A stretch of DNA of 64,000 nucleotides from Phycisphaeraceae bacterium D3-23 (GTDB lineage: Bacteria; Planctomycetota; Phycisphaerae; Phycisphaerales; Phycisphaeraceae), in contig CP114179.1 of the NCBI GenBank assembly GCA_039555135.1, forward strand, positions 806,001 to 870,000, given 5' to 3'. Positions 1-64,000 of the stretch are shown here, in pieces. Below the pieces are notes generated by a model. It was not told the DNA's origin. It was given only the letters and a program-made list of their open reading frames with translations, and searched no databases. Positions within the stretch are counted from its first letter, which is position 1. Every line of letters starts with the position of its first letter. The position numbers were made by a program, and so were the translations under genes.

Positions 1-949
1 CAAGCACTTCGCCGAGCAGGCCGTCGATATCGCCGTCCTTGAGACCGGCCTCGGGGGACGCCTCGACTGCACCACCGTCGTCACCCCCCTCGTCACCGCC
101 ATCACCGCGATCTCCCTCGACCACACCCACCTGCTGGGCGACTCCCTGGGCGCGATCGCCCGCGAGAAGGCCGGCATCTTCAAGCCCGGCGTCCCCGCCC
201 TCACCATCAAGCAAGAGGACGAGGTCGCCGCCGCACTCGAAGAGTGCGCCGACGAGATGGCCACCCCGCTCGAATATACCGGCAAACAGGTCGAGTTCTC
301 CTACCGCTTCGAAGCCAACAAAGAACTGGGGCCCCACACCCGCGTCTGCATCAACACCGACACCTCCAAGTTCGAGCACCTCCCCGTCCCCCTCAAGGGC
401 GAGCACCAGGCCCACAACTGCGGCCTCGCCCTCGCGATCCTCGACAAGCTCAAACGACACGGCTTCCACTTCGAGGAACAAAAACTCATCGCCGGGCTCG
501 CCGCCACCGACCTCCCGGCACGCATGGAGCAGGTCCACGACCAGCCCCGTGTCATCATCGACGGCGCGCACAACGCCGCCTCCATCCAGGCACTCATCAA
601 GTCGCTCGGCGCACACATCCAGTACGACTCCCTCGTCATGATCTTCGGCTGCGGGCAGGACAAAGACGTCGAGGGCATGCTCAAACAGGTCGCACTGGGC
701 GCCGACAAAGTCATCTTCACCCGCGCCCGGCTCAACCCCCGCGCCGTCGAAGTCCCCGACCTCCACCACCAGTTCGGCGAGCTCTCCGGCAAGATGGCGC
801 AGACCGCCGACAACCTCACCGACGCCCTCAAACTCGCCAGCCGAGCCGTCAGCCGCGAGGACCTCATCATCGTCACCGGCAGCTTCTACCTCGCCGGCGA
901 AGCCCGCAAATACTTCCTCGACCACGCCTCGAAGAAGAACAAACGCTAA
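1..949 (+). CDS. folC: Folylpolyglutamate/dihydrofolate synthase, 3' part (FolC)
   Basis: The frame is open from base 2 to a TAA at 947-949, so the gene starts before the window. FolC is a cytoplasmic Mur-ligase-family enzyme that adds glutamate to folates (and, in bifunctional forms, to dihydropteroate). Visible family signatures are ETGLGGRLDCTT near base 40, the DHTHLLGDSL segment with IAREKAGIFKPG around bases 120-190, and the C-terminal ligase domain with VIIDGAHNAAS near base 550 and MIFGCGQDKD near 640. About 315 residues are present of a usual 420-440, so the missing part is mainly the N-terminal ATP-binding P-loop region. It is followed by a clear terminator and is probably the last gene of its transcript. 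Confidence 0.9.
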   Translation, partial: KHFAEQAVDIAVLETGLGGRLDCTTVVTPLVTAITAISLDHTHLLGDSLGAIAREKAGIFKPGVPALTIKQEDEVAAALEECADEMATPLEYTGKQVEFSYRFEANKELGPHTRVCINTDTSKFEHLPVPLKGEHQAHNCGLALAILDKLKRHGFHFEEQKLIAGLAATDLPARMEQVHDQPRVIIDGAHNAASIQALIKSLGAHIQYDSLVMIFGCGQDKDVEGMLKQVALGADKVIFTRARLNPRAVEVPDLHHQFGELSGKMAQTADNLTDALKLASRAVSREDLIIVTGSFYLAGEARKYFLDHASKKNKR

Positions 950-1009
950 ATCCACAACCCATGGTTGAGTGCCGCGAATCCGTGGAACAAGCAACTCAAG
1001 CCCCCCCAA

Positions 1010-1035
1010 GCGCACGGCCCAGCCGTGCGCTTTTT
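1010..1035 (+). terminator. Rho-independent terminator after folC
   Basis: A perfect 9-bp stem (GCGCACGGC / GCCGTGCGC) with a 3-base loop is followed directly by TTTTTCTT. It lies 60 bases after the folC stop codon. Confidence 0.9.
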
Positions 1036-1293
1036 CTTAGCCACACCCGGGTAACTCCCAGCCCCGACCCACCCATCGTGCGTAAACGCTCACGGATCGA
1101 TCCATCAATACCCGCGAGAGGGGCGCCGCTTACTCCGCTGCACGCGCAAGGCTGCTTAGCCGCCCTACCCGCTCCAACCCCCCCCTCCTCTATAAGGTCG
1201 ATCAGCCAGACCTGCGCACAGACCTCGACCCCCCGGGCAGTGCTTTTCATATCACACCCGAACGCTTTTTCGCCATGCTGCAGCACAATGTGC
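1036..1293. other. Gene-less stretch between folC terminator and the PEP-CTERM gene
   Basis: No open frame here has a start signal or a recognisable product. I see no strong secondary structure beyond the terminator at its left edge; the promoter candidate of the next gene begins at 1294. Confidence 0.5.
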
Positions 1294-1322
1294 TTCGACC
1301 CACCGGGCGGCCGTGGTATGCT
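1294..1322 (+). promoter_or_regulatory. Candidate sigma-70 promoter of the PEP-CTERM gene
   Basis: TTCGAC (1294-1299) and TATGCT (1317-1322) are separated by 17 bases, and the -10 is preceded by TGG. Transcription would start near 1329, leaving a leader of about 69 bases. The -35 is only a partial match. Confidence 0.4.
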
Positions 1323-1397
1323 GCGAGCCGACTCTTTTGGGCGTTTCTACCCTGAAGGCGGGTAAGACACACATCAGAACACATGGGAGCACCGACG

Positions 1398-4250
1398 ATG
1401 AAACGCACGGCAATCCTACTGGGCGCGGCGCTCGCACTGGGCTTGCCGAAACACGGCTTGGCGGGGACCGAGACGATCGCGCTCACGGGGGGACAGGCGG
1501 GCGGCACCCCTGCCGGCGCGATGTTCAGTTCCTTCGACACCCCCCTCCTCAACGACACGGGGCAGGTCGCTTTTGCAGGCACGCTGGTGACCGGCATGGG
1601 CGGTGTCACGGCCAACAACGACATGGGCATCTGGCGGGGCGCAACACTCATCGTCCGCGAGGGCGATCAGCCCGTTGGCGAAGCTCCCGGTGTGGCCTAT
1701 AGCCATTTCAATAATCTGTCACTTAACAACGTGGGGCAGGTCGCGTATCACGCCTTCTTACAGACCGGTGCGGGCGGCGTCGATGCTACGAACGACACAG
1801 GGATCGGGCGGGGCGCATCGCTTGTTGCGCGCGAAGGTAGCCAGGCCGGCGGCACCCCGCCCGGGGCGATGTACGCTAACTTCTTTGCTTCCAGCCCGGC
1901 CATCAACGAGGCGGGGCAGGTCGCCTATCAATCCTTCCTGGACGGAGAGATCTCGGACGGCGTGAATTCAGGCAACGACTCGGGGATCTGGCGGGACGCG
2001 ACACTCCTGGTGCGGGAGGGTTCCCCGGCCGAGGCGAGATTCGGAACGCTAAGCTCCGACCCCGATCTCAATGACGCGGGGCAGATCGCCTTCGTCGGCA
2101 GACTCTTCGCCGGCGGAGCCGGTATCTGGCGGGACACAACCATCATCGCGTTTGAGGGCGAACAGCCTGGGGGGGTGCCCACCGGGGTGGTGATCGGCGA
2201 CTTCTTGGGCACCGTCCCCGTCATTAACAACGCGGGGCAGGTCGCCTATACGGCCCGCTTAGAGATCGGCGTTGGCGGGGTCGATGCTTCGAACGACGGC
2301 GGCCTCTGGCTGGACTCGACACTCATCGCACGCGAGGGCAGCCAGGCCGGCGGCGTTCCCGCAGGCGCGATGTTCAGTACAGTCTTCTTCTCGGGGGCAC
2401 TCAACGACGCGGGGCAGGTCGCCTATTCGGCTGTCTTGCAGTCAGGCGTTGGCGGGGTCGATGCGTCCAACAACTTCGGCGTTTGGCGCGACGCGACACT
2501 CATCGTTCGCCAGGGCAGCCAGGCCAGCGGCGCCCCCGCAGGGGCGGTGTTCAGCAATATGTTCGGTCTCGCAATCAACGACGGTGGCCAGATCGCCTAC
2601 GAGGCCGAACTCCTGACGGGCGTCGGCGGGGTCGATGCTTCGAACGACAACGGCATCTGGATCACCGGCACCAACGGCGAATCGCTCTTGGTCGTCCGCG
2701 AAGGCGACGCGCTGGCCGGCAGGACCGTCGGCAACTCGATTGCATTCAATTCCCTCAACAACTTCAGCCAACTCGCATACGAAGCGAGGTTCACCAACGG
2801 TGACGAAGGCGTCTTCCTTTACACACCCGACATCCGCTGGACCGGGGTGTTCTCGGGTAGCTGGGACACCTCAGACAACTGGACCCTCGGCCAACTCCCC
2901 GGCGACCCGCACGATGTCTTCATCGACCCCGCCGGCTCGCTCACCGTTTTCGGGCCGACCGGCGACGCCGTGATGGAGAACCTGACGGTCGGCGGCGGGA
3001 CGGGGATCGCGGTGCTGGCCCTGCAGCAAGGCGGGTCGATCGAGACGATGGACACCAGTGTGCTTGTCCTGGCCAACGGCGTGCTCCGGGGCGACGGGGT
3101 CGTCGCCAACCCCACCGGTGTTGTGAACCAAGGCACGGTGATCGCCGGCAACCTGCATATCGCCGGCGGCCTGTTCAATGAACAAATCGTGACAGGCGAC
3201 GGCCAGATCACCGCCCCGCTATTCAACGCCGAGGCCGGTGAAGTCCGCGTCGCGGCCGGCGAACACCTCCGCTTCCTGGGCGCGGCCGAAAGCATCAACG
3301 ACGGTCGGATCGAGGTGGTCGGCGGTCAGATCGAGTTCGAGCACAACCTCACCAACGACAACCCGGTCGGCCTCATTACCGGGCGCGACGCGGTCTTTCG
3401 ATTCAGGGGCGGGCTGACCAACAAGGCCGCTTTCGCCCTGAGCTTTGGCACGTCGGATGTCTTCGGCGATGTCAACAACACCGGCTCCATCGTCCTCACC
3501 GGCGGGTCCAACACCACCTTCTACGACGATGTCGACAACGACGGATCAATCGTGGTGGCATCGGTTGGGCCCCATGTCTCCGCTGCAGTGTTCTTCGGCG
3601 CGGTCTCCGGCAGCGGCTCGATCACCGGCGGGGGCAGCGTGTTCCTCCACGGCGACCTACGGCCAGGCAACAGCCCCGCCGCCGTGTTCCATGATGTCGA
3701 TTTGTTTTTGATGTCCACCGCCACCACACAGATCGAGCTCGGCGGCACCACCCCGGGCAGCACCCTCAGAAATCACGACCAGATCAACAACGCCAAGTTC
3801 ACCGCCCTCGGCGGCACACTCGACATCCAACTCATCAACGGCTTCGACCCCGACGCCGGCGACACGTTCGACATCTTCAACCTCGCTTCCTCAACCGGCA
3901 CGTTCGTGGATGTGTTGCTGCCCACGCTCGACAACGGCCTGGGCTGGCACCTGGGCAAGCTGTACACGGACGGCGAGCTCCACATCGAGCTCGAAGGCGA
4001 CCTCAACCAGGACGGCTTCGTCGGCGTCGAAGACCTCGACATCCTGCTCGCCAACTGGGGCACCAGCGCGCTGGCGTTCGACTACGCGGCGGGTGACGCG
4101 TCGGGTGATGGGCTTGTCGGCGCGGCCGACCTCGCGATCGTGCAGTCCAACTTCGGCAATGGCACCCCGGGCGGCAACGTGCCCGAGCCGGGCACATTCG
4201 CACTGTTGGGGCTGGGCGGGCTCGCGTTGATGAGGCGGCGTCGGGTGTAG
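1398..4250 (+). CDS. PEP-CTERM surface protein with DUF7453-like repeats and dockerin-like motifs
   Basis: A 950-residue exported protein. I start it at 1398 rather than 1383 because GGGAG (1385-1389) sits eight bases before that ATG and MKRTAILLG begins a normal signal peptide. Residues 30-460 hold about eight copies of a 55-60 residue unit built on the phrase LNDAGQVAY followed by GIWR and REGSQAGG, as in DUF7453/choice-of-anchor proteins. A beta-rich passenger part follows. Near the C-terminus are two calcium-loop motifs (GDLNQDGFVGVEDLDILLANWG and GDASGDGLVGAADL, written here as separate parts of a dockerin-like pair), then VPEPGTFALLGLGGLAL and an RRRRV tail. This is a substrate for the exosortase system, whose genes are not in this window. 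Role unknown; probably cell-surface or extracellular. Confidence 0.85.
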   Translation: MKRTAILLGAALALGLPKHGLAGTETIALTGGQAGGTPAGAMFSSFDTPLLNDTGQVAFAGTLVTGMGGVTANNDMGIWRGATLIVREGDQPVGEAPGVAYSHFNNLSLNNVGQVAYHAFLQTGAGGVDATNDTGIGRGASLVAREGSQAGGTPPGAMYANFFASSPAINEAGQVAYQSFLDGEISDGVNSGNDSGIWRDATLLVREGSPAEARFGTLSSDPDLNDAGQIAFVGRLFAGGAGIWRDTTIIAFEGEQPGGVPTGVVIGDFLGTVPVINNAGQVAYTARLEIGVGGVDASNDGGLWLDSTLIAREGSQAGGVPAGAMFSTVFFSGALNDAGQVAYSAVLQSGVGGVDASNNFGVWRDATLIVRQGSQASGAPAGAVFSNMFGLAINDGGQIAYEAELLTGVGGVDASNDNGIWITGTNGESLLVVREGDALAGRTVGNSIAFNSLNNFSQLAYEARFTNGDEGVFLYTPDIRWTGVFSGSWDTSDNWTLGQLPGDPHDVFIDPAGSLTVFGPTGDAVMENLTVGGGTGIAVLALQQGGSIETMDTSVLVLANGVLRGDGVVANPTGVVNQGTVIAGNLHIAGGLFNEQIVTGDGQITAPLFNAEAGEVRVAAGEHLRFLGAAESINDGRIEVVGGQIEFEHNLTNDNPVGLITGRDAVFRFRGGLTNKAAFALSFGTSDVFGDVNNTGSIVLTGGSNTTFYDDVDNDGSIVVASVGPHVSAAVFFGAVSGSGSITGGGSVFLHGDLRPGNSPAAVFHDVDLFLMSTATTQIELGGTTPGSTLRNHDQINNAKFTALGGTLDIQLINGFDPDAGDTFDIFNLASSTGTFVDVLLPTLDNGLGWHLGKLYTDGELHIELEGDLNQDGFVGVEDLDILLANWGTSALAFDYAAGDASGDGLVGAADLAIVQSNFGNGTPGGNVPEPGTFALLGLGGLALMRRRRV

Positions 4251-4323
4251 CGCCATGCAAGACCGGTGGGTTCGATCGTGACAGGTCAATGCAGCATCGG
4301 GATCAGAAACGTACGCGTGTACT

Positions 4324-4400
4324 TGTTTAGCCGCCACCCATCGGGCGGCGCGCTGCAACACGCCAAGCCTACGCGCGGCCCGTTGGGCGGCGGCTAAACA
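4324..4400. repeat. Long inverted repeat with TGTTTAGCCG ends (family 1)
   Basis: The 26-base arms at 4324-4349 and 4375-4400 are inverted copies with three mismatches. The tips read TGTTTAGCCGCC and GGCGGCTAAACA. It lies in the gap after the PEP-CTERM gene and may end its transcript. Related elements are at 8623, 33271 and 35875. Confidence 0.75.
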
Positions 4401-4542
4401 GTGGGATCTGCTCGGTACAACAAAAACCGACCCCGAGCACGTAGCTCGGAGCCGGCCGTGGGGGCTATTGGATTGTTGGGAGCACCGTTCCGGGGGGTCA
4501 CTCGCGGACTCGCTCCACCCCGGCCACCAAACGGTAGAGTCG

Positions 4543-5028
4543 TTATTCGTTGTCTTGTGCGGCCTTCACCGCGTCTCGGAGGTCGCGGATCTTGTCGTGG
4601 CCCTTCTTGACCTCGGCGTACTGGCGGTGCAGGACATCGTTGAGCGGGTTGCCCGTGGTGTCCTTGATGACCTCTTCGTACATCGCCTTGATCTTGTCTT
4701 CGCCGCGTTCGGCCTCGGCGAGGACGGCGTAGGCGTCGCCGCCGGAGAGCTTGCCGCGGAGGTCGAGCCACCAGCGGTGGAACATGCCGCCCCACGAGCC
4801 GGAGATGTCGCCGTCCTCATCGTTGAGCACGACGTAGCTGCGCAGCTCGTTGGCGAACTGCTGGCGCTCGCCTGCCATCAAGCTGAAGAGCCCCTTGAGG
4901 TCCGCGTGTTCGACGGCCTCGGCTGCCTGGGCGAAGCCCTCGGCGCTATCTTGGTTGATGCGCACCAAGTCCTTGATGCGGTCGATGGTTTCGTCTTTCA
5001 GGTTCGATACGGTTTCCATGCGTGTCAT
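4543..5028 (-). CDS. DUF2383 / PA2169-type four-helix bundle protein
   Basis: A 161-residue, mostly helical, acidic protein with no signal peptide. It matches the PA2169-type (DUF2383) family, whose members are about 150 residues and resemble ferritin-like four-helix bundles. Recognisable segments are the N-terminal LKDETIDRIKDLVRINQDS, the central SWGGMFHRWWLDLRGKL and the C-terminal helix with EVKKGHDKIRDLRD. The first ATG (5028) is the start because AAGGAG lies seven bases upstream; a second in-frame ATG at 5019 is too close to matter. It reads towards the family 1 repeat and sits beside DUF1328, PRC-barrel and entericidin-like genes. The molecular role of the family is not established; a stress or envelope link is inferred from context. 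Confidence 0.8.
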   Translation of the reverse strand: MTRMETVSNLKDETIDRIKDLVRINQDSAEGFAQAAEAVEHADLKGLFSLMAGERQQFANELRSYVVLNDEDGDISGSWGGMFHRWWLDLRGKLSGGDAYAVLAEAERGEDKIKAMYEEVIKDTTGNPLNDVLHRQYAEVKKGHDKIRDLRDAVKAAQDNE

Positions 5029-5163
5029 GGCGATACTCCTTGGGCTGGGGTTTCGATGCGCAGGCGCTCGTCACGGGCGGGGACGGCGCTTGTGCGCGGA
5101 TCAACTTGATTACGGCCCGATTGAACGTCGTCAGGCTTGCTTCGTATGCCTGCGAACTGGGCG

Positions 5164-5337
5164 TCATACCACCGACTTGCCACGCACCAGGCCCATGACG
5201 AGCGAGAGCAGGAACAGGACCACGAAGATGAAGAACAGGACCTTCGCGATGGACGCCGCACCCGCGGCGATCCCGCCGAAGCCGAACACGGCGGCGATGA
5301 TGGCGACGATGAAGAATGCAAGTGCGAGGCGTAACAT
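5164..5337 (-). CDS. DUF1328 small membrane protein
   Basis: A 57-residue inner-membrane protein beginning [20 protein letters not shown], with a second hydrophobic helix [20 protein letters not shown] and the usual [10 protein letters not shown] turn between them. This is the exact size and layout of DUF1328 (YtjA-like) proteins. The open frame runs much further upstream, but AAAGGAAAC lies just before this ATG and the family starts here. The gene is minus strand, 135 bases upstream of the DUF2383 gene, and the two could be co-transcribed. Function in the family is unknown; members are often found with stress-induced small envelope proteins. Confidence 0.85.
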
Positions 5338-5729
5338 GGTGTTTCCTTTCAAGAAACAGGTGAGTTGAGTTTCATACACATGGGGTCGATCCCGCATGCA
5401 CCGGGAGGAATTGCAACCGCCATGCCAGAACTTCGTAGCGTTTGGAGAACCGCCGAGACATGCATCGGAAGCGTGTTTTATGCGGAAAACACAGTGGAAC
5501 ACCCTATGTGACGCGCTTGCCACATGGGCTTGTACGGATTGCACGATCGTGTAACGCCTACCCGGTCGGGACAAACTTACATGCATCGATCGCAGCGGCG
5601 GCCGACCTGTTGTGCCGAAGCCGTGTCGCTCCGCATCCGTATGCAGCGCGCCTGACACCACTCCAACAGGTATCTCAGGCCGCGCCTGCGCACCTTTCAT
5701 CACACAGCGTGATCTGGCATGGCGCTTGC
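5338..5729. other. Divergent intergenic region between DUF1328 and PRC-barrel genes
   Basis: It has no credible gene and should hold the promoters of both flanking genes. The one structure I see is a 7-bp stem GTGTTTT/AAAACAC at 5473-5492. The base composition is noticeably less GC-rich than the flanking genes. Confidence 0.5.
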
Positions 5730-6110
5730 ATGTTGAGTGCCGTCATGATGGACCACAAGCACAAAGCAGCCGCATCTTGTCGTGAGAAAAAACAGAACGA
5801 CTGCCAGGAGCGTTACCGGTTTATCAATAAGACGGGCCGACCGATCATCTCGGCCGCGTCGCTTCGTGGCCTGCCCGTGCGTAACGACGATGGGCACGAC
5901 CTCGGCGTCCTTAAGGAGCTGATGGTTGATACCGACCGTGGCACCGTCGCCTATGTGGTGCTTCTCTTTGAAGACGACAAGTCGTTCGCCCTGCCCTACT
6001 CCGCGCTGGAGATCGATCCGGAAACGATGACGATCTACGTCAATATCCAACGCGAGGTCTTCGAGGCCGGCCGGGGGATGGCGCTGCCCGAGCAAAAAGA
6101 CAAGCCATGA
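5730..6110 (+). CDS. PRC-barrel domain protein
   Basis: A 126-residue soluble protein. From about residue 32 it shows the PRC-barrel pattern: [38 protein letters not shown], then [15 protein letters not shown] and a final beta strand. PRC barrels are small beta domains found in photosynthetic reaction centres and in RNA-processing and stress proteins; single-domain copies are often envelope or stress associated. The start is uncertain: ATGs at 5730, 5745 and 5748 are all in frame and none has a clear ribosome binding site. The N-terminal 30 residues are charged and carry two cysteines, with no membrane segment. It is followed 97 bases later by an entericidin-like lipoprotein gene. Confidence 0.8.
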
Positions 6111-6207
6111 CTCAATGACGTACTCGGCATGACCAGACCACGCGGTGGCGGAGAGACTCACCGCCTTCCTGTATGCCATTTTATTCACCCCCACGAAAGG
6201 GAACCCC

Positions 6208-6342
6208 ATGTTGAAGATTCGCAATTGGTCCATCCTGCTTCTCGGTGTCGCGGCCTTCGCGCTTGCGGGCTGCAACACGCTCCAAGGGGCTGGCGAAGAT
6301 GTCGAAGACGCTGGCGAAGCGGTGCAGGACGCCGCCGACTAA
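6208..6342 (+). CDS. Entericidin-like small lipoprotein
   Basis: A 44-residue lipoprotein: a short signal sequence (MLKIRNWSILLLGVAAFA) ending in the lipobox LAGC, then a mature peptide of about 24 residues reading NTLQGAGEDVEDAGEAVQDA. The NT(L/V)xGxGxDVxxxG pattern is that of the entericidin A/B family. The start is fixed by GAAAGGGA seven bases before the ATG. Entericidins are a toxin/antidote-like lipoprotein pair in enterobacteria, but most family members elsewhere are of unknown role and are often stress-induced. A second copy of this family, 42 residues, lies at 44359-44487. Confidence 0.85.
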   Translation: MLKIRNWSILLLGVAAFALAGCNTLQGAGEDVEDAGEAVQDAAD

Positions 6343-6457
6343 ACCCCGGCGAGACGATGGGAGTCGGCGACACCCGCACGGCCGGGCGGCACGGATGTCG
6401 CGTCGCTGGTTTTCGCAATCGTCCCGCACCTCGGTAGGAGGAGTTCCGGGCCTCGAG

Positions 6458-6490
6458 CCCCTCGGCCGTGATGGCCGGGGGGTATTTGCG
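6458..6490 (+). terminator. Strong hairpin downstream of entericidin-like gene
   Basis: A ten-pair stem (CCCCTCGGCC / GGCCGGGGGG, one G-T pair) closes a five-base loop at 6458-6482. It is followed by TATTTGCGTTGT rather than a pure T run, so termination is likely but not certain. Confidence 0.5.
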
Positions 6491-6633
6491 TTGTAATCTT
6501 TACATGCCGAAACAGGGTGAGTCCGTCACTGGAGCCGGGCTATCAGCACTATAATCTCGTCGCGACATGGGCTCGGCGCGGCACACTTGCTCTGTGTTGA
6601 CAGCCGCAGCCGCGATCGCCTTGGATCACCCTC

Positions 6634-8073
6634 ATGCTCAGCGTATTGATCGTCGGAGAACAGCGGCAGGCGCGTCATCGGCTGGCGGCGGTCGTTGAAC
6701 AGAACGGCCTTAGCGCGCGTGCAGCGGGCTCGATCACCAAGGCACGCGAGGCGATGGAGAAGTACGGCTTCGCGGCGGTGTTTATCGACTGCGAGGTCGA
6801 TGACGCGCTCGGGCTCGAAGCGTTGGCGGCGCTGCCGCTGGGCAAGGGCCAAACCGTCGTATTTTTGATGGATAGCGAAGGCGGGCCACTGACCGAGGCG
6901 CTGTCGGAGGCGGATTCGGCAATGTTCAGGGTACTGCCACGGAACCCGGGAAAAAACGAGCTGTCGCGGATTCTCAAGACGGTCAAGCGGCGTAGCGCCC
7001 GGGCGAAGCGTACCGAGCCCAACTCATTCGAACAGATGCTGGGCAACAGCCCGGAGATGCTCGAGGTGTACAACATGATCGCGAAGGTCGCTCCGACGGA
7101 CGCGGCGGTGCTGATCTGCGGCGAGAGCGGGACGGGCAAGGAGCTCGTCGCCGGCGCGATCCACCAGCGCAGCGAGCGGAGCGACGGCCCGTTTGTGGCG
7201 GTGAACTGCGGCGCGATCGCGGAGAACCTGATCGAGAGCGAACTGTTTGGTCATGAGAAGGGCGCGTTCACCGGGGCCGACAAGCAGCACGCCGGCGTGT
7301 TCGAGCAGGCCGACGGCGGGACATTGTTCCTCGACGAAGTCACTGAGATGCCCCTCGAGATGCAGGTACGGTTCCTGCGTGTGCTCGAGACCGGCACACT
7401 GCGTCGACTGGGCGCGGAGAAGGACAAGCAGGTCAGCGTGCGCGTCGTTGCGGCGACCAACCGCGAACCCCAGGACGGCGTCGAGCAAGGCACGTTCCGG
7501 GAGGACCTGATGTACCGGCTCGCGGTGTTCCCGATCGCGCTGCCGCCGCTGCGCAAGCGCGGCGACGACGTCTGCCTCTTGGCGGCGCACTTCCTCTCGC
7601 TGCACAACAAAGAGCACCAGACCGAAAAACGCCTGACCGACGCGGCACAGCAGCGGCTGGCCGCGTACGAGTGGCCAGGCAACGTCCGCCAGCTGCGCAA
7701 CATGGTGCAGCGGGCGTACATCCTCGAAGATGCACAGGTGTCTCTCGACTGTCTCGACGACCTCATCGACGGGACCAACACCGGCACGTGCGGCGACGCC
7801 GTCAACATGGAGCACGAAACCGAGGCCCCCCGTGATCCTTCCGCGACCCACCCCCCTGCCGACACGGACGCGCCTGCCGCTGGGTCATCGCCCGATCAAT
7901 CCTTGGACGACACTGTAGTCAAAGTCGAGGTCGGAACATCGATCGAAGACGCCGAGAAACAACTCATCCTCAAGACCCTCGATGAACTCGGCGGCAACAA
8001 GACCGAGGCCGCGAAGGTGCTGGGCATCAGTCTAAAGACGCTGTACAACCGGCTCAACGCGTACGGTGATTGA
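6634..8073 (+). CDS. Sigma-54-dependent transcriptional activator with degenerate receiver
   Basis: A 479-residue NtrC-type regulator. Domain order: receiver-like domain (1-115), AAA+ sigma-54 interaction domain (about 133-365), an acidic linker (375-435) and a Fis-type helix-turn-helix (about 440-479, ending LGISLKTLYNRL). Walker A GESGTGKE is at 163-170, the sigma-54 contact loop GAFTGA at 210-215 and Walker B GGTLFLDE at 229-236, so the ATPase looks active. In the receiver the phosphorylatable Asp is kept (FIDCE, Asp52), but the acidic pair near the N-terminus is replaced by Gly-Glu (LIVGEQ), so normal Mg-dependent phosphorylation is doubtful. It follows the small stress-like cluster and ends 15 bases from the convergent MgtC gene. 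Its targets and partner kinase are unknown; the soluble-type kinase at 43419 is a candidate only. Confidence 0.92.
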   Translation: MLSVLIVGEQRQARHRLAAVVEQNGLSARAAGSITKAREAMEKYGFAAVFIDCEVDDALGLEALAALPLGKGQTVVFLMDSEGGPLTEALSEADSAMFRVLPRNPGKNELSRILKTVKRRSARAKRTEPNSFEQMLGNSPEMLEVYNMIAKVAPTDAAVLICGESGTGKELVAGAIHQRSERSDGPFVAVNCGAIAENLIESELFGHEKGAFTGADKQHAGVFEQADGGTLFLDEVTEMPLEMQVRFLRVLETGTLRRLGAEKDKQVSVRVVAATNREPQDGVEQGTFREDLMYRLAVFPIALPPLRKRGDDVCLLAAHFLSLHNKEHQTEKRLTDAAQQRLAAYEWPGNVRQLRNMVQRAYILEDAQVSLDCLDDLIDGTNTGTCGDAVNMEHETEAPRDPSATHPPADTDAPAAGSSPDQSLDDTVVKVEVGTSIEDAEKQLILKTLDELGGNKTEAAKVLGISLKTLYNRLNAYGD

Positions 8074-8088
8074 GTCTGGCTACGCGAA

Positions 8089-8580
8089 CTAATCGTCCGC
8101 GCCGTCGCCTTCCGTCTGGTCGGAAGCCGCTTCGATCCGGTTGGACACGAAGCGCAGCGCCTGCAGCGTAAACAGCGTAAACACCACCAGCAGCCCCGCG
8201 AGCATGTAGTACCCCGCGCCGGCCGCGACGCCGACCGACGCGACTACCCAGATCCCTGCGGCGGTCGTCATGCCCTGCACTCCGCCGTCTCGGCTCTGAA
8301 AAATACTGCCCGCGCCGAGGAAGCCCACCCCGCCGACGATCCCCGCGATGATCTTCGCCGGGTCGATCGGCACTGCTGCCTCGGGCATCGTCAAGAACTC
8401 ACGGATCATCGTCAGCGCGACCATCGTGAAACCCGCCGACCCCAGCGCGACGAGGATGTGCGTACGCAGCCCGGCGGGCCTGGCCTGATGTTCGCGTTCC
8501 CACCCAACGAGCGCACCGAAGAATAACGCGATCCCCAAGCGGGCGATCATGTCGAGTGTGGGGAGCCAGGCGTCGGGCAT
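8089..8580 (-). CDS. MgtC/SapB family membrane protein
   Basis: A 163-residue inner-membrane protein of the MgtC family. Diagnostic segments are ALFFGALVGWEREH with the following PAGLRTHILVALGSAG, and IIAGIVGGVGFLGAGSIFQ, with about four transmembrane helices. Family members affect magnesium homeostasis, acid tolerance and virulence in some pathogens; the biochemical role is unsettled. This copy has only the membrane domain and a short acidic tail, without the C-terminal ACT-like domain of MgtC itself. The ATG at 8580 has no ribosome binding site, but a TACACT hexamer ends six bases before it, suggesting a leaderless mRNA. Confidence 0.88.
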   Translation of the reverse strand: MPDAWLPTLDMIARLGIALFFGALVGWEREHQARPAGLRTHILVALGSAGFTMVALTMIREFLTMPEAAVPIDPAKIIAGIVGGVGFLGAGSIFQSRDGGVQGMTTAAGIWVVASVGVAAGAGYYMLAGLLVVFTLFTLQALRFVSNRIEAASDQTEGDGADD

Positions 8581-8586
8581 AGCGCT

Positions 8587-8592
8587 AGTGTA
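8587..8592 (-). promoter_or_regulatory. -10-like hexamer TACACT, six bases before mgtC-like ATG
   Basis: On the minus strand TACACT is followed by six bases and then the start codon at 8580. This is one of nine such arrangements in the window. No good -35 is visible. Confidence 0.4.
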
Positions 8593-8622
8593 AACGCTGG
8601 CGCAGTTGTGTTTGGGCGCATT

Positions 8623-8697
8623 CGTAGTCGTCGCCCAACGGGCGGCGCGTCACAACACAGCAAACCGGCGCGCCGCCCGCTGAACGACGGCTAAACA
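8623..8697. repeat. Long inverted repeat (family 1)
   Basis: The arms around 8623-8650 and 8670-8697 pair imperfectly and both contain CGGGCGGCGCG-type cores. The right tip reads CGGCTAAACA as in the repeat at 4324. It lies between the mgtC-like and M48 peptidase genes. Confidence 0.65.
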
Positions 8698-8705
8698 AAT
8701 TCACA

Positions 8706-11576
8706 TCAGAACCCGCCCGGCCCCGACGGGAATCCGCCACCACCGCCTGGGCTTGGCCCGCCGGGGCTGGGGCGCGACGGGACGTTGGGTCGGCCCGGCG
8801 ATGGCCGGTTAGGCGACGTTCGGCCGGGCGTCGGGCGGTTGGGTGGTCGGCCTGGCTGATAACCGGGCTGGCCCGGGCGCGTGGGCGAGTTGGGGTTGTG
8901 TTGGCCGGGATAGGTCGGCTGATTGCCGCGCGGGTCGGTCGGGTGGTTGGGGTAGCCGGGCTGGTTTTGGCCGGGCCGGTAGTTGGGGTGGCCCGGCGGG
9001 TAGACGACGCGGGGTTGGCCGGGCATGCCGGGCTGGGCGTAGGGATCGATCTCGTGTGGCGGGGTGTAGTAGTTGGGCGCGCTTGGTGTGGGCGGGGTGA
9101 AGAGGTTGTACGGGTCGTAGGCGGGGCCGCGCGACTCGACAAAGGTCGTGGGGACGATGGTCGGCTGGTAGCTGGGGTGGTGCGGGACGACCTTGCTGTT
9201 GACGGTGGGCGCGGCGGTGCCGACGGTGACCGCGCCGAGGAAGAGCCCGATGGCGACGAGCGCCGCGGCGGCCATCGCGGGGATCGCGGCGTAGGTCGCG
9301 GCGGCGTCGGGCCGGCGTTCGGCGTGCCGCTCGGCTTCGCGCAGCGCCTGCTCGAACTCGTCTTCGAGCTTGGGCATCGCCTCCTGCTCAAAGCCCAGCG
9401 CCGTCTCGACGCGCTCGGCCAGGTCCGCGCTCTGCGCCATCGCACGCGCCACCACCGCCTCGCAACGCTCGACCGTCTCGCCCGCCACGAACACCAGTTC
9501 GGCCGGGTCCGCCGTCCTGGGCATGTTCTCAACGAGATACCCGCCCAGCGTCGCGTTCGCATCCGCGTGGACAAAGGGGTATTCGGTGTCGGCGTGCCTC
9601 GTGCGAAGTCGCTCCATGACCTCGCGCACGCCAGCGGTGACGCGGTCGATCTCCTGCTGCGCGTGCTTGGGGCGGGTGGACTGGCCCTTGTTCTGTAAGA
9701 GCAGGACGAGCGGGTTGAGCAGCCCGCCCAGAGTGTGCGCTTCGTGGGCGATCTCGACCAGACGTGGTGCGCAGGCCTGCAGCCGGCCCATCGACCGCCG
9801 GGCCTCTCTAATCTCGTCGTCGCCGAAACTGTCTCGCAACATATCGCTGCGCAGCAGCCTCGCGGCGGTCGTCACACGCTGCTCGATCGTGGATTCGTAA
9901 GCGGCGACGCGCTGCGCGGTCTCGTCGTACTGGCGTTGCGTCTCGGCGTGGGCCTGGGCGATCGCCTGGGGCCGGGCGTCGCGCAGCATGAACACACCGG
10001 GGTCGATCTGGAACCCCGCACGCACCAGCCGGGCCGCGAGGTCGCTGGCGTGCAGGCGTTCGTCGAGTTCGACGAGCTTGTCGAGTTCCTTGTGCAGGTC
10101 CTTGGCCGAGTCGACCATCGTGTCGCGGGCGGCGCGCTGCAGGATCGCGGCGTCCTCGAAACCGGCTGGCGGAACCGTCGCGTCGGGCCCGGGCAGGATC
10201 GGCCGATTGATCAGCGCCCGGCCCTGGTAGAACCGCGCGAGCGCCTCGCCCGAGCGTTCCATCGTGTCGATCTCCTCGACCAGCACATCGGTCGGGATGA
10301 TCTTCATCTGCTTGAGGTCATCGCCGAGGACAAGCTTGTAGACGTCATGGGTCTGCTCGCGGGCGATCGTGTCGATGCCGGCGATGAGCTGGTCGGCCGG
10401 GGCACCGTCGGTGAACAGCGCGGGGTAGTCGAGCTTGCGCGCGGCGCGGGTGCGGTGCGCGAGCGAGGGATGCGTGTCGTACCAGCGGGTCTTATCCAGC
10501 CGCATCAGGCGGAGGACCTGGTCTTTGCGTTCGGGGGTAATGCTGTTGGCCCGGGCGACGGCGAGCGCGGGGATGCTGTCCGCCAAACGGTGCTCGCGCA
10601 GCGAGTGGTTGAGGTCACCGCGCGTCGTGTTCATCGCGACATCGAGCAGCCCGACACGCGAGATTGTTTGGGGCACGTTGTCGCTGCCCACCACCGCCGC
10701 CATCACGCGGTCGGCGTCGTACTCGCCCCGCCGACTAATGATGCCCGAGGATGCGTGCGCCAAAAGCATGAAAAACCACAGCACGATCCGCCCCAGCCCG
10801 ACCGCCCACGTCGCCACGCGGAACGGCAGCCCGAGGATCGGGATCGACGCGAGCTGCAGGAGTTTCAGGTCAAACGCGTCGCGCTCGTAGACCATGCGCG
10901 CAAACCACTGATTGACGCTGTTGACGATGCGCATGAAGCGCATCCCGCCGTGCTGCGAAAAGTGCGCCAGTTCGTGCGCGATGATGCCGGTGAGCCGGTG
11001 GACCTCGACGCCCGAGACGAGCGTGAGCCCGAGGGTGAGGACGGGCTTGCGTGAGAAGATGCCCCAGCAGATGCCGTGCAGCGAGGCCGAGGCGTTAGCG
11101 TCGATAACGACCTGGATCTTGTGGGGCCGGGGCGTTTTGAGCGCGTCGCACATTCCCTCGACAAAGCGGTAGAGCTCGGGCTGTTCGCTGCGGCTAAGCT
11201 CGCGCGGCGCGAGGTCCGATTCGCCCAGCCGGAAGACCGGCTTGATGAGGAACAGGACCAACACCAGCGCGACCACGGCGAACACGAGGTAGAACACGAC
11301 CGACAACATCGGCGTGCCCGAGGTCATCAGGCGGATGTGGCTGATGAGGTACTCGAGCGCCATCCACACCATCCCGCACACCAGCGCGAGGTAGGCGACC
11401 GCCACGCCGAGCACGACCAGCGCCGATACACCGGCCGCGACCCGGAACATCATCGGCGGGCGCAGGTCGGGCAGCCGGCCGTGAAGCGTTTCGATTTCGG
11501 ACAGCCAGCGGTCCACCGCCGCGCGCGATGTGACATCGCGGCGCATCGGGGCGTCGTCGTGGTTGGTTTCAAGCAT
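8706..11576 (-). CDS. Membrane M48-family zinc metallopeptidase with long proline-rich tail
   Basis: A 956-residue membrane protein. Two N-terminal transmembrane helices (about 42-75 and 88-113) precede an M48 peptidase domain with the zinc motif HELAH at 201-205 and the third zinc ligand in RRGEYDADR (Glu285). M48 enzymes such as HtpX degrade misfolded membrane proteins, so membrane quality control is a reasonable inference. After the peptidase comes a long helical region (roughly 430-760) with no assigned domain, a further hydrophobic helix (AAALVAIGLFLGAVTVG), and a tail of about 170 residues very rich in Pro, Gly, Asn and Tyr. The tail (NQPGYPNHP and RPSPGGPSPGG patterns) is low-complexity and unlike HtpX, which is only about 290 residues. 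The first ATG is used; no strong ribosome binding site is visible. Confidence 0.82.
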   Translation of the reverse strand: MLETNHDDAPMRRDVTSRAAVDRWLSEIETLHGRLPDLRPPMMFRVAAGVSALVVLGVAVAYLALVCGMVWMALEYLISHIRLMTSGTPMLSVVFYLVFAVVALVLVLFLIKPVFRLGESDLAPRELSRSEQPELYRFVEGMCDALKTPRPHKIQVVIDANASASLHGICWGIFSRKPVLTLGLTLVSGVEVHRLTGIIAHELAHFSQHGGMRFMRIVNSVNQWFARMVYERDAFDLKLLQLASIPILGLPFRVATWAVGLGRIVLWFFMLLAHASSGIISRRGEYDADRVMAAVVGSDNVPQTISRVGLLDVAMNTTRGDLNHSLREHRLADSIPALAVARANSITPERKDQVLRLMRLDKTRWYDTHPSLAHRTRAARKLDYPALFTDGAPADQLIAGIDTIAREQTHDVYKLVLGDDLKQMKIIPTDVLVEEIDTMERSGEALARFYQGRALINRPILPGPDATVPPAGFEDAAILQRAARDTMVDSAKDLHKELDKLVELDERLHASDLAARLVRAGFQIDPGVFMLRDARPQAIAQAHAETQRQYDETAQRVAAYESTIEQRVTTAARLLRSDMLRDSFGDDEIREARRSMGRLQACAPRLVEIAHEAHTLGGLLNPLVLLLQNKGQSTRPKHAQQEIDRVTAGVREVMERLRTRHADTEYPFVHADANATLGGYLVENMPRTADPAELVFVAGETVERCEAVVARAMAQSADLAERVETALGFEQEAMPKLEDEFEQALREAERHAERRPDAAATYAAIPAMAAAALVAIGLFLGAVTVGTAAPTVNSKVVPHHPSYQPTIVPTTFVESRGPAYDPYNLFTPPTPSAPNYYTPPHEIDPYAQPGMPGQPRVVYPPGHPNYRPGQNQPGYPNHPTDPRGNQPTYPGQHNPNSPTRPGQPGYQPGRPPNRPTPGRTSPNRPSPGRPNVPSRPSPGGPSPGGGGGFPSGPGGF

Positions 11577-11712
11577 TGGAGCAGCGCCCCCGGAAGGTGT
11601 GACAGAATCCCCCCGCAGGCAGGCCGAATCCCGCCTACGGACCGCCCAAGTATAGTGTCACAGGCGGGAAATCCGAAGCCCTGCCCTGCAAACCGACCGA
11701 TCGTCCGACGAA

Positions 11713-12849
11713 ATGCTGCTCTTCCTGTCCATCGTGTTCTGGGTCTCGCTGCTGGTGCTCGCGCCGGCCGCCTTCGTGCTGCTGGCGCGGGCCGTCGTGG
11801 GCAAGCGGATGAAAACCGGGTACTTCTGCAAGCAATGCCACTACGACCGCCGGGGGATCGACTACCAGGCCGACTGCCCGGAATGTGGCTGCCCGCAGAG
11901 CGAGCGCGATGGGCGCTCCAACGTCGGGCGGACCCGGCGGGCGCGCTCGCCCAAGCGCATCGCGGTGATGGCGGTGCTTGCGTTGCTGGTGGGTGGGATG
12001 GTGTTTGGGTCGCGGTGGTTGCATGTGGAGTGCGTACACCTGCCGACCACAGTCAGTCTCGCCGCCGATCGCGGTAAGCACACGAAAGTAAAGTTTCTTG
12101 TGGGTTGGTTCCCCGAACTTGCCCAAGGGCATTCCCGTTTCTCGCAAGAGACGGCGAGCCCCCCGCTGTTCAACGCGGTCCGGCAAGACGACAAGGAGAT
12201 GATCGATATCCTGCTGGATGCAGGGGCGAACCCGGATGGCGATCCGAGCTACCCATGGCAAATCCCGCTGCGCGAAGCGTTCCTGCATGGCAACTATCAG
12301 ACCGCAGAGCATCTGCTGGAGGCGGGCGCCGATCCCGAAGCACGTGTACCCGGGCTATATGGAAGCACACTGCTCACGATCGCATGCAGTTGGGGGAACA
12401 CGGGCCTGGTTAAGCTACTTCTTGAGTACGGCGCAGACCCCAACGTAATGCTGATAGAGGGCTCCCCCATGTGCGTGATCGCCCACCGTTCCAACGCGGT
12501 CGAACTCGCAACACTATTGATCGATGCGGTAGGCGATCCGAACGCTAACAGCTTTCCCGACCCCCCATTCCAAAATGCAATCTGGGCGGAGAACCTCGAA
12601 CTCGTTGAGTTTTTTCTCAACCGGGGGGCCGATGTTAACGGTGTCTATCCTCAAACCGGCATAGACCTAAATCCGATCGAAATCGCGTATACGAAACACC
12701 GCCATCGTCCAACCTCCCGAACCCAAGCCGTCATCGACCTCCTCCGCGCCCACGGCGGGATGACGCGGCAGGAACTCGCGGTGCAGCAAGCGCGGCAACG
12801 AGCAGCCGAGCGTGCGGCCGAGCAAAGCGACCCCGACGACCAGCCCTGA
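11713..12849 (+). CDS. Membrane-anchored zinc-ribbon and ankyrin-repeat protein
   Basis: A 378-residue protein. An N-terminal membrane helix (about 1-28) is followed by a cytoplasmic-type zinc ribbon, CKQCHYDRRGIDYQADCPEC, with two CxxC knuckles, then a second membrane helix (about 85-100). From about 150 to 355 there are five to six ankyrin-type units, seen as LLDAGANPDGD, LLEAGADPEAR, LLEYGADPNVM and FLNRGADVNGV at roughly 33-residue spacing. Ankyrin repeats bind other proteins; no catalytic motif is present. The zinc ribbon matches the one at the start of the protein at 24050. The C-terminus is a charged helix rich in Ala, Gln and Arg. Partner and role are unknown. Confidence 0.75.
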   Translation: MLLFLSIVFWVSLLVLAPAAFVLLARAVVGKRMKTGYFCKQCHYDRRGIDYQADCPECGCPQSERDGRSNVGRTRRARSPKRIAVMAVLALLVGGMVFGSRWLHVECVHLPTTVSLAADRGKHTKVKFLVGWFPELAQGHSRFSQETASPPLFNAVRQDDKEMIDILLDAGANPDGDPSYPWQIPLREAFLHGNYQTAEHLLEAGADPEARVPGLYGSTLLTIACSWGNTGLVKLLLEYGADPNVMLIEGSPMCVIAHRSNAVELATLLIDAVGDPNANSFPDPPFQNAIWAENLELVEFFLNRGADVNGVYPQTGIDLNPIEIAYTKHRHRPTSRTQAVIDLLRAHGGMTRQELAVQQARQRAAERAAEQSDPDDQP

Positions 12850-12958
12850 CACCGCGCCGCGGGCCCGCCCTGCTACAATGCCCCGTCGCATTGGCCGATG
12901 ATAGCAATCCAGCCGGCCACGCTATTGGCCTCGAATCTCCCGGGAAACCGCCTGAACG

Positions 12959-14074
12959 ATGAACCCGGCCCCCACGAACCCGCCCCGCAAGGACAAGCCG
13001 CGCACCACGTTCCGCAAGTTCATGATCCGCGGCATGGCCACCCTCCTGCCCGCCGTCCTCACGCTCTGGCTCATCGCCATCGCCTACGGCTTCATGCGCG
13101 ACAAAATCGCAGCACCCATCAACTGGGGCATCCAGCAGGCCGTCATCAAATTCACCGACTGGCCCGTCGCCCAGGACGAGGACTATGCCAACGTCTGGGA
13201 CAACGTCCTGACCGGCTCGCAGCGCGACGGGTGGGAGGACATCGCAGACGTGCAACGCGCACGCTGGCAGACCCAGCAGGAACAGAAGTGGGAAAAACTG
13301 CTGCTGCGGATCCAGCCCGGGCTCGTCGAGATGGACGTGCTGCCCACGCCGTCGTTCGACTACCCCTACGCCTCGCAGCTGCGCCAGGACCGGCTGACGT
13401 GGATGAAGGACCAGCCCGAGATGGTCATCCTCGCAAGGCGCGAGCAACTCAGCAAGCAGTGGAACTCCGTCGCCATCGGCAAGTGGCAGGTCCTCGACCT
13501 CATCGGGCTGCTCGTCGCGATCGTCCTGTTCTACTTCGCCGGGGTGTTCATGTCGAACATCGTCGGGCGACGGCTCAAGGACAAGGGCGAGTCCCTCGTC
13601 GACCGCGTCCCGCTCATCCGCCGGGTCTACCCGGCCGTGAAACAAGTCACCGACTTCTTCTTCGGTGACAACGAGCAGCAGGCCAAGTTCAACCGCGTCG
13701 TCGCCGTCGAGTACCCGCGCAAGGGGCTCTGGTCCGTCGGGCTCGTCACGGGCGACACGATGCGCGATATCCAGGCGCGCATGGGCGTCGAGTGCCTGAC
13801 CGTGTTTATCCCGAGCTCGCCCACGCCCTTCACAGGCTACGTCATCACCGTCCCCGTGACCGAGACGATCGACCTCAACCTCACGATCGAAGATGCGCTA
13901 AAATTCGCGGTGAGCGGCGGCGTGCTCATCCCGCCTTCGCAGAAGATCGACCGCGACGGCCCGCAGCTCTTCGAGACCGCGCCCGCGCCGACGTTGACCG
14001 CAACACAAACCCCGCCGAGCAACGGCCAGAGCGACCCCGCGACCCAGCCCCAGCCCAAAGACCCCCCGGCCTAA
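12959..14074 (+). CDS. DUF502 family membrane protein with enlarged loop
   Basis: A 371-residue membrane protein. The N-terminal helix (about 22-45, GMATLLPAVLTLWLIAIAY) and the second helix (VLDLIGLLVAIVLFYFAGVF) are those of DUF502, as is the following stretch GRRLKDKGESLVDRVPLIRR, VYPAVKQVTDFFFG and VVAVEYPRKGLWSVG. Family members are usually about 200-220 residues; here about 110 extra residues, rich in Trp, Gln and Asp, lie between the two helices, and a Pro/Thr/Gln tail follows. The family has no established biochemical role. It is 40 bases upstream of the hibernation factor gene and may head the transcript that runs on through ptsN and ptsH. Confidence 0.8.
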   Translation: MNPAPTNPPRKDKPRTTFRKFMIRGMATLLPAVLTLWLIAIAYGFMRDKIAAPINWGIQQAVIKFTDWPVAQDEDYANVWDNVLTGSQRDGWEDIADVQRARWQTQQEQKWEKLLLRIQPGLVEMDVLPTPSFDYPYASQLRQDRLTWMKDQPEMVILARREQLSKQWNSVAIGKWQVLDLIGLLVAIVLFYFAGVFMSNIVGRRLKDKGESLVDRVPLIRRVYPAVKQVTDFFFGDNEQQAKFNRVVAVEYPRKGLWSVGLVTGDTMRDIQARMGVECLTVFIPSSPTPFTGYVITVPVTETIDLNLTIEDALKFAVSGGVLIPPSQKIDRDGPQLFETAPAPTLTATQTPPSNGQSDPATQPQPKDPPA

Positions 14075-14114
14075 CCGTTTCGCTTCAACCCAACCCCCAC
14101 GATTTGGAGAAGGC

Positions 14115-14408
14115 ATGGACATCCTCATCACCGGCCGCCACGTCGAGATCACCGACGCCATCCGCTCCCACGCCACCGAGAAGGTCGGCCGACTCGAGCG
14201 CTACAACGACCGGCTCTCGAAGGTCGAGGCGATCGTCAGCAAGCCCGACGCCCGTGACTACGAAGTCGAGCTCATCGCCCATGTCGACGGGGCCGACCAC
14301 ATGGTCGCCACCGCCCAGCACGAAGACCCCTACCACTGCTTCGAGGCCGTGGTCAACAAGATGGAACGCCAGCTCACCGATCACAAAGAAAAACACATGG
14401 GCCACTGA
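14115..14408 (+). CDS. hpf: Ribosome hibernation-promoting factor, short form
   Basis: A 97-residue HPF/RaiA-family protein: MDILITGRHVEITDAIRSHA at the start, followed by KVGRLERYNDRL and the conserved late segment DPYHCFEAVVNKMERQL. These proteins bind the decoding region of the 30S subunit and help make inactive 70S or 100S ribosomes in stationary phase. The length fits the short form, without the C-terminal dimerisation domain. GGAGAAGG lies just before the ATG. The order hpf, ptsN, ptsH here resembles the rpoN operon of proteobacteria, without rpoN in view. Confidence 0.92.
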   Translation: MDILITGRHVEITDAIRSHATEKVGRLERYNDRLSKVEAIVSKPDARDYEVELIAHVDGADHMVATAQHEDPYHCFEAVVNKMERQLTDHKEKHMGH

Positions 14409-14589
14409 GCCCGGTCCGGTGATCTCGCATGCGATCCAAGCCGAGCCTGTGCCCGCGTAGGCCCGGATCGCCCGCGCCCTGCCCGCCGCCCTGACACGCC
14501 CCACTGTTTCCGCTAAAATGCCTCGCTCGACCGACCCAGACGGCTGGGCCAACCTGTTCCCCTTGGGAACGCCCCACGGAACCCCACCG

Positions 14590-15066
14590 ATGAAGCTGTG
14601 CGACTTTGTCGTCACCGACGCCATCCTGCCGACCCTGGAAGCCACCACCCGCGACGACGCCATCCACGAGATGGCCGACGCGATGGTCGCCGCCAAGGCC
14701 GTCCCCAAGGCGCTGCGCGACGAGCTGGTCAAGTCGGTCCTCGACCGCGAGAAGCACGGCTCAACGGGCTTTGGCAAGGGCGTCGCCGTCCCCCACGTCA
14801 AGCACGAGAAGATCAAAAAAGTCACCGCCTGCGTCGCGGTCAGCAAGCACGGCGTCGACTTCAACGCCCTGGACCGCGAGCCGGTCTACGCGATCTTCCT
14901 CCTTGCGTCGCCCAAGGACAAGCCCGAGGAGCACCTGGACGCGATGAACAACCTCTTCGCGAACCTGCAGAACGAACGCTTCCGCAAGTTCCTCCGTATG
15001 GCCGAGACCACCCAGGCCGTGCAGGACGTCCTCGAAGAAGCCGACGCCGGCCAATACGCCGGCTGA
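14590..15066 (+). CDS. ptsN: PTS EIIA component, PtsN-like
   Basis: A 158-residue EIIA(Ntr)/EIIA(Fru)-type protein, using the ATG at 14590 because the family starts close to the LCDFVVTDAIL strand; an upstream in-frame ATG at 14518 would add 24 unlikely residues. The phosphorylated histidine is His69 in GKGVAVPHVKHEK, and the C-terminal AIFLLASPKDKPEEHLDAMN strand-helix is typical. Such proteins take phosphate from HPr and mostly regulate rather than transport when no membrane EIIB/EIIC is present. None is seen here. A TAAAAT hexamer at 14513-14518 may be its own -10. HPr is encoded 100 bases downstream. Confidence 0.88.
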   Translation: MKLCDFVVTDAILPTLEATTRDDAIHEMADAMVAAKAVPKALRDELVKSVLDREKHGSTGFGKGVAVPHVKHEKIKKVTACVAVSKHGVDFNALDREPVYAIFLLASPKDKPEEHLDAMNNLFANLQNERFRKFLRMAETTQAVQDVLEEADAGQYAG

Positions 15067-15168
15067 CATCCCCCCGCCAACTCCGACACACAAGCCCGAC
15101 CTGCGGGCGGCCATCGCATCGCCGACCGACGAAGACGAAGCAACCCCCGACCGACGAAACACGACCCC

Positions 15169-15441
15169 ATGCAAGCTATGCGAACCAAGGTGACCATCCT
15201 GAACAAGCTCGGCCTCCACGCCAGGCCCGCGATGTCGCTCGTCGATCACGCCTCCCAGTTCAGCTCGAAGATCCAGATCACCAAGGGCGACCAGACCGTC
15301 GACGGCAAGAGCATTATGCAGATCATGATGCTCGCCGCGACCCAGGGTACCGAGCTCGAGATCACCGCCGAAGGCGACGACGCCGAAAAAGCGATCACGA
15401 CGCTCGAAAAACTCGTCAAAAACAAGTTCGGCGAAGAGTAA
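15169..15441 (+). CDS. ptsH: HPr phosphocarrier protein
   Basis: A 90-residue HPr: NKLGLHARPAMSL carries the active-site histidine (residue 17, or 14 if the second ATG at 15178 is used), and GKSIMQIMML carries the regulatory serine that HPr kinase would phosphorylate. HPr passes phosphate from enzyme I to EIIA proteins. It lies directly downstream of the PtsN-like gene, so the pair is likely to work as a regulatory phosphorelay. Enzyme I and HPr kinase are not in the window. Presence of both His and Ser sites suggests more than an NPr-type role. A GGCCGC hairpin follows at 15473. Confidence 0.92.
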   Translation: MQAMRTKVTILNKLGLHARPAMSLVDHASQFSSKIQITKGDQTVDGKSIMQIMMLAATQGTELEITAEGDDAEKAITTLEKLVKNKFGEE

Positions 15442-15472
15442 ACAAAGCGCCAACCACCCCGCCCCCGGCAGA

Positions 15473-15488
15473 GGCCGCTTCAGCGGCC
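15473..15488. repeat. Short GC hairpin after ptsH
   Basis: A perfect stem GGCCGC TTCA GCGGCC lies 32 bases after the ptsH stop. No T run follows, so a terminator role is uncertain. Confidence 0.4.
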
Positions 15489-15552
15489 GGGTACGGCATC
15501 TCGAAGACAACACCGCTTACCCATCTACCTTGTGTTTCATGCGGAGCGAAGT

Positions 15553-16170
15553 ATGACCGCAAGTGTCGATTTCTTCTGTACCGCGAACGAAGAACTGCAA
15601 GTCTTTCGCTACCTGACGAAAGACGCGTGCGTTGAGGTCTATGATGCTGCCCGCGATATGGTTCGACAGCGTGACGCCAAGGTACTGGATGACTTGCCCG
15701 AATGGCATTCAGAACTAAAACTGTTCTTCTTGCATTCGGCGTCAGGTCAGTGGGTTCTGCATACGACTCGCCCAGATGTTGATCTGAATGCGAATCATGA
15801 TCAATTGGTTGCCAGCCTTATTGCACGCGACAGGTGGGATCATTCGGACATTATATCGAACCAGGGGCTCATAGATTTCGAGCGCTCACCTGCCTTGGTG
15901 TATATACGAGGCCAACGCAGCAGCAGAACAATCAGGGCATCGCAGTTGGTCGCTTACCCTTCACGATTGGCAAGTGTGAGTATTGATTTCGAGAGGTGGG
16001 TGAAGCGTGTACTGGGTTGGGTACGTCGCAAAGGCGAAATCGTACATGACTATCGAACACCCTCATGTTCCATACCAAACCCGGACCATCTGCTGACAAC
16101 CACATACGCATTACCAGAAGCTAAGATTCTGATCGATTCAGGCAATCATCCTTATGAGATCGGCATCTAG
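15553..16170 (+). CDS. Hypothetical protein, 205 residues
   Basis: I do not recognise this protein. The start at 15553 is supported by GGAG at 15543-15546. It has no signal peptide or membrane helix. It is rich in aromatic residues and Arg, with segments such as WHSELKLFFLHSASGQWVLH and VLGWVRRKGEIVHDY. Its base composition is clearly less GC-rich than its neighbours, with many codons ending in A or T, which suggests recent transfer or weak selection on codon use. It ends nine bases from the convergent gene at 16180. No enzyme motif is seen. Confidence 0.6.
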   Translation: MTASVDFFCTANEELQVFRYLTKDACVEVYDAARDMVRQRDAKVLDDLPEWHSELKLFFLHSASGQWVLHTTRPDVDLNANHDQLVASLIARDRWDHSDIISNQGLIDFERSPALVYIRGQRSSRTIRASQLVAYPSRLASVSIDFERWVKRVLGWVRRKGEIVHDYRTPSCSIPNPDHLLTTTYALPEAKILIDSGNHPYEIGI

Positions 16171-16179
16171 TCTCTGAGG

Positions 16180-16617
16180 TCAGTTGACTTTGCCTACCAC
16201 CCGCGGCAGCGGCGCGAGGTCGGGGGCGATGAACGCGTGCTTCGCGTCGGGGTGTAGCCGGCGTTCGGGGGAATAGAACAAACGCAGCACATGCTTGGTC
16301 GCGAGTTGTGGATGCGTGTCGCAGAACGTGTCGGCGTCCGGTGTCGGGCACGCCTCGCCGTAGGCCCGCATCGTGGCGTCGATCAGGTGCAGCAGCGCAT
16401 GCGTGGTCGTTTCGTTATAGCCCTCGAGCGGGCCCTCGGGGACGCCGTTGGCCTGGTTGACCGCCTGGATCGTCGCCTTCACCTTTTCGACCGCAAGTTC
16501 AAACGGGTACTTACGCAGCATCAGGAAAGACACCTTCACGTGCGTCCGGTGCTGCCGCCACAGTTCGAACGGGATCGTGTGGGACTCGAATTGTGCAAGC
16601 AGGTCTTCGTCATCCAT
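16180..16617 (-). CDS. Conserved-looking hypothetical protein, 145 residues
   Basis: A soluble, mostly helical protein. The pattern FELWRQHRTHVKVSFLMLRK, then GYNETTTHALLHLID and a late RLFYSPERRL, looks like a small conserved family in which a Trp, paired His residues and an ExxT motif are retained, but I cannot name it. The ATG at 16617 has no clear ribosome binding site. It is the last gene of the minus-strand row that includes pssA, 66 bases downstream of pssA, with an 18-base perfect palindrome in the gap. Confidence 0.55.
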   Translation of the reverse strand: MDDEDLLAQFESHTIPFELWRQHRTHVKVSFLMLRKYPFELAVEKVKATIQAVNQANGVPEGPLEGYNETTTHALLHLIDATMRAYGEACPTPDADTFCDTHPQLATKHVLRLFYSPERRLHPDAKHAFIAPDLAPLPRVVGKVN

Positions 16618-16644
16618 CGGGGATCTTTCGCGATAGACCTTCGG

Positions 16645-16662
16645 GCCGCGACGCGTCGCGGC
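16645..16662. repeat. 18-base perfect palindrome downstream of pssA
   Basis: GCCGCGACG/CGTCGCGGC is fully self-complementary, so it could form a hairpin or be a dyad binding site. It lies between the pssA stop and the start of the gene at 16617. Confidence 0.45.
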
Positions 16663-16683
16663 AGGGCTACTACTGGTACGCGA

Positions 16684-17595
16684 TCATGATCGGCGCGGCC
16701 GAACCTTACGCCACACCCACCCCGCCGGCGCGGACAGCGCGTAGGCGGTGAACCCCACGGCCAGCGACCACTGCGGGGCGATCATCAAGAGAAGGCCGAC
16801 GATGGCGTAGGCGGCGACGGTGCCGACCTTGGCGCGGTCGCGGATGTAGCGGTTCATGACGTGGGTATAGGGGAGCTTGCTGACCATCGCCAGGGCCGTG
16901 AGCAGCAGGACCGCGACCATGCCGACCGCCGCGGCGTTGTCGAGCCAGTCGGCCTCAATCGCGCTGCCACCGAAGAACACGTGCTGGTGCAGGAGCGCGA
17001 GCGCCGCGACCGTCCCCGCCGCGCCGGGCGAGGGCAGCCCGCTGAACAGCGTCGGGTCGGCCGCACGCTTGGCGCGGGCCTCGACCGTGTACCGCGCCAG
17101 CCGAAGCGCAGCACACGCGACATAAACACACCCGATCACCAGCGTCAATCGGCCAAACATGCCGTCCGCGTCGCTGGAAATATACGGCACACCCGCGCCA
17201 ACCAGCTGCACCGCGATGAACGCCGGCGCGACGCCGAACGTCACCATGTCCGCCATCGAGTCGAGTTGCTCGCCCAGTTCGCTGGTGCTGTTCGTCAGCC
17301 GCGCGACCCGGCCGTCGAGCGCATCGAACACCATGCCCAAGAAGATAAGCCCGGCCGCGAAGGTCAACGGCGTCCACGCGAACGGCAACTCTGCCTCGAC
17401 GGGGCTGCGCGACGCAAAGAACACTGCGGCGAACCCGCACAGCACGTTGCCCAGCGTCAGCATCGTCGGCAGCACACTCACCGGCAGCCGACGCACCCGA
17501 AGACGGGGCCGACGCCGGCGGCGAGATTTCTTGACCGGCTGCGCCTCGGCGGCCGGTGTTTCTGCTTCGGGGGTGTCGGGGAGCCGTGCGACCAT
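16684..17595 (-). CDS. pssA: CDP-diacylglycerol-serine O-phosphatidyltransferase
   Basis: A 303-residue membrane enzyme that makes phosphatidylserine from CDP-diacylglycerol and serine, the precursor of phosphatidylethanolamine. The CDP-alcohol phosphotransferase motif is visible as DALDGRVARL, then GEQLDSMADMVTFG, giving the DG..AR...G...D...D pattern with all four Asp residues. Seven or so transmembrane helices follow PTMLTLGNVLCGFAAVFFAS. I use the ATG at 17595; the longer open frame upstream is Arg-rich and unlike the family. A TACAAT hexamer ends six bases before this ATG and there is no ribosome binding site, so the mRNA is probably leaderless. The N-terminal 45 residues include a strongly basic run. 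Confidence 0.9.
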   Translation of the reverse strand: MVARLPDTPEAETPAAEAQPVKKSRRRRRPRLRVRRLPVSVLPTMLTLGNVLCGFAAVFFASRSPVEAELPFAWTPLTFAAGLIFLGMVFDALDGRVARLTNSTSELGEQLDSMADMVTFGVAPAFIAVQLVGAGVPYISSDADGMFGRLTLVIGCVYVACAALRLARYTVEARAKRAADPTLFSGLPSPGAAGTVAALALLHQHVFFGGSAIEADWLDNAAAVGMVAVLLLTALAMVSKLPYTHVMNRYIRDRAKVGTVAAYAIVGLLLMIAPQWSLAVGFTAYALSAPAGWVWRKVRPRRS

Positions 17596-17601
17596 CGGGG
17601 T

Positions 17602-17607
17602 ATTGTA
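17602..17607 (-). promoter_or_regulatory. -10-like TACAAT, six bases before pssA ATG
   Basis: On the minus strand TACAAT is followed by six bases and the pssA start codon at 17595. It would place the transcription start at or next to the ATG. Confidence 0.5.
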
Positions 17608-17704
17608 CGGGGAGGCAGGATGCCCGTAGCCGCCGGGCCACGCCCTAGGGTGTAATGCGAATCGCCGCGCCGTGCGTCGCCCCCCCCGCGTGGTGACGCG
17701 GCGG

Positions 17705-17914
17705 TTACGGCCGTGCATCCGCCGGCGCACCCGCGTCGCACTTCTTACACACCAGCGCCTGCCCCAACTTCGACGCCCGGCCCTGCTCGGTCAGCACCCA
17801 CTCGCGCGCCACCATCGGCGGGTCGTGCCGCACATGCTGGTTGTGCCCGCACGCCAGCTGCGCGACCCAGTGGCCTTCGTCGTCCTGGTGGTAGCCGGTG
17901 ATGGGTTGGTGCAT
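17705..17914 (-). CDS. DUF3565 small protein
   Basis: A 69-residue protein matching DUF3565: MHQPITGYHQDDEGHWVAQL, then CGHNQHVRHDPPMVAREWVL, and a C-terminal CKKCD. The Cys/His content (CGHxQHxRHxPP and CxxC) suggests a bound metal, but the family has no known role. It starts two bases after the stop of the lipoprotein gene at 17917, so the two are translationally linked. Confidence 0.85.
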   Translation of the reverse strand: MHQPITGYHQDDEGHWVAQLACGHNQHVRHDPPMVAREWVLTEQGRASKLGQALVCKKCDAGAPADARP

Positions 17915-17916
17915 GG

Positions 17917-18552
17917 TTATTGCTGCGTCTCGGTCAGCACCCAGTGGAGTCCGTCGATGTGTTCAATTGTGAAACCGGCATCGACCAATTCGAAACTGAT
18001 CTCATCGAGGTCTTCAAGACCGCCAGAGCTAAAGGTGGTGTAGCCGGGGACATCCCATTCGATGGAACGCCATTTGTAGGGCGTGTCGATCTCGTATTGG
18101 TTGGGATCGGTCTCAACAGCGCCGGAGGAGCCGGGGTCTAAACGGGTCGTGATGTAACACAGCTGGCGATGCATACGGAACGGTTCTCTGGCAAAGATGT
18201 CTACCCCCGACGCACTGATTAACACAACCCCGACGATCCGCTCGCCCTCGGGGAGTGAAGCGCTTCCGCGAGCAAGGAGTTCTTCTGATGTAGACCCGTC
18301 TATATCCACATAGATCTGGCGCAGTTCACACCAGTACCCTTCCGATCCCGCCATGTGTCCGCCCGTCGGGGTGAAGTAGAGAATCAGCGGGTCGCCCAAG
18401 TCGGGCTCCACAAGTGTCCGTTGGGATGTCCGCTCGTTCATCGGATAGGGGTTGAAGGGTTCGCTCGGTGTCGTCTCGCAACCGACACATATCCATCCAG
18501 TGGATACGACGATGAGCATTGGCGCGATGGGGACCAATCGGCGTAATGTCAT
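17917..18552 (-). CDS. Putative lipoprotein, 211 residues
   Basis: An exported protein: signal sequence MTLRRLVPIAPMLIVVSTG followed by a lipobox-like ICVGC (Cys25). The mature part is acidic and predicted mostly beta, without a recognised domain. Its reading frame is confirmed by GGAGATCGTC before the ATG at 18552. It begins 21 bases after the dusB stop and is followed two bases later by the DUF3565 gene, so dusB, this gene and DUF3565 probably share a transcript. Function unknown. Confidence 0.6.
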   Translation of the reverse strand: MTLRRLVPIAPMLIVVSTGWICVGCETTPSEPFNPYPMNERTSQRTLVEPDLGDPLILYFTPTGGHMAGSEGYWCELRQIYVDIDGSTSEELLARGSASLPEGERIVGVVLISASGVDIFAREPFRMHRQLCYITTRLDPGSSGAVETDPNQYEIDTPYKWRSIEWDVPGYTTFSSGGLEDLDEISFELVDAGFTIEHIDGLHWVLTETQQ

Positions 18553-18573
18553 GACGATCTCCAGGATGAGGCG

Positions 18574-19653
18574 CTATACGGTGACAAGTGCCGCATCCTC
18601 CTCCGCGATCCGCGACATCCCTTCGCGCCAGTAGTCGCGGAACTCTTGGGCCGTCTTCATCGGCTGGACGTTGCGGCGGAGCCCGGGCCAGGGCTGGAGG
18701 TGGGCGGAGTACTTGGCGGTGCGGAAGCGGATGGTGTTGACGGCGATGCGTTCGCCGCGGTAGCGGAGCAGGTGCTCGAAGTGGTCTAGGACGAGCTGGG
18801 CGCGCTCGACGCGGGGCAGGGGCGGCGCGGTTTGGCCGGTCTTGAGGTGGTATGCGATATCGCGGAAGAGCCAGGGCTGGCCCATCGCGCCGCGCGCGAC
18901 CATGACGCCGTCGCACCCGGTCGCGGCGATCATCGTCGCGGCGTCCTCGGGCGTCTTGATGTCGCCGTTGCCGATCACCGGGATGTCAGGGTGGTGACGC
19001 TTGACACCTTCGACGGTCATGGCAATCCCTTCGAGCCGGACGCTCGGTCGGAACTTCATCGCGGTGGTTCGGCCGTGCACGGTGATCATCTGCGCGCCGA
19101 CATCGCAAAGCATGCTCGGCAGCGTGTCGGCAATGATCGACTCGTCGTCCCAGCCCAGACGGATCTTGCAGGTGACGGGGACGTTGACCGCGTCGACAAC
19201 CGACTTCACGATCGTCTGCGCGTTGCACGGGTCGCACAGGAGTTTGCTGCCGCCATTCTTCTTGGTGACCTTGTCGACGGGGCAGCCCATGTTGATATCG
19301 ATCACGGCCGCGCCGTGCTGCTCGGCCCACTGCGCGGCCTGGACGAGGATGTCGAGGTCGGCGCCGTAGAGCTGCATCGCGACGGGCCGATCTTCGGGCG
19401 CGGTGGAGGCGAGCCACATCGACTTATCGTTTTCCTTGAGCACCGCCTGCGGGCAGAGGAGTTCGGTGCAGGTGAGTCCGACCGCGCCGTAGGTGCCATC
19501 GCCGATGTCGAACGCCGGGTCGCCCAGGTGCTGGGGTTCGCAGGGGACGCCCTTGACCGAGCGCACGACGAGCCGGTTGGCGAGGTCGAAGTACCCGGCG
19601 ACGGGCGCGAGCAGCAGGTTCGTCGGTAGCGTAAGCGGGCCGATGCGGAGCAT
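18574..19653 (-). CDS. dusB: tRNA-dihydrouridine synthase
   Basis: A 359-residue FMN enzyme that reduces uridines in the D-loop of tRNA. The start MLRIGPLTLPTNLLLAPVAG and the catalytic segment INMGCPVDKVTKKNGGSKLL (Cys124) are typical of the DusB group, as are VTCKIRLGWDD, MITVHGRT and VIGNGDI further on. The family is usually 320-350 residues. The ATG at 19653 is chosen because the family starts here and TACAAT ends six bases before it; no ribosome binding site exists, so the mRNA is probably leaderless. It lies between tyrS and a lipoprotein gene on the same strand. Confidence 0.92.
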   Translation of the reverse strand: MLRIGPLTLPTNLLLAPVAGYFDLANRLVVRSVKGVPCEPQHLGDPAFDIGDGTYGAVGLTCTELLCPQAVLKENDKSMWLASTAPEDRPVAMQLYGADLDILVQAAQWAEQHGAAVIDINMGCPVDKVTKKNGGSKLLCDPCNAQTIVKSVVDAVNVPVTCKIRLGWDDESIIADTLPSMLCDVGAQMITVHGRTTAMKFRPSVRLEGIAMTVEGVKRHHPDIPVIGNGDIKTPEDAATMIAATGCDGVMVARGAMGQPWLFRDIAYHLKTGQTAPPLPRVERAQLVLDHFEHLLRYRGERIAVNTIRFRTAKYSAHLQPWPGLRRNVQPMKTAQEFRDYWREGMSRIAEEDAALVTV

Positions 19654-19659
19654 GGGGGT

Positions 19660-19665
19660 ATTGTA
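19660..19665 (-). promoter_or_regulatory. -10-like TACAAT, six bases before dusB ATG
   Basis: TACAAT is followed by six bases and the ATG at 19653. A TTACTG 17 bases upstream (19683-19688) is a plausible weak -35. Confidence 0.5.
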
Positions 19666-19696
19666 GGGGCGGGGAAATATGGCAGTAAGAGGGGTG

Positions 19697-19751
19697 AAAA
19701 GAAGCCCATCCATTGCATGGGTGGGACCCACCGATGAACTCCGTGGGCTTC
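19697..19751 (-). terminator. Terminator of tyrS, GAAGCCCA repeat type
   Basis: On the minus strand a 25-base imperfect stem with GAAGCCCA and TGGGCTTC tips is followed by TTTTC. It lies 31 bases after the tyrS stop. The same tips recur in the terminator at 57346. Confidence 0.7.
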
Positions 19752-19781
19752 GGGGCTGTTGCTTTGTACGCGGCCGCCGCC

Positions 19782-21041
19782 CTACCCCACATCAAACCGG
19801 AACATGCGTTTTTTGCCGGCCCGGAGGAGGAGCGTGCCTTCGCTGACGTCGCCGGGGCCCAGCGAGCGGGTGGGGTCTTCGACCTTGGCATCGTGCAGGC
19901 GGACGCCGCCGCCCTGGATGAGTCGGCGGGCCTCGCTGTTGGACTTCGCGAGGCCGGCGCGGACGAGCAGCGCGAGGATGCCGAGCCCGGCTTCGAGCTC
20001 GGCGGCGTCAAGCGAGGCGCTGGGGATCGCGTCGCCCGTCATGTCGGCGGCATCGCTGAACGCCTTGTCGGCCGAGTCGCGCGCCTTCACCGCCTCGGCT
20101 TCGCCGTGGACGAGCTTGGTGACTTCAAAAGCGAGTCGGCGTTTGCTCTCGTTGATCGCCTTGCCTTTGGCGCTGGCGAGTTCGTTAACCTCGTCCATCG
20201 GCAGGAATGTGAAGAAGCCGAAGAACCGGCCGACGTCGCTGTCACTGACGTTGCGCCAGAACTGGAAAAAATCGAACACGCTCGTGCGGTTTTTGTCAAG
20301 CCAGACGTTGCCCTGCTCGCTCTTGCCGAACTTCCCGCCGTCGGACTTGGTCACCAGCGGCGTCGTGAGCCCGGCGAGGTCGGCGTCGTGCAAACGTCGG
20401 CCCAGGTCGATGCCGATGACGATGTTGCCCCACTGGTCCTGCCCGCCCATCTGCAACGTGCATCCTTGCGTCTTGAACAGGTGCGCGAAGTCGTAGGCCT
20501 GCATCAGCATGTAGCTGAACTCGAGGTAGCTGATGCCCTCGCCCTCGCCGGTCATACGGCCCTTGACCGACTCCATCGACATCATTCGGCCGACACTCAT
20601 GCGCGACCCGATCTCGCGGAGCATGTCGATCCAGCCCATCGACCCGAACCAGTCGAGGTTGTTGACGAGGACAGCGTCCGTGTCGCCGTCGCCGAACTTC
20701 ACGACCTTGCCGACCTGTTTGGCGATGCACTGTGCGTTGTGGTTGATGGTGTCGGGGGTGAGCATCTGCCTTGCGTCGGTCTTGCCCGAGGGGTCGCCGA
20801 CGAGCCCGGTCGCGCCGCCGACGAGCGCGACGGGCTTGTGGCCGCAGCGCTGGACGTGGGCGAGGAGCATCATCTGGACGAGCGACCCGACGTGCAGCGC
20901 GTCGGCCGTGGGGTCGAAGCCGATGTAGGCGGTGACCGGCTTGCTCAGGCGTTCACGGATTTTCTCGTCCGTACACTGCGCGACCAGGCCGCGCGATTGC
21001 AGGACGTCGAACAGGTTGTCGGTCGTGGTGGTGGTCGTCAT
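19782..21041 (-). CDS. tyrS: Tyrosyl-tRNA synthetase
   Basis: A 419-residue class I aminoacyl-tRNA synthetase that charges tRNA-Tyr. The HIGH-type signature is DPTADALHVGSLVQMM, the KMSKS-type signature is KFGKSEQGNVWLDK, and an S4 RNA-binding domain (RAGLAKSNSEARRLIQGGGV) ends the protein. Length and order are standard for the bacterial TyrRS with KFGKS. A TAGAAT hexamer ends nine bases before the ATG at 21041, so the leader would be only a few bases. The window's class II tRNA-Cys at 58990 has a Tyr-like body, which makes discrimination by this enzyme of interest. Confidence 0.95.
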   Translation of the reverse strand: MTTTTTTDNLFDVLQSRGLVAQCTDEKIRERLSKPVTAYIGFDPTADALHVGSLVQMMLLAHVQRCGHKPVALVGGATGLVGDPSGKTDARQMLTPDTINHNAQCIAKQVGKVVKFGDGDTDAVLVNNLDWFGSMGWIDMLREIGSRMSVGRMMSMESVKGRMTGEGEGISYLEFSYMLMQAYDFAHLFKTQGCTLQMGGQDQWGNIVIGIDLGRRLHDADLAGLTTPLVTKSDGGKFGKSEQGNVWLDKNRTSVFDFFQFWRNVSDSDVGRFFGFFTFLPMDEVNELASAKGKAINESKRRLAFEVTKLVHGEAEAVKARDSADKAFSDAADMTGDAIPSASLDAAELEAGLGILALLVRAGLAKSNSEARRLIQGGGVRLHDAKVEDPTRSLGPGDVSEGTLLLRAGKKRMFRFDVG

Positions 21042-21119
21042 AGCGGGAGGATTCTAGCGGATGCGGGCAGCCGACTACGTCTCGGCTTGATGGCGTACAG
21101 GATTCGTGGATTTTGCGGC

Positions 21120-21125
21120 TATCAT
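21120..21125 (+). promoter_or_regulatory. -10-like TATCAT, six bases before DUF2752 gene ATG
   Basis: TATCAT is followed by GCAGGC and the ATG at 21132, giving a predicted leaderless mRNA. Confidence 0.45.
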
Positions 21126-21131
21126 GCAGGC

Positions 21132-21641
21132 ATGTCCGAGGCTAACGCCCCACCCACCACCGCCGCCGACCGCCCCACCGCTGCGCCCACCCCGCTGCCG
21201 ATCCCGGCGGCACCGCGACCGCTGTCGCGCATCCACAACCGGCTGATCGCGCTGCCTGTTTTCCTCGCAGGGTCCACGGTGCTCGGGCTCGCGGCGTGGA
21301 TGGAGCCCGACAGCAGCGGCATGGGCACGCACCAGCAACTCGGGCTGCCGCCTTGTTCGTTTGAGCAGGTGACGGGCTTGCCGTGCGCGACCTGCGGATG
21401 TACGACCTCGTTCGCGCACGCGGCCGAGGGCTCGCTGCTCACCTCCCTCACCACCCAGCCGTTCGGCGCGGTGCTCGCCGTGATGACCGCGATGGCGGTG
21501 CTGATCTCGGGCTGGGCGCTGGTAACGAACATGCCCTTCGCGCCGGTCGTGTACGCCGTCACCCGCGGTAAGTTCATCGCCGGGCTGATCGCGTTCATGA
21601 TGCTCGCCTGGGGCTTCAACATCCTGCGGAGTTTGGGCTAG
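21132..21641 (+). CDS. DUF2752 membrane protein
   Basis: A 169-residue membrane protein with a Pro/Ala/Thr-rich N-terminal tail of about 35 residues and three transmembrane helices. The family signature is PCSFEQVTGLPCATCGCTT, the Cys-rich PCxxxxxTGxPCxxCGxT loop between helices one and two, followed by a short helix (SLLTSLTTQPFGA) and the long second helix. DUF2752 has no established function. The frame is open far upstream, but the start at 21132 fits the family and has TATCAT six bases before the ATG. It stands alone between tyrS (opposite strand) and two lipoprotein genes. Confidence 0.85.
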   Translation: MSEANAPPTTAADRPTAAPTPLPIPAAPRPLSRIHNRLIALPVFLAGSTVLGLAAWMEPDSSGMGTHQQLGLPPCSFEQVTGLPCATCGCTTSFAHAAEGSLLTSLTTQPFGAVLAVMTAMAVLISGWALVTNMPFAPVVYAVTRGKFIAGLIAFMMLAWGFNILRSLG

Positions 21642-21744
21642 GCCCCGACACCGGCATCCGGTACGATGTCACCCCACCCGCCGGGATCGAACCTTCCGGC
21701 CAACCGCGACCCAACCCCCAGCCCTACCCCCAGGAGCAGGACGC

Positions 21745-22371
21745 ATGGACCTCCGAGCCCGACTCCTTTTGCTGACGCTCTTCGCCGCGACGCTCACGCT
21801 CGCCGCGTGCCACGAGTCCGTCCACGACCCTAAGACCTACGACCGCGAGGCCCAATACCTCGGACTCAACGACAAGAGCGTCGCCGTCATCATCGCGATG
21901 AGCGACCAGACGCAATACAAGTTCCCCGACGCCCGCCAGCAGCTCGCGCGCGAGATCACCCGACGCATCGCGATCAGTGTGCCCGGCGTCGATGTCGTCA
22001 ACCCCGACACGATCATCCGCTGGCAGGGCGAGAACCCGTACTGGAACGCCCGCCCGCCCTCGAAGCTGATCGAGGCACTCAACGTCGATCGCGTCGTCAT
22101 GGTCGAGATCGGCGAGTACCGGATGACCGACCCGGGCGACACCAACATCAAGCGCGGCGTCATCAGTGGCAACATCAACGTCATTGAGGCCGACGCGCTG
22201 GACCCCGACAACTACGCCTTCACCCAGACGATCCGGCTGTCGTTCCCGGACGAATTCCGCACCCGCGTCGGGCTCGCCGCCGCGAGCCTCGACGACATCC
22301 GCACCATCACCGTCAGCCGGTTCACCGAAGATACCGCCGGCCTGTTCTACGACCACTCCGTGGTCCGCTGA
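21745..22371 (+). CDS. Putative lipoprotein, 208 residues
   Basis: Signal sequence MDLRARLLLLTLFAATLT with lipobox LAAC (Cys22). The mature protein alternates strands and helices, with KSVAVIIAMSDQTQYKFPDA and VDRVVMVEIGEYRMTDPGD segments, resembling periplasmic lipoproteins that assemble a nucleotide-binding-like alpha/beta fold, but I cannot place it in a family. AGGAG lies ten bases before the ATG. The next gene (22405) also encodes a lipoprotein of the same size with a similar alternation (RVVMVEIGEY here, QLIYAKVTGYQ there), so the two look like distant paralogues acting together. Confidence 0.6.
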   Translation: MDLRARLLLLTLFAATLTLAACHESVHDPKTYDREAQYLGLNDKSVAVIIAMSDQTQYKFPDARQQLAREITRRIAISVPGVDVVNPDTIIRWQGENPYWNARPPSKLIEALNVDRVVMVEIGEYRMTDPGDTNIKRGVISGNINVIEADALDPDNYAFTQTIRLSFPDEFRTRVGLAAASLDDIRTITVSRFTEDTAGLFYDHSVVR

Positions 22372-22404
22372 TCCCGTTCGCCCGCCCCACCCGAGGTCTT
22401 GCCG

Positions 22405-23091
22405 ATGCCCCGCCGAAGTTGTTACTTGCTTGTGTTGTTGGCGGTGGTGCTCGCGCTGCCCGGGTGCAATCTGATCGGCGCCGCCGCGGTGATCCTGCCC
22501 AAGCCGCCCGTCCCCGCGCAGCACGAGCTGCCCGACAAGAAGACGCTCATCATCGTCGAAGACCGCGCCGGGCTTGTACGCGACACCTCCGTGATCCGGC
22601 AGGTCAACGCGAGCATCCGCGGCGCACTTGAGGACGAGGAGGTCATCACCGCAGGATTCGTGCCGCAGACCGAACTGACCGCGCTGCAGACCGAGCTGGG
22701 GGTGGACTACCAACGCACCTCGCTGGGCGAGATCGCGCGGCACCTGGGCGCAGAACAACTGATCTACGCCAAGGTCACCGGCTACCAGCTCGAAATGGGC
22801 GGCGGGATCTTTCGGCCGATGATGGCGTTCGAGCTCAAGGTCATCGACATGGAGCTGGGCGAGCGTTCTTACCCACGGACCGTGGACCCCGAGACGGGCA
22901 TCGTCGAGGGCCGGACGTTTGTGCCGGTGATCACCGAGCTCCAGACGCGCAACCGTACTGCGGAAGGCAGCGCCGCGCGCTCGATCGCCGCGCGCGAACT
23001 CGCCGACCAAGCGGGCATTGAAATCGCTCGGTTGTTCCATTCCTGGAAGCGCCCCGAGCCCGGCGACCTGCTGCACGACAACCAACCATGA
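22405..23091 (+). CDS. Putative lipoprotein, 228 residues
   Basis: Signal sequence with lipobox LPGC (MPRRSCYLLVLLAVVLALPGC). The ATG at 22405 is preferred to a TTG two codons earlier because GAGGT lies seven bases upstream. The mature part has TLIIVEDRAGLVRDTSVIRQ and LGAEQLIYAKVTGYQLEMG segments, a layout shared with the upstream lipoprotein. It overlaps the next gene by four bases (ATGA), so all three are probably one operon. Role unknown; an envelope complex is a guess from pairing. Confidence 0.6.
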   Translation: MPRRSCYLLVLLAVVLALPGCNLIGAAAVILPKPPVPAQHELPDKKTLIIVEDRAGLVRDTSVIRQVNASIRGALEDEEVITAGFVPQTELTALQTELGVDYQRTSLGEIARHLGAEQLIYAKVTGYQLEMGGGIFRPMMAFELKVIDMELGERSYPRTVDPETGIVEGRTFVPVITELQTRNRTAEGSAARSIAARELADQAGIEIARLFHSWKRPEPGDLLHDNQP

Positions 23092-23936
23092 CGCGCGTGC
23101 TCCACCTGCTCACCGCCGAGCCGGGGACGCCGAGCGCCGCGCTGGCCGCGCTGGTGGCCGACACGATCGAGCACGAGCCGGGCGAGCACCACGTCTTGTT
23201 GCGTGGCGGCGAATCGCTGCGCGACGCGGCCGACGCCGCCGGGCTAGGGCCCTACACACTGCTCGCCGATGCGGCGATGCCGTGGCCCGGGCTGCTGCCC
23301 TGCACCCTGCGGCAGGGGAAACTGCTTGCGCAGTGCGACCGGGTGGACGCGTGGACCCCGCGCGCCGCGCAGCTCGCACGCAAGGCCGGGGCACCCGCTG
23401 TCCAGCCGCGCTTCCATCCCACGAATCTGCATCGACTCGCGGAGCGGTACACCGACACCGGCCGGCTCGCGATGTGCGGCCGCGAAGCGCAGCGCGACAC
23501 ATGGGGGCTCGCGCCACACGACCACGCCATCGCGATGATCGGCCGCACGGCAGACGACGCCGACACCGCGCTCGCCGCGCTCGCGGGCGTCATGGTGCAG
23601 GGCATCCTCGACCATCGCGGCCAAGACGCCGGCCGGGTGTTCCTCATCTGCCACCCGCTACACCCCCGCCGCCAGGTCGCGCAGCGCATGCTCGACGGCG
23701 CGGATTTCCCCGGCATGCTCATCCAGCAGCCGCTGCTCGAAACGCCTTGGCACACCTACCCATCCTGCGACGCCGCGCTCGTCACCGATGCATACTCAAC
23801 GTCCACCCTGCACGGCTACTGGGCGCAGCAAGCCAAACACCCCATCCACACCACAACCTCCGGCCAACCCAGCGAACTCGCGCAGGCGATCCTGGAACAC
23901 ATCGACGCGCCGCGCGCGGCCTGCGCCTCGTCGTAG
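23088..23936 (+). CDS. Hypothetical protein, 282 residues, glycosyltransferase-like layout
   Basis: The start ATG overlaps the previous stop (ATGA). The protein is soluble, Ala- and Arg-rich, with an alternating alpha/beta pattern. The N-terminal TRVLHLLTAEPGTPSAALAA and the middle HAIAMIGRTADDADTALAAL, followed by RVFLICHPLHPRRQVAQRML, recall one half of a GT-B type glycosyltransferase, but no defining motif is present and the length is short for that fold. Treat it as unknown. It belongs to the lipoprotein operon by overlap. Confidence 0.45.
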   Translation: MTRVLHLLTAEPGTPSAALAALVADTIEHEPGEHHVLLRGGESLRDAADAAGLGPYTLLADAAMPWPGLLPCTLRQGKLLAQCDRVDAWTPRAAQLARKAGAPAVQPRFHPTNLHRLAERYTDTGRLAMCGREAQRDTWGLAPHDHAIAMIGRTADDADTALAALAGVMVQGILDHRGQDAGRVFLICHPLHPRRQVAQRMLDGADFPGMLIQQPLLETPWHTYPSCDAALVTDAYSTSTLHGYWAQQAKHPIHTTTSGQPSELAQAILEHIDAPRAACASS

Positions 23937-24049
23937 CGGGGTCACACCTAACCCGAATCGCCGCAACGCCTGTCTTCCATGGCGTTTCGATCTAATGCGG
24001 CGATCACGAGGATGCCCTAGAACGTTGCGTTTCCTATGATGCACACAGC

Positions 24050-24880
24050 ATGACCGCGTCCTCGACTACCGCGACGCCAGCCGACGCACCGCCCGACGCC
24101 TTCCCCGGCGACGACGCGCTGTGCGAGGAATGCGGCTACCCCATCAAAGGCCTCCACTACGCGGGCCACTGCCCCGAGTGCGGCAGCGCCGTCGCAGACT
24201 CACACCCCGACCACCGCACCGGCCCCGCGTTCGACCAACGCCTCGGGCCAATCGGTTATCTGCTGACCGCCTATGCCGTAATCCGCCACCCCAAATGTAC
24301 GTTCCGCACGATGCGCGTGGATGGCGTGCGCCAACCATGCCGGCGGTACCTGCTCATCAGTGCATTGCTGTCCGCCATGCTTTGGGCAGCCTTCAGCATC
24401 GGGCTCTACAAGCACCTACACCGGGCCCCCGGCCTCTTTACGTCGCAGCAGAACATCTATCGAGAATGGGCCTTCGAGGCGCTGCTCGCCCTACCGATTG
24501 TGCTGGGATGCATCGTCATCCTGACCTACATCGAAGTCCTCGGCGTGACGTGGTTCAGCCGGCGGCGCGGATGGCGGGTGCCACTTCATCTGGCTGAGCG
24601 TGTTGCGTGCTACGCCTCGGTCGGCTGGCTGCCCGGCGCGGCCGCGCTCGGGTTCGCGATGTACGCCGCACGGTCTGGCGATCTCCAAGCCCTGATGATG
24701 AACCTCTTCAGCAACTTCGGTATCGGAGCAAACTACAACCATGCCGCCGACGCCGGCTGGGTCATCGTCTTCTTCGTCGGCGTTCTGGGCATGCTCGGCT
24801 TCGAGACCCTCGTCTGGGTCGGTGTCCGTCGCGTCAAGTTCGCCAACTCAAGCACCACCACACAGTCCCCGCCCCAATAG
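24050..24880 (+). CDS. Zinc-ribbon multi-pass membrane protein
   Basis: A 276-residue protein. Near the N-terminus is a zinc ribbon, CEECGYPIKGLHYAGHCPEC, with two CxxC pairs; four or five transmembrane helices follow from about residue 100 (YLLISALLSAMLWAAFSIGL onward). The ribbon has the same spacing as the one in the ankyrin protein at 11713. Such CxxCGYxxxGL...CPECG ribbons are common on membrane proteins of planctomycetes. The membrane part recalls Yip1-like proteins but I cannot confirm that. TATGAT ends nine bases before the ATG, so the leader would be very short. Confidence 0.6.
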   Translation: MTASSTTATPADAPPDAFPGDDALCEECGYPIKGLHYAGHCPECGSAVADSHPDHRTGPAFDQRLGPIGYLLTAYAVIRHPKCTFRTMRVDGVRQPCRRYLLISALLSAMLWAAFSIGLYKHLHRAPGLFTSQQNIYREWAFEALLALPIVLGCIVILTYIEVLGVTWFSRRRGWRVPLHLAERVACYASVGWLPGAAALGFAMYAARSGDLQALMMNLFSNFGIGANYNHAADAGWVIVFFVGVLGMLGFETLVWVGVRRVKFANSSTTTQSPPQ

Positions 24881-24974
24881 CCGCTGCGTCACACGCGGCG
24901 AAGCCATGCCGACAACGCAGTCCCCACCCCAACCCCCCTATCCGTCCCGAAAGCCCCGGTTCCCGCGTTTCAGC

Positions 24975-25004
24975 TTGACCGCCTCGCGCCCGCAAGACTA
25001 ATAT
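24975..25004 (+). promoter_or_regulatory. Candidate sigma-70 promoter of rny
   Basis: TTGACC (24975-24980) and TAATAT (24999-25004) are 18 bases apart, one of the best promoter matches in the window. Transcription would start near 25011. Confidence 0.6.
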
Positions 25005-25010
25005 AAAACT

Positions 25011-25443
25011 TGTGGGGCCCAAACGCCTCCGTAATACCTAACCCGAGCCGGCCTCTCACCAGGCCCGGCTCATACAACACCGGCACGATCGGGCACTTAC
25101 AGCCCGGGATGCCGATCAGACGCGGCGGGACAACCACCCCGCGAACGCCCGGACTAAAACACCGGGCGGGCATAGATTAACGATGCTACTCCGTGACGCC
25201 CCCCCGACTCGCCGCACTCCGAAACCGGGCCAATCCCCCGACGCGCAGCCCTTGCGCGCCGACCGTCCACCGCTGTGTCGACACACAACACAGCTAACGC
25301 CAAGCCCGACCGCGTCACACCGAACAATCGCTGATCCCGCCTGATCGCCCCCGCCACCCCGCGACGGCTTGAACCAAGCCCGACCGGCCCGATCCGTGCC
25401 CCAACTCGGCCGCAACCTCGCGGCCGACGAAAGGGGCTTTGCA
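25011..25443 (+). other. Long gene-less leader upstream of rny
   Basis: About 430 bases separate the predicted start of transcription from the rny start codon. No coding frame is credible. A GC stem (GAGCCGG/CCGGCTC) at 25045-25071 is the clearest structure. A leader this long on an RNase gene suggests possible autoregulation through mRNA decay, as is known for RNase E; this is inference. Confidence 0.45.
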
Positions 25444-27072
25444 GTGCATACTTCCCTCCTACTCCCGCTCGCGCTCGATGCCGGCATGCTCGCGGGCGGC
25501 GCGGTCGCTGGCATCATCATCGGCTCGGTCGGCATGTTCCTCCTGATGAAGGCCACGGGCATCGGCGCGATCAACGCCGCCAAACGCGAGGCCGAGGGCA
25601 TCATCGACAAGGCCAAGGGCGAGGGCGAGACCCTCGCCAAGCAGATCGAGCTTGATGCGCGTAACGCCCAGGCCCAGCGCCGCGAGCAGCTGGAAAAAGA
25701 GCTCGACGCCATGCGCGACGAGGTCGCCGAGAAAGAGCGCCGGCTGGGCAAGCGCGAAGACAACCTCGAGCGCAAGCTCGACATGCTCACGCTCAAAGAG
25801 AAGAACGCCGCCGACCTCGAAGCCGAGGTGAAGAAGCGCGAGCAGGCCATCGAAGGCAAGAAGGAAGAGATCGACGCGATCGCCGCAGAGCGTACGCAGG
25901 CCCTGATCCAGTTCCGCCAGGAGCAGAAGAACGAGCTGCTGCGCGTCGCGAACATGAACGAGAACGACGCCAAGCGGGAGGCGCTCAAGGCCGTCGAGCA
26001 GGAGTGCCAACACGAGGCGGGCCAGCTCATCCAGCAGATCACCGAACGGGCCGAGGAAGAGGCCAAAGACAACGCGCTGAAAATCACACTCCAGGCGATC
26101 CAGCGCTACGCCAGCGACCACACGTCCGAGTCGACGACCAACGCGATCCAGATCCCCTCCGACGACATGAAGGGCCGGGTCATCGGCCGCGAGGGCCGGA
26201 ACATCCGCGCCTTCGAGGCCGCGACGGGCGTGGACGTGATCGTCGACGACACGCCGGGCGTCATCGTCGTCTCGTGCTTCGACCCGATCCGCCGCGCCAT
26301 CGCCGCCGAGACCCTGCGCCGCCTGCTCGACGACGGCCGCATCCACCCCGCCGCGCGCATCGAAGAGGTCACCGACCAGGTCCGAAACGAGATGCAGGAC
26401 CGCATCGTGAAGTTCGGCAAGGAGGGCTGCATCGAGGCCAACATCCAGGGCCTCCACGGCAAGATCAGCGAGATGATGGGCCGGCTCCACTACCGCACGT
26501 CCTACGGCCAGAACATCCTCCAGCACTCGCAGGAAGTCGCCTACCTCTGCCAGGTCATCGCCGAGGAGCTCGGGCTCGACGGTGCCATCGCGCGGCGCTG
26601 CGGCTTCCTCCACGACATCGGCAAGGCCATGGACCACGAGATGGAGGGCGGCCACCCCGCGATCGGCATGGAGTTTTGCCGCAAGCTCGGCGAGAAAGAA
26701 GCCGTGCTCAACGCCATCGGCGGCCACCACGACGACATCCCCCACACCACGCCCTACACCGCGATCGTCATGGCCGCCGACGCGATCAGCTCGGCCCGCC
26801 CCGGCGCACGCCGCGAGACGCTGGACCGATACGTCAAGCGCCTCGAACAACTCGAAGGCATCGCCATGGACATGAAGGGCGTCCGCGAGGCCTTCGCCAT
26901 CCAGGCCGGCCGCGAGGTCCGCGTCATCGTCGACCCCACCCGTGTCGACGACACCAACTGCAACTTCATCGCCCGAGACATCGCCAAACGCGTCAGCGAA
27001 GAGATGACCTTCCCCGGCGAGATCAAGGTGACGGTGCTGCGCGAGATGCGGACGGTGGAGTTCGCGCGGTAG
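25444..27072 (+). CDS. rny: Ribonuclease Y
   Basis: A membrane-anchored endoribonuclease that starts bulk mRNA decay. Domain order: an N-terminal transmembrane helix (GGAVAGIIIGSVGMFLLMK), a coiled coil of about 170 residues rich in Glu, Lys and Arg, a KH domain (GRVIGREGRNIRAFEAATGV) and an HD domain with the metal motif FLHDIGKAMDHE, ending with the conserved GEIKVTVLREMRTVEFAR. I start it at the GTG at 25444 because AAAGGGG lies just upstream; this gives 542 residues, near the usual 520. A TTG at 25369 would add 25 residues with no support. It has a strong promoter and a long leader. Confidence 0.93.
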   Translation: MHTSLLLPLALDAGMLAGGAVAGIIIGSVGMFLLMKATGIGAINAAKREAEGIIDKAKGEGETLAKQIELDARNAQAQRREQLEKELDAMRDEVAEKERRLGKREDNLERKLDMLTLKEKNAADLEAEVKKREQAIEGKKEEIDAIAAERTQALIQFRQEQKNELLRVANMNENDAKREALKAVEQECQHEAGQLIQQITERAEEEAKDNALKITLQAIQRYASDHTSESTTNAIQIPSDDMKGRVIGREGRNIRAFEAATGVDVIVDDTPGVIVVSCFDPIRRAIAAETLRRLLDDGRIHPAARIEEVTDQVRNEMQDRIVKFGKEGCIEANIQGLHGKISEMMGRLHYRTSYGQNILQHSQEVAYLCQVIAEELGLDGAIARRCGFLHDIGKAMDHEMEGGHPAIGMEFCRKLGEKEAVLNAIGGHHDDIPHTTPYTAIVMAADAISSARPGARRETLDRYVKRLEQLEGIAMDMKGVREAFAIQAGREVRVIVDPTRVDDTNCNFIARDIAKRVSEEMTFPGEIKVTVLREMRTVEFAR

Positions 27073-27191
27073 CTGTGTAGCGGCAGACTGTGGGCTGATG
27101 GCGGCGCATCATCCTCTGTCGCATGGTTTACAATCATCGACACGGATTTCTTATCTGCGAAATCTGCGGCAAAAAACGATCGGCGCCTACC

Positions 27192-27506
27192 ATGACCACC
27201 CCCCACGACGCTCTCCGCTGCCCGACGTGCCACGCCCTGATGCAGGTCGGCTTCCTACCCGTCTCCGACGGGCTCCACTTCATGCGCGGCGACGGCAAGG
27301 CCGCCGCGAACTTCGCCGAAGACCTGCCCGGCACCCACGCCGTCATGCGCAGCAACCGCCTGCTCGCCTGGCGCTGCAAGCCCTGCCAGGTCGTCGTCTT
27401 CAAGTACGGCCGCGACAACGCCAAACACATCGAACGCATCACGGCGCTCGACGAAGAGGCCGCCGCCGCGCAGAGCGATAGCGACACAGACAGCGCCGAC
27501 AGCTGA
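27192..27506 (+). CDS. Small zinc-ribbon protein (DUF6487-like)
   Basis: A 104-residue soluble protein with a split zinc ribbon: CPTCHALMQVGFLPVSDGLH near the N-terminus and WRCKPCQVVVFKYG about 55 residues later. The CPxCxxxMxxGxL start followed by a later CxxC is the pattern of DUF6487-type proteins. The start is uncertain: the ATG at 27192 fits the family, but an in-frame ATG at 27123 would add 23 residues carrying another CxxC (CEICG). The C-terminus is a short acidic, Ser/Asp-rich tail. Role unknown. Confidence 0.65.
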   Translation: MTTPHDALRCPTCHALMQVGFLPVSDGLHFMRGDGKAAANFAEDLPGTHAVMRSNRLLAWRCKPCQVVVFKYGRDNAKHIERITALDEEAAAAQSDSDTDSADS

Positions 27507-27664
27507 TACCGCCGACACAACCGCTACAACCCATCGCTGCGCGCCCGCCAACACGCACCGGCCCCCGGGCTTAACACCCAAGTCCGCGCGGCCGCTGGAT
27601 CGCACTTGCCATCCACCCGTTGATACACATAGCCCCGCCCGTTGATCGGGCGGCGGTCGATGTG

Positions 27665-28918
27665 ATGCGTGCAGATACCCACAGCCCGGCCTATCGCACC
27701 CCCGGCCTCGAAACCCTCGAGCCCCGGTTGCTTTTGTGCGCCAGCAGCGCGATCACGGCCGACCTCACGACCGAGCTCAACGCGTGGTGGCGCTTCGATG
27801 AGCCCGGCGTCGCGACCGTCGCAGACGAATCGGGCAGCGCGAGCACCCACAGCGGGACACTCAACGGCGCTGCAGGCGTTTCCGCGCTCGGGCTCTGCGG
27901 CGGCGCAGGCGTCTTCGCCGGCGGCGAGATGAACGTCGCGAACCATAACGACATCAACCTCGACACGAACGCGAAGCGCACCATCGCGCTCTGGTTCAAT
28001 GCCGACGACCTCGACGCCCCGGGCCGACAGATGCTCTACGAAGAAGGCGGCGGCACGCGCGGGCTCAACATCTACCTCGACGCAGGCCAACTCGTCGTCG
28101 GCGGGTGGAACCGCGCCGAAAGCGGCTGGCAAGGCACCTGGCTCTCAACCCAAGCGGTCTGGGCCGGGCAGTGGCACCACGTCGTGCTCACGCTCGACGG
28201 CACAGCCACCACCCAGCCCGACGCGCTGCGCGCCTACCTCGACGGAAACCTGTTCGCCAGTGGCGAGGGCTCGCAGCTCTGGTCACACAGCGGCGACATC
28301 ACGATCGGCGGCGTCGGCGACACGCTCTTCCCCGACGGCGGCAGCGGCGCGGCCGCGTTCCTCGGCTTGATCGACGACTTCCGGATCTACAACCGTGCGC
28401 TGTCGCCCCACGATGTCGCCGTCCTCAGCGGCCAATACAACGAAGGCGCAGCGATCACCCTCGCAACGACTTGGCGCGACGACCTCACCGCGTTCTACAA
28501 CCTGCCCGAAGCGGTCGAGACGGTCCTGCACAACGATGGCACTGCCGTATCAGACACCACGACCCACCCCACCGCGAAAACACCATCAAGCGCCGAGGCC
28601 GACAAGCCCGGCGGCTTTACGGCACCGGGCGTCGATGAAACCCCAGAGCAGGCAACGCCCGAGACGAACGCGCCGCCCCCACCGCCACCCGACACCACCG
28701 TGGACACTGGCGCGAATGCCGCCGACAACGCCGACCCTTCTCTTGACGATACCTCAACGGCCCATGCCGAGGCCGAACCGTCCGACGACGAAGAGGCGCC
28801 GCGTGTCACCGAAGTCCCGACCGATGGCAAAGCATCACCGCAAGAAACAAAGCCGCGCCACCCCAACGCCGACCCTCTCCCCGTGCCTGCCTCGTCCCGT
28901 GCACCGCGAGACGACTAG
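27665..28918 (+). CDS. LEPR-XLL and LamG-domain surface protein
   Basis: A 417-residue protein. Near the N-terminus it carries LETLEPRLLLCA, the LEPR-XLL motif that marks the start of many exported planctomycete proteins. Residues about 35-260 form a LamG/concanavalin-like domain: ELNAWWRFDEPGVATVADES, then RTIALWFNADDLD, WHHVVLTLDGT and GLIDDFRIYNRALSPHDVA. The last 120 residues are a Pro/Thr/Glu/Asp-rich tail without repeats. LamG domains usually bind sugars. I use the ATG at 27665; a TTG at 27620 is in frame. It is convergent with the Fur-type regulator, and the two stop codons overlap by four bases. Confidence 0.72.
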   Translation: MRADTHSPAYRTPGLETLEPRLLLCASSAITADLTTELNAWWRFDEPGVATVADESGSASTHSGTLNGAAGVSALGLCGGAGVFAGGEMNVANHNDINLDTNAKRTIALWFNADDLDAPGRQMLYEEGGGTRGLNIYLDAGQLVVGGWNRAESGWQGTWLSTQAVWAGQWHHVVLTLDGTATTQPDALRAYLDGNLFASGEGSQLWSHSGDITIGGVGDTLFPDGGSGAAAFLGLIDDFRIYNRALSPHDVAVLSGQYNEGAAITLATTWRDDLTAFYNLPEAVETVLHNDGTAVSDTTTHPTAKTPSSAEADKPGGFTAPGVDETPEQATPETNAPPPPPPDTTVDTGANAADNADPSLDDTSTAHAEAEPSDDEEAPRVTEVPTDGKASPQETKPRHPNADPLPVPASSRAPRDD

Positions 28919-29295
28919 GCCGCGTCCGCGCATCCATCGCATCGGCCATACAGCATCACCTCGTGCCCGGTGAGCTCGAACCCCGGCGGGCACAGGTTCT
29001 TCATCGCGCCCGGGCACCCCTCAACATCGAACACCTTGCCGCAGTCGTTGCAGTGGAAGTGGTGGTGATGCCCCAGCCCCGCGAGCTCGTAGCGGTCCGG
29101 CTCGCCAGGGATCTGCACCGGCACCAGAAACCCCTCATCGACCAGCGCGTTGATCGCGCGGTAGACCGTCGCGGTCCCGATCGATTCGACCTCGCGCTGG
29201 GCCAACTCGAACGCCTCCGCCACGGTCAGCGGCCGCCCCGCCGACGCGAAGACCTGCTGCACCGCCTGCCGCTGGCTGGTTTTACGCTGCGCCAC
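28915..29295 (-). CDS. Fur-family metal-responsive repressor, probably Zur-like
   Basis: A 126-residue Fur-family regulator. The winged helix includes RQAVQQVFASAGRPLTVAEA and the recognition region GTATVYRAINALVDEGFL; the metal hinge has GLGHHHHFHCNDCGKVFDV, and a C-terminal CDGC supplies the second half of the structural zinc site. Members sense iron (Fur), zinc (Zur), manganese or peroxide. I favour Zur because of the divergent operon: two PEP-CTERM proteins that recall a Zur-repressed exported family, and a TGATAAC dyad in the shared promoter region. That assignment is inference. The LamG gene converges on its 3' end. Confidence 0.9.
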   Translation of the reverse strand: MAQRKTSQRQAVQQVFASAGRPLTVAEAFELAQREVESIGTATVYRAINALVDEGFLVPVQIPGEPDRYELAGLGHHHHFHCNDCGKVFDVEGCPGAMKNLCPPGFELTGHEVMLYGRCDGCADAA

Positions 29296-29315
29296 AGAAA
29301 CCCCTTGATTGATAT

Positions 29316-29331
29316 TGATAACTCGTTATCA
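29316..29331. promoter_or_regulatory. Candidate Fur/Zur operator
   Basis: TGATAAC TC GTTATCA is a perfect 7-2-7 dyad midway between the divergent regulator (29295) and pseudopilin (29368) starts. It resembles Fur/Zur boxes of the TGATAAT-ATTATCA type. Its right half overlaps a TATCAT hexamer at 29327-29332 that could be the -10 for the rightward gene, so binding there would block transcription. Confidence 0.65.
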
Positions 29332-29367
29332 TCTTGATCGGTCGCCCTTCGTTCAAGGATTGTAACG

Positions 29368-30180
29368 ATGAAAAACACCGCCATGCACCTCATCAGCCCA
29401 AAAAACGCTCGCCCAGGCGAGGGGGACCGAGCGGGTTTCACCCTCATCGAGCTGCTCGTCGTGATCTCCATTATCGCGCTGCTCATCGGCATCCTGCTCC
29501 CGGCTCTGGGCAAAGCGCGTCAGTCGGCGCGGGCCGCTCAGGACCTGGCCAGTCTCAAGCAGATGGAGACCGCGCACCAGGCCTACATGACCGACAACAA
29601 GGGCTACTTCGTCAACGCGGGCCTCCCCCACGGCGTCGCGCCGACCAACCCGCAGATCGCCTGGGTCGCGTCGCTGCGCGAGTACTACCAGACCGAGTTG
29701 ATCCTGAGATCCCCCCTGGATGAAAGCCCGCACTGGCCCGGAGGAGAGCCCGTGCCCAACACCCCGGGGGACGTCTTCCGCCAGACGAGCTACGGCATCA
29801 ACAGCTTCCTGACCGACGTGAAGCTCAACGGGACCAACCCGCTGGGCGGGCCGGCGTGGGACCGGATCGACCGCGTCTTGTCGGAGCGTTCGCCGACCGA
29901 GCTGGTCCACTTCCTGCCGATGGCGACCGAGGGTGAGTTCGCGGGGGCCGACCACCCCCACCCCGAGGAGTGGGACCTGTTCGGCACGGGCGGCGCGGTC
30001 GTCGCCGACCTCGCGGGCAGGCAGGTCGAGCTCCACGCCGTGCGTGGGCCGGCGCGCGACTTTGGCGGTGTCGCCAACTGGGGCTTCCTCGACGGCCACG
30101 CCAGCGCCTCCACCTTCGGCACCATCTACCTCAGCGAATCGAAAAACCGCTTCGACCCCGAGGCCGGCCCCACCGACTGA
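29368..30180 (+). CDS. Prepilin-type pseudopilin (DUF1559-like)
   Basis: A 270-residue type II secretion/type IV pilus-like pseudopilin. The prepilin peptidase site is in [20 protein letters not shown] (cleavage after Gly, Phe at +1, Glu at +5), preceded by a long 22-residue charged leader. A single N-terminal helix is followed by a globular domain containing [11 protein letters not shown], the late DG-H motif common in planctomycete pseudopilins. AAGGA lies nine bases before the ATG. It is the first gene of the operon behind the Fur/Zur-like operator and is followed 51 bases later by a PEP-CTERM gene. Such proteins are very numerous in planctomycetes and mostly unassigned; a metal-regulated copy is unusual. 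Confidence 0.85.
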
Positions 30181-30231
30181 TTTTTTGTGTCCCGATGTAT
30201 CCGATCTGTACCCGTACCCTGGAGAATTGAA

Positions 30232-31017
30232 ATGAAGCAAGCTCTGACCCTGACCGCCCTGACCGCCGCTCTCGCGGCCGGCCCGACCGCGCTGGCCCAC
30301 GAGGGCGGCGACCTGATGATCTACGACAACGCCAGCGGCGGACTGTCGTTTGGGCTCTACGACTTCGACGGCGGGACCGGCGAGGTGATCTCCCCCGGCC
30401 CCATCGACCTCGCCATCACCGAGCTTGATGGCAACTGGGAAGGCACCGGCATGCCCGGGTCCGACGAGCCGGGCTGGGCCACCGACGGCAGCGAGCCCAA
30501 CGACCCCGACGGCATCGCCTTCGCCTTCCCCGCCAACACCCAGCTCAACGTGGCGGCCAACGTGCTCCCCGTCTTGGGCGGCAACGCGGCGTACTGGGAC
30601 GGCATCGGCGCGGTCGCGTTCACCACGGCGATGCCCAACGGCGTGATCGTCGAGGGCGCGTTCGGCTCGGAGCTCGACCTCGACGGCTCGGCCACCGCGC
30701 CCGCAGGCACCGTCTCGCCCTGGATCAGCGGCGGCGACGGCACGGCCCACGACCACCTCGAGTTTCTCCTCGACGCCGACGACGCCAACGCCGCCACAGG
30801 CGTGTACCTGATCTCGCTCTCCGCCTCGGCGGGCGCGCTCGACAGCGAGCCGCTCTATGTGCTCCTGGGCTGGGGCGGCAGCGACTTCACGGACGAGCAG
30901 CTCGAAGCCGCGATCGAATCGGCCGAGGGCTACGTCGAATCCGAGATCGTGCCCGAGCCCGGCTCGCTGGCGCTGCTCGGCGCGGCGGGGCTGCTGCTGG
31001 CCCGGCGTCGACGATGA
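30232..31017 (+). CDS. PEP-CTERM protein, putative Zur-regulated exported protein
   Basis: A 261-residue exported protein. The signal peptide (MKQALTLTALTAALAAGPTA) ends near ALAHEGGD, exposing a His at the mature N-terminus. The body has FGLYDFDGGTGEVISPGP and GTAHDHLEFLLD segments, followed by GVYLISLSAS, and the tail is VPEPGSLALLGAAGLLLARR. The start is fixed by GGAG before the ATG at 30232. The related protein at 31131 keeps the same order (LGHYDFD, then LHKHISF, then GLYLASF). The layout recalls the exported family near cyanobacterial all3515, described as Zur-repressed; this is from memory and unverified. A HxH pair that could bind zinc is kept in both. Confidence 0.75.
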   Translation: MKQALTLTALTAALAAGPTALAHEGGDLMIYDNASGGLSFGLYDFDGGTGEVISPGPIDLAITELDGNWEGTGMPGSDEPGWATDGSEPNDPDGIAFAFPANTQLNVAANVLPVLGGNAAYWDGIGAVAFTTAMPNGVIVEGAFGSELDLDGSATAPAGTVSPWISGGDGTAHDHLEFLLDADDANAATGVYLISLSASAGALDSEPLYVLLGWGGSDFTDEQLEAAIESAEGYVESEIVPEPGSLALLGAAGLLLARRRR

Positions 31018-31049
31018 CCCCGGCCTCGACTTGATAACCACGTTTCAAC

Positions 31050-31080
31050 GGGTGGGGTGGACCAACTGCCCACCCCACCC
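31050..31080. repeat. Hairpin between the two PEP-CTERM genes
   Basis: A perfect 11-bp stem GGGTGGGGTGG/CCACCCCACCC closes a nine-base loop, with no T run after it. It could weaken read-through or stabilise the upstream mRNA. Confidence 0.5.
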
Positions 31081-31130
31081 ATTCGCTTGCCACACGCTTG
31101 TCAATACGCTCCCTACAACGAAACGTTTCC

Positions 31131-32159
31131 ATGAGAACGACACAACTCACATTCGGACTGACCGCGTTACTCAGCTGCCCGGCCCTTGGCCTGACCATCT
31201 CCGACGATGCCAGCCACGTCGACGCCCTCCCCTTCAACGACAACGGCCAGGTCGCGCTCGGTCACTACGACTTCGACCTCGACCAGGTCGTCACCGGCAC
31301 ACAGCTCTTCGCCCGCGATCTCGAGGTCGTCCAACCCAGCTTCTTCGGTACGACCTCGCCGGGCTTTACAACCGCCGCGGGGTTTGAGCTGCTCCCCTCG
31401 GCCACCCTCGACATCCATGCCCAGACGATGACGCTGCCGGCGGGCACGTTCAACCTGCTGTACTGGGACGGCGTCGACCAGGATAGCGACGGCGACTACG
31501 CCGACGACGTCGCGTTCGGTGCGCCGACGGCCGGCGACGAGCTGTTTGTCCGCCGGTCCAGCGCGTTGAACTTCACACTCGACGGCGGCCCAACCCCGCC
31601 GACCGGCTTCGCCCTCGACACGACCAGCGGCACGGGCACGCTGCACAAGCACATCTCGTTCCAGGCCCGCAACGGCAACGGGTCGGCGGCCGAGGACGGG
31701 CTGTACCTCGCGTCGTTCACGCTGACGATGGACGGGCTCGCCGACTCGGACCCGTTCTTCCTGCTGTTCAACGCCGCGTATGAGCGGGACGAAGGCGGGG
31801 CAATCGTCTTCAACGGCGACCGCCCGGTGACGAACGAGGACGCACGGCTCGCCGCGATCGACTGGATCGACCAGACGTTCTTCGAGACCGACACGCTCAC
31901 CGGCGATCTGAACGGCGACGGGTTTGTCGGCGCGGCCGACCTCGACGTGCTGCTGGCCCACTGGGGCGACACCGTCTCGGCAGGGTCGTTGATCGATGGC
32001 GACCCCTCGGGCGACGGCATGGTCGGCGAAACGGACCTGCAGATCGTCCGCGATGCGTGGGGGGACGGAACACCCCCAGCCGGGGTCCCCGAGCCGGGCT
32101 GGATCGGCGGTGTGGTGCTGAGCGCACTATGGCTTCGCCGACGCCGCGCGCAACGCTAG
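31131..32159 (+). CDS. PEP-CTERM protein with dockerin-like motifs, paralogue of 30232 gene
   Basis: A 342-residue exported protein with signal peptide MRTTQLTFGLTALLSCPALG. Its body parallels the gene at 30232: ALGHYDFDLDQVVTG, later TGTLHKHISFQARNGN, then GLYLASFTLTMDGL. It adds a dockerin-like pair, GDLNGDGFVGAADLDVLLAH and GDPSGDGMVGETDLQIV, before VPEPGWIGGVVLSALWLRRR. The start at 31131 is chosen for the signal peptide; the ribosome binding site is weak. It follows the first PEP-CTERM gene after a hairpin and is probably in the same Fur/Zur-controlled operon. Role unknown, possibly zinc binding at the surface. Confidence 0.75.
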   Translation: MRTTQLTFGLTALLSCPALGLTISDDASHVDALPFNDNGQVALGHYDFDLDQVVTGTQLFARDLEVVQPSFFGTTSPGFTTAAGFELLPSATLDIHAQTMTLPAGTFNLLYWDGVDQDSDGDYADDVAFGAPTAGDELFVRRSSALNFTLDGGPTPPTGFALDTTSGTGTLHKHISFQARNGNGSAAEDGLYLASFTLTMDGLADSDPFFLLFNAAYERDEGGAIVFNGDRPVTNEDARLAAIDWIDQTFFETDTLTGDLNGDGFVGAADLDVLLAHWGDTVSAGSLIDGDPSGDGMVGETDLQIVRDAWGDGTPPAGVPEPGWIGGVVLSALWLRRRRAQR

Positions 32160-32215
32160 GCGAACCGCTACACTCCAAGGCGGTTCCGCACTCTGCATCA
32201 GGATGGACACCCGCT

Positions 32216-33259
32216 TTGCCCGACTACCACGCCGACGACAAACGCTACGACGACCGACACGATGACTGGTTCCGCCGGTGCGGCATGTCCGGGCTCTGGC
32301 TGCCCGCGATCTCGCTGGGCTGCTGGCACAACTTCGGCGGGGCGGGACGCGACTCGGGCCGACACGCCGACGAAGCCGACATGCACGCCAATTGCAAGCA
32401 GATGCTCCACACCGCCTTCGACCACGGCGTCACCCACTTCGATCTCGCCAACAACTACGGCCCCCCGCCGGGCAGCGCGGAAACACGCGTCGGCCAAATC
32501 CTGCACGACGACTTCCGGGGCTACCGCGACGAACTCATTGTCTCCTCCAAGGCCGGCTGGGATATGTGGCCCGGGCCGTACGGCAACTTCGGCTCGCGCA
32601 AACACATCCTCGCCTCGCTCGACCAGTCCCTCGCCCGGCTCCAACTCGACTACGTCGACGTGTTCTACTCCCACCGCCCCGACCCGACCGACACGCCGCT
32701 CGAAGAAACGCTCGGCGCGCTCGACACCGCCGTGCGCAGCGGCAAGGCGCTCTACTGCGGCATCAGCATGTACCCCGGCCAACGCACTGAAGATGTCCTG
32801 CGCGTCTGCGCCGACAACGGGCTCGTCCGGCCCATCATCCACCAGCCCAACTACTCGATGCTCGACCGCTGGATCGAACGCGACCTGCTGGGCGTGACCG
32901 ACACCGCGGGCCTGGGTGTGATCACGTTCAGCCCGCTGGCGCAGGGGCTGTTGACGGACAAGTACCTGGAGAAGGTGCCCACGAACTCGCGGGCTGGGCA
33001 CGCCGACGGGTTCCTCGACAAGGGCCGCATCACCCCCAAGCTGCAGGCCCAGCTCAAGAACCTCGCCACCATCGCGCAGAAACGCGGCCAGACGCTCGCG
33101 CAGATGGCGCTGTCGTGGACCTTGCGTGACAAACGCGTGACCTCGACCCTGATCGGCGCGAGCAGCCCGGAGCAGATCCTTGAGAACCTCAAGGCCGCCG
33201 AGCAGACCCACTTCGACAAGCAGGAACTCGCCGCGATCGACGTGTCGCTGGCGATGTAG
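32216..33259 (+). CDS. Aldo/keto reductase, YghZ (Gpr) type
   Basis: A 347-residue NADPH-dependent oxidoreductase with a TIM-barrel fold. It aligns well by eye with E. coli YghZ, an L-glyceraldehyde 3-phosphate reductase: LPAISLGCWHNFGG, THFDLANNYGPPPGSAE, the catalytic Lys in SSKAGWDMWPGPYG, YVDVFYSHRPD, then ITFSPLAQGLLT and LIGASSPEQILENL. The active-site Asp, Tyr and Lys are present. The start is not clear; TTG at 32216 gives a protein a little longer than YghZ at the N-terminus, and no strong ribosome binding site is visible. An upstream in-frame ATG at 32129 would overlap the previous gene. A perfect hairpin follows the stop. Confidence 0.85.
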   Translation: MPDYHADDKRYDDRHDDWFRRCGMSGLWLPAISLGCWHNFGGAGRDSGRHADEADMHANCKQMLHTAFDHGVTHFDLANNYGPPPGSAETRVGQILHDDFRGYRDELIVSSKAGWDMWPGPYGNFGSRKHILASLDQSLARLQLDYVDVFYSHRPDPTDTPLEETLGALDTAVRSGKALYCGISMYPGQRTEDVLRVCADNGLVRPIIHQPNYSMLDRWIERDLLGVTDTAGLGVITFSPLAQGLLTDKYLEKVPTNSRAGHADGFLDKGRITPKLQAQLKNLATIAQKRGQTLAQMALSWTLRDKRVTSTLIGASSPEQILENLKAAEQTHFDKQELAAIDVSLAM

Positions 33260-33270
33260 CCCAGGCTTGC

Positions 33271-33305
33271 CGTTTAGCCGTCGCCCACCGGGCGGCGGCT
33301 AAACG
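33271..33305. repeat. Compact family 1 inverted repeat
   Basis: The 16-base arms CGTTTAGCCGTCGCCC and GGGCGGCGGCTAAACG pair with one G-T and a three-base loop. It lies 11 bases after the aldo/keto reductase stop, so it may end that transcript although no T run follows. Confidence 0.8.
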
Positions 33306-33335
33306 AGTCTGCGTCCCTGCGCCATACCCGTGCCG

Positions 33336-33341
33336 TATCAT
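33336..33341 (+). promoter_or_regulatory. -10-like TATCAT, six bases before ATP-grasp ATG
   Basis: TATCAT is followed by GCACGC and the ATG at 33348. It is the same hexamer and almost the same spacer as at 21120. Confidence 0.45.
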
Positions 33342-33347
33342 GCACGC

Positions 33348-34448
33348 ATGCCCAACCCCGTCGTCGTCATCGCGGAAGCCGGCGGGCCGCTCGCCCGCGC
33401 GGCTAAACGCGCGGGCTACGACCCATTCGTCATCGACACGCTCGGGACTGCCGACGCACCCGGCGCGGTCTGCGAATCCGCCAGGTTCCCCTTCGGCGTG
33501 CTGGACCTGATCGCCCAGGCACCCGCCGGCGCATCCGTGCTGCTGGGCGGGCCGATGGAGAACCACCCCGACCTTGTCGATGCGGTGACAAAGGGCCGGG
33601 AGCTTTTAGGCAGCTCGACCGCAGCGATGCGCAACTCCCGGCACCCGTACGCGCTGTCGACGCTCCCGCCGTTCGCGGGGCTTCGGCTGTGCAGGACGAA
33701 GACCCGACTCTCCTTCGCGGGCCGGCTCGCGCGTCTGGCGTTCGGATCGCTGGGCAAAGACTACCTGCTCAAGCCGCGCTTCGAGTCGGGCGGCCGGGGC
33801 ATCGAAGCGTGGTCGTCGAACGGGAAGATCGACGATGCGCACTACCTCCAACAACTGGTCAAGGGCTCGCCGATGAGCGCGGCGTTCCACGCCGACGGCT
33901 GGTCGTGCCAGTTCCTGGGGATGACGGAGATGCTCGTGGGCGAGTCAGCATTTGGAGCGCCGCCCTTCGCGTGGTGCGGCTCGATCGGGCCGGTCAAGCC
34001 CTCGAAGAAGGCCAAGGCCGCGCTGCAGCACCTGGGCGTGGTGCTCACCCAGCGGCACGACCTGCGCGGCGTGTTCGGCGTCGACCTCGTGATGGACCAC
34101 CGCGGCAACCTCTGGCCCATTGAAGTCAACCCCCGCTTCACCGAGTCGATGGAAGTGATCGAACGCGCGACGGGCCGCAGCGCCCTCGCGCCCACCGGCA
34201 AGGCCGCGACGACCACGGGCGAGCCGTCAGAAATGCACGCCAAAGCCGCAGTCTTCGCGAAACGCGCGGGCGTGGTGGGCGAACTGCCTGAGGGCTGCGT
34301 CGATGCACGGCCGACAGAGCCCCCAATCCAGCCCGGCGAACGGGTGTGCGGCATCCTGGCCTCGGGCAAGACGGTGCGCGACTGCGCGGCGGGGTTACAA
34401 GCCCAACTCGAAGCGGTGTACGCTGCGATCGAGACTGCATCCCATTGA
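33348..34448 (+). CDS. ATP-grasp domain protein
   Basis: A 366-residue soluble protein with the ATP-grasp arrangement. An N-terminal Rossmann-like part (VVVIAEAGGPLARAAKRAGY) is followed by a small domain and the ATP-binding core: DYLLKPRFESGGRGIEAW carries the nucleotide-binding Lys, and GVFGVDLVMDHRGNLWPIEV plus NPRF carries the metal-binding Glu/Asn. These enzymes join a carboxylate to an amine using ATP, but the substrate cannot be told from sequence. The start at 33348 has TATCAT six bases upstream and no ribosome binding site. It stands alone between two inverted repeats. Confidence 0.75.
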   Translation: MPNPVVVIAEAGGPLARAAKRAGYDPFVIDTLGTADAPGAVCESARFPFGVLDLIAQAPAGASVLLGGPMENHPDLVDAVTKGRELLGSSTAAMRNSRHPYALSTLPPFAGLRLCRTKTRLSFAGRLARLAFGSLGKDYLLKPRFESGGRGIEAWSSNGKIDDAHYLQQLVKGSPMSAAFHADGWSCQFLGMTEMLVGESAFGAPPFAWCGSIGPVKPSKKAKAALQHLGVVLTQRHDLRGVFGVDLVMDHRGNLWPIEVNPRFTESMEVIERATGRSALAPTGKAATTTGEPSEMHAKAAVFAKRAGVVGELPEGCVDARPTEPPIQPGERVCGILASGKTVRDCAAGLQAQLEAVYAAIETASH

Positions 34449-34473
34449 TGTGATTGAAGCGAAAGCAATCGCC

Positions 34474-34574
34474 GGGTGCCACACAACTGCCCTGCTCGGA
34501 GGGCTGCTGTGTGCGGGTAGCGTCATGTCATGGAGCTAACACACAGCAGCCCTGCGGGCAGTTGTGTGGCACCC
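34474..34574. repeat. Long inverted repeat with GGGTGCCACACAACTGCCC arms
   Basis: The outer arms at about 34474-34492 and 34556-34574 are perfect inverted copies. Inner arms built on GGGCTGCTGTGTG continue the stem after a small internal difference. It lies downstream of the ATP-grasp gene. Confidence 0.75.
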
Positions 34575-34593
34575 ATTCATATGATGTCGCTCC

Positions 34594-34617
34594 GAAGAAG
34601 AAGAAGAAGAAGAAGAG
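34594..34617. repeat. GAA trinucleotide run
   Basis: Seven GAA units and one GAG in a row. It forms the T-rich side of the minus-strand terminator beside it, read as TTC repeats. Confidence 0.8.
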
Positions 34618-34645
34618 AAAAACGCCGCCCGGTGAGGGGCGGCGT
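34618..34645 (-). terminator. Rho-independent terminator of the gene at 34687
   Basis: On the minus strand ACGCCGCCC CTCACC GGGCGGCGT is followed by TTTTTCTCTTCTTC. The stem is perfect over nine pairs. Confidence 0.85.
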
Positions 34646-34686
34646 TTCGTGTTGCTGTCTGATGTCGAAGCATTGTCGCTCGCGAC

Positions 34687-35715
34687 TTAGAACGTCTGGC
34701 CACCGCCGCCGCCGAACTGGCCCATCATTTCTTCGAAGGCCGGGCCCATTTCCTCGGCCGCGTCGAAGAAGTCCTGGCCCAGACGCATCCGCAGGGTCGC
34801 GCCGTTGTCGTCGCTCTGCATCGCCAGGTGCTTGAAGAAGCCGGAGATCGTTTCCTCGCTCGGGGCGTTGTCGAGCTCGGCCATCTGCATGCCGAGCATG
34901 CCCTGCGCGAGCATGAGGATGCCGTTGAAGGAGTTGAGGAACTGGCTGCCCAAATCGGTATCTTCAAAAGCCATCGCGATGTCGAGCTCGACGCCGTCCT
35001 CGACCTCGAACACGGAGATCGCTGCGGTGTCCATCCCGCGCAGGGGCTGGAGGACGCCGGCGACCATCGCCATCTGCGGGTCGTCTGCTTCCATCATCCC
35101 GTCGAGCATGTCGCGGGCGTTGTCGTCCATACGGTAGACCACGGTGATCGGTGCCTCAGCACGCTCGATCAGGTGGGCGTTAAAGCGGTCGGCGGTGTCG
35201 GCGTTGCCGGTCTTGGTGACCGCGTCGGCACCGTCCATGCTCACGGCCATCCAGCCGTCGGCGTACTCGTCCATGTCGATGGCCATCCCGTCGGCCATCC
35301 CGGCGACGGCGTCCTGCAACGCTTCGGCGTCGAAGTCTTCGCCGACCTTAATCAGCGCGCTCATCGGCGGCATGCCGTCCATGTTCTCGGGCATCGCCAT
35401 CATCAGCACGATGCCTTCGCCGCCCGCCTCGACGAACGCGTCGCGGAAGTCCTGCATCTGCAGGATGCCCAGCTCGAGGTCGCCGATCGGCAACCCCACG
35501 CCGCCCAGCATGTCGCTGTCGGCCAGGTCGCCCATCAGCTCGCCGGCGTCGGCGATCATGTCCTCATCGACGATCGTCAGGTCGATCCACACCATCAGCG
35601 CGGTGTCGTCGGAGACGGCGGTCTCGGGCACGCCGGCCTGGGCCGGGCGGACGAGCATCACCGCGGCGAGCATCGCCATGAAAACGGTGGAAAAAAGACG
35701 GGTCGTTGCGGTCAT
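34687..35715 (-). CDS. Exported Met/Asp-rich protein, 342 residues
   Basis: An exported protein with signal peptide MTATTRLFSTVFMAMLAAVM ending at AQAG. The start at 35715 has GGAG nine bases upstream. The mature part is acidic and unusually rich in Met, Asp, Glu and Ala (for example MADGMAIDMDEYADGWMAVS), with no recognised domain and a Gly-rich end (FGGGGGQTF). Repeated DxM and MxM patterns could bind metal, but this is speculation. It has its own terminator. Function unknown. Confidence 0.65.
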   Translation of the reverse strand: MTATTRLFSTVFMAMLAAVMLVRPAQAGVPETAVSDDTALMVWIDLTIVDEDMIADAGELMGDLADSDMLGGVGLPIGDLELGILQMQDFRDAFVEAGGEGIVLMMAMPENMDGMPPMSALIKVGEDFDAEALQDAVAGMADGMAIDMDEYADGWMAVSMDGADAVTKTGNADTADRFNAHLIERAEAPITVVYRMDDNARDMLDGMMEADDPQMAMVAGVLQPLRGMDTAAISVFEVEDGVELDIAMAFEDTDLGSQFLNSFNGILMLAQGMLGMQMAELDNAPSEETISGFFKHLAMQSDDNGATLRMRLGQDFFDAAEEMGPAFEEMMGQFGGGGGQTF

Positions 35716-35874
35716 CGGGGGTTCTCCAAGAAAGCGTGTTACGGGTGGGGTTACGCAAAGGCGGGACATTGTAGCCGGCACCCCCCTCCGGGCGCGGCGA
35801 CAACGTCCCTCTAGCTACATGCGGCGGGCGGGTGGGTTGCAGCGATTCAAGCGAAACCGGGGTGGCCTGGGCTT

Positions 35875-35949
35875 TTAGCCGCACCGCTACGCGGTGCCGG
35901 TCCCGGGGTACATGGGCCAAACACCGGCACCGCGTAGCGGTGCGGCTAA
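35875..35949. repeat. Inverted repeat with TTAGCCG...CGGCTAA ends (family 1 tips)
   Basis: Arms of 27 bases (35875-35901 and 35923-35949) are perfect inverted copies. Each arm also contains a small internal palindrome GCACCGC TAC GCGGTGC, so a cross or two separate hairpins can form. The outermost TTAGCCG and CGGCTAA match the other family 1 elements although the interior differs. Confidence 0.85.
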
Positions 35950-35980
35950 TGACGAAGGCAGGTGTCACCGAGAACCCACC

Positions 35981-36712
35981 CTACACCACCCCGCCGAAGC
36001 GGCGGACGCGGCCCTTGAACGCTGCGAAGGCCTTGTGCAATTCCTGCACTGTGAACTCGGGCCAGCACGCCTCGGTCACGTAGAGCTCCGCGTAGCTGAG
36101 CTGCCACAGCAGGTAGTTGCTCAGGCGGAGTTCCCCGGCCGTGCGCACCAACAGGTCGGGGTCGGGCAGGCCGACGGTATAGAGGTGGTCGGCGACTGTA
36201 TCTTCGGTGATCTGGCCGGGTGCTAAAGCGCCCTCGGCCGCCTTCGCCGCGATCGCGCGGACGGCGTCGGTGATCTCCGCCCGGCTGCCGTAGTTGATCG
36301 CCAGCGCGAGCGTCAGCCCGTCGTGCGATGCGGTGTCGGCCGCCATCTTGTCCAGCGCATCGAGCACCCGCGTCGGCAGACCTTCACGCCGGCCGATCTG
36401 CACGAGCTTGACGTTGTTGTCCATGAACAGGTCGCGCTCGGACTCGAGGTACGCGACGTACAAATCCATCAGCGTGTCGACCTCGTCCTTGCTCCGCGTC
36501 CAGTTCTCGGTCGAGAAGGAGTAGAGCGTCAGCGCTTCGAGCCCAAGCTTGGCACACTCGGTGACGATCGGGCGCACGGCCTCGGCCCCCTGCTTGTGCC
36601 CGTAGCTGCGGTCCCTGCCGCGCGCCTCGGCCCAGCGCCCGTTGCCGTCCATGATGACGGCGAGGTGGCGGGGGATTTTAGGTTTCAGATTGTCGATTGA
36701 AGATTGATCCAT
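35981..36712 (-). CDS. uppS: Isoprenyl transferase (undecaprenyl diphosphate synthase)
   Basis: A 243-residue cis-prenyltransferase that makes the C55 lipid carrier used in envelope polysaccharide synthesis. Signatures are HLAVIMDGNGRWAEARG at the catalytic Asp, then GHKQGAEAVRPIV, TLYSFSTENW and late DLLVRTAGELRLSNYLLWQ with SYAELY. The length is standard. The first 14 codons (SSIDNLKPKIP) are written in a sequence that matches an AT-richer repeat found again at 36764, so a repeat may have supplied the N-terminus. purA lies upstream on the same strand, 78 bases away. Confidence 0.95.
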   Translation of the reverse strand: MDQSSIDNLKPKIPRHLAVIMDGNGRWAEARGRDRSYGHKQGAEAVRPIVTECAKLGLEALTLYSFSTENWTRSKDEVDTLMDLYVAYLESERDLFMDNNVKLVQIGRREGLPTRVLDALDKMAADTASHDGLTLALAINYGSRAEITDAVRAIAAKAAEGALAPGQITEDTVADHLYTVGLPDPDLLVRTAGELRLSNYLLWQLSYAELYVTEACWPEFTVQELHKAFAAFKGRVRRFGGVV

Positions 36713-36763
36713 CGGTTAGTCCCAAGCCCTGCTCAAAATCTGACGCCCCGCGATGCCCATACG

Positions 36764-36796
36764 CATTCTTCAATCTGAGATCGAAAATCGTCAATC
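36764..36796. repeat. AT-rich interspersed repeat unit between uppS and purA
   Basis: A 33-base unit containing TTCTTCAATCTGAGATCG and AAAATCGTCAATC. Much of its word content recurs, inverted, in the first codons of uppS (36670-36709). Its right end provides the TGA stop of purA. Confidence 0.55.
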
Positions 36797-38152
36797 CCCA
36801 ACGGCGCTCTGGTCGCGCTTAGGCCCGACGCTGGCGAGGACGACCGGGACGCCGAGGAACTCGGTGATGAACTCGAGGTACTTGCGTGCGTTGTCGGGCA
36901 GGTCGGCGAGGGTCTTGCACTGGTCGACGGGCCCTTCGAAGCCGGGGAGTGTTTCGTAGACGGGCTCGACGCGGGCGAGCTCGTCGCAGCCCGCGGGGAA
37001 GTGATTGATCGGTTGGCCGTCGAGCGTGTAGCCGACGCAGCACTTGAGCTCGGGCAGGTCGGCCAGGACGTCGAGCAGCATGACGCACAGCACGGTCGCG
37101 CCGCTGATGCGGGTGGTGTAGCGCAGGGCGACAAGATCGATCCACCCACAGCGTCGCGGCCGACCCGTCGTCGTGCCGTATTCGCGCCCGACTTCGCGGA
37201 TGCGTTCGCCGGTGGCGTCGGTGAGTTCGGTGGGCATCGGCCCTTCGCCGACGCGGGTCTGGTAGGCCTTGGCGATGCCGATGATGTTGGGGACCTGGTG
37301 GCCCGGCGTGCCGGTGCCCGTATGCGCGCCCAGTGACGAGCAGTTGGACGAGGTCACGAACGGGTAGGTGCCGTGGTCGATGTCGAGGAGCGTGGCGTTT
37401 GCGCCCTCGAAGAGGATGGTCTGATTGGTGTCGGTCGCCTTGTGTAGCATCGACGCGGTGTCGGTGACCAGCGGGCCGAGGATGGCCATGTGTTCTTGCG
37501 TGGTCTTGATGATCGCGTCGGCGTCGAAGGGGGTGAAGTCTTTGCCATGCGCCTGGGCGAGCGCGCCGATCGTCGTGTTCTTGAAGGCGACGACGCGCGT
37601 GATTGCGTCGCGCATCTTCTTTGCATCGACGAGGTCGCCCATGCGGATCGCGTTGAGTCGCAGGGCCTTGTCGGCGTAGCACGGCCCGATGCCGCGCCCC
37701 GTCGTGCCGATCGGCGAGGCGCTCGTCTCCTCAAGCAGCTTGTCCTCGCAGGGGTGCCACGGCAAAACCACGTGCGCGCGGTCACTGATGGCGAGGTTCG
37801 TCGCGTCGGCCTTGATCCCGCGTTCGCGGAGGCCGAGGATTTCCTTGACGAGCTGGGCCGGGTCGATGACGACGCCGTTGCCCAGGACGTTTTTCTTTTC
37901 GCCGTAGAGGATGCCCGAGGGGATGAGGTGGAGCTTGTAGGTCTGGTCGCCGACGACGACGGTGTGCCCCGCGTTCGCCCCGCCGTTGTACCGGGCGACC
38001 AGGTCGTACTCGGCCGCGAGCATGTCGACGACCTTGCCCTTGCCCTCGTCGCCCCACTGGAGCCCGACGATCGTCGCGTGGCCGGGGGTGAGTTTGAGCT
38101 TGTCGAGCACGCTGCCAGGGGCGGAAGAGGTCGATGTTTTCGCGGCGGTCAT
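36791..38152 (-). CDS. purA: Adenylosuccinate synthetase
   Basis: A 453-residue GTP-dependent ligase making adenylosuccinate from IMP and aspartate, the first AMP-specific step of purine synthesis. Signatures are VGLQWGDEGKGKVVDMLA (P-loop), YNGGANAGHTVVVGDQTYK, then GTTGRGIGPCYADKALR and TGRPRRCGWIDLVALRYTTR. A 20-residue Ser/Thr/Ala-rich extension precedes the usual start, and an internal ATG is not better supported. Length is slightly above the usual 430. The stop codon lies inside a repeat unit. Confidence 0.95.
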   Translation of the reverse strand: MTAAKTSTSSAPGSVLDKLKLTPGHATIVGLQWGDEGKGKVVDMLAAEYDLVARYNGGANAGHTVVVGDQTYKLHLIPSGILYGEKKNVLGNGVVIDPAQLVKEILGLRERGIKADATNLAISDRAHVVLPWHPCEDKLLEETSASPIGTTGRGIGPCYADKALRLNAIRMGDLVDAKKMRDAITRVVAFKNTTIGALAQAHGKDFTPFDADAIIKTTQEHMAILGPLVTDTASMLHKATDTNQTILFEGANATLLDIDHGTYPFVTSSNCSSLGAHTGTGTPGHQVPNIIGIAKAYQTRVGEGPMPTELTDATGERIREVGREYGTTTGRPRRCGWIDLVALRYTTRISGATVLCVMLLDVLADLPELKCCVGYTLDGQPINHFPAGCDELARVEPVYETLPGFEGPVDQCKTLADLPDNARKYLEFITEFLGVPVVLASVGPKRDQSAVGD

Positions 38153-38230
38153 CGGATGCTTTCGGGGCCGGGGGTACGGTGGGCCAAGCGGAAGATTCTA
38201 CCCGATTTCGCATGGCAGCCCGCGCCAGAA

Positions 38231-38254
38231 GTAGGACAGGAATGCCTGTCCTAC
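38231..38254. repeat. Hairpin GTAGGACAGG AATG CCTGTCCTAC
   Basis: A perfect ten-pair stem with a four-base loop between pfkA and purA. No T run follows on either strand. Confidence 0.6.
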
Positions 38255-38265
38255 CTAACGTCCTC

Positions 38266-39381
38266 TCACACCCCGAACGACACGCCTACCGCCTTCGCGG
38301 CGGCGATCATCGGGTGGTCGAGCGGGACAGTGCGCTGCTTGCCCGCAGCCGCAGTGAGGGATTCGTGTGTGACGTCGCGGCCGTGCATCACGACCAGCCG
38401 GCTCTTCTGGCCTGACATCAAGACCTCGACGGCCTTGTGGCCGAACTGCGTGCCCAGCAGCCGATCCTCGGGGACGGGCGTGCCGCCGCGCTGGACGTAG
38501 CCGAGCACCGTGTTGCGGGTCTCGATGCCGGTGCGTTCCTCGATCTGCTCGGTCAGCACCCGGCCGATGCCGCCCAGCCGGATCGGGTCCGGGCTGGCGG
38601 GATCGACCTTCTTGACGATGCGTTCGCCGCCCTTGGGCTTGGCGCCCTCGCTGACGCAGATGATGGAGAAGCGTTTTCCGTGCTTGCTGCGGTCGACGAC
38701 GCGCTCGCACACCACATCGAGATCAAAGTCCATCTCGGGCAGCAGGATGATGTCCGACCCCGACGCGACCCCGGCGTGCAGCGCGATCCACCCGGCGTTG
38801 CGGCCCATGACCTCGATCACCATCGCGCGGTGGTGGCTCATCGCGGTCGTGTGGATCCGGTCGATCGCCTCGGTCGCGGTGTTGACGGCCGTGGCGAAGC
38901 CGAACGTGACGTCCGTGCCGACGAGGTCGTTGTCGATCGTCTTGGGCACCCCGACGCAGGTGACACCATGCTCGACAAAGTTCTGCGCGCAGGCCATCGT
39001 GCCGTCGCCGCCGATGACGACCAGCGCGTCGATGCCGAACTGCTCGAGGTGGTCCAGGCACCGCCCGGTGACGTCGATAAAGTCGAAGCCGCTGCCATCG
39101 GCGCGGGGCACGGCGAAGCGTGCCGGGTTGCACTTGTTGTTGGACCCGAGGATCGTCCCGCCGCGCGTGAGGATGCCGGAGGTCGCGGCCTCGTCCAGCG
39201 GGTGAACCCGTCCTTCGACGAGCCCGAGGAACCCATCCTCGATCCCGATGACTTCGAGCCCGTACTCAAAGATCGCGGTCTTGGTGACGGCCCGGATCAC
39301 GGCGTTGAGCCCGGGGCAGTCCCCCCCGCCGGTGAGGACGCCGATGCGTTTGATGTCTGTGTTGTTCTTTTTAGATGCCAT
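38266..39381 (-). CDS. pfkA: 6-phosphofructokinase, donor uncertain
   Basis: A 371-residue PFK, the committed glycolytic step. The start IGVLTGGGDCPGLNAVIRAV, the nucleotide loop VIGGDGTMACA, the catalytic VPKTIDNDLVGTDVTFGF and VIEVMGRNAGWIALHAG are all present. At the two donor-determining positions it has Gly in GGDG (ATP type) and Lys in PKTIDND (PPi type), so ATP or PPi use cannot be settled from sequence. Length and similarity point to the group III PFKs of actinobacteria and others. I start it at the ATG at 39381, with TATCAT six bases upstream and no ribosome binding site; nine upstream codons are unlikely to be translated. Confidence 0.92.
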   Translation of the reverse strand: MASKKNNTDIKRIGVLTGGGDCPGLNAVIRAVTKTAIFEYGLEVIGIEDGFLGLVEGRVHPLDEAATSGILTRGGTILGSNNKCNPARFAVPRADGSGFDFIDVTGRCLDHLEQFGIDALVVIGGDGTMACAQNFVEHGVTCVGVPKTIDNDLVGTDVTFGFATAVNTATEAIDRIHTTAMSHHRAMVIEVMGRNAGWIALHAGVASGSDIILLPEMDFDLDVVCERVVDRSKHGKRFSIICVSEGAKPKGGERIVKKVDPASPDPIRLGGIGRVLTEQIEERTGIETRNTVLGYVQRGGTPVPEDRLLGTQFGHKAVEVLMSGQKSRLVVMHGRDVTHESLTAAAGKQRTVPLDHPMIAAAKAVGVSFGV

Positions 39382-39387
39382 GGCGGG

Positions 39388-39393
39388 ATGATA
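39388..39393 (-). promoter_or_regulatory. -10-like TATCAT, six bases before pfkA ATG
   Basis: On the minus strand TATCAT is followed by CCCGCC and the ATG at 39381. Confidence 0.45.
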
Positions 39394-39410
39394 GCGGGTC
39401 GGGCGCAATC

Positions 39411-39478
39411 AGAGCACGAAGCGTAAGCGAGTGTCACTTGCCGAAGAAGAGACAACACTCGCTCACGCTCCGTGCTCT
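39411..39478. repeat. Inverted repeat AGAGCACGAAGCG (family 2)
   Basis: 24-base arms (39411-39434 and 39455-39478) are inverted copies with two mismatches. The tips read AGAGCACG and CGTGCTCT. A second, perfect member is at 44269. Confidence 0.8.
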
Positions 39479-39486
39479 GTCGCCCC

Positions 39487-41154
39487 CTACCCCGCCAGCT
39501 CGACCGACGCGATCTTCAAAACACCGGGGGTGGCCTTCAGTTTCTCGACGAGCGCCTCGCCGGGCTGGGCGTCGGTCTTGAGGACCATGAGCGCGGTCGC
39601 GGTGCCGTCGCCGGTGTCGCGTCGGCTGATGGTCATGTCGGCGATGTTGACGCCTGCCTCGCCGAACGCCGAGCCGATGTGGCCGATCATGCCGGGCGTG
39701 TCGTCGTTCTGCAGGACGACCATGTGGCCTTGCGGCGTCATATCCATGTGGTAGCCGTTGATCTCGACGACGTGGGGCAGCAGGTCGTCATAAACCCGCC
39801 CGACGATCCGGCGGACGCGGTCCTGCTTGTGCGTCTTGGCGTCGGTCGAGCCGTCGGGGCCGAGGATCTCGATCGTGAGCTGTGGGCCCTGCTCGGTGGG
39901 CTCGTCGATCACGGCGACGCGCGACTTGATCCCGCGGGACTCGGCGACGTTGGCGACGTTGATCATATTGACCGGGTCGTCGAGGTGTCCGCGCAGCAGG
40001 CCGACCAGCGCCGAGCGCTCGACCGTGCCCGACGCCTTGGCGAGTTCCTTGCCGGCCAGCTCAATCCGTACCTGCGCGATCCCGCGCGTGATCATCGGGC
40101 TGATGAGCATCGCCATGCGCTGGGCCAGGTCGACGAAGCCGTGCTGCCGCGCGTCGAGATCGACGCGCAGCCCGCCCGCGTTGACGGCGCCCTTGATCCC
40201 GTCGCCGCGCAGGTAGGCCATGCATGCCGCGGCCGCGTCGCTGCTCACCGCGACCTGCGCCTCTTGCGTCGAAGCGCCCAGGTGCGGTGTGCAGAGTACC
40301 TTCGGGTGCGCACGCAGCGGCGCATCCGACGGGGGTGGCTCGCTGGGATACACATCTACCGCCGCACCGCCGCAGCGTCCGTCGTCAAGCGCTTTCACGA
40401 GCGCCTCTTCATCCACGACACCACCCCGCGCCGCGTTGACAACGTACACGCCCTTGCGGCAGGCATCGAACGTCTCGTCGTTGAGCATCCCGCGCGTCGC
40501 GTCGTTCAGCGGCACATGGAACGTCAGCACATCCGCCTCGGGCAGCATCGCCGCGAAATCGTTGTACATCTTCACCCGGCCGTCCATCGCCGTCGGGCTG
40601 TTGAAGACCGGGTCAAACGCGACAACGTTCATGCCAAACGCCAGCGCGCGTTCCGCCATCGTCTGCCCGATGCGGCCAAAGCCGACGACGCCCAGTGTGA
40701 GGCCGCTGAGCTGCCGGCCCTTGAACTTCGCGCGGTCCCAGCCGCCCTCGGCCATCGTCTTATACGCCGGACCGATGTTGCGCAAGAGCGCGATCATCAG
40801 CGCGAACGCGTGCTCGGCCGTGGTGATCGTCGAGGCCTCGGCCGTGTTGACGACGAGGATCCCCTTCTCCGTCGCGGCCGCGAGGTCGATGTTATCGACA
40901 CCGACGCCGGCCCGTGCGATGACTTTCAGGTCGCCGGGGTTTTCGAGGACTTCGCGTGTGACCTTGATCGCCGAGCGCACGATCATCGCGTGGATACCGC
41001 CGGCCGCGAGCATCTGGCCGTACTCCGCCTCGGTCAGGCCGGGCTTGTTTATCAGTTCGGCGTCGGGCTGCGCGTCGATCCAGTCGAGCCCCTGCTGGGC
41101 AAGCTTGTCGGCGGCGAGGATGGTAAACGTCTGGGTCGCGGTCGCGGATGGCAT
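39487..41154 (-). CDS. serA: D-3-phosphoglycerate dehydrogenase
   Basis: A 555-residue NAD-dependent enzyme starting serine synthesis. Visible are RAGVGVDNIDLAAATEKGI, the NAD-binding GLTLGVVGFGRIGQTMAERA, the catalytic Arg in VVNAARGGVVDEEALV, and the His in CTPHLGASTQEAQVAV. A large intervening domain and a C-terminal ACT domain (VVLQNDDTPGMIGHIGSAFG) identify the long form, which is usually about 525-530 residues and may be regulated by serine. It is flanked by two inverted repeats and reads from hemL's side. AACAAT lies four bases before the ATG, so a short leader is possible. Confidence 0.93.
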   Translation of the reverse strand: MPSATATQTFTILAADKLAQQGLDWIDAQPDAELINKPGLTEAEYGQMLAAGGIHAMIVRSAIKVTREVLENPGDLKVIARAGVGVDNIDLAAATEKGILVVNTAEASTITTAEHAFALMIALLRNIGPAYKTMAEGGWDRAKFKGRQLSGLTLGVVGFGRIGQTMAERALAFGMNVVAFDPVFNSPTAMDGRVKMYNDFAAMLPEADVLTFHVPLNDATRGMLNDETFDACRKGVYVVNAARGGVVDEEALVKALDDGRCGGAAVDVYPSEPPPSDAPLRAHPKVLCTPHLGASTQEAQVAVSSDAAAACMAYLRGDGIKGAVNAGGLRVDLDARQHGFVDLAQRMAMLISPMITRGIAQVRIELAGKELAKASGTVERSALVGLLRGHLDDPVNMINVANVAESRGIKSRVAVIDEPTEQGPQLTIEILGPDGSTDAKTHKQDRVRRIVGRVYDDLLPHVVEINGYHMDMTPQGHMVVLQNDDTPGMIGHIGSAFGEAGVNIADMTISRRDTGDGTATALMVLKTDAQPGEALVEKLKATPGVLKIASVELAG

Positions 41155-41200
41155 AAGTATTGTTCGCTTTCTATCGATCGGGCTGAATCACGCATTCTAA

Positions 41201-41280
41201 ACGCCAAGACGCCAAGACGCAGAGACGCCAAGAAGACACAGGGTTTTCCTTGGCGTCTCTGCGTCTTGGCGTCTTGGCGT
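41201..41280. repeat. Perfect inverted repeat with CGCCAAGACGC units
   Basis: 32-base arms (41201-41232 and 41249-41280) are perfect inverted copies around a 16-base loop. Each arm is itself made of near-repeats ACGCCAAG-ACGCCAAG-ACGCAGAG-ACGCCAAG. It sits between serA and hemL. Confidence 0.85.
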
Positions 41281-41289
41281 GAAAAGTCG

Positions 41290-42618
41290 CTAAATCTCCC
41301 CCGCCGCTGCGAACGCCTTGCTCGCCGCAGCGATGGTCTCTTCGACCGCTTCCAGGTTGTGCGCGGTGCTGACGAACCACGCCTCGTACTGCGCGGGGGG
41401 CAGGACCACACCCGCATCCAGCATCGCGCCGAAGAACGCGGTGAAGCGGTCGGTCCGGCAACTTGTCGCGTCGGCGTAGTCATGCACCGCATCGCCGGCC
41501 TGCTTCACGAAGAACGGGCAAAGCATCGAACCTACGCGCGTGAGGTACACCGGCACCCCCGCCGACTCGGCCGCCTCGCCCAGGCCCATCGCCAGATGGC
41601 GGGCGGATTCTTCAAGCTGCGCGTAGGCCGCGAAGTCGTCCTGCTTAAGCGCATCGAGCGTCGCGATCCCCGCCGCCATCGCCAGCGGGTTGCCGCTGAG
41701 CGTCCCGGCCTGGTACATCGGCCCGTCGGGCGCGACCTGTCGCATCAGGTCTTCGCGCCCGCCGTACGCCGCGCAGGGCAGACCGCCGCCGACGACTTTA
41801 CCCAGCGTCGTGAGGTCGGGCGTGACGCCGTAGAGTTGCTGCGCCCCGCCGTAGTGGACGCGGAAGCCGGTCATCACTTCGTCGAAGAGCAGCAGCACGC
41901 CGAACTCGTCGCACAGCTTGCGCAGCCCATCGAGATACCCATCGTGTGGCGGGATACAGCCCATGTTCCCCGCGATCGGCTCGACCGCCATACACGCGAC
42001 CTCATCGCGATGCTGCGACATCGCCGCGCGGACGGCCTCCAGGTCGTTGTACGGCACGAGCACCGTCTCGTCCGTCACTGACTTGGGCACGCCCGGCGAC
42101 GATGGTACGCCGAGCGTCGTCGCGCCGCTCCCCGCGCTGACCAACAGCGCATCGGTGTGGCCGTGGTAGCAGCCGACGCACTTGATGATTTTGCTCCGCC
42201 CCGTCGCCGCGCGGGCCAGGCGGATCGCGCTCATGACCGCCTCGGTCCCCGAGTTCACGAAGCGCACGACCTCGACACTCGGCACCGCCTCGATCACGCG
42301 CTCGGCGAGCTGGGTCTCGGCCTTGGTCGGCATGCCAAAACTCGCGCCGCGCTGCGCCGCCTTGGTCACCGCGGCGACCACCGGCTCGGCCGCGTGCCCC
42401 AGGATCAGCGGGCCGTACGAACAGACGTAGTCGATGTACGTGTTGCCGTCGATGTCCGTGAGGCGCGGGCCCTTGCCCTGCTTGATCGTGATCGGCTCAC
42501 GGCCCACGGCCTGGTAAGCCCGCACCGGCGAGTTAACCCCGCCGGGCATGGACTTTTTCGCGCGGGCGTGTGCGTCGGCGGACTTGGCGTAACGTTCGGT
42601 CGTCGTGGAGGTGCTCAT
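41290..42618 (-). CDS. hemL: Glutamate-1-semialdehyde 2,1-aminomutase
   Basis: A 442-residue PLP enzyme that makes 5-aminolevulinate for heme. Signatures: SMPGGVNSPVRAYQAVG at the start, EVVRFVNSGTEAVMSAIRLA, the PLP Lys in TTLGKVVGGGLPCAAYGG and LLLFDEVMTGFRVHYGG. I use the ATG at 42618, because family members begin just before the SADAHARAKKSMPGG segment; an open frame extends much further but without support. TACCAT ends six bases before this ATG and there is no ribosome binding site. A Cys-rich C-terminus is not present. It is flanked by two inverted repeats. Confidence 0.94.
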   Translation of the reverse strand: MSTSTTTERYAKSADAHARAKKSMPGGVNSPVRAYQAVGREPITIKQGKGPRLTDIDGNTYIDYVCSYGPLILGHAAEPVVAAVTKAAQRGASFGMPTKAETQLAERVIEAVPSVEVVRFVNSGTEAVMSAIRLARAATGRSKIIKCVGCYHGHTDALLVSAGSGATTLGVPSSPGVPKSVTDETVLVPYNDLEAVRAAMSQHRDEVACMAVEPIAGNMGCIPPHDGYLDGLRKLCDEFGVLLLFDEVMTGFRVHYGGAQQLYGVTPDLTTLGKVVGGGLPCAAYGGREDLMRQVAPDGPMYQAGTLSGNPLAMAAGIATLDALKQDDFAAYAQLEESARHLAMGLGEAAESAGVPVYLTRVGSMLCPFFVKQAGDAVHDYADATSCRTDRFTAFFGAMLDAGVVLPPAQYEAWFVSTAHNLEAVEETIAAASKAFAAAGEI

Positions 42619-42624
42619 GCGGGC

Positions 42625-42630
42625 ATGGTA
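42625..42630 (-). promoter_or_regulatory. -10-like TACCAT, six bases before hemL ATG
   Basis: On the minus strand TACCAT is followed by GCCCGC and the ATG at 42618. Confidence 0.4.
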
Positions 42631-42673
42631 GTCAAACGCGAAAACAAACGCCCATGCCGTGTTCAACACCAAT

Positions 42674-42755
42674 AGCCCGCAGCAAACAGCTGCGCGGGGT
42701 GTTGAGGCAAAGTTGAGGCAAAGGGGGCCCTCCGCGCAGCAGTTTGCTGCGGGCT
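42674..42755. repeat. Inverted repeat AGCCCGCAGCAAAC
   Basis: 24-base arms (about 42674-42697 and 42732-42755) are inverted copies with one mismatch, around a 34-base loop that contains TTGAGGCAAA twice. It lies upstream of hemL and of the CBS gene. Confidence 0.8.
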
Positions 42756-42858
42756 GTTCTGCCACGCTAAACAACAGACGTGCTCCAGCGCTTCCCTTCA
42801 CGCGACCGATATGGCATGATGGTGTCACCCTTCCCCCGCCCCGTTCAGGAGCCCACCC

Positions 42859-43317
42859 ATGGCCACCGTCGGCGAACTGCTCAAAGCCAAGGACCACACC
42901 GTCCTGTCGGTCACCCCGAACACCAGCGTGCTCGACGCGGCCATCCTCATGAACGAGAAGCGCGTCGGCGCGCTGCTTGTCGTCGAGGGCGAGACCATGC
43001 AGGGCATCTTCACCGAGCGCGACATCCTCCGCCGGGTCGTCGCGGAAGAGAAGCTCCCCGCCGACGTCGCGGTCGGCCAGGTGATGACGCGCGAGCTGGT
43101 CTGCTGCCCGCCCGACACGACCGTCGAGCAGGCCCGCATGATCTTCCGCGACAAACGTATCCGCCACCTCCCCGTCGTTGACGAGAAAGGTAAGCCCCTG
43201 GGCGTCATGTCGATCGGCGACGCCAACGCCTGGGCGATGGACACCCAGGAGGCCGAGATCCACTACCTGCAGGAGTACCTCTACGGCACGCGCACCCGTG
43301 GGTCGGGTGGGATGTAG
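42859..43317 (+). CDS. Two-CBS-domain protein
   Basis: A 152-residue protein consisting of one CBS pair (Bateman module): TPNTSVLDAAILMNEKRVGA with GIFTERDILRRVVA, and CCPPDTTVEQARMIFRDKRI with LPVVDEKGKPLGVMSIGD. CBS pairs usually bind adenosine nucleotides and regulate a partner. No other domain is present. An AGGAG lies 11 bases before the ATG. A 26-base perfect palindrome follows at 43350, and the next gene, a histidine kinase, has its own promoter-like hexamer. Confidence 0.9.
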   Translation: MATVGELLKAKDHTVLSVTPNTSVLDAAILMNEKRVGALLVVEGETMQGIFTERDILRRVVAEEKLPADVAVGQVMTRELVCCPPDTTVEQARMIFRDKRIRHLPVVDEKGKPLGVMSIGDANAWAMDTQEAEIHYLQEYLYGTRTRGSGGM

Positions 43318-43349
43318 GGGCACAACTATAGTTTTCAATACACCCGCCT

Positions 43350-43375
43350 GGACTGGTTGCTTAAGCAACCAGTCC
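43350..43375. repeat. 26-base perfect palindrome between CBS and kinase genes
   Basis: GGACTGGTTGCTT/AAGCAACCAGTCC is fully self-complementary. It lies 32 bases after the CBS stop and could act as a terminator-like hairpin, without a T run. Confidence 0.65.
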
Positions 43376-43406
43376 AACCCGTCGATGCCCCTGATTTTTT
43401 CTAAGC

Positions 43407-43412
43407 TAAACT
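43407..43412 (+). promoter_or_regulatory. -10-like TAAACT, six bases before kinase ATG
   Basis: TAAACT is followed by CCCCGC and the ATG at 43419. Confidence 0.4.
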
Positions 43413-43418
43413 CCCCGC

Positions 43419-44264
43419 ATGGCTTGGTTCTTCCTTGGTATCGCGGTCGGTGTGTTGATCGCGGTGCCGTGCGCGTGGGGGTTCAACCGGCGGACCGAGC
43501 GGCGGGTGCGTGAGTTGGAGCGGCAGGCGCGGTCGGCCGAGCGTTTGGCGGAGCAGGCGACGATGACATCCGGGCTCGCGCACGAGATCAAGAACCCGCT
43601 GTCGACGATCGGGCTCAACGTGCAGCTCCTGCAGGAAGACCTCGCCGACATCGCCGGGGCGGTGGATGCAGAGTCGGACGCCGGGCAGCAGGTCGGGCGT
43701 GTGCAGCGTCGGCTCGCGGGGCTGGGGCGTGAGGCGGAACGGCTGCGGGAGATCCTCGAAGACTTCCTGCGGTTCGCGGGCCGGCTGGAATTGGATACGA
43801 CGACGACGGATATCAACCAGCTCGTCGATGAGTTGGCGGTGTTCTTCGAGCCCCAGGCGGCGGAGCAGCGGATCAACCTGCGGGTGCAGTGCGAGGCCGA
43901 GCCGGCCGACGCGCAGGCCGATGCGTCGCTCTTGAAGCAGGCGCTCTTAAATCTGCTGATCAACGCGGTCCACGCGATGGCGGACGCGCGCGACGCGGGA
44001 CAGCCCCACGGCGGCGCGAACGAGCTGCTGCTGAGGACGACGCGCGAGGACGATCGGTTGTGCATCCACGTCACCGACACCGGCCCCGGCATGCCCCCCG
44101 ACACCGTCGCGCGCGTCTTTGAGCCCTACTTCTCGACCAAGCGCAGCGGGACCGGGCTCGGGCTACCGACGTCTCGGCGCATCATCGAGCAGCACGGCGG
44201 GACGCTCACCGCGCACAGCGAGCCGGGGCGCGGGACGGACTTTGTGATTGCGCTGCCGGAGTAA
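43419..44264 (+). CDS. Sensor histidine kinase, NtrB-like, without sensor domain
   Basis: A 281-residue kinase with one N-terminal transmembrane helix (WFFLGIAVGVLIAVPCAWGF), a short coiled coil and a complete catalytic core: H-box SGLAHEIKNPLSTI (His55), N-box LLNLLINAVHAM, G1 DTGPGMPPDT, F-box FEPYFSTKRS and G2 GTGLGLPTSRRIIEQHGG. There is no PAS, HAMP or periplasmic sensor, so its input must come through a partner or the membrane. The kinase core is of the NtrB/ZraS kind that usually pairs with sigma-54 activators; the regulator at 6634 is one candidate but lies far away. TAAACT ends six bases before the ATG and no ribosome binding site is seen. Confidence 0.92.
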   Translation: MAWFFLGIAVGVLIAVPCAWGFNRRTERRVRELERQARSAERLAEQATMTSGLAHEIKNPLSTIGLNVQLLQEDLADIAGAVDAESDAGQQVGRVQRRLAGLGREAERLREILEDFLRFAGRLELDTTTTDINQLVDELAVFFEPQAAEQRINLRVQCEAEPADAQADASLLKQALLNLLINAVHAMADARDAGQPHGGANELLLRTTREDDRLCIHVTDTGPGMPPDTVARVFEPYFSTKRSGTGLGLPTSRRIIEQHGGTLTAHSEPGRGTDFVIALPE

Positions 44265-44268
44265 AGAA

Positions 44269-44337
44269 CAGAGCACGAAGCGTCAGCGAGTGATACGCCG
44301 TACGGCGAAGGATCACTCGCTGACGCTTCGTGCTCTG
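44269..44337. repeat. Perfect inverted repeat CAGAGCACGAAGCGTCAGCG (family 2)
   Basis: 26-base arms (44269-44294 and 44312-44337) are perfect inverted copies around a 17-base loop. It begins five bases after the kinase stop. The tips match the repeat at 39411. Confidence 0.9.
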
Positions 44338-44358
44338 ATGTGAACACGGGGTCCGCGT

Positions 44359-44487
44359 TTAGTCCGCGGCGTCCTGGATCGCTTCGCCGCCGGCTTCGAT
44401 ATCTTCGCCTGCGCCCTTGAGCGTATTGCAGCCCGCAAGCGACACGACGAACGCACCGAGCATCATCAGTACCATCCACTTCTTCAT
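44359..44487 (-). CDS. Entericidin-like small lipoprotein (second copy)
   Basis: A 42-residue lipoprotein, too short for usual gene calling. MKKWMVLMMLGAFVVSLAGC is the signal with lipobox LAGC, followed by NTLKGAGEDIEAGGEAIQDA. It is clearly related to the 44-residue protein at 6208 (NTLxGAGEDxExxGEAxQDAAD). The start is fixed by AGGAG seven bases before the ATG. It lies between the family 2 repeat and the SYLF gene on the same strand, and could be co-transcribed with it. Role unknown; a stress-linked envelope peptide is the family expectation. Confidence 0.85.
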   Translation of the reverse strand: MKKWMVLMMLGAFVVSLAGCNTLKGAGEDIEAGGEAIQDAAD

Positions 44488-44554
44488 CACAAGACTCCTG
44501 TCTTAGGAAAGTAGAAACGGCCGACACACGCCGGCCGCACAAAAACTGCGCTGC

Positions 44555-45148
44555 CTAGCGCCCGCCCGAGACGGGCTTGGGCTTGTCCGCTCCCGGCTGT
44601 TCTTCGAGCGGCTCGAAGGTGAAGCCCTGCCCGCCGACGGAGGCCTCGAACATCAGCCCACCGCGCGGCATAGTGAAGACCATCACGCCGTTGCTGTAGC
44701 GTGCATCCGCCGAGGCGCCCGCGGTCGCGGCGACGGCCGAGACCTGTGCGGAAAGCTCGAGGCTGTTGTAGCGGAAGCGGTCCAGCGCGATCTGGTCCTC
44801 GAAGAAGATGACCTCGCTGTAGGCCTGGCCACCGGCCTGCAAGCCGACCGTGCCCTGCTCGAGTTTGCAATAGCCGATCAGCTCGCCGTTTTCAAAGGCC
44901 TGGCCGCGCCCGTACGCCCCACCGACGACAAAGCCGCCCTTCCCGACCGAGGGGAACACGGCGTAGCCGTGCGCCTGGTCGAACAGCGCGGCCATGCCGA
45001 CGTCGCGCGCAGTGAACTCCTGGATCGTGGACTGCACGTTGCTTGTGAGCGCGGCGCGGTCCGCCTGCGAGCCGGGCGACGTCGCACAGCCGCCCAGCAT
45101 TAGCATCAACACGCCCAGCGTCAGTACCGTCCGTCCCGCTCGTTTCAT
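44555..45148 (-). CDS. SYLF (YSC84-like) domain lipoprotein
   Basis: A 197-residue exported lipoprotein: signal MKRAGRTVLTLGVLMLMLGG with Cys22 in LGGC, then a SYLF lipid-binding domain, seen as MAALFDQAHGYAVFPSVGKG, FVVGGAYGRGQAFENGELIG and a late RYSNGVMVFTMPRGGLMFE. Bacterial members such as the BPSL1445 family are secreted or membrane-anchored lipoproteins. The start at 45148 has AAGGACC upstream; a much longer open frame upstream is not supported. It is followed 67 bases later by the entericidin-like gene on the same strand, giving a pair of small envelope lipoproteins. Confidence 0.88.
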   Translation of the reverse strand: MKRAGRTVLTLGVLMLMLGGCATSPGSQADRAALTSNVQSTIQEFTARDVGMAALFDQAHGYAVFPSVGKGGFVVGGAYGRGQAFENGELIGYCKLEQGTVGLQAGGQAYSEVIFFEDQIALDRFRYNSLELSAQVSAVAATAGASADARYSNGVMVFTMPRGGLMFEASVGGQGFTFEPLEEQPGADKPKPVSGGR

Positions 45149-45244
45149 CGTGTAGGTCCTTGGTGGAATGGGATCAAATCGTCGCCAAACAGTCCTATGC
45201 GCACTATCGTAACGCGATCGCGTTAGAGCGTGTGTAAAGAGCCG

Positions 45245-45317
45245 ACGAGCCGCGACCGTGAGGGAGCGGGGCTGCCTGACTAGGGGGTGGCCCCGCTCCC
45301 TCACGGTCGCGGCTCGT
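45245..45317. repeat. Perfect inverted repeat ACGAGCCGCGACCGTGAGGG
   Basis: 28-base arms (45245-45272 and 45290-45317) are perfect inverted copies around a 17-base loop, in the gap between two minus-strand genes. Confidence 0.9.
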
Positions 45318-45342
45318 TGATGCCGACCTTTCACCCATGTAC

Positions 45343-46167
45343 CTAGTGCTGGAAAACACCCTCGACATCGAAGTGCATCGGCACGACCTCGTACTCCGTC
45401 AAGAACACGAGCCGGAGCGTCGTCACATCCGCATCATCGGTGACGAGGAACTCGGCCTCAAACGTCCCCTCCCCCGCGAAGATGTTCGTGCCCTCGGTCC
45501 AGCGTCCGCCGCCCAGCACGTTGCCGTCTTCGTCGAGCGCGAAGATCGCCTCGGGCAAGGGCCGGCCCGGGTCGGTCTCACGCTCGAATTCGATCACGAC
45601 CTCGGCGACGTGGTCCCGGCCGATCTTCATCTCGCTCAGTCGCACCGTCGTGTCGAACGGTGTTTCCAGTTCGTCATCCATCACGATCGCGCGCAGCTCG
45701 AACTCGCCGCGCTCCTCCGCGATCACCGCCTCGGTGATGAGCTCCATCCGCTCGATGGTATAGGCCGGCCGCTCCAGCTCCGCCGACTTGAGCTCGATCT
45801 CGACAAGCCCCTCGGCGAACGCGACGTACTTGCGGTCGTCACTGCTGCCCCGGCGGCGGCGCGGGGGCAGGTAGATGTCGTCGCCTTCATCATCGATCGC
45901 CTCGCCGACCGTAAGCTGTTCGAGCAGGCAGACGACATCAAGGCGTTCGGGCTGTAGGACGCGACAGTTGAGTTCGACCTCGTGGGTGGCGTCGCCCTCT
46001 TCGTAGTCGATCTCGGTGCTCGCCTCGTAGTTCGTGATCGTGACGAGGTAGCCGTCGTCCTGCTCGATCTCGGGCGGCGGGGGCGGGTCCGCGAACACAG
46101 GCGTCAACAGGCAGGCCAGCATCGCGGCCGCCGTGAGAGTCGTCGCACGTCGTGGTGTGGGTCTCAT
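45343..46167 (-). CDS. Exported hypothetical protein, 274 residues
   Basis: Signal peptide MRPTPRRATTLTAAAMLACLL ends near VFADPPPPP. The start at 46167 has AGGAG eight bases before the ATG. The mature protein is very acidic (IEQDDGYLVTITNYEAS, DATHEVELNCRV) with a short basic run RRRRGSS, and looks beta-rich. It has two cysteines that could form a disulfide and no recognised domain. It stands alone between an inverted repeat and the terminator of the gene at 46322. Function unknown. Confidence 0.6.
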   Translation of the reverse strand: MRPTPRRATTLTAAAMLACLLTPVFADPPPPPEIEQDDGYLVTITNYEASTEIDYEEGDATHEVELNCRVLQPERLDVVCLLEQLTVGEAIDDEGDDIYLPPRRRRGSSDDRKYVAFAEGLVEIELKSAELERPAYTIERMELITEAVIAEERGEFELRAIVMDDELETPFDTTVRLSEMKIGRDHVAEVVIEFERETDPGRPLPEAIFALDEDGNVLGGGRWTEGTNIFAGEGTFEAEFLVTDDADVTTLRLVFLTEYEVVPMHFDVEGVFQH

Positions 46168-46239
46168 CGCTCGGCTCCTTGTCGTGGCGGTAGGTATCAC
46201 GATACCCGGTTTGGTCGTCGGTGCGGATTGGGCCCGCGC

Positions 46240-46271
46240 AAAAAACAGCCCCTCGTCGCAATGAGGGGCTG
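46240..46271 (-). terminator. Rho-independent terminator of the gene at 46322
   Basis: On the minus strand CAGCCCCTC ATTGCGAC GAGGGGCTG is followed by TTTTTT. It lies 50 bases past the stop codon. Confidence 0.9.
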
Positions 46272-46321
46272 GGGAGCGATTCTGTTACAGCGATCGGCTC
46301 GCGACCAATCTCTCAGCCGGC

Positions 46322-46864
46322 TTACTGAACGACTTCGAAGACCGACTGGGTGCGGAGGACGGTCGAGTTGTGGGCCGTGAGGTGGTAGCCCTGGAAGTGG
46401 AACTCGCGTTTGTACTTCTGGCAATCGAGCACGACGAGGTTCGGGCCTGCGGGGGTATCCTCGTCCTTGGACAGGGCGTTGGTATCCGAGGCGAACTCGA
46501 CCATCTCCCGGTAGGTCGCGAGGTAGAGGCTCTCTGGCAGGACCTCGGTCTGGAGGGTGCTCATGTAGCGGATACGCCCCTCAATACCGTGGTCGTACTC
46601 CTTCTCGCCGACACAGGGCAGCGCGTGGGCCAAGCCCGCTTCGGGGAGGTTCTCGCCGCCTTCGAGGACCGCCTCGGTCATGCTCTGGCCGTCCACGATA
46701 AAGCGGACCAGGTGGCCGCGCTGGACAACCCAGGACTCGATCTCGTAGTCGCCCTGTCGGTCGACGCGTCGGCCGTGGAAACTGAATAGCTCGGGGTGGA
46801 GCGGCTTGCGGTAGACCATCAGCTTCGGGATCTGGGAGACAGCGGTTTTGCTGCTGATACTCAT
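46322..46864 (-). CDS. DUF2617-like protein
   Basis: A 180-residue soluble protein. LMVYRKPLHPELFSFHGRRV, then YEIESWVVQRGHLVRFIVDG and a central LPCVGEKEYDHGIEGRIRYM resemble the DUF2617 family found in planctomycetes and actinobacteria; I rate this assignment as likely but from memory. It has no signal peptide and no catalytic motif I recognise. It has a strong terminator of its own and a 245-base gap upstream with no visible gene. Confidence 0.6.
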   Translation of the reverse strand: MSISSKTAVSQIPKLMVYRKPLHPELFSFHGRRVDRQGDYEIESWVVQRGHLVRFIVDGQSMTEAVLEGGENLPEAGLAHALPCVGEKEYDHGIEGRIRYMSTLQTEVLPESLYLATYREMVEFASDTNALSKDEDTPAGPNLVVLDCQKYKREFHFQGYHLTAHNSTVLRTQSVFEVVQ

Positions 46865-47109
46865 GTCAACAACCTCTATATATGGTGTATGGGTGAATAA
46901 ATACGGCTAGATGTAGAAGCCGGAGTCGAAATGACGTCCCCGGAGGCAGATTATAGTGGTCCTCAAGGAAAAAGGAACCCCTGTTATCTCATTTTAGGCC
47001 CCGATTGTGGGATTCGTGGTTTTTGGGCCCTACAAACCCTACGACCACCGCGGCGGGCGGGGTCGCGGCTTTGCAGCGGGCGTGGCATTTAGGCCGATAA
47101 CTGCTTGCA

Positions 47110-49080
47110 GTGTCCGGTGTTGGGACGCTTTGCGCCCGCATCCGGGCGCTCTTCAGAGACGCCGCCATGGCCCGATTGTCCGACATCCTGCCGGCCTTGC
47201 TTGGCCACAAGAGCCCGCTCATCGACCAGGCCCTGTCCGAGGCCCTCCGCGCCGCCCATGCCGACGAGGTCGGGCCCTTGGCACAGGCGGTCCTGCAGCG
47301 CGACCGGCCCGACCGCAGCGTCGGGCTCATCCTCCGGTATCACGAGCTACCGCTCGCGCTCAAACACACCCTGGTCGAGCGGGCAGAGGACCTCGCCTCG
47401 GCCATCCGGCGGGCGGCGACCCGCTACGGCAAACAGGGCGCGACCAATGCCCTAACGCTGATCGAACGCGCCTCCTCGACCCGGATGGCGTATCTGGTCA
47501 CGGCCATGATGCGGCACAAGGACCCCGACATCCGGCAGCGCGCGGTGGCGTGCCTGGGCGGGCTGGCCCGGCGGTGCAGCACGGGCGATGCCAACTCACC
47601 GTCGCACCTGGACGCGGTCAGCGCGGCGTTTTTGACCGAGGCCGTCGAGCAGGCCGTGGTGCTGTTTGCGACGCACGAAGACCCAGCGGTGCTCGAAGCG
47701 ATGGCGCAGCTCCTGCCCCGGCCGATGCCCGAGGCCCGCGCGGCACTCAGCAGCAGCGAGCACCCGGCGGTCGCGGCATGCTGTGCGTTGACCAAAAACG
47801 CGGCGAGCGTTCAAGTCCGAAACGCGCTGCTGCCGCTCGTGTCGCTGGGCCCGATCCGTGCGAGCGCGGTCGAGGGGCTGTGCCAAGCGAACCACTTAGG
47901 CAAGCTCGAGGACCCAATGCGCAGCGGCCACTTGCTTGCGCTGCCCACGGTGCATCAGGCGCTCCGTCGGACCCACGAGCCCCAGCGGCTCTGGCCCAAC
48001 GCCAGGCAGCGCGGCGAGATGCCCGCGCAGGCCCAGCGCTTCCTGCCCGCCTTCGCCCACGCCCTGCCGATGGACCCGCAGGACCGGGTGCTCCGGCTGG
48101 CGGGGCTCGCACGGTCCAAACACGACACCACCCGGCTGGCGACGCTGCGGGCACTGCTCGCGATCGCGACCGACCCCGCGCCGACCGACAAGTATGCCGT
48201 CGACAACGCCAACGACGCGGTCGCCACCTTCACCAATGACCCGCTCATGCCTCTGGCACGCACCGCGCTGTGGCACCTGATCCGTATCCACTACACCGGC
48301 CTGCCGCGCATCCTCGCGAACCTGGTCAACTCGAAGCACCCGCAGGTCCGCGCCGTCGCGTCGCGCCACCTCGCGCCCTTGGGTTTTGACCGGCTTTGGC
48401 AGGCCTGGCCCAAGCTCGACCCGCCCCGCCGACTCTCCGCAGGCCGGGCGCTCATCAAGATCGACGCCGACTTCCACCGCCACCTGGGGACCCGGCTTGG
48501 GTCGCGCGACCCGGCGGTCCGGCTGCGCGCCTTGGGCATCGTCGCCACACTGGGCCAGGGCGGCTTCTTCGAGCCGGCGATGATCGAGCTGGCCGGCAGC
48601 GACGACCCGCGCGTCGTCGCCAGCGCCGTCCGAGCGCTGGGCGACTGCACGAGCGAGCCGGCCCAGCGTGTACTCGAACTCGCGCTCGAGCACGACGACC
48701 CACGCATCCGCGCCAACGCGATCGCCGCGCTGGGCAAGGCCGACGCCGCGCGTCATCTCGACAAGCTTGTCGCGCTCGCCGACGACGATGTGCAACGGCC
48801 ACGCGCCAACGCGATCAAAACGCTCATGGAACTCAGCGCCCGCGACGCGCTCCCGGCGTTGACGAAGATGCTTGGCGATACCCGGGCCGAGCACCGCGTC
48901 TCGGCGCTCTGGCTGGTCGACGAGCTCGGGCTGTTGCAGCTTGCGCGCCAGGTCGCGGAGATGTCGATCACGGACGACGACGCCCGCGTCAAGGTCCGGG
49001 CCGGCCACGTGATCCAGCACCTGATCGAGGACCTGGAACACCAGCACGACGAGCAGGCCGACACCCCGGAGGCCGCATGA
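47110..49080 (+). CDS. HEAT-repeat protein, 656 residues
   Basis: A long helical protein made of HEAT-type units, clearest in the second half: RDPAVRLRALGIVATLGQGG, DDPRVVASAVRALGDC, DDPRIRANAIAALGKAD and DDVQRPRANAIKTLMELS at roughly 32-residue spacing. HEAT repeats bind proteins; no enzyme domain is attached. The start is uncertain: GTG at 47110 or ATG at 47167 (MARLSDILPALLG), neither with a ribosome binding site. Its stop overlaps the start of the next gene, so the two are coupled. Role unknown. Confidence 0.75.
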   Translation: MSGVGTLCARIRALFRDAAMARLSDILPALLGHKSPLIDQALSEALRAAHADEVGPLAQAVLQRDRPDRSVGLILRYHELPLALKHTLVERAEDLASAIRRAATRYGKQGATNALTLIERASSTRMAYLVTAMMRHKDPDIRQRAVACLGGLARRCSTGDANSPSHLDAVSAAFLTEAVEQAVVLFATHEDPAVLEAMAQLLPRPMPEARAALSSSEHPAVAACCALTKNAASVQVRNALLPLVSLGPIRASAVEGLCQANHLGKLEDPMRSGHLLALPTVHQALRRTHEPQRLWPNARQRGEMPAQAQRFLPAFAHALPMDPQDRVLRLAGLARSKHDTTRLATLRALLAIATDPAPTDKYAVDNANDAVATFTNDPLMPLARTALWHLIRIHYTGLPRILANLVNSKHPQVRAVASRHLAPLGFDRLWQAWPKLDPPRRLSAGRALIKIDADFHRHLGTRLGSRDPAVRLRALGIVATLGQGGFFEPAMIELAGSDDPRVVASAVRALGDCTSEPAQRVLELALEHDDPRIRANAIAALGKADAARHLDKLVALADDDVQRPRANAIKTLMELSARDALPALTKMLGDTRAEHRVSALWLVDELGLLQLARQVAEMSITDDDARVKVRAGHVIQHLIEDLEHQHDEQADTPEAA

Positions 49081-49499
49081 TGTGGATGACACATGGGCTG
49101 GCGCAGATCGTGGACCTCGAAAAGGTCAGCGACGGCTACAACAACGCCCGCTGGGATATGCCGTGGGAGATCCTGGTGATCGGGCTGGGTCTGGTGCTGA
49201 TTCTGGTTGCCGTGATCTCGGCGATGCGCTGGTGGAAGTCGCGCTATACCGACCCGAGCGCACTGGTGCTGTTTAGCGCGCTCTCGCGCAAGGCCGGTCT
49301 GGGCGTTGCCGACCGCGTCCTGCTTTGGCGGATCGCGCGTTCGCGTGGTTTGTCATCCCCGATCGCCCTGCTATTGGCGCGGGGCGCCCTGGAGCAGCAC
49401 AGCCGGGCGTATCGTGAACGGCTGGGTCGGTTTTCGGACGCGCGGGTCAAACGTCGTGTTGCGCAGATTCAGGCGGAGTTGTTTGGGCCGGGGGGTTAG
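49080..49499 (+). CDS. Small membrane protein coupled to the HEAT protein
   Basis: A 139-residue protein with one membrane helix (WEILVIGLGLVLILVAVISA) after a short N-terminal segment, and a basic helical cytoplasmic part that contains DRVLLWRIARSRGLSSPIAL. The GGAGG at 49068-49072 suits ATG at 49080; ATG at 49077 overlaps the previous stop (ATGATG). I do not recognise the family. Tight coupling suggests it anchors or works with the HEAT-repeat protein. Confidence 0.6.
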   Translation: MWMTHGLAQIVDLEKVSDGYNNARWDMPWEILVIGLGLVLILVAVISAMRWWKSRYTDPSALVLFSALSRKAGLGVADRVLLWRIARSRGLSSPIALLLARGALEQHSRAYRERLGRFSDARVKRRVAQIQAELFGPGG

Positions 49500-49661
49500 T
49501 GGGTGTCGGGGTTGTGGCGGACTGAACCGGGCCTTCACGGACTCAGGCCTCGGCGTGGACGGGCTGATACCCCGGCGTGGGGACGGGGACGGGCGCGCGA
49601 CCGCTTGCAGGCACGCGCTTGAGGGCGCGGCTAGCGATCGGGTTGAGTTTCGCATCGACGC

Positions 49662-49919
49662 TTAGTGCAGCGCGGTCTCGCGTTGTGCGGGGCGCGTCAC
49701 GATCGGCGGCGCCACCTCGTCGCGGTGGACCTCGCGGGCCTGGAAGCCCTTGTCGCCCTCGACCAGGTCGTAGTCCACTTCTTCGCCGTCCTTGAGCGAG
49801 CGGAAACCGTCGCCCTGGATTTGGCTGAAGTGGACAAACACATCCTGGCCCTGTGGCCCGACGATGAATCCATAGCCCTTCTTGGGATCAAACCACTTGA
49901 CTTCGCCGTGAATCGACAT
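49662..49919 (-). CDS. Cold-shock domain protein
   Basis: An 85-residue CSD protein. RNP1 is GYGFIVG and RNP2 is VFVHFS, after the usual GEVKWFDPKK start; residues 1-66 are a normal cold-shock domain that binds single-stranded RNA or DNA. About 18 extra residues (RDEVAPPIVTRPAQRETALH) extend the C-terminus. AGGAG lies eight bases before the ATG at 49919. Members often act as RNA chaperones beyond cold shock. Confidence 0.93.
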   Translation of the reverse strand: MSIHGEVKWFDPKKGYGFIVGPQGQDVFVHFSQIQGDGFRSLKDGEEVDYDLVEGDKGFQAREVHRDEVAPPIVTRPAQRETALH

Positions 49920-50400
49920 GACCAAACTCCTAGACATGATCGGGGAGTCGCTGGCTCGGGGTCGTGCGTTTCCGCGTGGGCTGCGCTGCTCACCGACGCG
50001 CATCAGATCCGTAGCGCGGAGGAAGCGTTTGGTTGTTGCAGCAAACACCGTCAGAAAAGACACGAAACCGGGGCAAACGCGTCGGCCAAGAGAAAGGTGC
50101 CGACGATCCCCACAAACACGCGACACTCTTCACAGCAGGCGGCGTCGCATCACCCCAAGGACGGCCGATAGACAGGTGCCGTCCAAGAATACGTCTCCAC
50201 GATAAACCCGTAGGCCCGGCCTGTCCAGCATAATCCTGCCCGGGCCCGCCTCATCTAACAGATTCTTTATAAAAACGGCCTTGGAAGCAGTGTAATCCCG
50301 GGGTAAGATACGCCCGTATCCCCATGTGGGGGGACACGTTCCCGTCCGTTCTGGACGCCACTCCATGCCGTTGCTCGGCAATCTGAGAGGACTAAAAGAC
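49920..50400. other. Gene-less region between cold-shock and giant PEP-CTERM genes
   Basis: About 480 bases without a credible gene, holding the leader of the cold-shock gene (leftward) and the promoter of the PEP-CTERM gene. A weak GGCCCGG/CCGGGCC dyad lies at 50213-50246. Confidence 0.5.
50281..50309 (+). promoter_or_regulatory. Candidate promoter of the 50401 gene
   Basis: TTGGAA (50281-50286) and TAAGAT (50304-50309) are 17 bases apart. A leader of about 85 bases would follow. Confidence 0.5.
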
Positions 50401-53400
50401 ATGAAGCTTTCCCATGCCCGTATCGGTGGCGGTCTCTCTACATGCGCCCTGCTCGCCGCGGCGCTCGCCCTGCCCGCGCAGCGCGCCGCGGCGGTCGATT
50501 ACTTCTGGGTCGCCCCCATCAACAGCGACTGGGAGTTTGTCCAGGCCGGCACCGGCTTCACCAACTGGTCGCTGACCAGCGGGGTTGGCACGCCTGCGCT
50601 CACCTTCCCCAACGGCGCCAACGACACCGCGACGATCGAACAGGACAACGCCGTGGTCGTCTTCGACGACGGCGCGATCACCGTCGGCGACCTGTCCTTC
50701 TCCGGTACCAACCAACGGCTCGATATCACGGGCAGCCCGACCCAGAACGCCACGTTCACCCACGACGGGCTCTTCACCAACGCCGGCACCGTCCGCCTGA
50801 CCTCGACCGGGGTCGGCAGCGCCCGGCTGTCGCTCAGCAACGGCATGACCAACAACGGCACGGTCCACGCCGCAGTCGGGACCGGCAGCAGCCTCGCCCG
50901 CAACGTCATCGGCAACGTGACCAACAACGGCACGTTCGACATCGACGCGACCGTCGGCTTCGCGCTTAGCGCGAACGGCGCGGCCTTCACCAACGACGGT
51001 GCGTTCAATAACGACGGCGACGTGACCTTCGCCAGCGGCAGTGTGTTTACCCAGCAGGGCGGCAGCCTGGACAACCAGGGCAGCTTCTTCATGCTCAGCG
51101 ACACGTTCAACTTCGACGGCGGCACCGTCACAGGCAACGCGCTGACCCTCCAGAGCAGCACGCTCAACATCGGGGCCGGCTCCACCGGCGCGGGCAGCTT
51201 CAACATGACCAGCAGCGGCGGGCTGCTCACCGGCGACATCGCCTCGGGCCAGACCGTCACCATGCTGGGCATCCCCGGGCTCAGCTCGGCGGTGACGGCA
51301 CAGGGCAACGTCAACAGCGCCGGCGTCATCAACCTCGACAACACCGGCAACGGTACGGCCACACTCGCCGCCGCCGCCGGCTTCACCATCACTAACGATG
51401 CTGGCGGCGTCTTCAACGCACGCGAAGGCACGGGCACCGTCTTTGGCCGCATCCTCACCACCGACGACTTCGTCAACAACGGCACATTCAATGTCGAAGA
51501 CCAGGCCGACTTCTTGTTCAACCGCTCCAACGGCGAATTCACCAACAACGCGCAGTTCAACATCGCCTCCGACGGCGAGGTCGACTTCGGGACGCTCAAC
51601 GTCTTTACGCAGCAAGCAGGCAACCTGGACAACCAGGGTGACTTCCACATGGTCAGCGACACGTTCAACTTCAACGGCGGGACCGTCACCGGCAACGCGT
51701 TGACGCTGCAGAGCAGCCGGCTCAATATCGGTGCCGGCTCCACCGGCGCGGGCCGCTTCAACATGATCAGCAGCGGCGGCGAACTCACCGGCGACATCGC
51801 CGCGGGCCAGACCGTCACCGTGCTGGGCATCCCCTCGCTCAGCGCGTCGGTCACGGCGATGAGTGATATCGACAACGCCGGCGTCATCAACCTCGACAAC
51901 ACCGGCAACGGCACGGCCACCCTCGCCGCCGCCGCCACCTTCACGATCACCAACGAAGCCGGCGGCGTCTTCAACGCCCGCGAGGGCACCGGCACCGTGT
52001 TCACCCGCGTCCTCGCGACCGACGCCTTCGTGAACGACGGCACGTTCAATGTCGAGGACCAGGCCGACTTCGTCTTCAACCGCACGGCCGGGGTCTTCAC
52101 CAACAACGCCCAGGTCAGTATCGCCGCCGGGGGCGAGGTCGACTTCGGCAGCAACAACGTGTTCACACAGGCGGCGGGCAATCTGGACAACCAAGGCGAC
52201 TTCCTCATGGTCGGCGACACGTTCAACTTCGACGGCGGGACCATCACCGGCAACGCGCTGACCCTCCAGAGCAGCGCGCTCAACATCGGCGTCGGGTCGT
52301 TCGGCGCGGGCAGCTTCCACATGACCAGCGGCAGCGGCGTGCTCACCGGCGACATCGCCGCGGCGCAGACCGTGACGATCCTGGGCATCCCGGGGCTCTC
52401 CGCCAGCGTCGCCGGGATGAGCGATATCCAGGTCGATGGCACGCTCGCGCTGGATAACACCGGCAACGGCAACGCGACGCTCTCGCTCGCCGACGGCTTC
52501 TCGCTGGTGAACGCGCCCGGCGGCATGATCCACGCCCGCACCGGCACGGGCACCGCGTTTGCCCGCGATATCTCGGCCCAGACCTTCATCAACCACGGCA
52601 CCGTCACCATCGACCCCGGCGTCACCACCAACCTCTTCCGCACCGGCGGACACACCACCAACAACAACCAGTTCACCGTCGCCGCCACCGGCAGCGTCGT
52701 CTTCGGGTCCAACGCGATCTTCACCCAGGGCGGGGGCAACCTCAACAACCTGGGCAGCTTTACCATGGTCGGCGACACGTTCAACTTCAACGGCGGGACC
52801 ATCACCGGCAACGCGGTCCGCCTCCAAAGCAGCACGCTCAACATCGGCATCGCCTCCACCGGGGCCGGGGCGTTCGAGATGACCAGCAGCGGCAACGTCC
52901 TCACCGGCACCATCGCCGCGGGCCAGACCGTCAGCGTCCTCGGCGTCCCGGGGCTCTCCTCCTCGGTCTCCGCGCCGGCCGGGCTCACCAACAACGGCAC
53001 ACTCAACCTCGACAACACCGGCAATGGGCAGGCGACCCTCACCGTCACCGGGGGGCTGCTCGCCAACAACGGCACACTCAACCTGCTCACCGGCGGCACC
53101 CAGCAGGCACGCACCGTCACCGCCGGCGTCGTCAACAACGGCGACATCCTCGTCCAGACCAACAACGCCAGCTTCAACCTCGCCGGCGCGACCCACGTCA
53201 GCAGTGGCACGATCACCTTCGAGGCCGGCAGCAAGCTCACTGTCAGCGGGGCCGGCACGACCTTCACCAACCTCGCCGGCGGCACCATCGCCGGCAGCGG
53301 CGAGCTCCAGCTCGACAACAGTATCGTCCTCATGAACGAGGGCACGATCGCCCCGGGCGCGTCCGCTGGCGACCTGCTCATCGACGCCGACCTCGTCCAG

Positions 53401-53952
53401 ACCGCCACCGCCGAGTTCGATATCGAGATCGCGGGGCTCACCCCCGGCACCGGGCACGACCGCCTCACCGTCGAGGGCGATGTCACGATCGACGGCACGC
53501 TCACCGTCAACGTCATCGACGGCTTCGCGCCCACCGCGGGCGATGTCTACGACGTCTTCGACTTCGACACGTCCTCGGGCACGTTCCACACCATCAACCT
53601 CGGCGGCGTCGGCAACGGCAACACCTGGGACCTCACCAACCTCTACTCCGACGGCCAGCTCATCGTCATCCGTTCGGGCGACCTCAACTCCGACGGCATC
53701 GTCGGCGTCGAAGACCTCGACATCATCCTCGCCAACTGGAACGACAGCGTCACCGCCTTCGACGAGTCCATGGGCGACGCGACCGGCGACGGCTTCGTCG
53801 ACGACGCCGACCTCCAGATCGTCCTCGACCAGTTCGGCAACACCACCTTCCCCGGCAGCACCCAGGTCCCCGAGCCCGGCACGCTCGCGATGCTGTCGTT
53901 CGTACTGCTTGCCGGGACGCGGCGGCGGCGTGACCGATCGCGCCTCGTGTAG
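50401..53952 (+). CDS. Giant PEP-CTERM passenger protein with four tandem 186-residue units
   Basis: A 1183-residue exported protein. A signal peptide (GLSTCALLAAALALPAQRAAA) is followed by an N-terminal cap and four tandem units of 186 residues beginning VFTQQGGSLDNQGSFFML, VFTQQAGNLDNQGDFHM, VFTQAAGNLDNQGDFLM and IFTQGGGNLNNLGSFTM. Each is rich in Gly, Asn, Thr and Ser and would form a beta-helix-like stack, as in autotransporter passengers. After it come a GDLNSDGIVGVEDLDIILAN and GDATGDGFVDDADLQIV dockerin-like pair, VPEPGTLAMLSFVLLAGTRR and a basic tail. It is an exosortase substrate and probably a surface adhesin or matrix protein. The start at 50401 follows a weak GAGAGG. Confidence 0.85.
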   Translation: MKLSHARIGGGLSTCALLAAALALPAQRAAAVDYFWVAPINSDWEFVQAGTGFTNWSLTSGVGTPALTFPNGANDTATIEQDNAVVVFDDGAITVGDLSFSGTNQRLDITGSPTQNATFTHDGLFTNAGTVRLTSTGVGSARLSLSNGMTNNGTVHAAVGTGSSLARNVIGNVTNNGTFDIDATVGFALSANGAAFTNDGAFNNDGDVTFASGSVFTQQGGSLDNQGSFFMLSDTFNFDGGTVTGNALTLQSSTLNIGAGSTGAGSFNMTSSGGLLTGDIASGQTVTMLGIPGLSSAVTAQGNVNSAGVINLDNTGNGTATLAAAAGFTITNDAGGVFNAREGTGTVFGRILTTDDFVNNGTFNVEDQADFLFNRSNGEFTNNAQFNIASDGEVDFGTLNVFTQQAGNLDNQGDFHMVSDTFNFNGGTVTGNALTLQSSRLNIGAGSTGAGRFNMISSGGELTGDIAAGQTVTVLGIPSLSASVTAMSDIDNAGVINLDNTGNGTATLAAAATFTITNEAGGVFNAREGTGTVFTRVLATDAFVNDGTFNVEDQADFVFNRTAGVFTNNAQVSIAAGGEVDFGSNNVFTQAAGNLDNQGDFLMVGDTFNFDGGTITGNALTLQSSALNIGVGSFGAGSFHMTSGSGVLTGDIAAAQTVTILGIPGLSASVAGMSDIQVDGTLALDNTGNGNATLSLADGFSLVNAPGGMIHARTGTGTAFARDISAQTFINHGTVTIDPGVTTNLFRTGGHTTNNNQFTVAATGSVVFGSNAIFTQGGGNLNNLGSFTMVGDTFNFNGGTITGNAVRLQSSTLNIGIASTGAGAFEMTSSGNVLTGTIAAGQTVSVLGVPGLSSSVSAPAGLTNNGTLNLDNTGNGQATLTVTGGLLANNGTLNLLTGGTQQARTVTAGVVNNGDILVQTNNASFNLAGATHVSSGTITFEAGSKLTVSGAGTTFTNLAGGTIAGSGELQLDNSIVLMNEGTIAPGASAGDLLIDADLVQTATAEFDIEIAGLTPGTGHDRLTVEGDVTIDGTLTVNVIDGFAPTAGDVYDVFDFDTSSGTFHTINLGGVGNGNTWDLTNLYSDGQLIVIRSGDLNSDGIVGVEDLDIILANWNDSVTAFDESMGDATGDGFVDDADLQIVLDQFGNTTFPGSTQVPEPGTLAMLSFVLLAGTRRRRDRSRLV
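51043..53274 (+). repeat. Four exact-period 558-base tandem units
   Basis: The unit boundaries (first base of the xFTQ codon) are at 51043, 51601, 52159 and 52717, each exactly 558 bases apart with no indel. The first three are close copies; the fourth has diverged and fades near 53274. Confidence 0.85.
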
Positions 53953-53991
53953 GACTTACGGCCTAAAACTGCGGAAAAATGTGAGGCACTC

Positions 53992-54019
53992 TTGAATCAG
54001 GCCTGCCAAACACTATCCT
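53992..54019 (+). promoter_or_regulatory. Candidate promoter of the 54078 gene
   Basis: TTGAAT (53992-53997) and TATCCT (54014-54019) are 16 bases apart, giving a leader of about 50 bases. Confidence 0.4.
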
Positions 54020-54077
54020 GCAGGGGCATTTCTGACACAACCTACTCCGTCCCACCGACTCAACCAGGAGAAAGAAA

Positions 54078-57000
54078 ATGAAGAACCGACCCTGTTTCTC
54101 GGCTACGGGCCGACTCACGACCGCTGCGCTTCTCGCGGCGCTTGCCCTCCCCGCGCTCCACGCCAGGGCGATCGACTGGGACGGTGACTTCCCGACCGAT
54201 GGCAACTTCGACGGCAAGATCGACAACCCGGACAACTGGGAGTTCAATTTTCTGCCGGGCCCGGGCACCGGGGTGAACTACAACGCCGCCGCGACCTACA
54301 CCGTGTTTTTTGGGACGGACTTCGAGACCGCGGGCGGGGTGAGCGGCACCGGCGTAGAGAACGGCGACGTGACTTTTGAATCGCTGGGCGGCTCCCCCAC
54401 TTACGCGATCAACGGCTTCTTCACCGTTAACTCGATACTGAGGCTCGACGGCGTCGATCTGGATTCGGGCCAGAACACGCCGCTACAACTTCATATCCAA
54501 AACGGCGGGCAGACGCTGATGCAGAACGGCACGACCAGCCGGGTGGGCTCTCTGCGGGTCGGCGACACCACCACCGACGGGTCGCTGCGGCTTGATGGCA
54601 TGAACCTCGAAACCACCGAAGGCCCGCTGCTGGTCCTCGGTGGCGGGATCAGTGGCGGGCTGCTGGAGTTGACCAACGGCGCCGAGTTAGACATCCAGTC
54701 CGGCCCGCTCTCCGGTTCGCTACTCATCGGCCGGCCAGGCGGCACCAGCGGCACGGTGCGGGTCCTCGGCGGCTCATCCGTCACCGTTGACGGCTTGCTC
54801 GGCTTGGCGGACTCCCCAGTCGGCGATGGCGTCGGCCTGGTGGAACTGGCGGGCAACAACTCGCACTTCGAGATCACGACCGGCAATAATGCCCAGATCG
54901 GCGCAGATTCACTAACCAACGGTCGGTTCACCGCAGGCAACAACACACAGGCCGACTTCGGCGGGGACCTGACGGTGCGTGCAACAGGCACGCTGCAGAA
55001 CTTCGGTGGTGCGATCACCGTCGCGGGGGCCGCGCAGATCGACGGCAGCTACGAACAGAGCGGCGGCACGACTTTGTTTAAAAGTGCCGCCGACTTCGGT
55101 AGCGGCGCATCCTTCAACCACACCGGCGGCACGATCCTCTTCAGCGCCGCGAGCACGATCGCCATCCAAGACGTCACCATCGGCGGGAGCGATGCGGCTT
55201 GGGACATCGACGCCGACGTCGCCTACAACCGCCGGCTCCGCCTCGCGGGCGATGACACGACCACGGCCAGCATTACCGTCGCCGACTCCGGCGGCACCGA
55301 CGCCGTCCTCCGCAACACCGGCACCGGCGGGCAGGCCGACCTCGCCGTCGGGTTCAACGGCACGGCCCAGCTCTTTGTCAGCGACCGAGGCCTCGTCGAT
55401 ATCTTCGACGACGTCATCATCGGGCATAACGCCGGCAGCGTCGGACAGGTCTTCGTCACCGGCGACGGCACGCTAAACATCACCGACCGCTCTACCCTCC
55501 GCGTCAACCGCAATGGCGCGGGCTCCAACCTCTTCGTCGGGTTCGACGGCGACGGCGTCCTCTCGGTCGCGGGCGGCGGGCTCGTCGAGGTCGGCAACGA
55601 CCTCGTGGTCCAGGCCAGCGACTTCGACGGCAACTCCAGCAGTGTCATCGTCGGCGTCGATCCGTCGCTCGATCTCGACAGCATCGATACCGTCACCGTC
55701 GGCCGCGACCTGCTCATCGGCAACAACGGCGGCGCGGGCGGCAGCACCGGCCTCTACTGGCAACGCGACCGCGCGATGACCACCGTCGGCCGGACCACCC
55801 ACGTCCGCGCCGCCGGCGAGCTCCGCGTCGATGACCAGAGCACCCTCGGCACGGTGAACCTGACTACCGACCCCGGGGCGACGCTTAGTTTCAACGGCGG
55901 GGTCCTCTTCGTCGACGGCGGGACCGCCACGCTCAACCACGGCGACCTGATCCTCAACGGCAACACATCCGCGTTTCCAGGCACCGGCAGACTCACGCTG
56001 GGGAACGGGGCTGACGCGGTCCTCGACGGCGAGCTCATCATCGCCAACGCGTTTGGGGAGCAGGGCATGCTGGAAGTCTATGGCCCGGGGTCCACCTTCA
56101 ACCAAACCGCCGGCCTCAAGAGCGCTATGGTCGGCGCGGGTGGCACCGGGGTCATGAGCGTCCTCAACGGCGGCTTCGCGGAGATCAACGTCGAAATCGT
56201 CGCCGGCCAAGGCACCGGCTCCAATGGCATAATCGAAGTCAGCGGCGTGTCGTCGGGCGTGCGTTCAACGTTGGTCGTCGACAACCTCAACGACGCGTCT
56301 TTCATCCGGCTCGCGCAGAACGGGGGGATCGCCAGTATGGAAATCACCGACGGCGCGCTCGTCCAGGTCGGCAATGCGCTCTTCGTCGGCGACCTCCTGA
56401 CCTCGGGCGGAACCCAAACGCTGTCGATCGGTGGCGCGGAAGGCGGCTTCTCCGCAGAGCTTCGTGCGAAGTTCCTCACCGTGACGGGCGTGGACGCCTC
56501 GGCCGACATCAACAATGGAGCGCTTGTGGTGCTCTCTTCAGACACCCCCTTCAGCCAGCTCCAGGCCTTCAACGGCGGGGAGATCAACCTCACCGGCGGC
56601 GAGGTCTTCGCCCCGCAGGTCTCACGCGACGGCGGCTCGACCATCAACTGGACCGGCGGCACGCTCCACACCGAAGACGTCATGGGCGACCTGACCAACG
56701 CCGGCGGCACCCTCGCCCCCGGGCTGGGCCAGGCCGTCACCTTCGGCACCACCACCTTCGCTAACGACTACACACAGACCGCCGCCGGCACACTCGAGAT
56801 CGAGATCGCAGGCAACACCCAGGGCACCGAGTTCGACTTTGTCGATGTCAACGGCCAGCTCTCACTCGCCGGCACGCTCGAAGTCATCCTGCTCGGCCCC
56901 ACCCCCACCGTCGGCGACACCTTCGACATCCTCGACTGGAATACACGCGTCGGCACCTTCGACACCCTCGACCTCCCCGGCGTCGGCGACGGCAACACCT

Positions 57001-57308
57001 GGTCCATCGACAACCTCTACACCACCGGCGTCCTCGAAGTCATCCGCTCGGGCGATCTCGACTCCGACGGGCTCGTCGGCGCGGCCGACCTCGACATCAT
57101 CCTCGCAAACTGGGAACAGAGCGTCACCCCCTTCGACGAGACGATGGGCGATGTCACGGGCGACGGCTTTGTCGATAACGACGACCTCCAGGCCGTCCTC
57201 GACCAGTTCGGCAACACGACCTACCCCGGCTCGACCATGGTCCCCGAGCCCGGCACGCTCGCCCTGCTATCCATGCTGCTCTTCACGCGCGGCAGACGCC
57301 GACGCTAA
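54078..57308 (+). CDS. Giant PEP-CTERM passenger protein, 1076 residues
   Basis: An exported protein with signal peptide MKNRPCFSATGRLTTAALLA and a mature start RAIDWDGDFPTDGNFDGKID. The long body is beta-rich and Gly/Thr/Asp-rich with irregular repeats such as VAGGGLVEVGNDLVVQASDF and GDGTLNITDRSTLRVNRNG, typical of PEP-CTERM autotransporter-like passengers. The C-terminus has GDLDSDGLVGAADLDIILAN and GDVTGDGFVDNDDLQAVL, then VPEPGTLALLSMLLFTRGRR. AGGAGAAAG lies just before the ATG. Its last 250 residues closely match the gene at 50401, so the two probably share an origin at least in this part. A terminator follows. Confidence 0.85.
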   Translation: MKNRPCFSATGRLTTAALLAALALPALHARAIDWDGDFPTDGNFDGKIDNPDNWEFNFLPGPGTGVNYNAAATYTVFFGTDFETAGGVSGTGVENGDVTFESLGGSPTYAINGFFTVNSILRLDGVDLDSGQNTPLQLHIQNGGQTLMQNGTTSRVGSLRVGDTTTDGSLRLDGMNLETTEGPLLVLGGGISGGLLELTNGAELDIQSGPLSGSLLIGRPGGTSGTVRVLGGSSVTVDGLLGLADSPVGDGVGLVELAGNNSHFEITTGNNAQIGADSLTNGRFTAGNNTQADFGGDLTVRATGTLQNFGGAITVAGAAQIDGSYEQSGGTTLFKSAADFGSGASFNHTGGTILFSAASTIAIQDVTIGGSDAAWDIDADVAYNRRLRLAGDDTTTASITVADSGGTDAVLRNTGTGGQADLAVGFNGTAQLFVSDRGLVDIFDDVIIGHNAGSVGQVFVTGDGTLNITDRSTLRVNRNGAGSNLFVGFDGDGVLSVAGGGLVEVGNDLVVQASDFDGNSSSVIVGVDPSLDLDSIDTVTVGRDLLIGNNGGAGGSTGLYWQRDRAMTTVGRTTHVRAAGELRVDDQSTLGTVNLTTDPGATLSFNGGVLFVDGGTATLNHGDLILNGNTSAFPGTGRLTLGNGADAVLDGELIIANAFGEQGMLEVYGPGSTFNQTAGLKSAMVGAGGTGVMSVLNGGFAEINVEIVAGQGTGSNGIIEVSGVSSGVRSTLVVDNLNDASFIRLAQNGGIASMEITDGALVQVGNALFVGDLLTSGGTQTLSIGGAEGGFSAELRAKFLTVTGVDASADINNGALVVLSSDTPFSQLQAFNGGEINLTGGEVFAPQVSRDGGSTINWTGGTLHTEDVMGDLTNAGGTLAPGLGQAVTFGTTTFANDYTQTAAGTLEIEIAGNTQGTEFDFVDVNGQLSLAGTLEVILLGPTPTVGDTFDILDWNTRVGTFDTLDLPGVGDGNTWSIDNLYTTGVLEVIRSGDLDSDGLVGAADLDIILANWEQSVTPFDETMGDVTGDGFVDNDDLQAVLDQFGNTTYPGSTMVPEPGTLALLSMLLFTRGRRRR

Positions 57309-57345
57309 ACCCCGCACTCAACGCCGTGACAACTCCAACACCGCC

Positions 57346-57378
57346 GAAGCCCACGGAGTACCTCCGTGGGCTTCTTTT
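57346..57378 (+). terminator. Rho-independent terminator of the 54078 gene
   Basis: GAAGCCCACGGAG TAC CTCCGTGGGCTTC is a perfect 13-pair stem with a three-base loop, followed by TTTT. The stem tips match the tyrS terminator at 19697. Confidence 0.9.
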
Positions 57379-57384
57379 CGTGGC

Positions 57385-57413
57385 TTGTCCTGCGCAACCA
57401 CGCAGGCCATAAT
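57385..57413 (+). promoter_or_regulatory. Promoter of uxaC, leaderless type
   Basis: TTGTCC (57385-57390) and CATAAT (57408-57413) are exactly 17 bases apart, and CATAAT ends six bases before the uxaC ATG. This is the best-supported of the leaderless arrangements. Confidence 0.6.
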
Positions 57414-57419
57414 CCATCT

Positions 57420-58835
57420 ATGCCCTTCCTCCACGACGACTTCTTCCTCACCACCGACACCGCCCGCCGACTCTACCACGATGTCGCGGCTGGACAGCCG
57501 ATCTACGACTACCACTGCCACCTCGACCCCGCCGACATCGCCGGCAACCGCGTCTACGAAAACCTCCACGACATCTGGCTCGAAGGCGACCACTACAAGT
57601 GGCGCGCAATGCGCGCGAACGGCATCGACGAAACCTACATCACCGGCGACGCCGACCCGGACGACAAGTTCCGCGCCTGGGCACGCACCGTCCCCAAGAC
57701 GCTACGCAACCCGCTCTACCACTGGACCCACCTCGAGCTGCGCCGCTACTTCGGCATCGACACGCTGCTCAACGAAGACACCGCGCAAGACATCTGGGAC
57801 GAAGCGAACAAGCAGCTCACCTCGCTCACCACCCACGCGATTTTCGACAGGTTCGACGTCGCCATCGTCTGCACCACCGACGACCCGGCCGACTCGCTCG
57901 ACCACCACGCACAAATCGCCAAGCTCGGGATCGACACCAAGGTCTACCCGACCTTCCGGCCCGACAAGGCATTCGCAACGGCCGACCCCGACGCGATGCA
58001 CGGCTACCGCGAAAAACTCTTCGCGGTCAACGGCGTGCGCGGCGACACGCTCGACGACATGATCGAGGCGCTCGACCGGGCGATGCAACGCTTCGCCGAC
58101 GCCGGCGGGCGGCTCAGCGACCACGGCCTCACCGCCCTGCCCGCCGGCGGCTGCCCGCACTCGCTCGCCGAGCGGGTCTACAAAAAGTCAAAAGACTGGG
58201 ACGAGGTCGCGCTCGCGAACGATGGGCAGCGGCTGACGTCCTACCTCATGCAACACCTCGGCCAGCGCTACGCCGACCGCGGCTGGGCCATGCAGCTCCA
58301 CCTGGGCGCGATCCGCAACGTCAACACCGGGCTCTACAACCAGCTCGGCCCCGACATCGGCTGCGACTCCATCGGCGACACACGCCAAGGCCCCGGGCTC
58401 GAGCGCCTGCTCGGCGCGCTCGCTAGCGAAAACAAACTCCCCAAGACCGTGCTCTACAACCTCAACCCCGCCGACAACGCGCTCTTCGCGAGCATGGCCG
58501 GGAACTTCAACCAAAGCCCAACCCGCGGCAAGGTCCAGTACGGCTCGGGCTGGTGGTTCCTCGACCAGAAGCACGGCATCACCGAACAGCTCAACGCCCT
58601 CTCCAACCTCGGCCTGCTCTCGAACTTCGTCGGCATGCTCACCGACTCGCGTTCGCTGATGTCCTACCCCAGGCACGAATACTTCCGACGCATCCTCTGC
58701 GGAATGCTTGGCGAAGAGGCACAGCGCGGCGAGCTGCCCGACGACCACGACCTGCTCGCCCAGCTCGTTGCCGACATCTGCTTCAACAACGCCCGCGACT
58801 ACTTCCAGCTCGACCTCGCCCCGCGCTACGCCTGA
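57420..58835 (+). CDS. uxaC: Glucuronate isomerase
   Basis: A 471-residue isomerase converting glucuronate to fructuronate (and galacturonate to tagaturonate) in hexuronate catabolism. The start FLHDDFFLTTDTARRLYHDV, the metal-binding YDYHCHLDP, then CTTDDPADSLDHH, MQLHLGAIRNVNTGLYNQLG, CDSIGD and MLTDSRSLMSYPRHEYFRRI all fit the family, and the length is normal. No other hexuronate genes are adjacent, so it is a stand-alone step here. The ATG at 57420 is chosen for the family start and its CATAAT promoter. Polysaccharide-derived uronic acids would be natural substrates for a marine planctomycete. Confidence 0.95.
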   Translation: MPFLHDDFFLTTDTARRLYHDVAAGQPIYDYHCHLDPADIAGNRVYENLHDIWLEGDHYKWRAMRANGIDETYITGDADPDDKFRAWARTVPKTLRNPLYHWTHLELRRYFGIDTLLNEDTAQDIWDEANKQLTSLTTHAIFDRFDVAIVCTTDDPADSLDHHAQIAKLGIDTKVYPTFRPDKAFATADPDAMHGYREKLFAVNGVRGDTLDDMIEALDRAMQRFADAGGRLSDHGLTALPAGGCPHSLAERVYKKSKDWDEVALANDGQRLTSYLMQHLGQRYADRGWAMQLHLGAIRNVNTGLYNQLGPDIGCDSIGDTRQGPGLERLLGALASENKLPKTVLYNLNPADNALFASMAGNFNQSPTRGKVQYGSGWWFLDQKHGITEQLNALSNLGLLSNFVGMLTDSRSLMSYPRHEYFRRILCGMLGEEAQRGELPDDHDLLAQLVADICFNNARDYFQLDLAPRYA

Positions 58836-58947
58836 CCCAAACCCTGCACACGCAACCAGCCCACGCCGAGGGCTGAGTCCGCGAAACCCGGATGAACCCG
58901 CCCCAAGCGCAAGGGGTCCAACCGCAAGCACCCTATGATTCGACAGG

Positions 58948-58976
58948 TTGGCAACCCCCCCACCCGCCTCTACAAT
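58948..58976 (+). promoter_or_regulatory. Promoter of tRNA-Cys
   Basis: TTGGCA (58948-58953) and TACAAT (58971-58976) are 17 bases apart. Transcription would start a few bases before the tRNA 5' end at 58990. Confidence 0.7.
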
Positions 58977-58989
58977 GCCCCGCTCGCAC

Positions 58990-59072
58990 GGCCGTGTGCC
59001 CGAGTGGACCAAGGGGGCGGATTGCAAATCCGCTGGAGTAATCCGACGTGGGTTCGAATCCCACCGCGGCCT
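58990..59072 (+). tRNA. tRNA-Cys (GCA) with a class II long variable arm
   Basis: An 83-base tRNA. Acceptor stem 58990-58996 pairs with 59065-59071 (one G-T), and the discriminator at 59072 is T (U73, a Cys identity base). The D arm is CCC GAGTGGACCAA GGG. The anticodon stem GCGGA/TCCGC holds loop TTGCAAA, anticodon GCA at 59024-59026. The variable region is 14 bases (59034-59047) with a GGA/TCC stem. The T arm is GTGGG TTCGAAT CCCAC. CCA is not encoded. Apart from anticodon and discriminator, the body looks like a tRNA-Tyr, since most tRNA-Cys have a short variable loop. Confidence 0.88.
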
Positions 59073-59081
59073 TTCGAATAG

Positions 59082-59115
59082 AACCCCTAGCTCTGGAAGG
59101 AGTTAGGGGTTTTCT
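59082..59115 (+). terminator. Rho-independent terminator of tRNA-Cys
   Basis: AACCCCTA...TAGGGGTT forms a stem with an inner CTC/GAG pair and is followed by TTTTC, ten bases past the tRNA 3' end. Confidence 0.85.
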
Positions 59116-59188
59116 TATGTGCGTGGGGGAATCTTGTGGCAGTGGAGGGGATGGGGGCTAGGCTACGAGGAGGCTACGTTTGTGCTAG

Positions 59189-59530
59189 TTACAGTTTGGG
59201 CAGTATTCGGCAGCAATCCGCGTACTCGCAGTGCCGGCACTTCCAGGCTACGGGCGGCCGCGTCTTCTTCCCATCAACACCGTTCCGGAACTTCGTCAAG
59301 GTCTCCTCGGCACGCTTGCGATCCACAGGGTCCGTGGCAACCTCACGTTCGCCGGTCTCTTGCAGCATCACGTCAATCCGTTTGTTCGGCCTGCCCCAAA
59401 ACAGCCCGTAAAGATCGCCCTGCGTTTTGGCGACAGGACGGCTATACCGGGCCATGTAAGCATTCTTCGCCGACTTGAACTCATAAACGAAGTCATCAGT
59501 AAGCCCATCGGGCAGCCCCACCAGCACCAA
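59189..59530 (-). pseudogene. Truncated PD-(D/E)XK (Cas4-like) nuclease remnant
   Basis: The 113 readable residues are the C-terminal half of a PD-(D/E)XK nuclease. LVGLPDGLTDDFVYEFKSAK carries the D and ExK motif pieces, RPVAKTQGDLYGLFWG carries the QxxxY motif, and CRHCEYADCC at the end is the Cys cluster that binds an iron-sulfur centre in Cas4/AddB-like enzymes. The frame is broken by a TGA at 59549-59551, ten bases upstream of the readable start, so the N-terminal Cys and first half of the domain are missing. TTG at 59530 is the only start and has no ribosome binding site. It looks like a gene cut by a rearrangement, not an active enzyme. Confidence 0.6.
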
Positions 59531-59558
59531 GTCCCGCCAGCACCAGTGTCAGCGAGTA

Positions 59559-60458
59559 GTGGGGTACCCCAAGATCGCCCTGCGTTCAGAACTTCCAGAC
59601 GGCCCCATGTACCACTCGGATTACCCGGTGCACCCGCACTTCCGTCAGCGCGTGCTCTCCGAACAACTCAACTATCTGGTCATCGACATGGAAAGATCGA
59701 ACCGCGAGCGCCTCGGCGAGCTGCTGGCCTGTGCCCATGAAGTCTTCGGCAACACGTATAGTATTTGTGATGTCTATGGGACCCACGACCTGATCCTGCG
59801 GGTCTGGGTCAGGCCCAACTCCCCCGAGCTCATGGAATTCTGTGATGTCGCATGCAGGCACGTCCTGTTCGGCAATCGGCGGGCGATCTCGATTTTCACC
59901 GCCAAAGAAATCGAGACCATCCCGCGTCTGCCCGCCCTCTCATCGACCCTGAATGTCAGCAAGGCGAAGATCGATCTGAACACGGCTCAGAATTCCGGCC
60001 TGAACACCACCCATCCCAAGGAAGCGGACCGCCGGAAAAAGGCCTGTCAATGGTTGGTCCGGAACAAGGTCTATCTCCCTCGGCTGTCCCGGCCCAAGTC
60101 CCCTCGGATCCTGGGATTCACAATGGCGGACCTCGGCCCGAACGTATCAATCCACGAAGAACAGGCGAATTTCGCGCTGATTGTCCGAAAACTCATCGCG
60201 GCGGCGCCCGAAACACGCCTGACGAAGATGAGGGTCCACCGTCGACAAAATGTGACCACTCATGAGTACCCCGATGGCAAGCCCATCCCTGCGTACACCA
60301 AACCGTTCCTCATCACCTTCCAGGCCGCAAAGCTGCAGGACGCGATCTTCGTTCCCGACTGCCTGGACGGTGAACTCGACGGCACGGGTATCAGAACCCG
60401 GACCATGCTTTCAACCGGGCGACTGCTGATCGACAGTCACCAAGTCCACCCCCAATAA
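59559..60458 (+). CDS. Unrecognised protein, 299 residues, in the tRNA-flanked patch
   Basis: I do not recognise this protein. It starts at GTG 59559 (VGYPKIALRSEL) or ATG 59607 (MYHSDYPVHPHF); neither has a good ribosome binding site. The segment LNYLVIDMERSNRERLGELL and YGTHDLILRVWVRP recalls the small ligand-binding fold of Lrp/AsnC-type proteins, but no DNA-binding domain is present. A second half is rich in Lys, Arg and Pro. It is followed after 23 bases by the FHA gene, so the two may form one unit. The start lies beside the breakpoint of the truncated nuclease. Confidence 0.45.
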   Translation: MGYPKIALRSELPDGPMYHSDYPVHPHFRQRVLSEQLNYLVIDMERSNRERLGELLACAHEVFGNTYSICDVYGTHDLILRVWVRPNSPELMEFCDVACRHVLFGNRRAISIFTAKEIETIPRLPALSSTLNVSKAKIDLNTAQNSGLNTTHPKEADRRKKACQWLVRNKVYLPRLSRPKSPRILGFTMADLGPNVSIHEEQANFALIVRKLIAAAPETRLTKMRVHRRQNVTTHEYPDGKPIPAYTKPFLITFQAAKLQDAIFVPDCLDGELDGTGIRTRTMLSTGRLLIDSHQVHPQ

Positions 60459-60481
60459 CCCTCAGAGATAAGGAGATGCAC

Positions 60482-60853
60482 ATGGCATACCTACAAGTTC
60501 TTTCGGGCCCGCAAGACGCGGGGCGTTGGAACCCTCTAGACCTCGGCACCTGGGTGGTCGGGCGCGATAACGGCACGGCGTTCCAGCTCAGCGACCGCTA
60601 CATCTCGAAGTGGCAGTTTCGCATCATTCGCGAGCGTCCGACCGACCACTTTTCCATCGAGCCGATCGAACGCGCCGCGCCCACCACAGTCGGTGGAGTT
60701 CTGCTCGCCCGTCGTCGACAGCTGGACATCGGCGACCAGATACAGGCAGGCAACACCATCTTGTGTCTGACGGCGGACCAACCCGGGCAGACATCCGAAG
60801 ACCCAGAACTCAAGGACATGGGAGCTCGGGACGAACAAACACTGAGGGAGTAG
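60482..60853 (+). CDS. FHA-domain protein, 123 residues
   Basis: A single FHA-like domain: LGTWVVGRDNGTAFQLSDRY with ISKWQFRI, matching the GR...L.D..(V/I)S..H pattern with Gln-Phe where the domain usually has His; a few extra residues end in a charged tail. FHA domains bind phosphothreonine. The start at 60482 is fixed by AGGAG six bases upstream; the ATG at 60476 is too close to it. It follows the unknown gene at 59559. The partner kinase is not visible here. Confidence 0.65.
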   Translation: MAYLQVLSGPQDAGRWNPLDLGTWVVGRDNGTAFQLSDRYISKWQFRIIRERPTDHFSIEPIERAAPTTVGGVLLARRRQLDIGDQIQAGNTILCLTADQPGQTSEDPELKDMGARDEQTLRE

Positions 60854-61299
60854 CCAGACCCGCGCGTTGCATGCGACGCAAGGTGGGCATGATGGACAAT
60901 CAGTCTGGGCGTCAAGCCCGACGCGCCGTCAACACTGACCGCCATGCGGCGACTCCGGCATGACATCCCGCCCAGCCACCCATCTTCCCGCGGGGCCGGG
61001 GAGTAGAAACAAGACCAACAACCTTGTAAGTCCCACTAGCCACACCGAATTGTGTCCAAAGCTGCCTGCTCTCCTCAGCCCATAGTGGCCGCAGTCCTGG
61101 TCTTCGCCGTGGAGGGTGACGAAACCCTGGCCCGACCTCTTGCGGAGGCGGTAGGAAGGGAGCTTGGACTTGAGGTTGGGCACATCCGGCCCCTAAGTCG
61201 GAGTCAGTACGGTACATACCGTTCTGGCTCGGTCTCTTAGGCCGCACTGCCTTACTCGGGCAGGTACGTAAGTTCTTACGTGTCGGCGGGTTCCAAAAA
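60854..61299. other. Gene-less stretch before tRNA-Ile
   Basis: No credible coding frame is seen here. A short inverted repeat ACGTAAG TT CTTACGT lies at 61266-61281. The stretch could be leftover from an inserted element, since the whole 59073-61299 patch is bounded by two tRNA genes, but I find no duplicated tRNA end. Confidence 0.4.
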
Positions 61300-61373
<74 letters not shown>

Positions 61374-61414
61374 GGGATGTCGGGGCCGGGGTGGTGAGGC
61401 CCAAGCCGAGCGGG

Positions 61415-61444
61415 GTATTATCGCCGTGAGGGCGGGGTTGTCAA
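61415..61444 (-). promoter_or_regulatory. Promoter of tRNA-Ile
   Basis: On the minus strand TTGACA (61439-61444) is followed by GATAAT (61417-61422) at 16 bases or TAATAC (61415-61420) at 18 bases. TTGACA is a full consensus match. Confidence 0.7.
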
Positions 61445-61475
61445 GAACGTACGACGCGCGGCGGCTAGGTCCAAC

Positions 61476-62897
61476 TCAGGCCAGGAGCTCGGGGAGCGGG
61501 GCCTGCTGGTCGATGGCCTCGGCGAGCTGGCGGTCGGGCTGGCCAAAGCCGTCCTGGGGGAGGCCGGCGGCGTGGAGGAGGGTGGTATAGAAGTTACCGA
61601 GGGTGCGCTGGTCGGCGCTGCTGCTTCTTTGGTTGGGGTACTGGATGTACTGGCCGGTGCGGAGTGCGCCGCCCAGCGAGCCGAGGGTGAGGACGGGGAA
61701 GTTGCCATAGCTGGGGTGGTGGTTGTCGCCGGACTCGCTGAACATGACGATGAGCGTGTTGTCGAGCATCGTGCCATCGCCCTCGGGGACGGCGTCGAGT
61801 TTCTCGGCGAGCGCCGCGATCAGCTGCATCTGGAACGTGCGGATGACCGACCGGGCTTCGCGCCCGTCCATGCCGTCGGCGAAGTTCTCGTCGCGGCCGG
61901 GCTTTTTGTCGTCCGCGAGGTGGCCGATCTCGTGGACGCTTTTCTCGCCAAGCCCTAACCCTGTGTAGCGATGTTCGAGCTTGTCCATCCGGATGGTGAC
62001 GACTTGGGAGAGCCCAGTGATGAGCGACGCGGCGGCCATATCAAAGTGCGCTTCGAGCCGGTCGGTCTCGATCTCGGAGGTGTACTTGTCGTCGCAGCCG
62101 GGCGCGCCTTGACGGATCGCGTCGGCGCGCTGGGCGATCATGGCCTGGCGTTGCTGCATTGACTCGAACGCGCCGAGGTAGTAGCCCAGCTTTTCTCGCT
62201 CGGCCGCGGGGAGCTGCGCGTCGACACGGCGGATGTCGTCGGTCACGAAGTCGAGCAGGTTGCGTTCGAGGTCGAGCTCGGTCTGGATCGCGGCCCCGCC
62301 GGTGACGACGCCGAAGAGGTCTTTGTATGCCGCCATCGGGTCGGCGTAGTAGGAGAGCGGCTCGTTGACGCCCGAGGCGGAGAGCCTTGGGTTGACGATA
62401 TAGCTGCCGACGAAATCCATCGCGAGACCGAGGTGGGAGAAGACCGTCGGGAAGGCCTTGGCGAGCACCGCGTCGATGGTCTCGCCCATCGGTGCATCGC
62501 GTTCGCCGCAGCGGTAAGCGCCCAACGCTCCGTAGGACCCGGTGTGTGCGCCGGTGAGCATGCGGGCGCTGAGCCCCTGGATGAGGTTGAGCCGAGACTT
62601 GAACGGGGCGAGCGCAGCCATCGAGTCGTTAAGTTCAACATCCTCAAGCCGGTCGGTGTGCAGCCAAGCGAACGGTTCCCGGCCCTGCGCCGCCATGCGC
62701 TGCTCCATACCGACCGGGTCGAACCCGTATCGCGGCAGGCCGTTCTGCCTTGAAAGGAAGACAAAGCGCTTCGGCAACCGCGCCGGGTCGCCCGAGGCGT
62801 GGGCTTCCATCTGCAGCATGAACGGCGAGAGCGCGCCCACGCCCGCCCCGGCCGACAGCGCCATCGTCCGCAGCATCTCGCGTCGTGAAATCAGCAT
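61476..62897 (-). CDS. DUF1552 protein, Tat-exported
   Basis: A 473-residue protein with a twin-arginine signal at the start (ISRREMLRTMALSAGAGVG). The body matches DUF1552 proteins of planctomycetes, typically next to DUF1588/DUF1592/DUF1585 cytochrome-like proteins: KRFVFLSRQNGLPRYGFDP, SLNLIQGLSARMLTGAHTG and a late LIVMFSESGDNHHPSYGNFP that recalls sulfatase-like metal binding. No function is established for the pair; a role in breaking down a surface polymer has been proposed. AGGAG lies nine bases before the ATG at 62897. Its partner gene starts four bases upstream on the same strand. Confidence 0.85.
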   Translation of the reverse strand: MLISRREMLRTMALSAGAGVGALSPFMLQMEAHASGDPARLPKRFVFLSRQNGLPRYGFDPVGMEQRMAAQGREPFAWLHTDRLEDVELNDSMAALAPFKSRLNLIQGLSARMLTGAHTGSYGALGAYRCGERDAPMGETIDAVLAKAFPTVFSHLGLAMDFVGSYIVNPRLSASGVNEPLSYYADPMAAYKDLFGVVTGGAAIQTELDLERNLLDFVTDDIRRVDAQLPAAEREKLGYYLGAFESMQQRQAMIAQRADAIRQGAPGCDDKYTSEIETDRLEAHFDMAAASLITGLSQVVTIRMDKLEHRYTGLGLGEKSVHEIGHLADDKKPGRDENFADGMDGREARSVIRTFQMQLIAALAEKLDAVPEGDGTMLDNTLIVMFSESGDNHHPSYGNFPVLTLGSLGGALRTGQYIQYPNQRSSSADQRTLGNFYTTLLHAAGLPQDGFGQPDRQLAEAIDQQAPLPELLA

Positions 62898-62900
62898 CGT

Positions 62901-64000
62901 CTACTCCTTGTCCCGACGGTAGAGGAACGAGTCGGAAGTCATCAGCGTGACGAGCACTTCCTTGAAGCTCCCGCCGGTCTCGACGTACGTGCGGTCCATC
63001 GCCATCAGCGTCGGCGAGTCGCTGAGCATCTCGTTGCGCCCCATCCAGTAGCGGAAGACGTGGCGGATGAACGACTGGCGCACCCGGTCGCTGCGCGCGA
63101 GCCGGTGCATCAGGTCGTGGACGTCTTCATAAGGCCCATCGAGTTGCGGATCGCCTGTGCCCGTCAGCACGCCCGACGCATCAACCGGCTGGGTCTCGGG
63201 GACGGGCGCGACCAGCTCGTCGATCCGGCGCGCGATTTCCGCGAGCATCTCGTCACGCCGCACATCGGTCACGCCGGCCCAGTAGTCGCGCTCACGGCTC
63301 CAGCGGGCGACATGGTTTTCGTAGTCGTGTTGCAGGTGTTCGTAGTCGGGGTCCGCCGGGTCGGGCGCATCGCGCTCGGCGATCCTGGCTTCACATTCGC
63401 CGATATATGCGGCCCGCCCCTCGGCGTCCATCGCCGTCCACTTCGCCAGGTCCCGACGCCGGTCTCGCATCTGGTTGTCGTAGCGGTGAAGCGCATCGCG
63501 GTACGCCTGCACATCACCGAGCAGGATGTCATCGCGGTGTCGGCCAAAATCGTCGTACGACTCGAAAGCCATCCCCAACGGGTTCATCTGCCGGTGGCAG
63601 CGCCAACACTCGGCCTCTTGTGTCACGACCATGCGCTGGCGCAGCGTGCGGTGCGCATCCTCGGGCAGCTTCGCGTCCACCCCGATCGGCAGCTCGGGCA
63701 CGACGTCGGCCAAGAGGTGCTCGCGAATCCACTTGCCCCGGCGGATCGGGTCGTTATCGAAGTTGCCCGACCACGCGATGAGCCAGGCCGGGTGCGTCAG
63801 CATCCCCACGCGGTTGGCGACCGGGAAGGGCTGGTCGATCGGGTAGTCCCACGTCACGTGGTCGAGGTTGTACGAAGAGACCGCGACGCCGGGGTAGCGC
63901 CCGAGGATCGGCACTCGGCCTTGGGCGAGCGTGGCCGCGTTGCTACGGTCGGGGTGTCGGCGGGCGTCGGTATAGACACGCACCAACGCGCCCTCAACCA
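62901..64000 (-). CDS. DUF1588/DUF1585 protein, 5' end outside window
   Basis: The readable 366 residues are the C-terminal part of a planctomycete DUF1592-DUF1588-DUF1585 protein; the frame is open to the window edge. NDPIRRGKWIREHLLADVVP begins DUF1588, followed by the heme-type CWRCHRQMNPLGMAFESYDD (CxxCH), a roughly 100-residue charged coiled insert, and DUF1585 (RHVFRYWMGRNEM). The CxxCH and the MNPLGxAFE phrase are conserved in the family. It ends three bases before the DUF1552 gene, so the two are one operon, as seen throughout planctomycetes. Confidence 0.85.
   Translation of the reverse strand, partial: VEGALVRVYTDARRHPDRSNAATLAQGRVPILGRYPGVAVSSYNLDHVTWDYPIDQPFPVANRVGMLTHPAWLIAWSGNFDNDPIRRGKWIREHLLADVVPELPIGVDAKLPEDAHRTLRQRMVVTQEAECWRCHRQMNPLGMAFESYDDFGRHRDDILLGDVQAYRDALHRYDNQMRDRRRDLAKWTAMDAEGRAAYIGECEARIAERDAPDPADPDYEHLQHDYENHVARWSRERDYWAGVTDVRRDEMLAEIARRIDELVAPVPETQPVDASGVLTGTGDPQLDGPYEDVHDLMHRLARSDRVRQSFIRHVFRYWMGRNEMLSDSPTLMAMDRTYVETGGSFKEVLVTLMTSDSFLYRRDKE

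Follow-up and report, generated by a model that had tools for sequence, protein, structure and literature searches.

A probable Zur-type operon joining a pseudopilin to two related exported proteins in a Phycisphaeraceae bacterium

We analysed a stretch of 64,000 nucleotides from Phycisphaeraceae bacterium D3-23 (contig CP114179.1, positions 806,001 to 870,000; hereafter the window), whose host genome consists of one contig of 4.62 Mb. The elements described in the initial annotation, that is, a Fur-family gene, a dyad, a pseudopilin gene and genes for two related HxH proteins, were all located in the window sequence as claimed (Table 1). The Fur-family gene passes the cut-off of its domain model by a wide margin, and the dyad between regulator and pseudopilin is indeed perfect.

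Table 1. Features of the regulator-pseudopilin locus, in window coordinates.
Feature	Position	Strand	Basis
Fur-family regulator, probable Zur (126 aa, GTG start)	28915..29295	-	PF01475, 69.0 bits (cut-off 23.1)
Promoter-like TTGATT (29305-29310), 16 nt, TATCAT (29327-29332)	29305..29332	+	Sequence
Operator dyad TGATAACTCGTTATCA, probable Zur box	29316..29331		Perfect dyad; family motif and regulon
Pseudopilin with conserved D195-H196-x-H198 and H88	29368..30180	+	TIGR02532/PF07963; conservation
PEP1, exported PEP-CTERM protein; His23 after signal peptide, H173-D-H175	30232..31017	+	PEP-CTERM model, family conservation, structure model
PEP2, PEP1 paralog: HKH, dockerin-like repeats, weak PEP-CTERM-like end	31131..32159	+	Profile models, BLASTP

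For the pseudopilin, two models scored above their cut-offs (TIGR02532, 26.8 bits against 16.3; PF07963, 30.2 bits against 21.2), in keeping with its GFTLxE leader and with an N-terminal helix that spans residues 26-76 of the structure model, and a fold search against solved structures gave weak type IV pilin matches (best E 0.17). The description of both downstream genes as PEP-CTERM genes held for PEP1, with 24.0 bits against a cut-off of 16, and only in part for PEP2, which carries a C-terminal VPEPG and RRRR but scores 13, under the same cut-off; a dockerin match of PEP2 likewise stays under threshold (22.0 against 22.9). The shared order of YDFD, H-x-H and G(V/L)YL was recovered in both proteins, and BLASTP shows their homology (E 1e-7, with 51 identical columns of 195). 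Signal peptides were read by eye in both, and the histidine proposed for the mature N-terminus of PEP1 comes directly after the ALA motif, with a His in the same column in 96 of 108 family ORFs. The structure model of PEP1 (pLDDT 88.3) matched only fimbrial or Ig-like sandwiches, and these weakly (best Z 6.8; Foldseek best E 3.5e-3), which we took as a common fold.

The pilin is matched in 227 of 400 genomes of the order, and a PEP1-family gene lies directly downstream in 59 of the 60 loci picked by pilin alone. A profile search of genome contigs with the pilin alignment kept 80 loci, mostly short N-terminal pilin matches, and gave a hint of Phycisphaerae only. In the family alignment the D-H-x-H of the pilin is near-invariant, its residues being kept in 74, 75 and 74 of 75, and H88 is also conserved. 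Pseudopilins are parts of secretion machinery, and the window pilin shares a class III leader and an N-terminal helix with the type II secretion pseudopilins GspG and GspH, but it falls under their equivalog cut-offs (35.7 of 88.85 and 34.9 of 80) and its ectodomain bears DHxH. A less likely reading is that Zur controls the operon while the pilin, instead of scavenging zinc, serves as a minor pseudopilin in a machine of the type II secretion kind and helps to export or place the PEP-CTERM proteins, which would then be the sole zinc binders. The strict pairing of pilin and PEP genes would follow from this, as would a second operator-led operon in one relative (G077), which joins a pilin relative to a PEP-CTERM protein that does not belong to the PEP1 family; it fits less well with a DHxH that is conserved beyond obvious structural need and with Sec and exosortase as the normal route of PEP-CTERM proteins.

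The dyad TGATAACTCGTTATCA has its sole exact match in the host genome at this locus. At up to three mismatches the window holds two matches, against a shuffle mean of 0.27 and with 5 of 100 shuffles reaching two, the second match being a weak site at 31032-31047. The promoter-like -10 (TATCAT) overlaps the right half of the operator, and TTGA recurs at the same distance from the operator in 10 of 30 sites; the dyad also starts 20 bp upstream of the regulator's own gene, which makes autoregulation likely. Across 73 pilin loci (a set that omits L049, where the pilin is cut by the contig end), the 16-bp family operator TGA(T/G)AA-N4-TT(A/C)TCA occurs upstream of the pilin in 30, at no more than one mismatch (60 shuffles: mean 0.22, maximum 2), and a motif-free search returned it as the top inverted repeat upstream of pilin loci. 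The other 43 of the 73 loci have no copy within 1500 bp; the operator is frequent in the window's own family (19 of 25 loci) and less so outside it (11 of 48). At locus L042 we observed a different palindrome, TGCAAC..GTTGCA. A Fur gene accompanies the pilin in 14 of the 73 loci, which speaks for Zur control. Its absence from the other 59, and the wealth of pseudopilins and PEP-CTERM proteins in this group, would suit an operon that is an ordinary extracellular-matrix set with a Fur gene next to it by chance. We consider this very improbable, given the operator enrichment, the recurrent promoter register, the recurrent Fur gene and the finding of ZepA within the same operon.

The genes that the operator precedes in other genomes point to zinc. 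In 25 genomes, most of them selected for an operator seen beforehand at their pilin locus, we found 37 exact sites of the degenerate operator versus 1 for the reversed control. Assigned by reading, 16 of these sites belong to pilin/Fur loci, 13 fall at genes linked to zinc or at related operons (three ZIP, three ZnuA, two COG0523, two further Fur, one zepA, one ZnuA remnant beside MerC and one DUF2946-like operon) and 8 lie at places without a recognised zinc gene. The host genome itself carries a one-mismatch copy, TGAAAATGCATTATCA, ahead of a ZIP transporter gene (PF02535, 100.7 bits; promoter at contig position 3349682); a one-mismatch search there gave three sites versus three for the control, so this site counts by its position and not by its rarity, and no recognised zinc gene accompanies the third site (2163048). 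Among 18 ZnuA-like loci examined, six have a lax site just upstream, six lack a site but adjoin a DtxR-type gene, and six have neither; the host genome's only ZnuA-like locus is one of these last six. With neighbours read by eye, the six loci beside DtxR-type genes are probably manganese-related. Gene content, the conserved operon and operator, the promoter register and the recurrence before zinc genes of relatives are computed results. Since the operator stands before ZnuA, ZIP, COG0523 and other Fur genes in relatives, the dyad most probably acts as a Zur box, and pilin-PEP1-PEP2 is most likely an operon of the zinc-starvation type.

The regulator is a probable Zur. It has HHHH and two CxxC pairs (C82/C85 and C119/C122), the pairs being invariant in an alignment of 15 rows; two CxxC pairs are the structural zinc site of Zur, and among the three Fur proteins of the host genome it is the only one with such pairs. 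In the Fur tree it clusters (84/94) with pilin-, COG0523- and ATPase-linked Furs, separate from two Cys-less groups (99/100 each), and three other CxxC-type Furs fall outside its group. Against the NCBIfam Zur equivalog NF008646, which we take to be a model of the E. coli type, it reached 19.3 bits, far under the cut-off of 167. Streptomyces and E. coli Zur have a Cys in the regulatory zinc site, and in the structure-match alignment the regulator has Ala where 3mwm, presumably Streptomyces Zur, has Cys; an extra Cys94, kept in 15 of 15 aligned rows and lacking in the Fur of L227 outside this alignment, may substitute for it. The dyad is similar to Fur boxes as well as Zur boxes, the best NCBIfam match is a PerR-type model (66.1 bits, under its cut-off of 200), among solved structures the regulator matches ferric uptake regulation proteins best (6d57, 4ets), and it retains the Glu in the Fur-type YELA stretch, all of which would suit a sensor of iron (Fur), manganese or peroxide (PerR) with an operon serving that response. 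Such a sensor is improbable in our view, because the operator targets in relatives include ZIP, ZnuA, COG0523 and zepA, and because the six ZnuA-like loci beside DtxR-type genes are without operator.

The initial annotation had likened the two proteins to the cyanobacterial all3515 family. ZepA (All3515, NF040463), presented in PMC10957091 as a Zur-repressed zinc exoprotein and known from Planctomycetota, shares with the locus an exported PEP-CTERM protein, a Fur-family neighbour, a Zur-box-like palindrome and a His at the mature N-terminus. However, PEP1 and PEP2 were rejected as ZepA: NF040463 (cut-off 75 bits) is absent for both at E<=1 and matched 1 of 40 family members (E 0.064), hhalign aligned the PEP-CTERM tail only, and the zinc motif H-X2-9-H-F/Y-H of PMC10957091, which the ZepA proteins at L041 and L086 do contain, matched neither of them. 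In the host genome NF040463 gave no match at E<=0.01. What remains of the likeness is that a bona fide ZepA ends the operon, after pilin and PEP, as an extra member in 2 of 73 loci (in the relatives G356 and G443). The idea of a Zur-type operon thus survives by inference as zinc control of the pseudopilin/PEP-CTERM genes, through a conserved operator that precedes zinc genes in relatives and has a one-mismatch copy at the host's own ZIP gene, and fails as to ZepA membership. By a criterion of the initial annotation, under which a lack of homology of both proteins to any metal-responsive family refutes it, the idea would fail; we hold that the regulon evidence outweighs this.

Other known systems resemble the locus in part. 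The available sections of PMC6711530 describe CmrA, CmrA2 and DIP0443 with the troA cluster in Corynebacterium diphtheriae, likewise Zur-repressed surface-anchored proteins with function unassigned there, one of which sits inside a metal-transporter cluster, but these belong to a Gram-positive sortase system and no prepilin-type protein is named in those sections. On the VSP-II island of Vibrio cholerae, Zur-regulated shyB/vc0503 and verA occur with an orphan type IV pilin gene, vc0502, but the portion of PMC8248653 at hand does not state Zur control of vc0502 and mentions no PEP-CTERM proteins, and it reports the pilin as dispensable for the zur phenotype studied. The main text of PMC10957091 has no words starting with 'pilin' or 'pseudopilin', and the literature searched, partly as excerpts (including PMC10957091, PMC3022926, PMC6711530, PMC8248653, PMC10967457, PMC10986534 and PMC10782981), yielded no Zur-controlled pseudopilin.

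We consider it fairly likely that a Zur-type repressor controls pilin-PEP1-PEP2 as a zinc-capture operon, perhaps feeding a ZIP importer, an estimate slightly lowered by the equally frequent control in the host genome and by the Vibrio orphan pilin beside a Zur-regulated gene. For DNA binding, zinc response, export, zinc binding and hand-over to ZIP we infer the following sequence of events. Zinc-loaded repressor would bind the dyad and cover the -10 of the pilin promoter, and when zinc is scarce it would release the dyad so that pilin, PEP1 and PEP2 are expressed. The products would be exported to the envelope or cell surface, the pilin via its class III leader and the PEP-CTERM proteins via signal peptide and sorting tail. 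Conserved histidines, namely the DHxH of the pilin and the N-terminal His and HxH of the PEP proteins, are what suggests zinc binding and would capture the metal, which could then be handed to an importer, in the host genome perhaps the ZIP with the one-mismatch operator. More tentatively, and below even chances, we hypothesise that the pseudopilin binds zinc via DHxH and assembles with the HxH-bearing PEP-CTERM proteins, at times joined by ZepA, into an extracellular structure for zinc capture that is induced through Zur and widespread in the order.

If true, this would be a zinc-starvation surface system across a planctomycete order, adding a pseudopilin and a second PEP-CTERM family, and it would give the pilin family a first function, these planctomycetes a Zur operator and ZepA possible partners. 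Metal gathering outside the cell is poorly known, and PMC10957091 remarks on an earlier lack of data about extracellular proteins in the handling of zinc. The operon described here suggests a new kind of outer-surface equipment for scarce zinc.

Every element that the initial annotation had proposed here, a Fur-family gene, a dyad, a pseudopilin (hereafter pilin) and two related proteins (PEP1 and PEP2, homologous at E 1e-7), was found where it had placed them (see table). Between PEP1 and PEP2, window positions 31032-31080 hold first a weak dyad, TGATAACCACGTTTCA (31032-31047), then a perfectly paired hairpin of 11 bp (arms 31050-31060 and 31070-31080), possibly an intercistronic control point.

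Features of the window locus, and genes carrying the operator in relatives (L numbers are fetched loci)
Feature	Position or locus	Strand	Remarks
Fur-family regulator	28915-29295	minus	PF01475, 69.0 bits
Perfect dyad TGATAACTCGTTATCA	29316-29331		sequence
Pseudopilin	29368-30180		over cut-off of TIGR02532 and PF07963
PEP1	30232-31017		over cut-off of PEP-CTERM models
PEP2	31131-32159		VPEPG/RRRR end below cut-off; dockerin match also sub-threshold
Operator at ZIP transporters	L181, L223, L230
Operator at ZnuA loci	L184, L188, L228
Operator at COG0523 GTPases	L180, L233		L180 with Fur
Operator at Fur with P-type ATPase	L227
Operator at Fur adjoining ZnuA locus	L185
Operator at ZnuA remnant adjoining MerC	L222		remnant by eye
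Operator at zepA	L086		site overlaps start codon
Operator at DUF2946-like / PEP-CTERM / pseudopilin operon	L232		first ORF without Pfam hit

Of 400 genomes of the order, 227 have a match to the pilin at E <= 1e-25. We compared 73 loci, comprising the window, 12 regions at PEP1 matches (L037-L048; L049, cut by a contig end, was excluded) and 60 regions at pilin matches, a non-random choice weighted to high scores and to the window's own family, with two loci from a few of the genomes. Directly 3' of the pilin, 72 of the 73 loci have a PEP1-family ORF on the same strand (gap from -121 to 142 nt); among the 60 selected on the pilin alone the figure is 59, only L103 lacking it. Fourteen of the 73 loci include a window-type Fur gene. 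The congeneric genome G342 retains pilin, PEP1, PEP2 and an aldo/keto reductase; no Fur gene adjoins its pilin operon, and a window-type Fur is encoded elsewhere in that genome (L257). Its pilin is flanked by a gene 47% identical to the window's LamG-like gene (27620-28918), which shares its final 4 bases with the 3' end of Fur and whose product has a LEPR-XLL match barely below cut-off (16.3 vs 17). At L140:2489-3694 (-), in genome G584, the Fur and pilin ORFs share one frame with no stop between them, a possible fusion or assembly error. Small exported His/Cys-rich ORFs stand immediately 5' of the pilin at L039:7865-8299, L043:5933-6325 and L044:5751-6305, with DUF2946 over cut-off in L043 and slightly under it in the other two; none was called 5' of the pilin in the window.

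We found the dyad again as a recurrent operator at pilin promoters. When the 73 regions 5' of the pilin were scanned de novo for exact inverted repeats of 6 nt, with no motif supplied, TGATAA-N4-TTATCA came out on top (10 regions; the next repeat, excluding its shifted forms, in 3). Its degenerate form, TGA(T/G)AA-N4-TT(A/C)TCA, occurs exactly in 17 regions and within one mismatch in 30, as against means of 0.0 and 0.22 over 60 dinucleotide shuffles of the upstream regions, and at the latter stringency it marks 19 of the 25 loci from the window's family vs 11 of 48 others. Exact TGATAACNNGTTATCA has a single copy in the 4.62 Mb single-contig genome, the window dyad; within the window, two matches at up to three mismatches to the dyad compare with 0.27 expected. 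TTGA precedes the site by 11 or 12 nt in 10 of the 30 operator-bearing loci, a spacing at which the right half, TTATCAT, can act as a -10 box; the window's own promoter-like elements are TTGATT and TATCAT, 16 nt apart. Judged from sequence, this layout is the geometry expected of a repressor covering its promoter. The pilin promoter of L042 (~5280-5360, genome G325), without the usual operator, has an inverted repeat, TGCAACATCGTTGC / GCAACGATGTTGCA, around its -10, perhaps another operator type.

Across genomes, the exact form of the operator is present once in each of 10 of 16 and absent from the other 6 (reversed control 0), and the degenerate form gave 37 sites over 25 genomes (reversed control 1). 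The 16 sites at pilin/Fur loci are partly there by choice, since most of the 25 genomes were selected by an operator already found at the pilin locus, a bias that the remaining sites do not share. By our reading of neighbourhoods, with Pfam checks, 13 of the 37 sites are at genes linked to zinc, or at related operons (see table), and 8 have no recognised zinc gene (L179, L224, L225, L226, L229, L231 at a contig end, L234 and L235). Among 18 ZnuA-like loci, a lax site lies just 5' in 6 (L183, L184, L185, L186, L188, L189), 6 more lack one and are flanked by what reads by eye as a DtxR-type gene, and the remaining 6, including the window genome's single one, have neither. In the window's genome three sites lie within one mismatch of the degenerate motif, as in the reversed control: the dyad, one with no recognised zinc gene, and TGAAAATGCATTATCA at 3349682, 66 bp 5' of a ZIP gene (PF02535, 100.7 bits). 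This last site draws its weight from three relatives that have an exact site 5' of a ZIP gene, not from rarity.

Several neighbours of these sites deserve mention. Genome G077 has a second operator-led operon (L232:4650-6771). Its first ORF is small, rich in His and Cys and, by eye, DUF2946-like; next come a His-rich PEP-CTERM protein that does not belong to the PEP1 family (profile score 4 bits) and a DUF1559-bearing pseudopilin (pilin profile match 85 bits). MerC-family genes adjoin the pilin operon of G342 (L037:5683-6309 (-), 86.1 bits) and lie near an operator in G443 (L222:2506-3267 (-), 78.8 bits), which suggests that MerC is a member of the operator's zinc regulon. Exported DUF4394-like proteins (below cut-off) adjoin the operator in G356 (L229:3460-4650 (-)) and the operator-led znuA in G443 (L184:7503-8495 (-)); one has a PEP-CTERM match, barely sub-threshold in the other.

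Two CxxC pairs single out the window's Fur among the three Fur proteins of the window genome. A tree was built from 36 Furs of 17 genomes, comprising 30 of 36 search matches (those with loci kept) and 6 others. In it the window's Fur clusters with Furs linked to the pilin, COG0523 and ATPase genes (fork 84/94, not starred); two paralog groups without the Cys pairs have good support (99/100 each), and the CxxC-type Furs L238, L244 and L258 fall outside its group. It scores below the cut-off of the E. coli-type Zur model and has Ala at the position of one Cys in 3mwm, which we take to be Streptomyces Zur. The Fur sequence alone is thus no proof of Zur identity, a caution that PMC10957091 likewise gives for Fur genes adjoining zepA.

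That paper describes ZepA (All3515) as an exoprotein of the PEP-CTERM type, repressed by Zur and serving zinc uptake, found also in Planctomycetota (PMC10957091). The initial annotation had likened the layout to this family; we reject membership of PEP1 and PEP2 in it: neither is recognised by the ZepA profile NF040463, which matches 1 of 40 family members (E 0.064), the hhalign alignment is confined to the sorting tail, and the motif H-X2-9-H-F/Y-H is absent. Among 392 genomes of the phylum one ZepA exceeds the cut-off, with weak partial matches in 4 more. Its gene follows pilin and PEP, and precedes Fur, in G356, and a second zepA follows pilin-PEP1-PEP2 in G443 (254.9 bits, cut-off 75), both encoding the zinc motif; therefore a known zinc protein sits inside the operon in 2 of the 73 loci.

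The operon's own proteins conserve potential metal ligands. Among 108 PEP-family ORFs, a His follows the signal peptide in 96 and the HxH histidines are kept in 91 (first) and 104 (second); PEP1 has exactly three histidines, 23, 173 and 175. Its model (pLDDT 88.3) consists chiefly of strands with C-terminal helices, and its weak matches to solved structures are mostly fimbrial beta-sandwich proteins. The pilin model (pLDDT 90.9), also with weak matches, has the usual long N-terminal helix. Of 75 pilins, 74 have D172, 75 have H173 and 74 have H175 in mature numbering (precursor D195, H196 and H198), and in an alignment of 35 rows H88, D195, H196 and H198 never vary; the pilin may be a zinc binder or, alternatively, an export helper.

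A Zur-controlled pseudopilin was not found in the available portions of the literature searched. The nearest precedent is the VSP-II island of Vibrio cholerae, where ten genes are up in a zur mutant and the orphan type IV pilin gene vc0502 is, by its numbering, beside Zur-regulated shyB (vc0503); in the text consulted, Zur control is not mentioned for vc0502 itself (PMC8248653). Our best reading is of a Zur-controlled zinc-starvation operon that equips the cell surface with a pseudopilin and with PEP-CTERM proteins bearing histidines; comparison with relatives strongly points to putative regulation by Zur, and the predicted function of the operon would likely be zinc capture.
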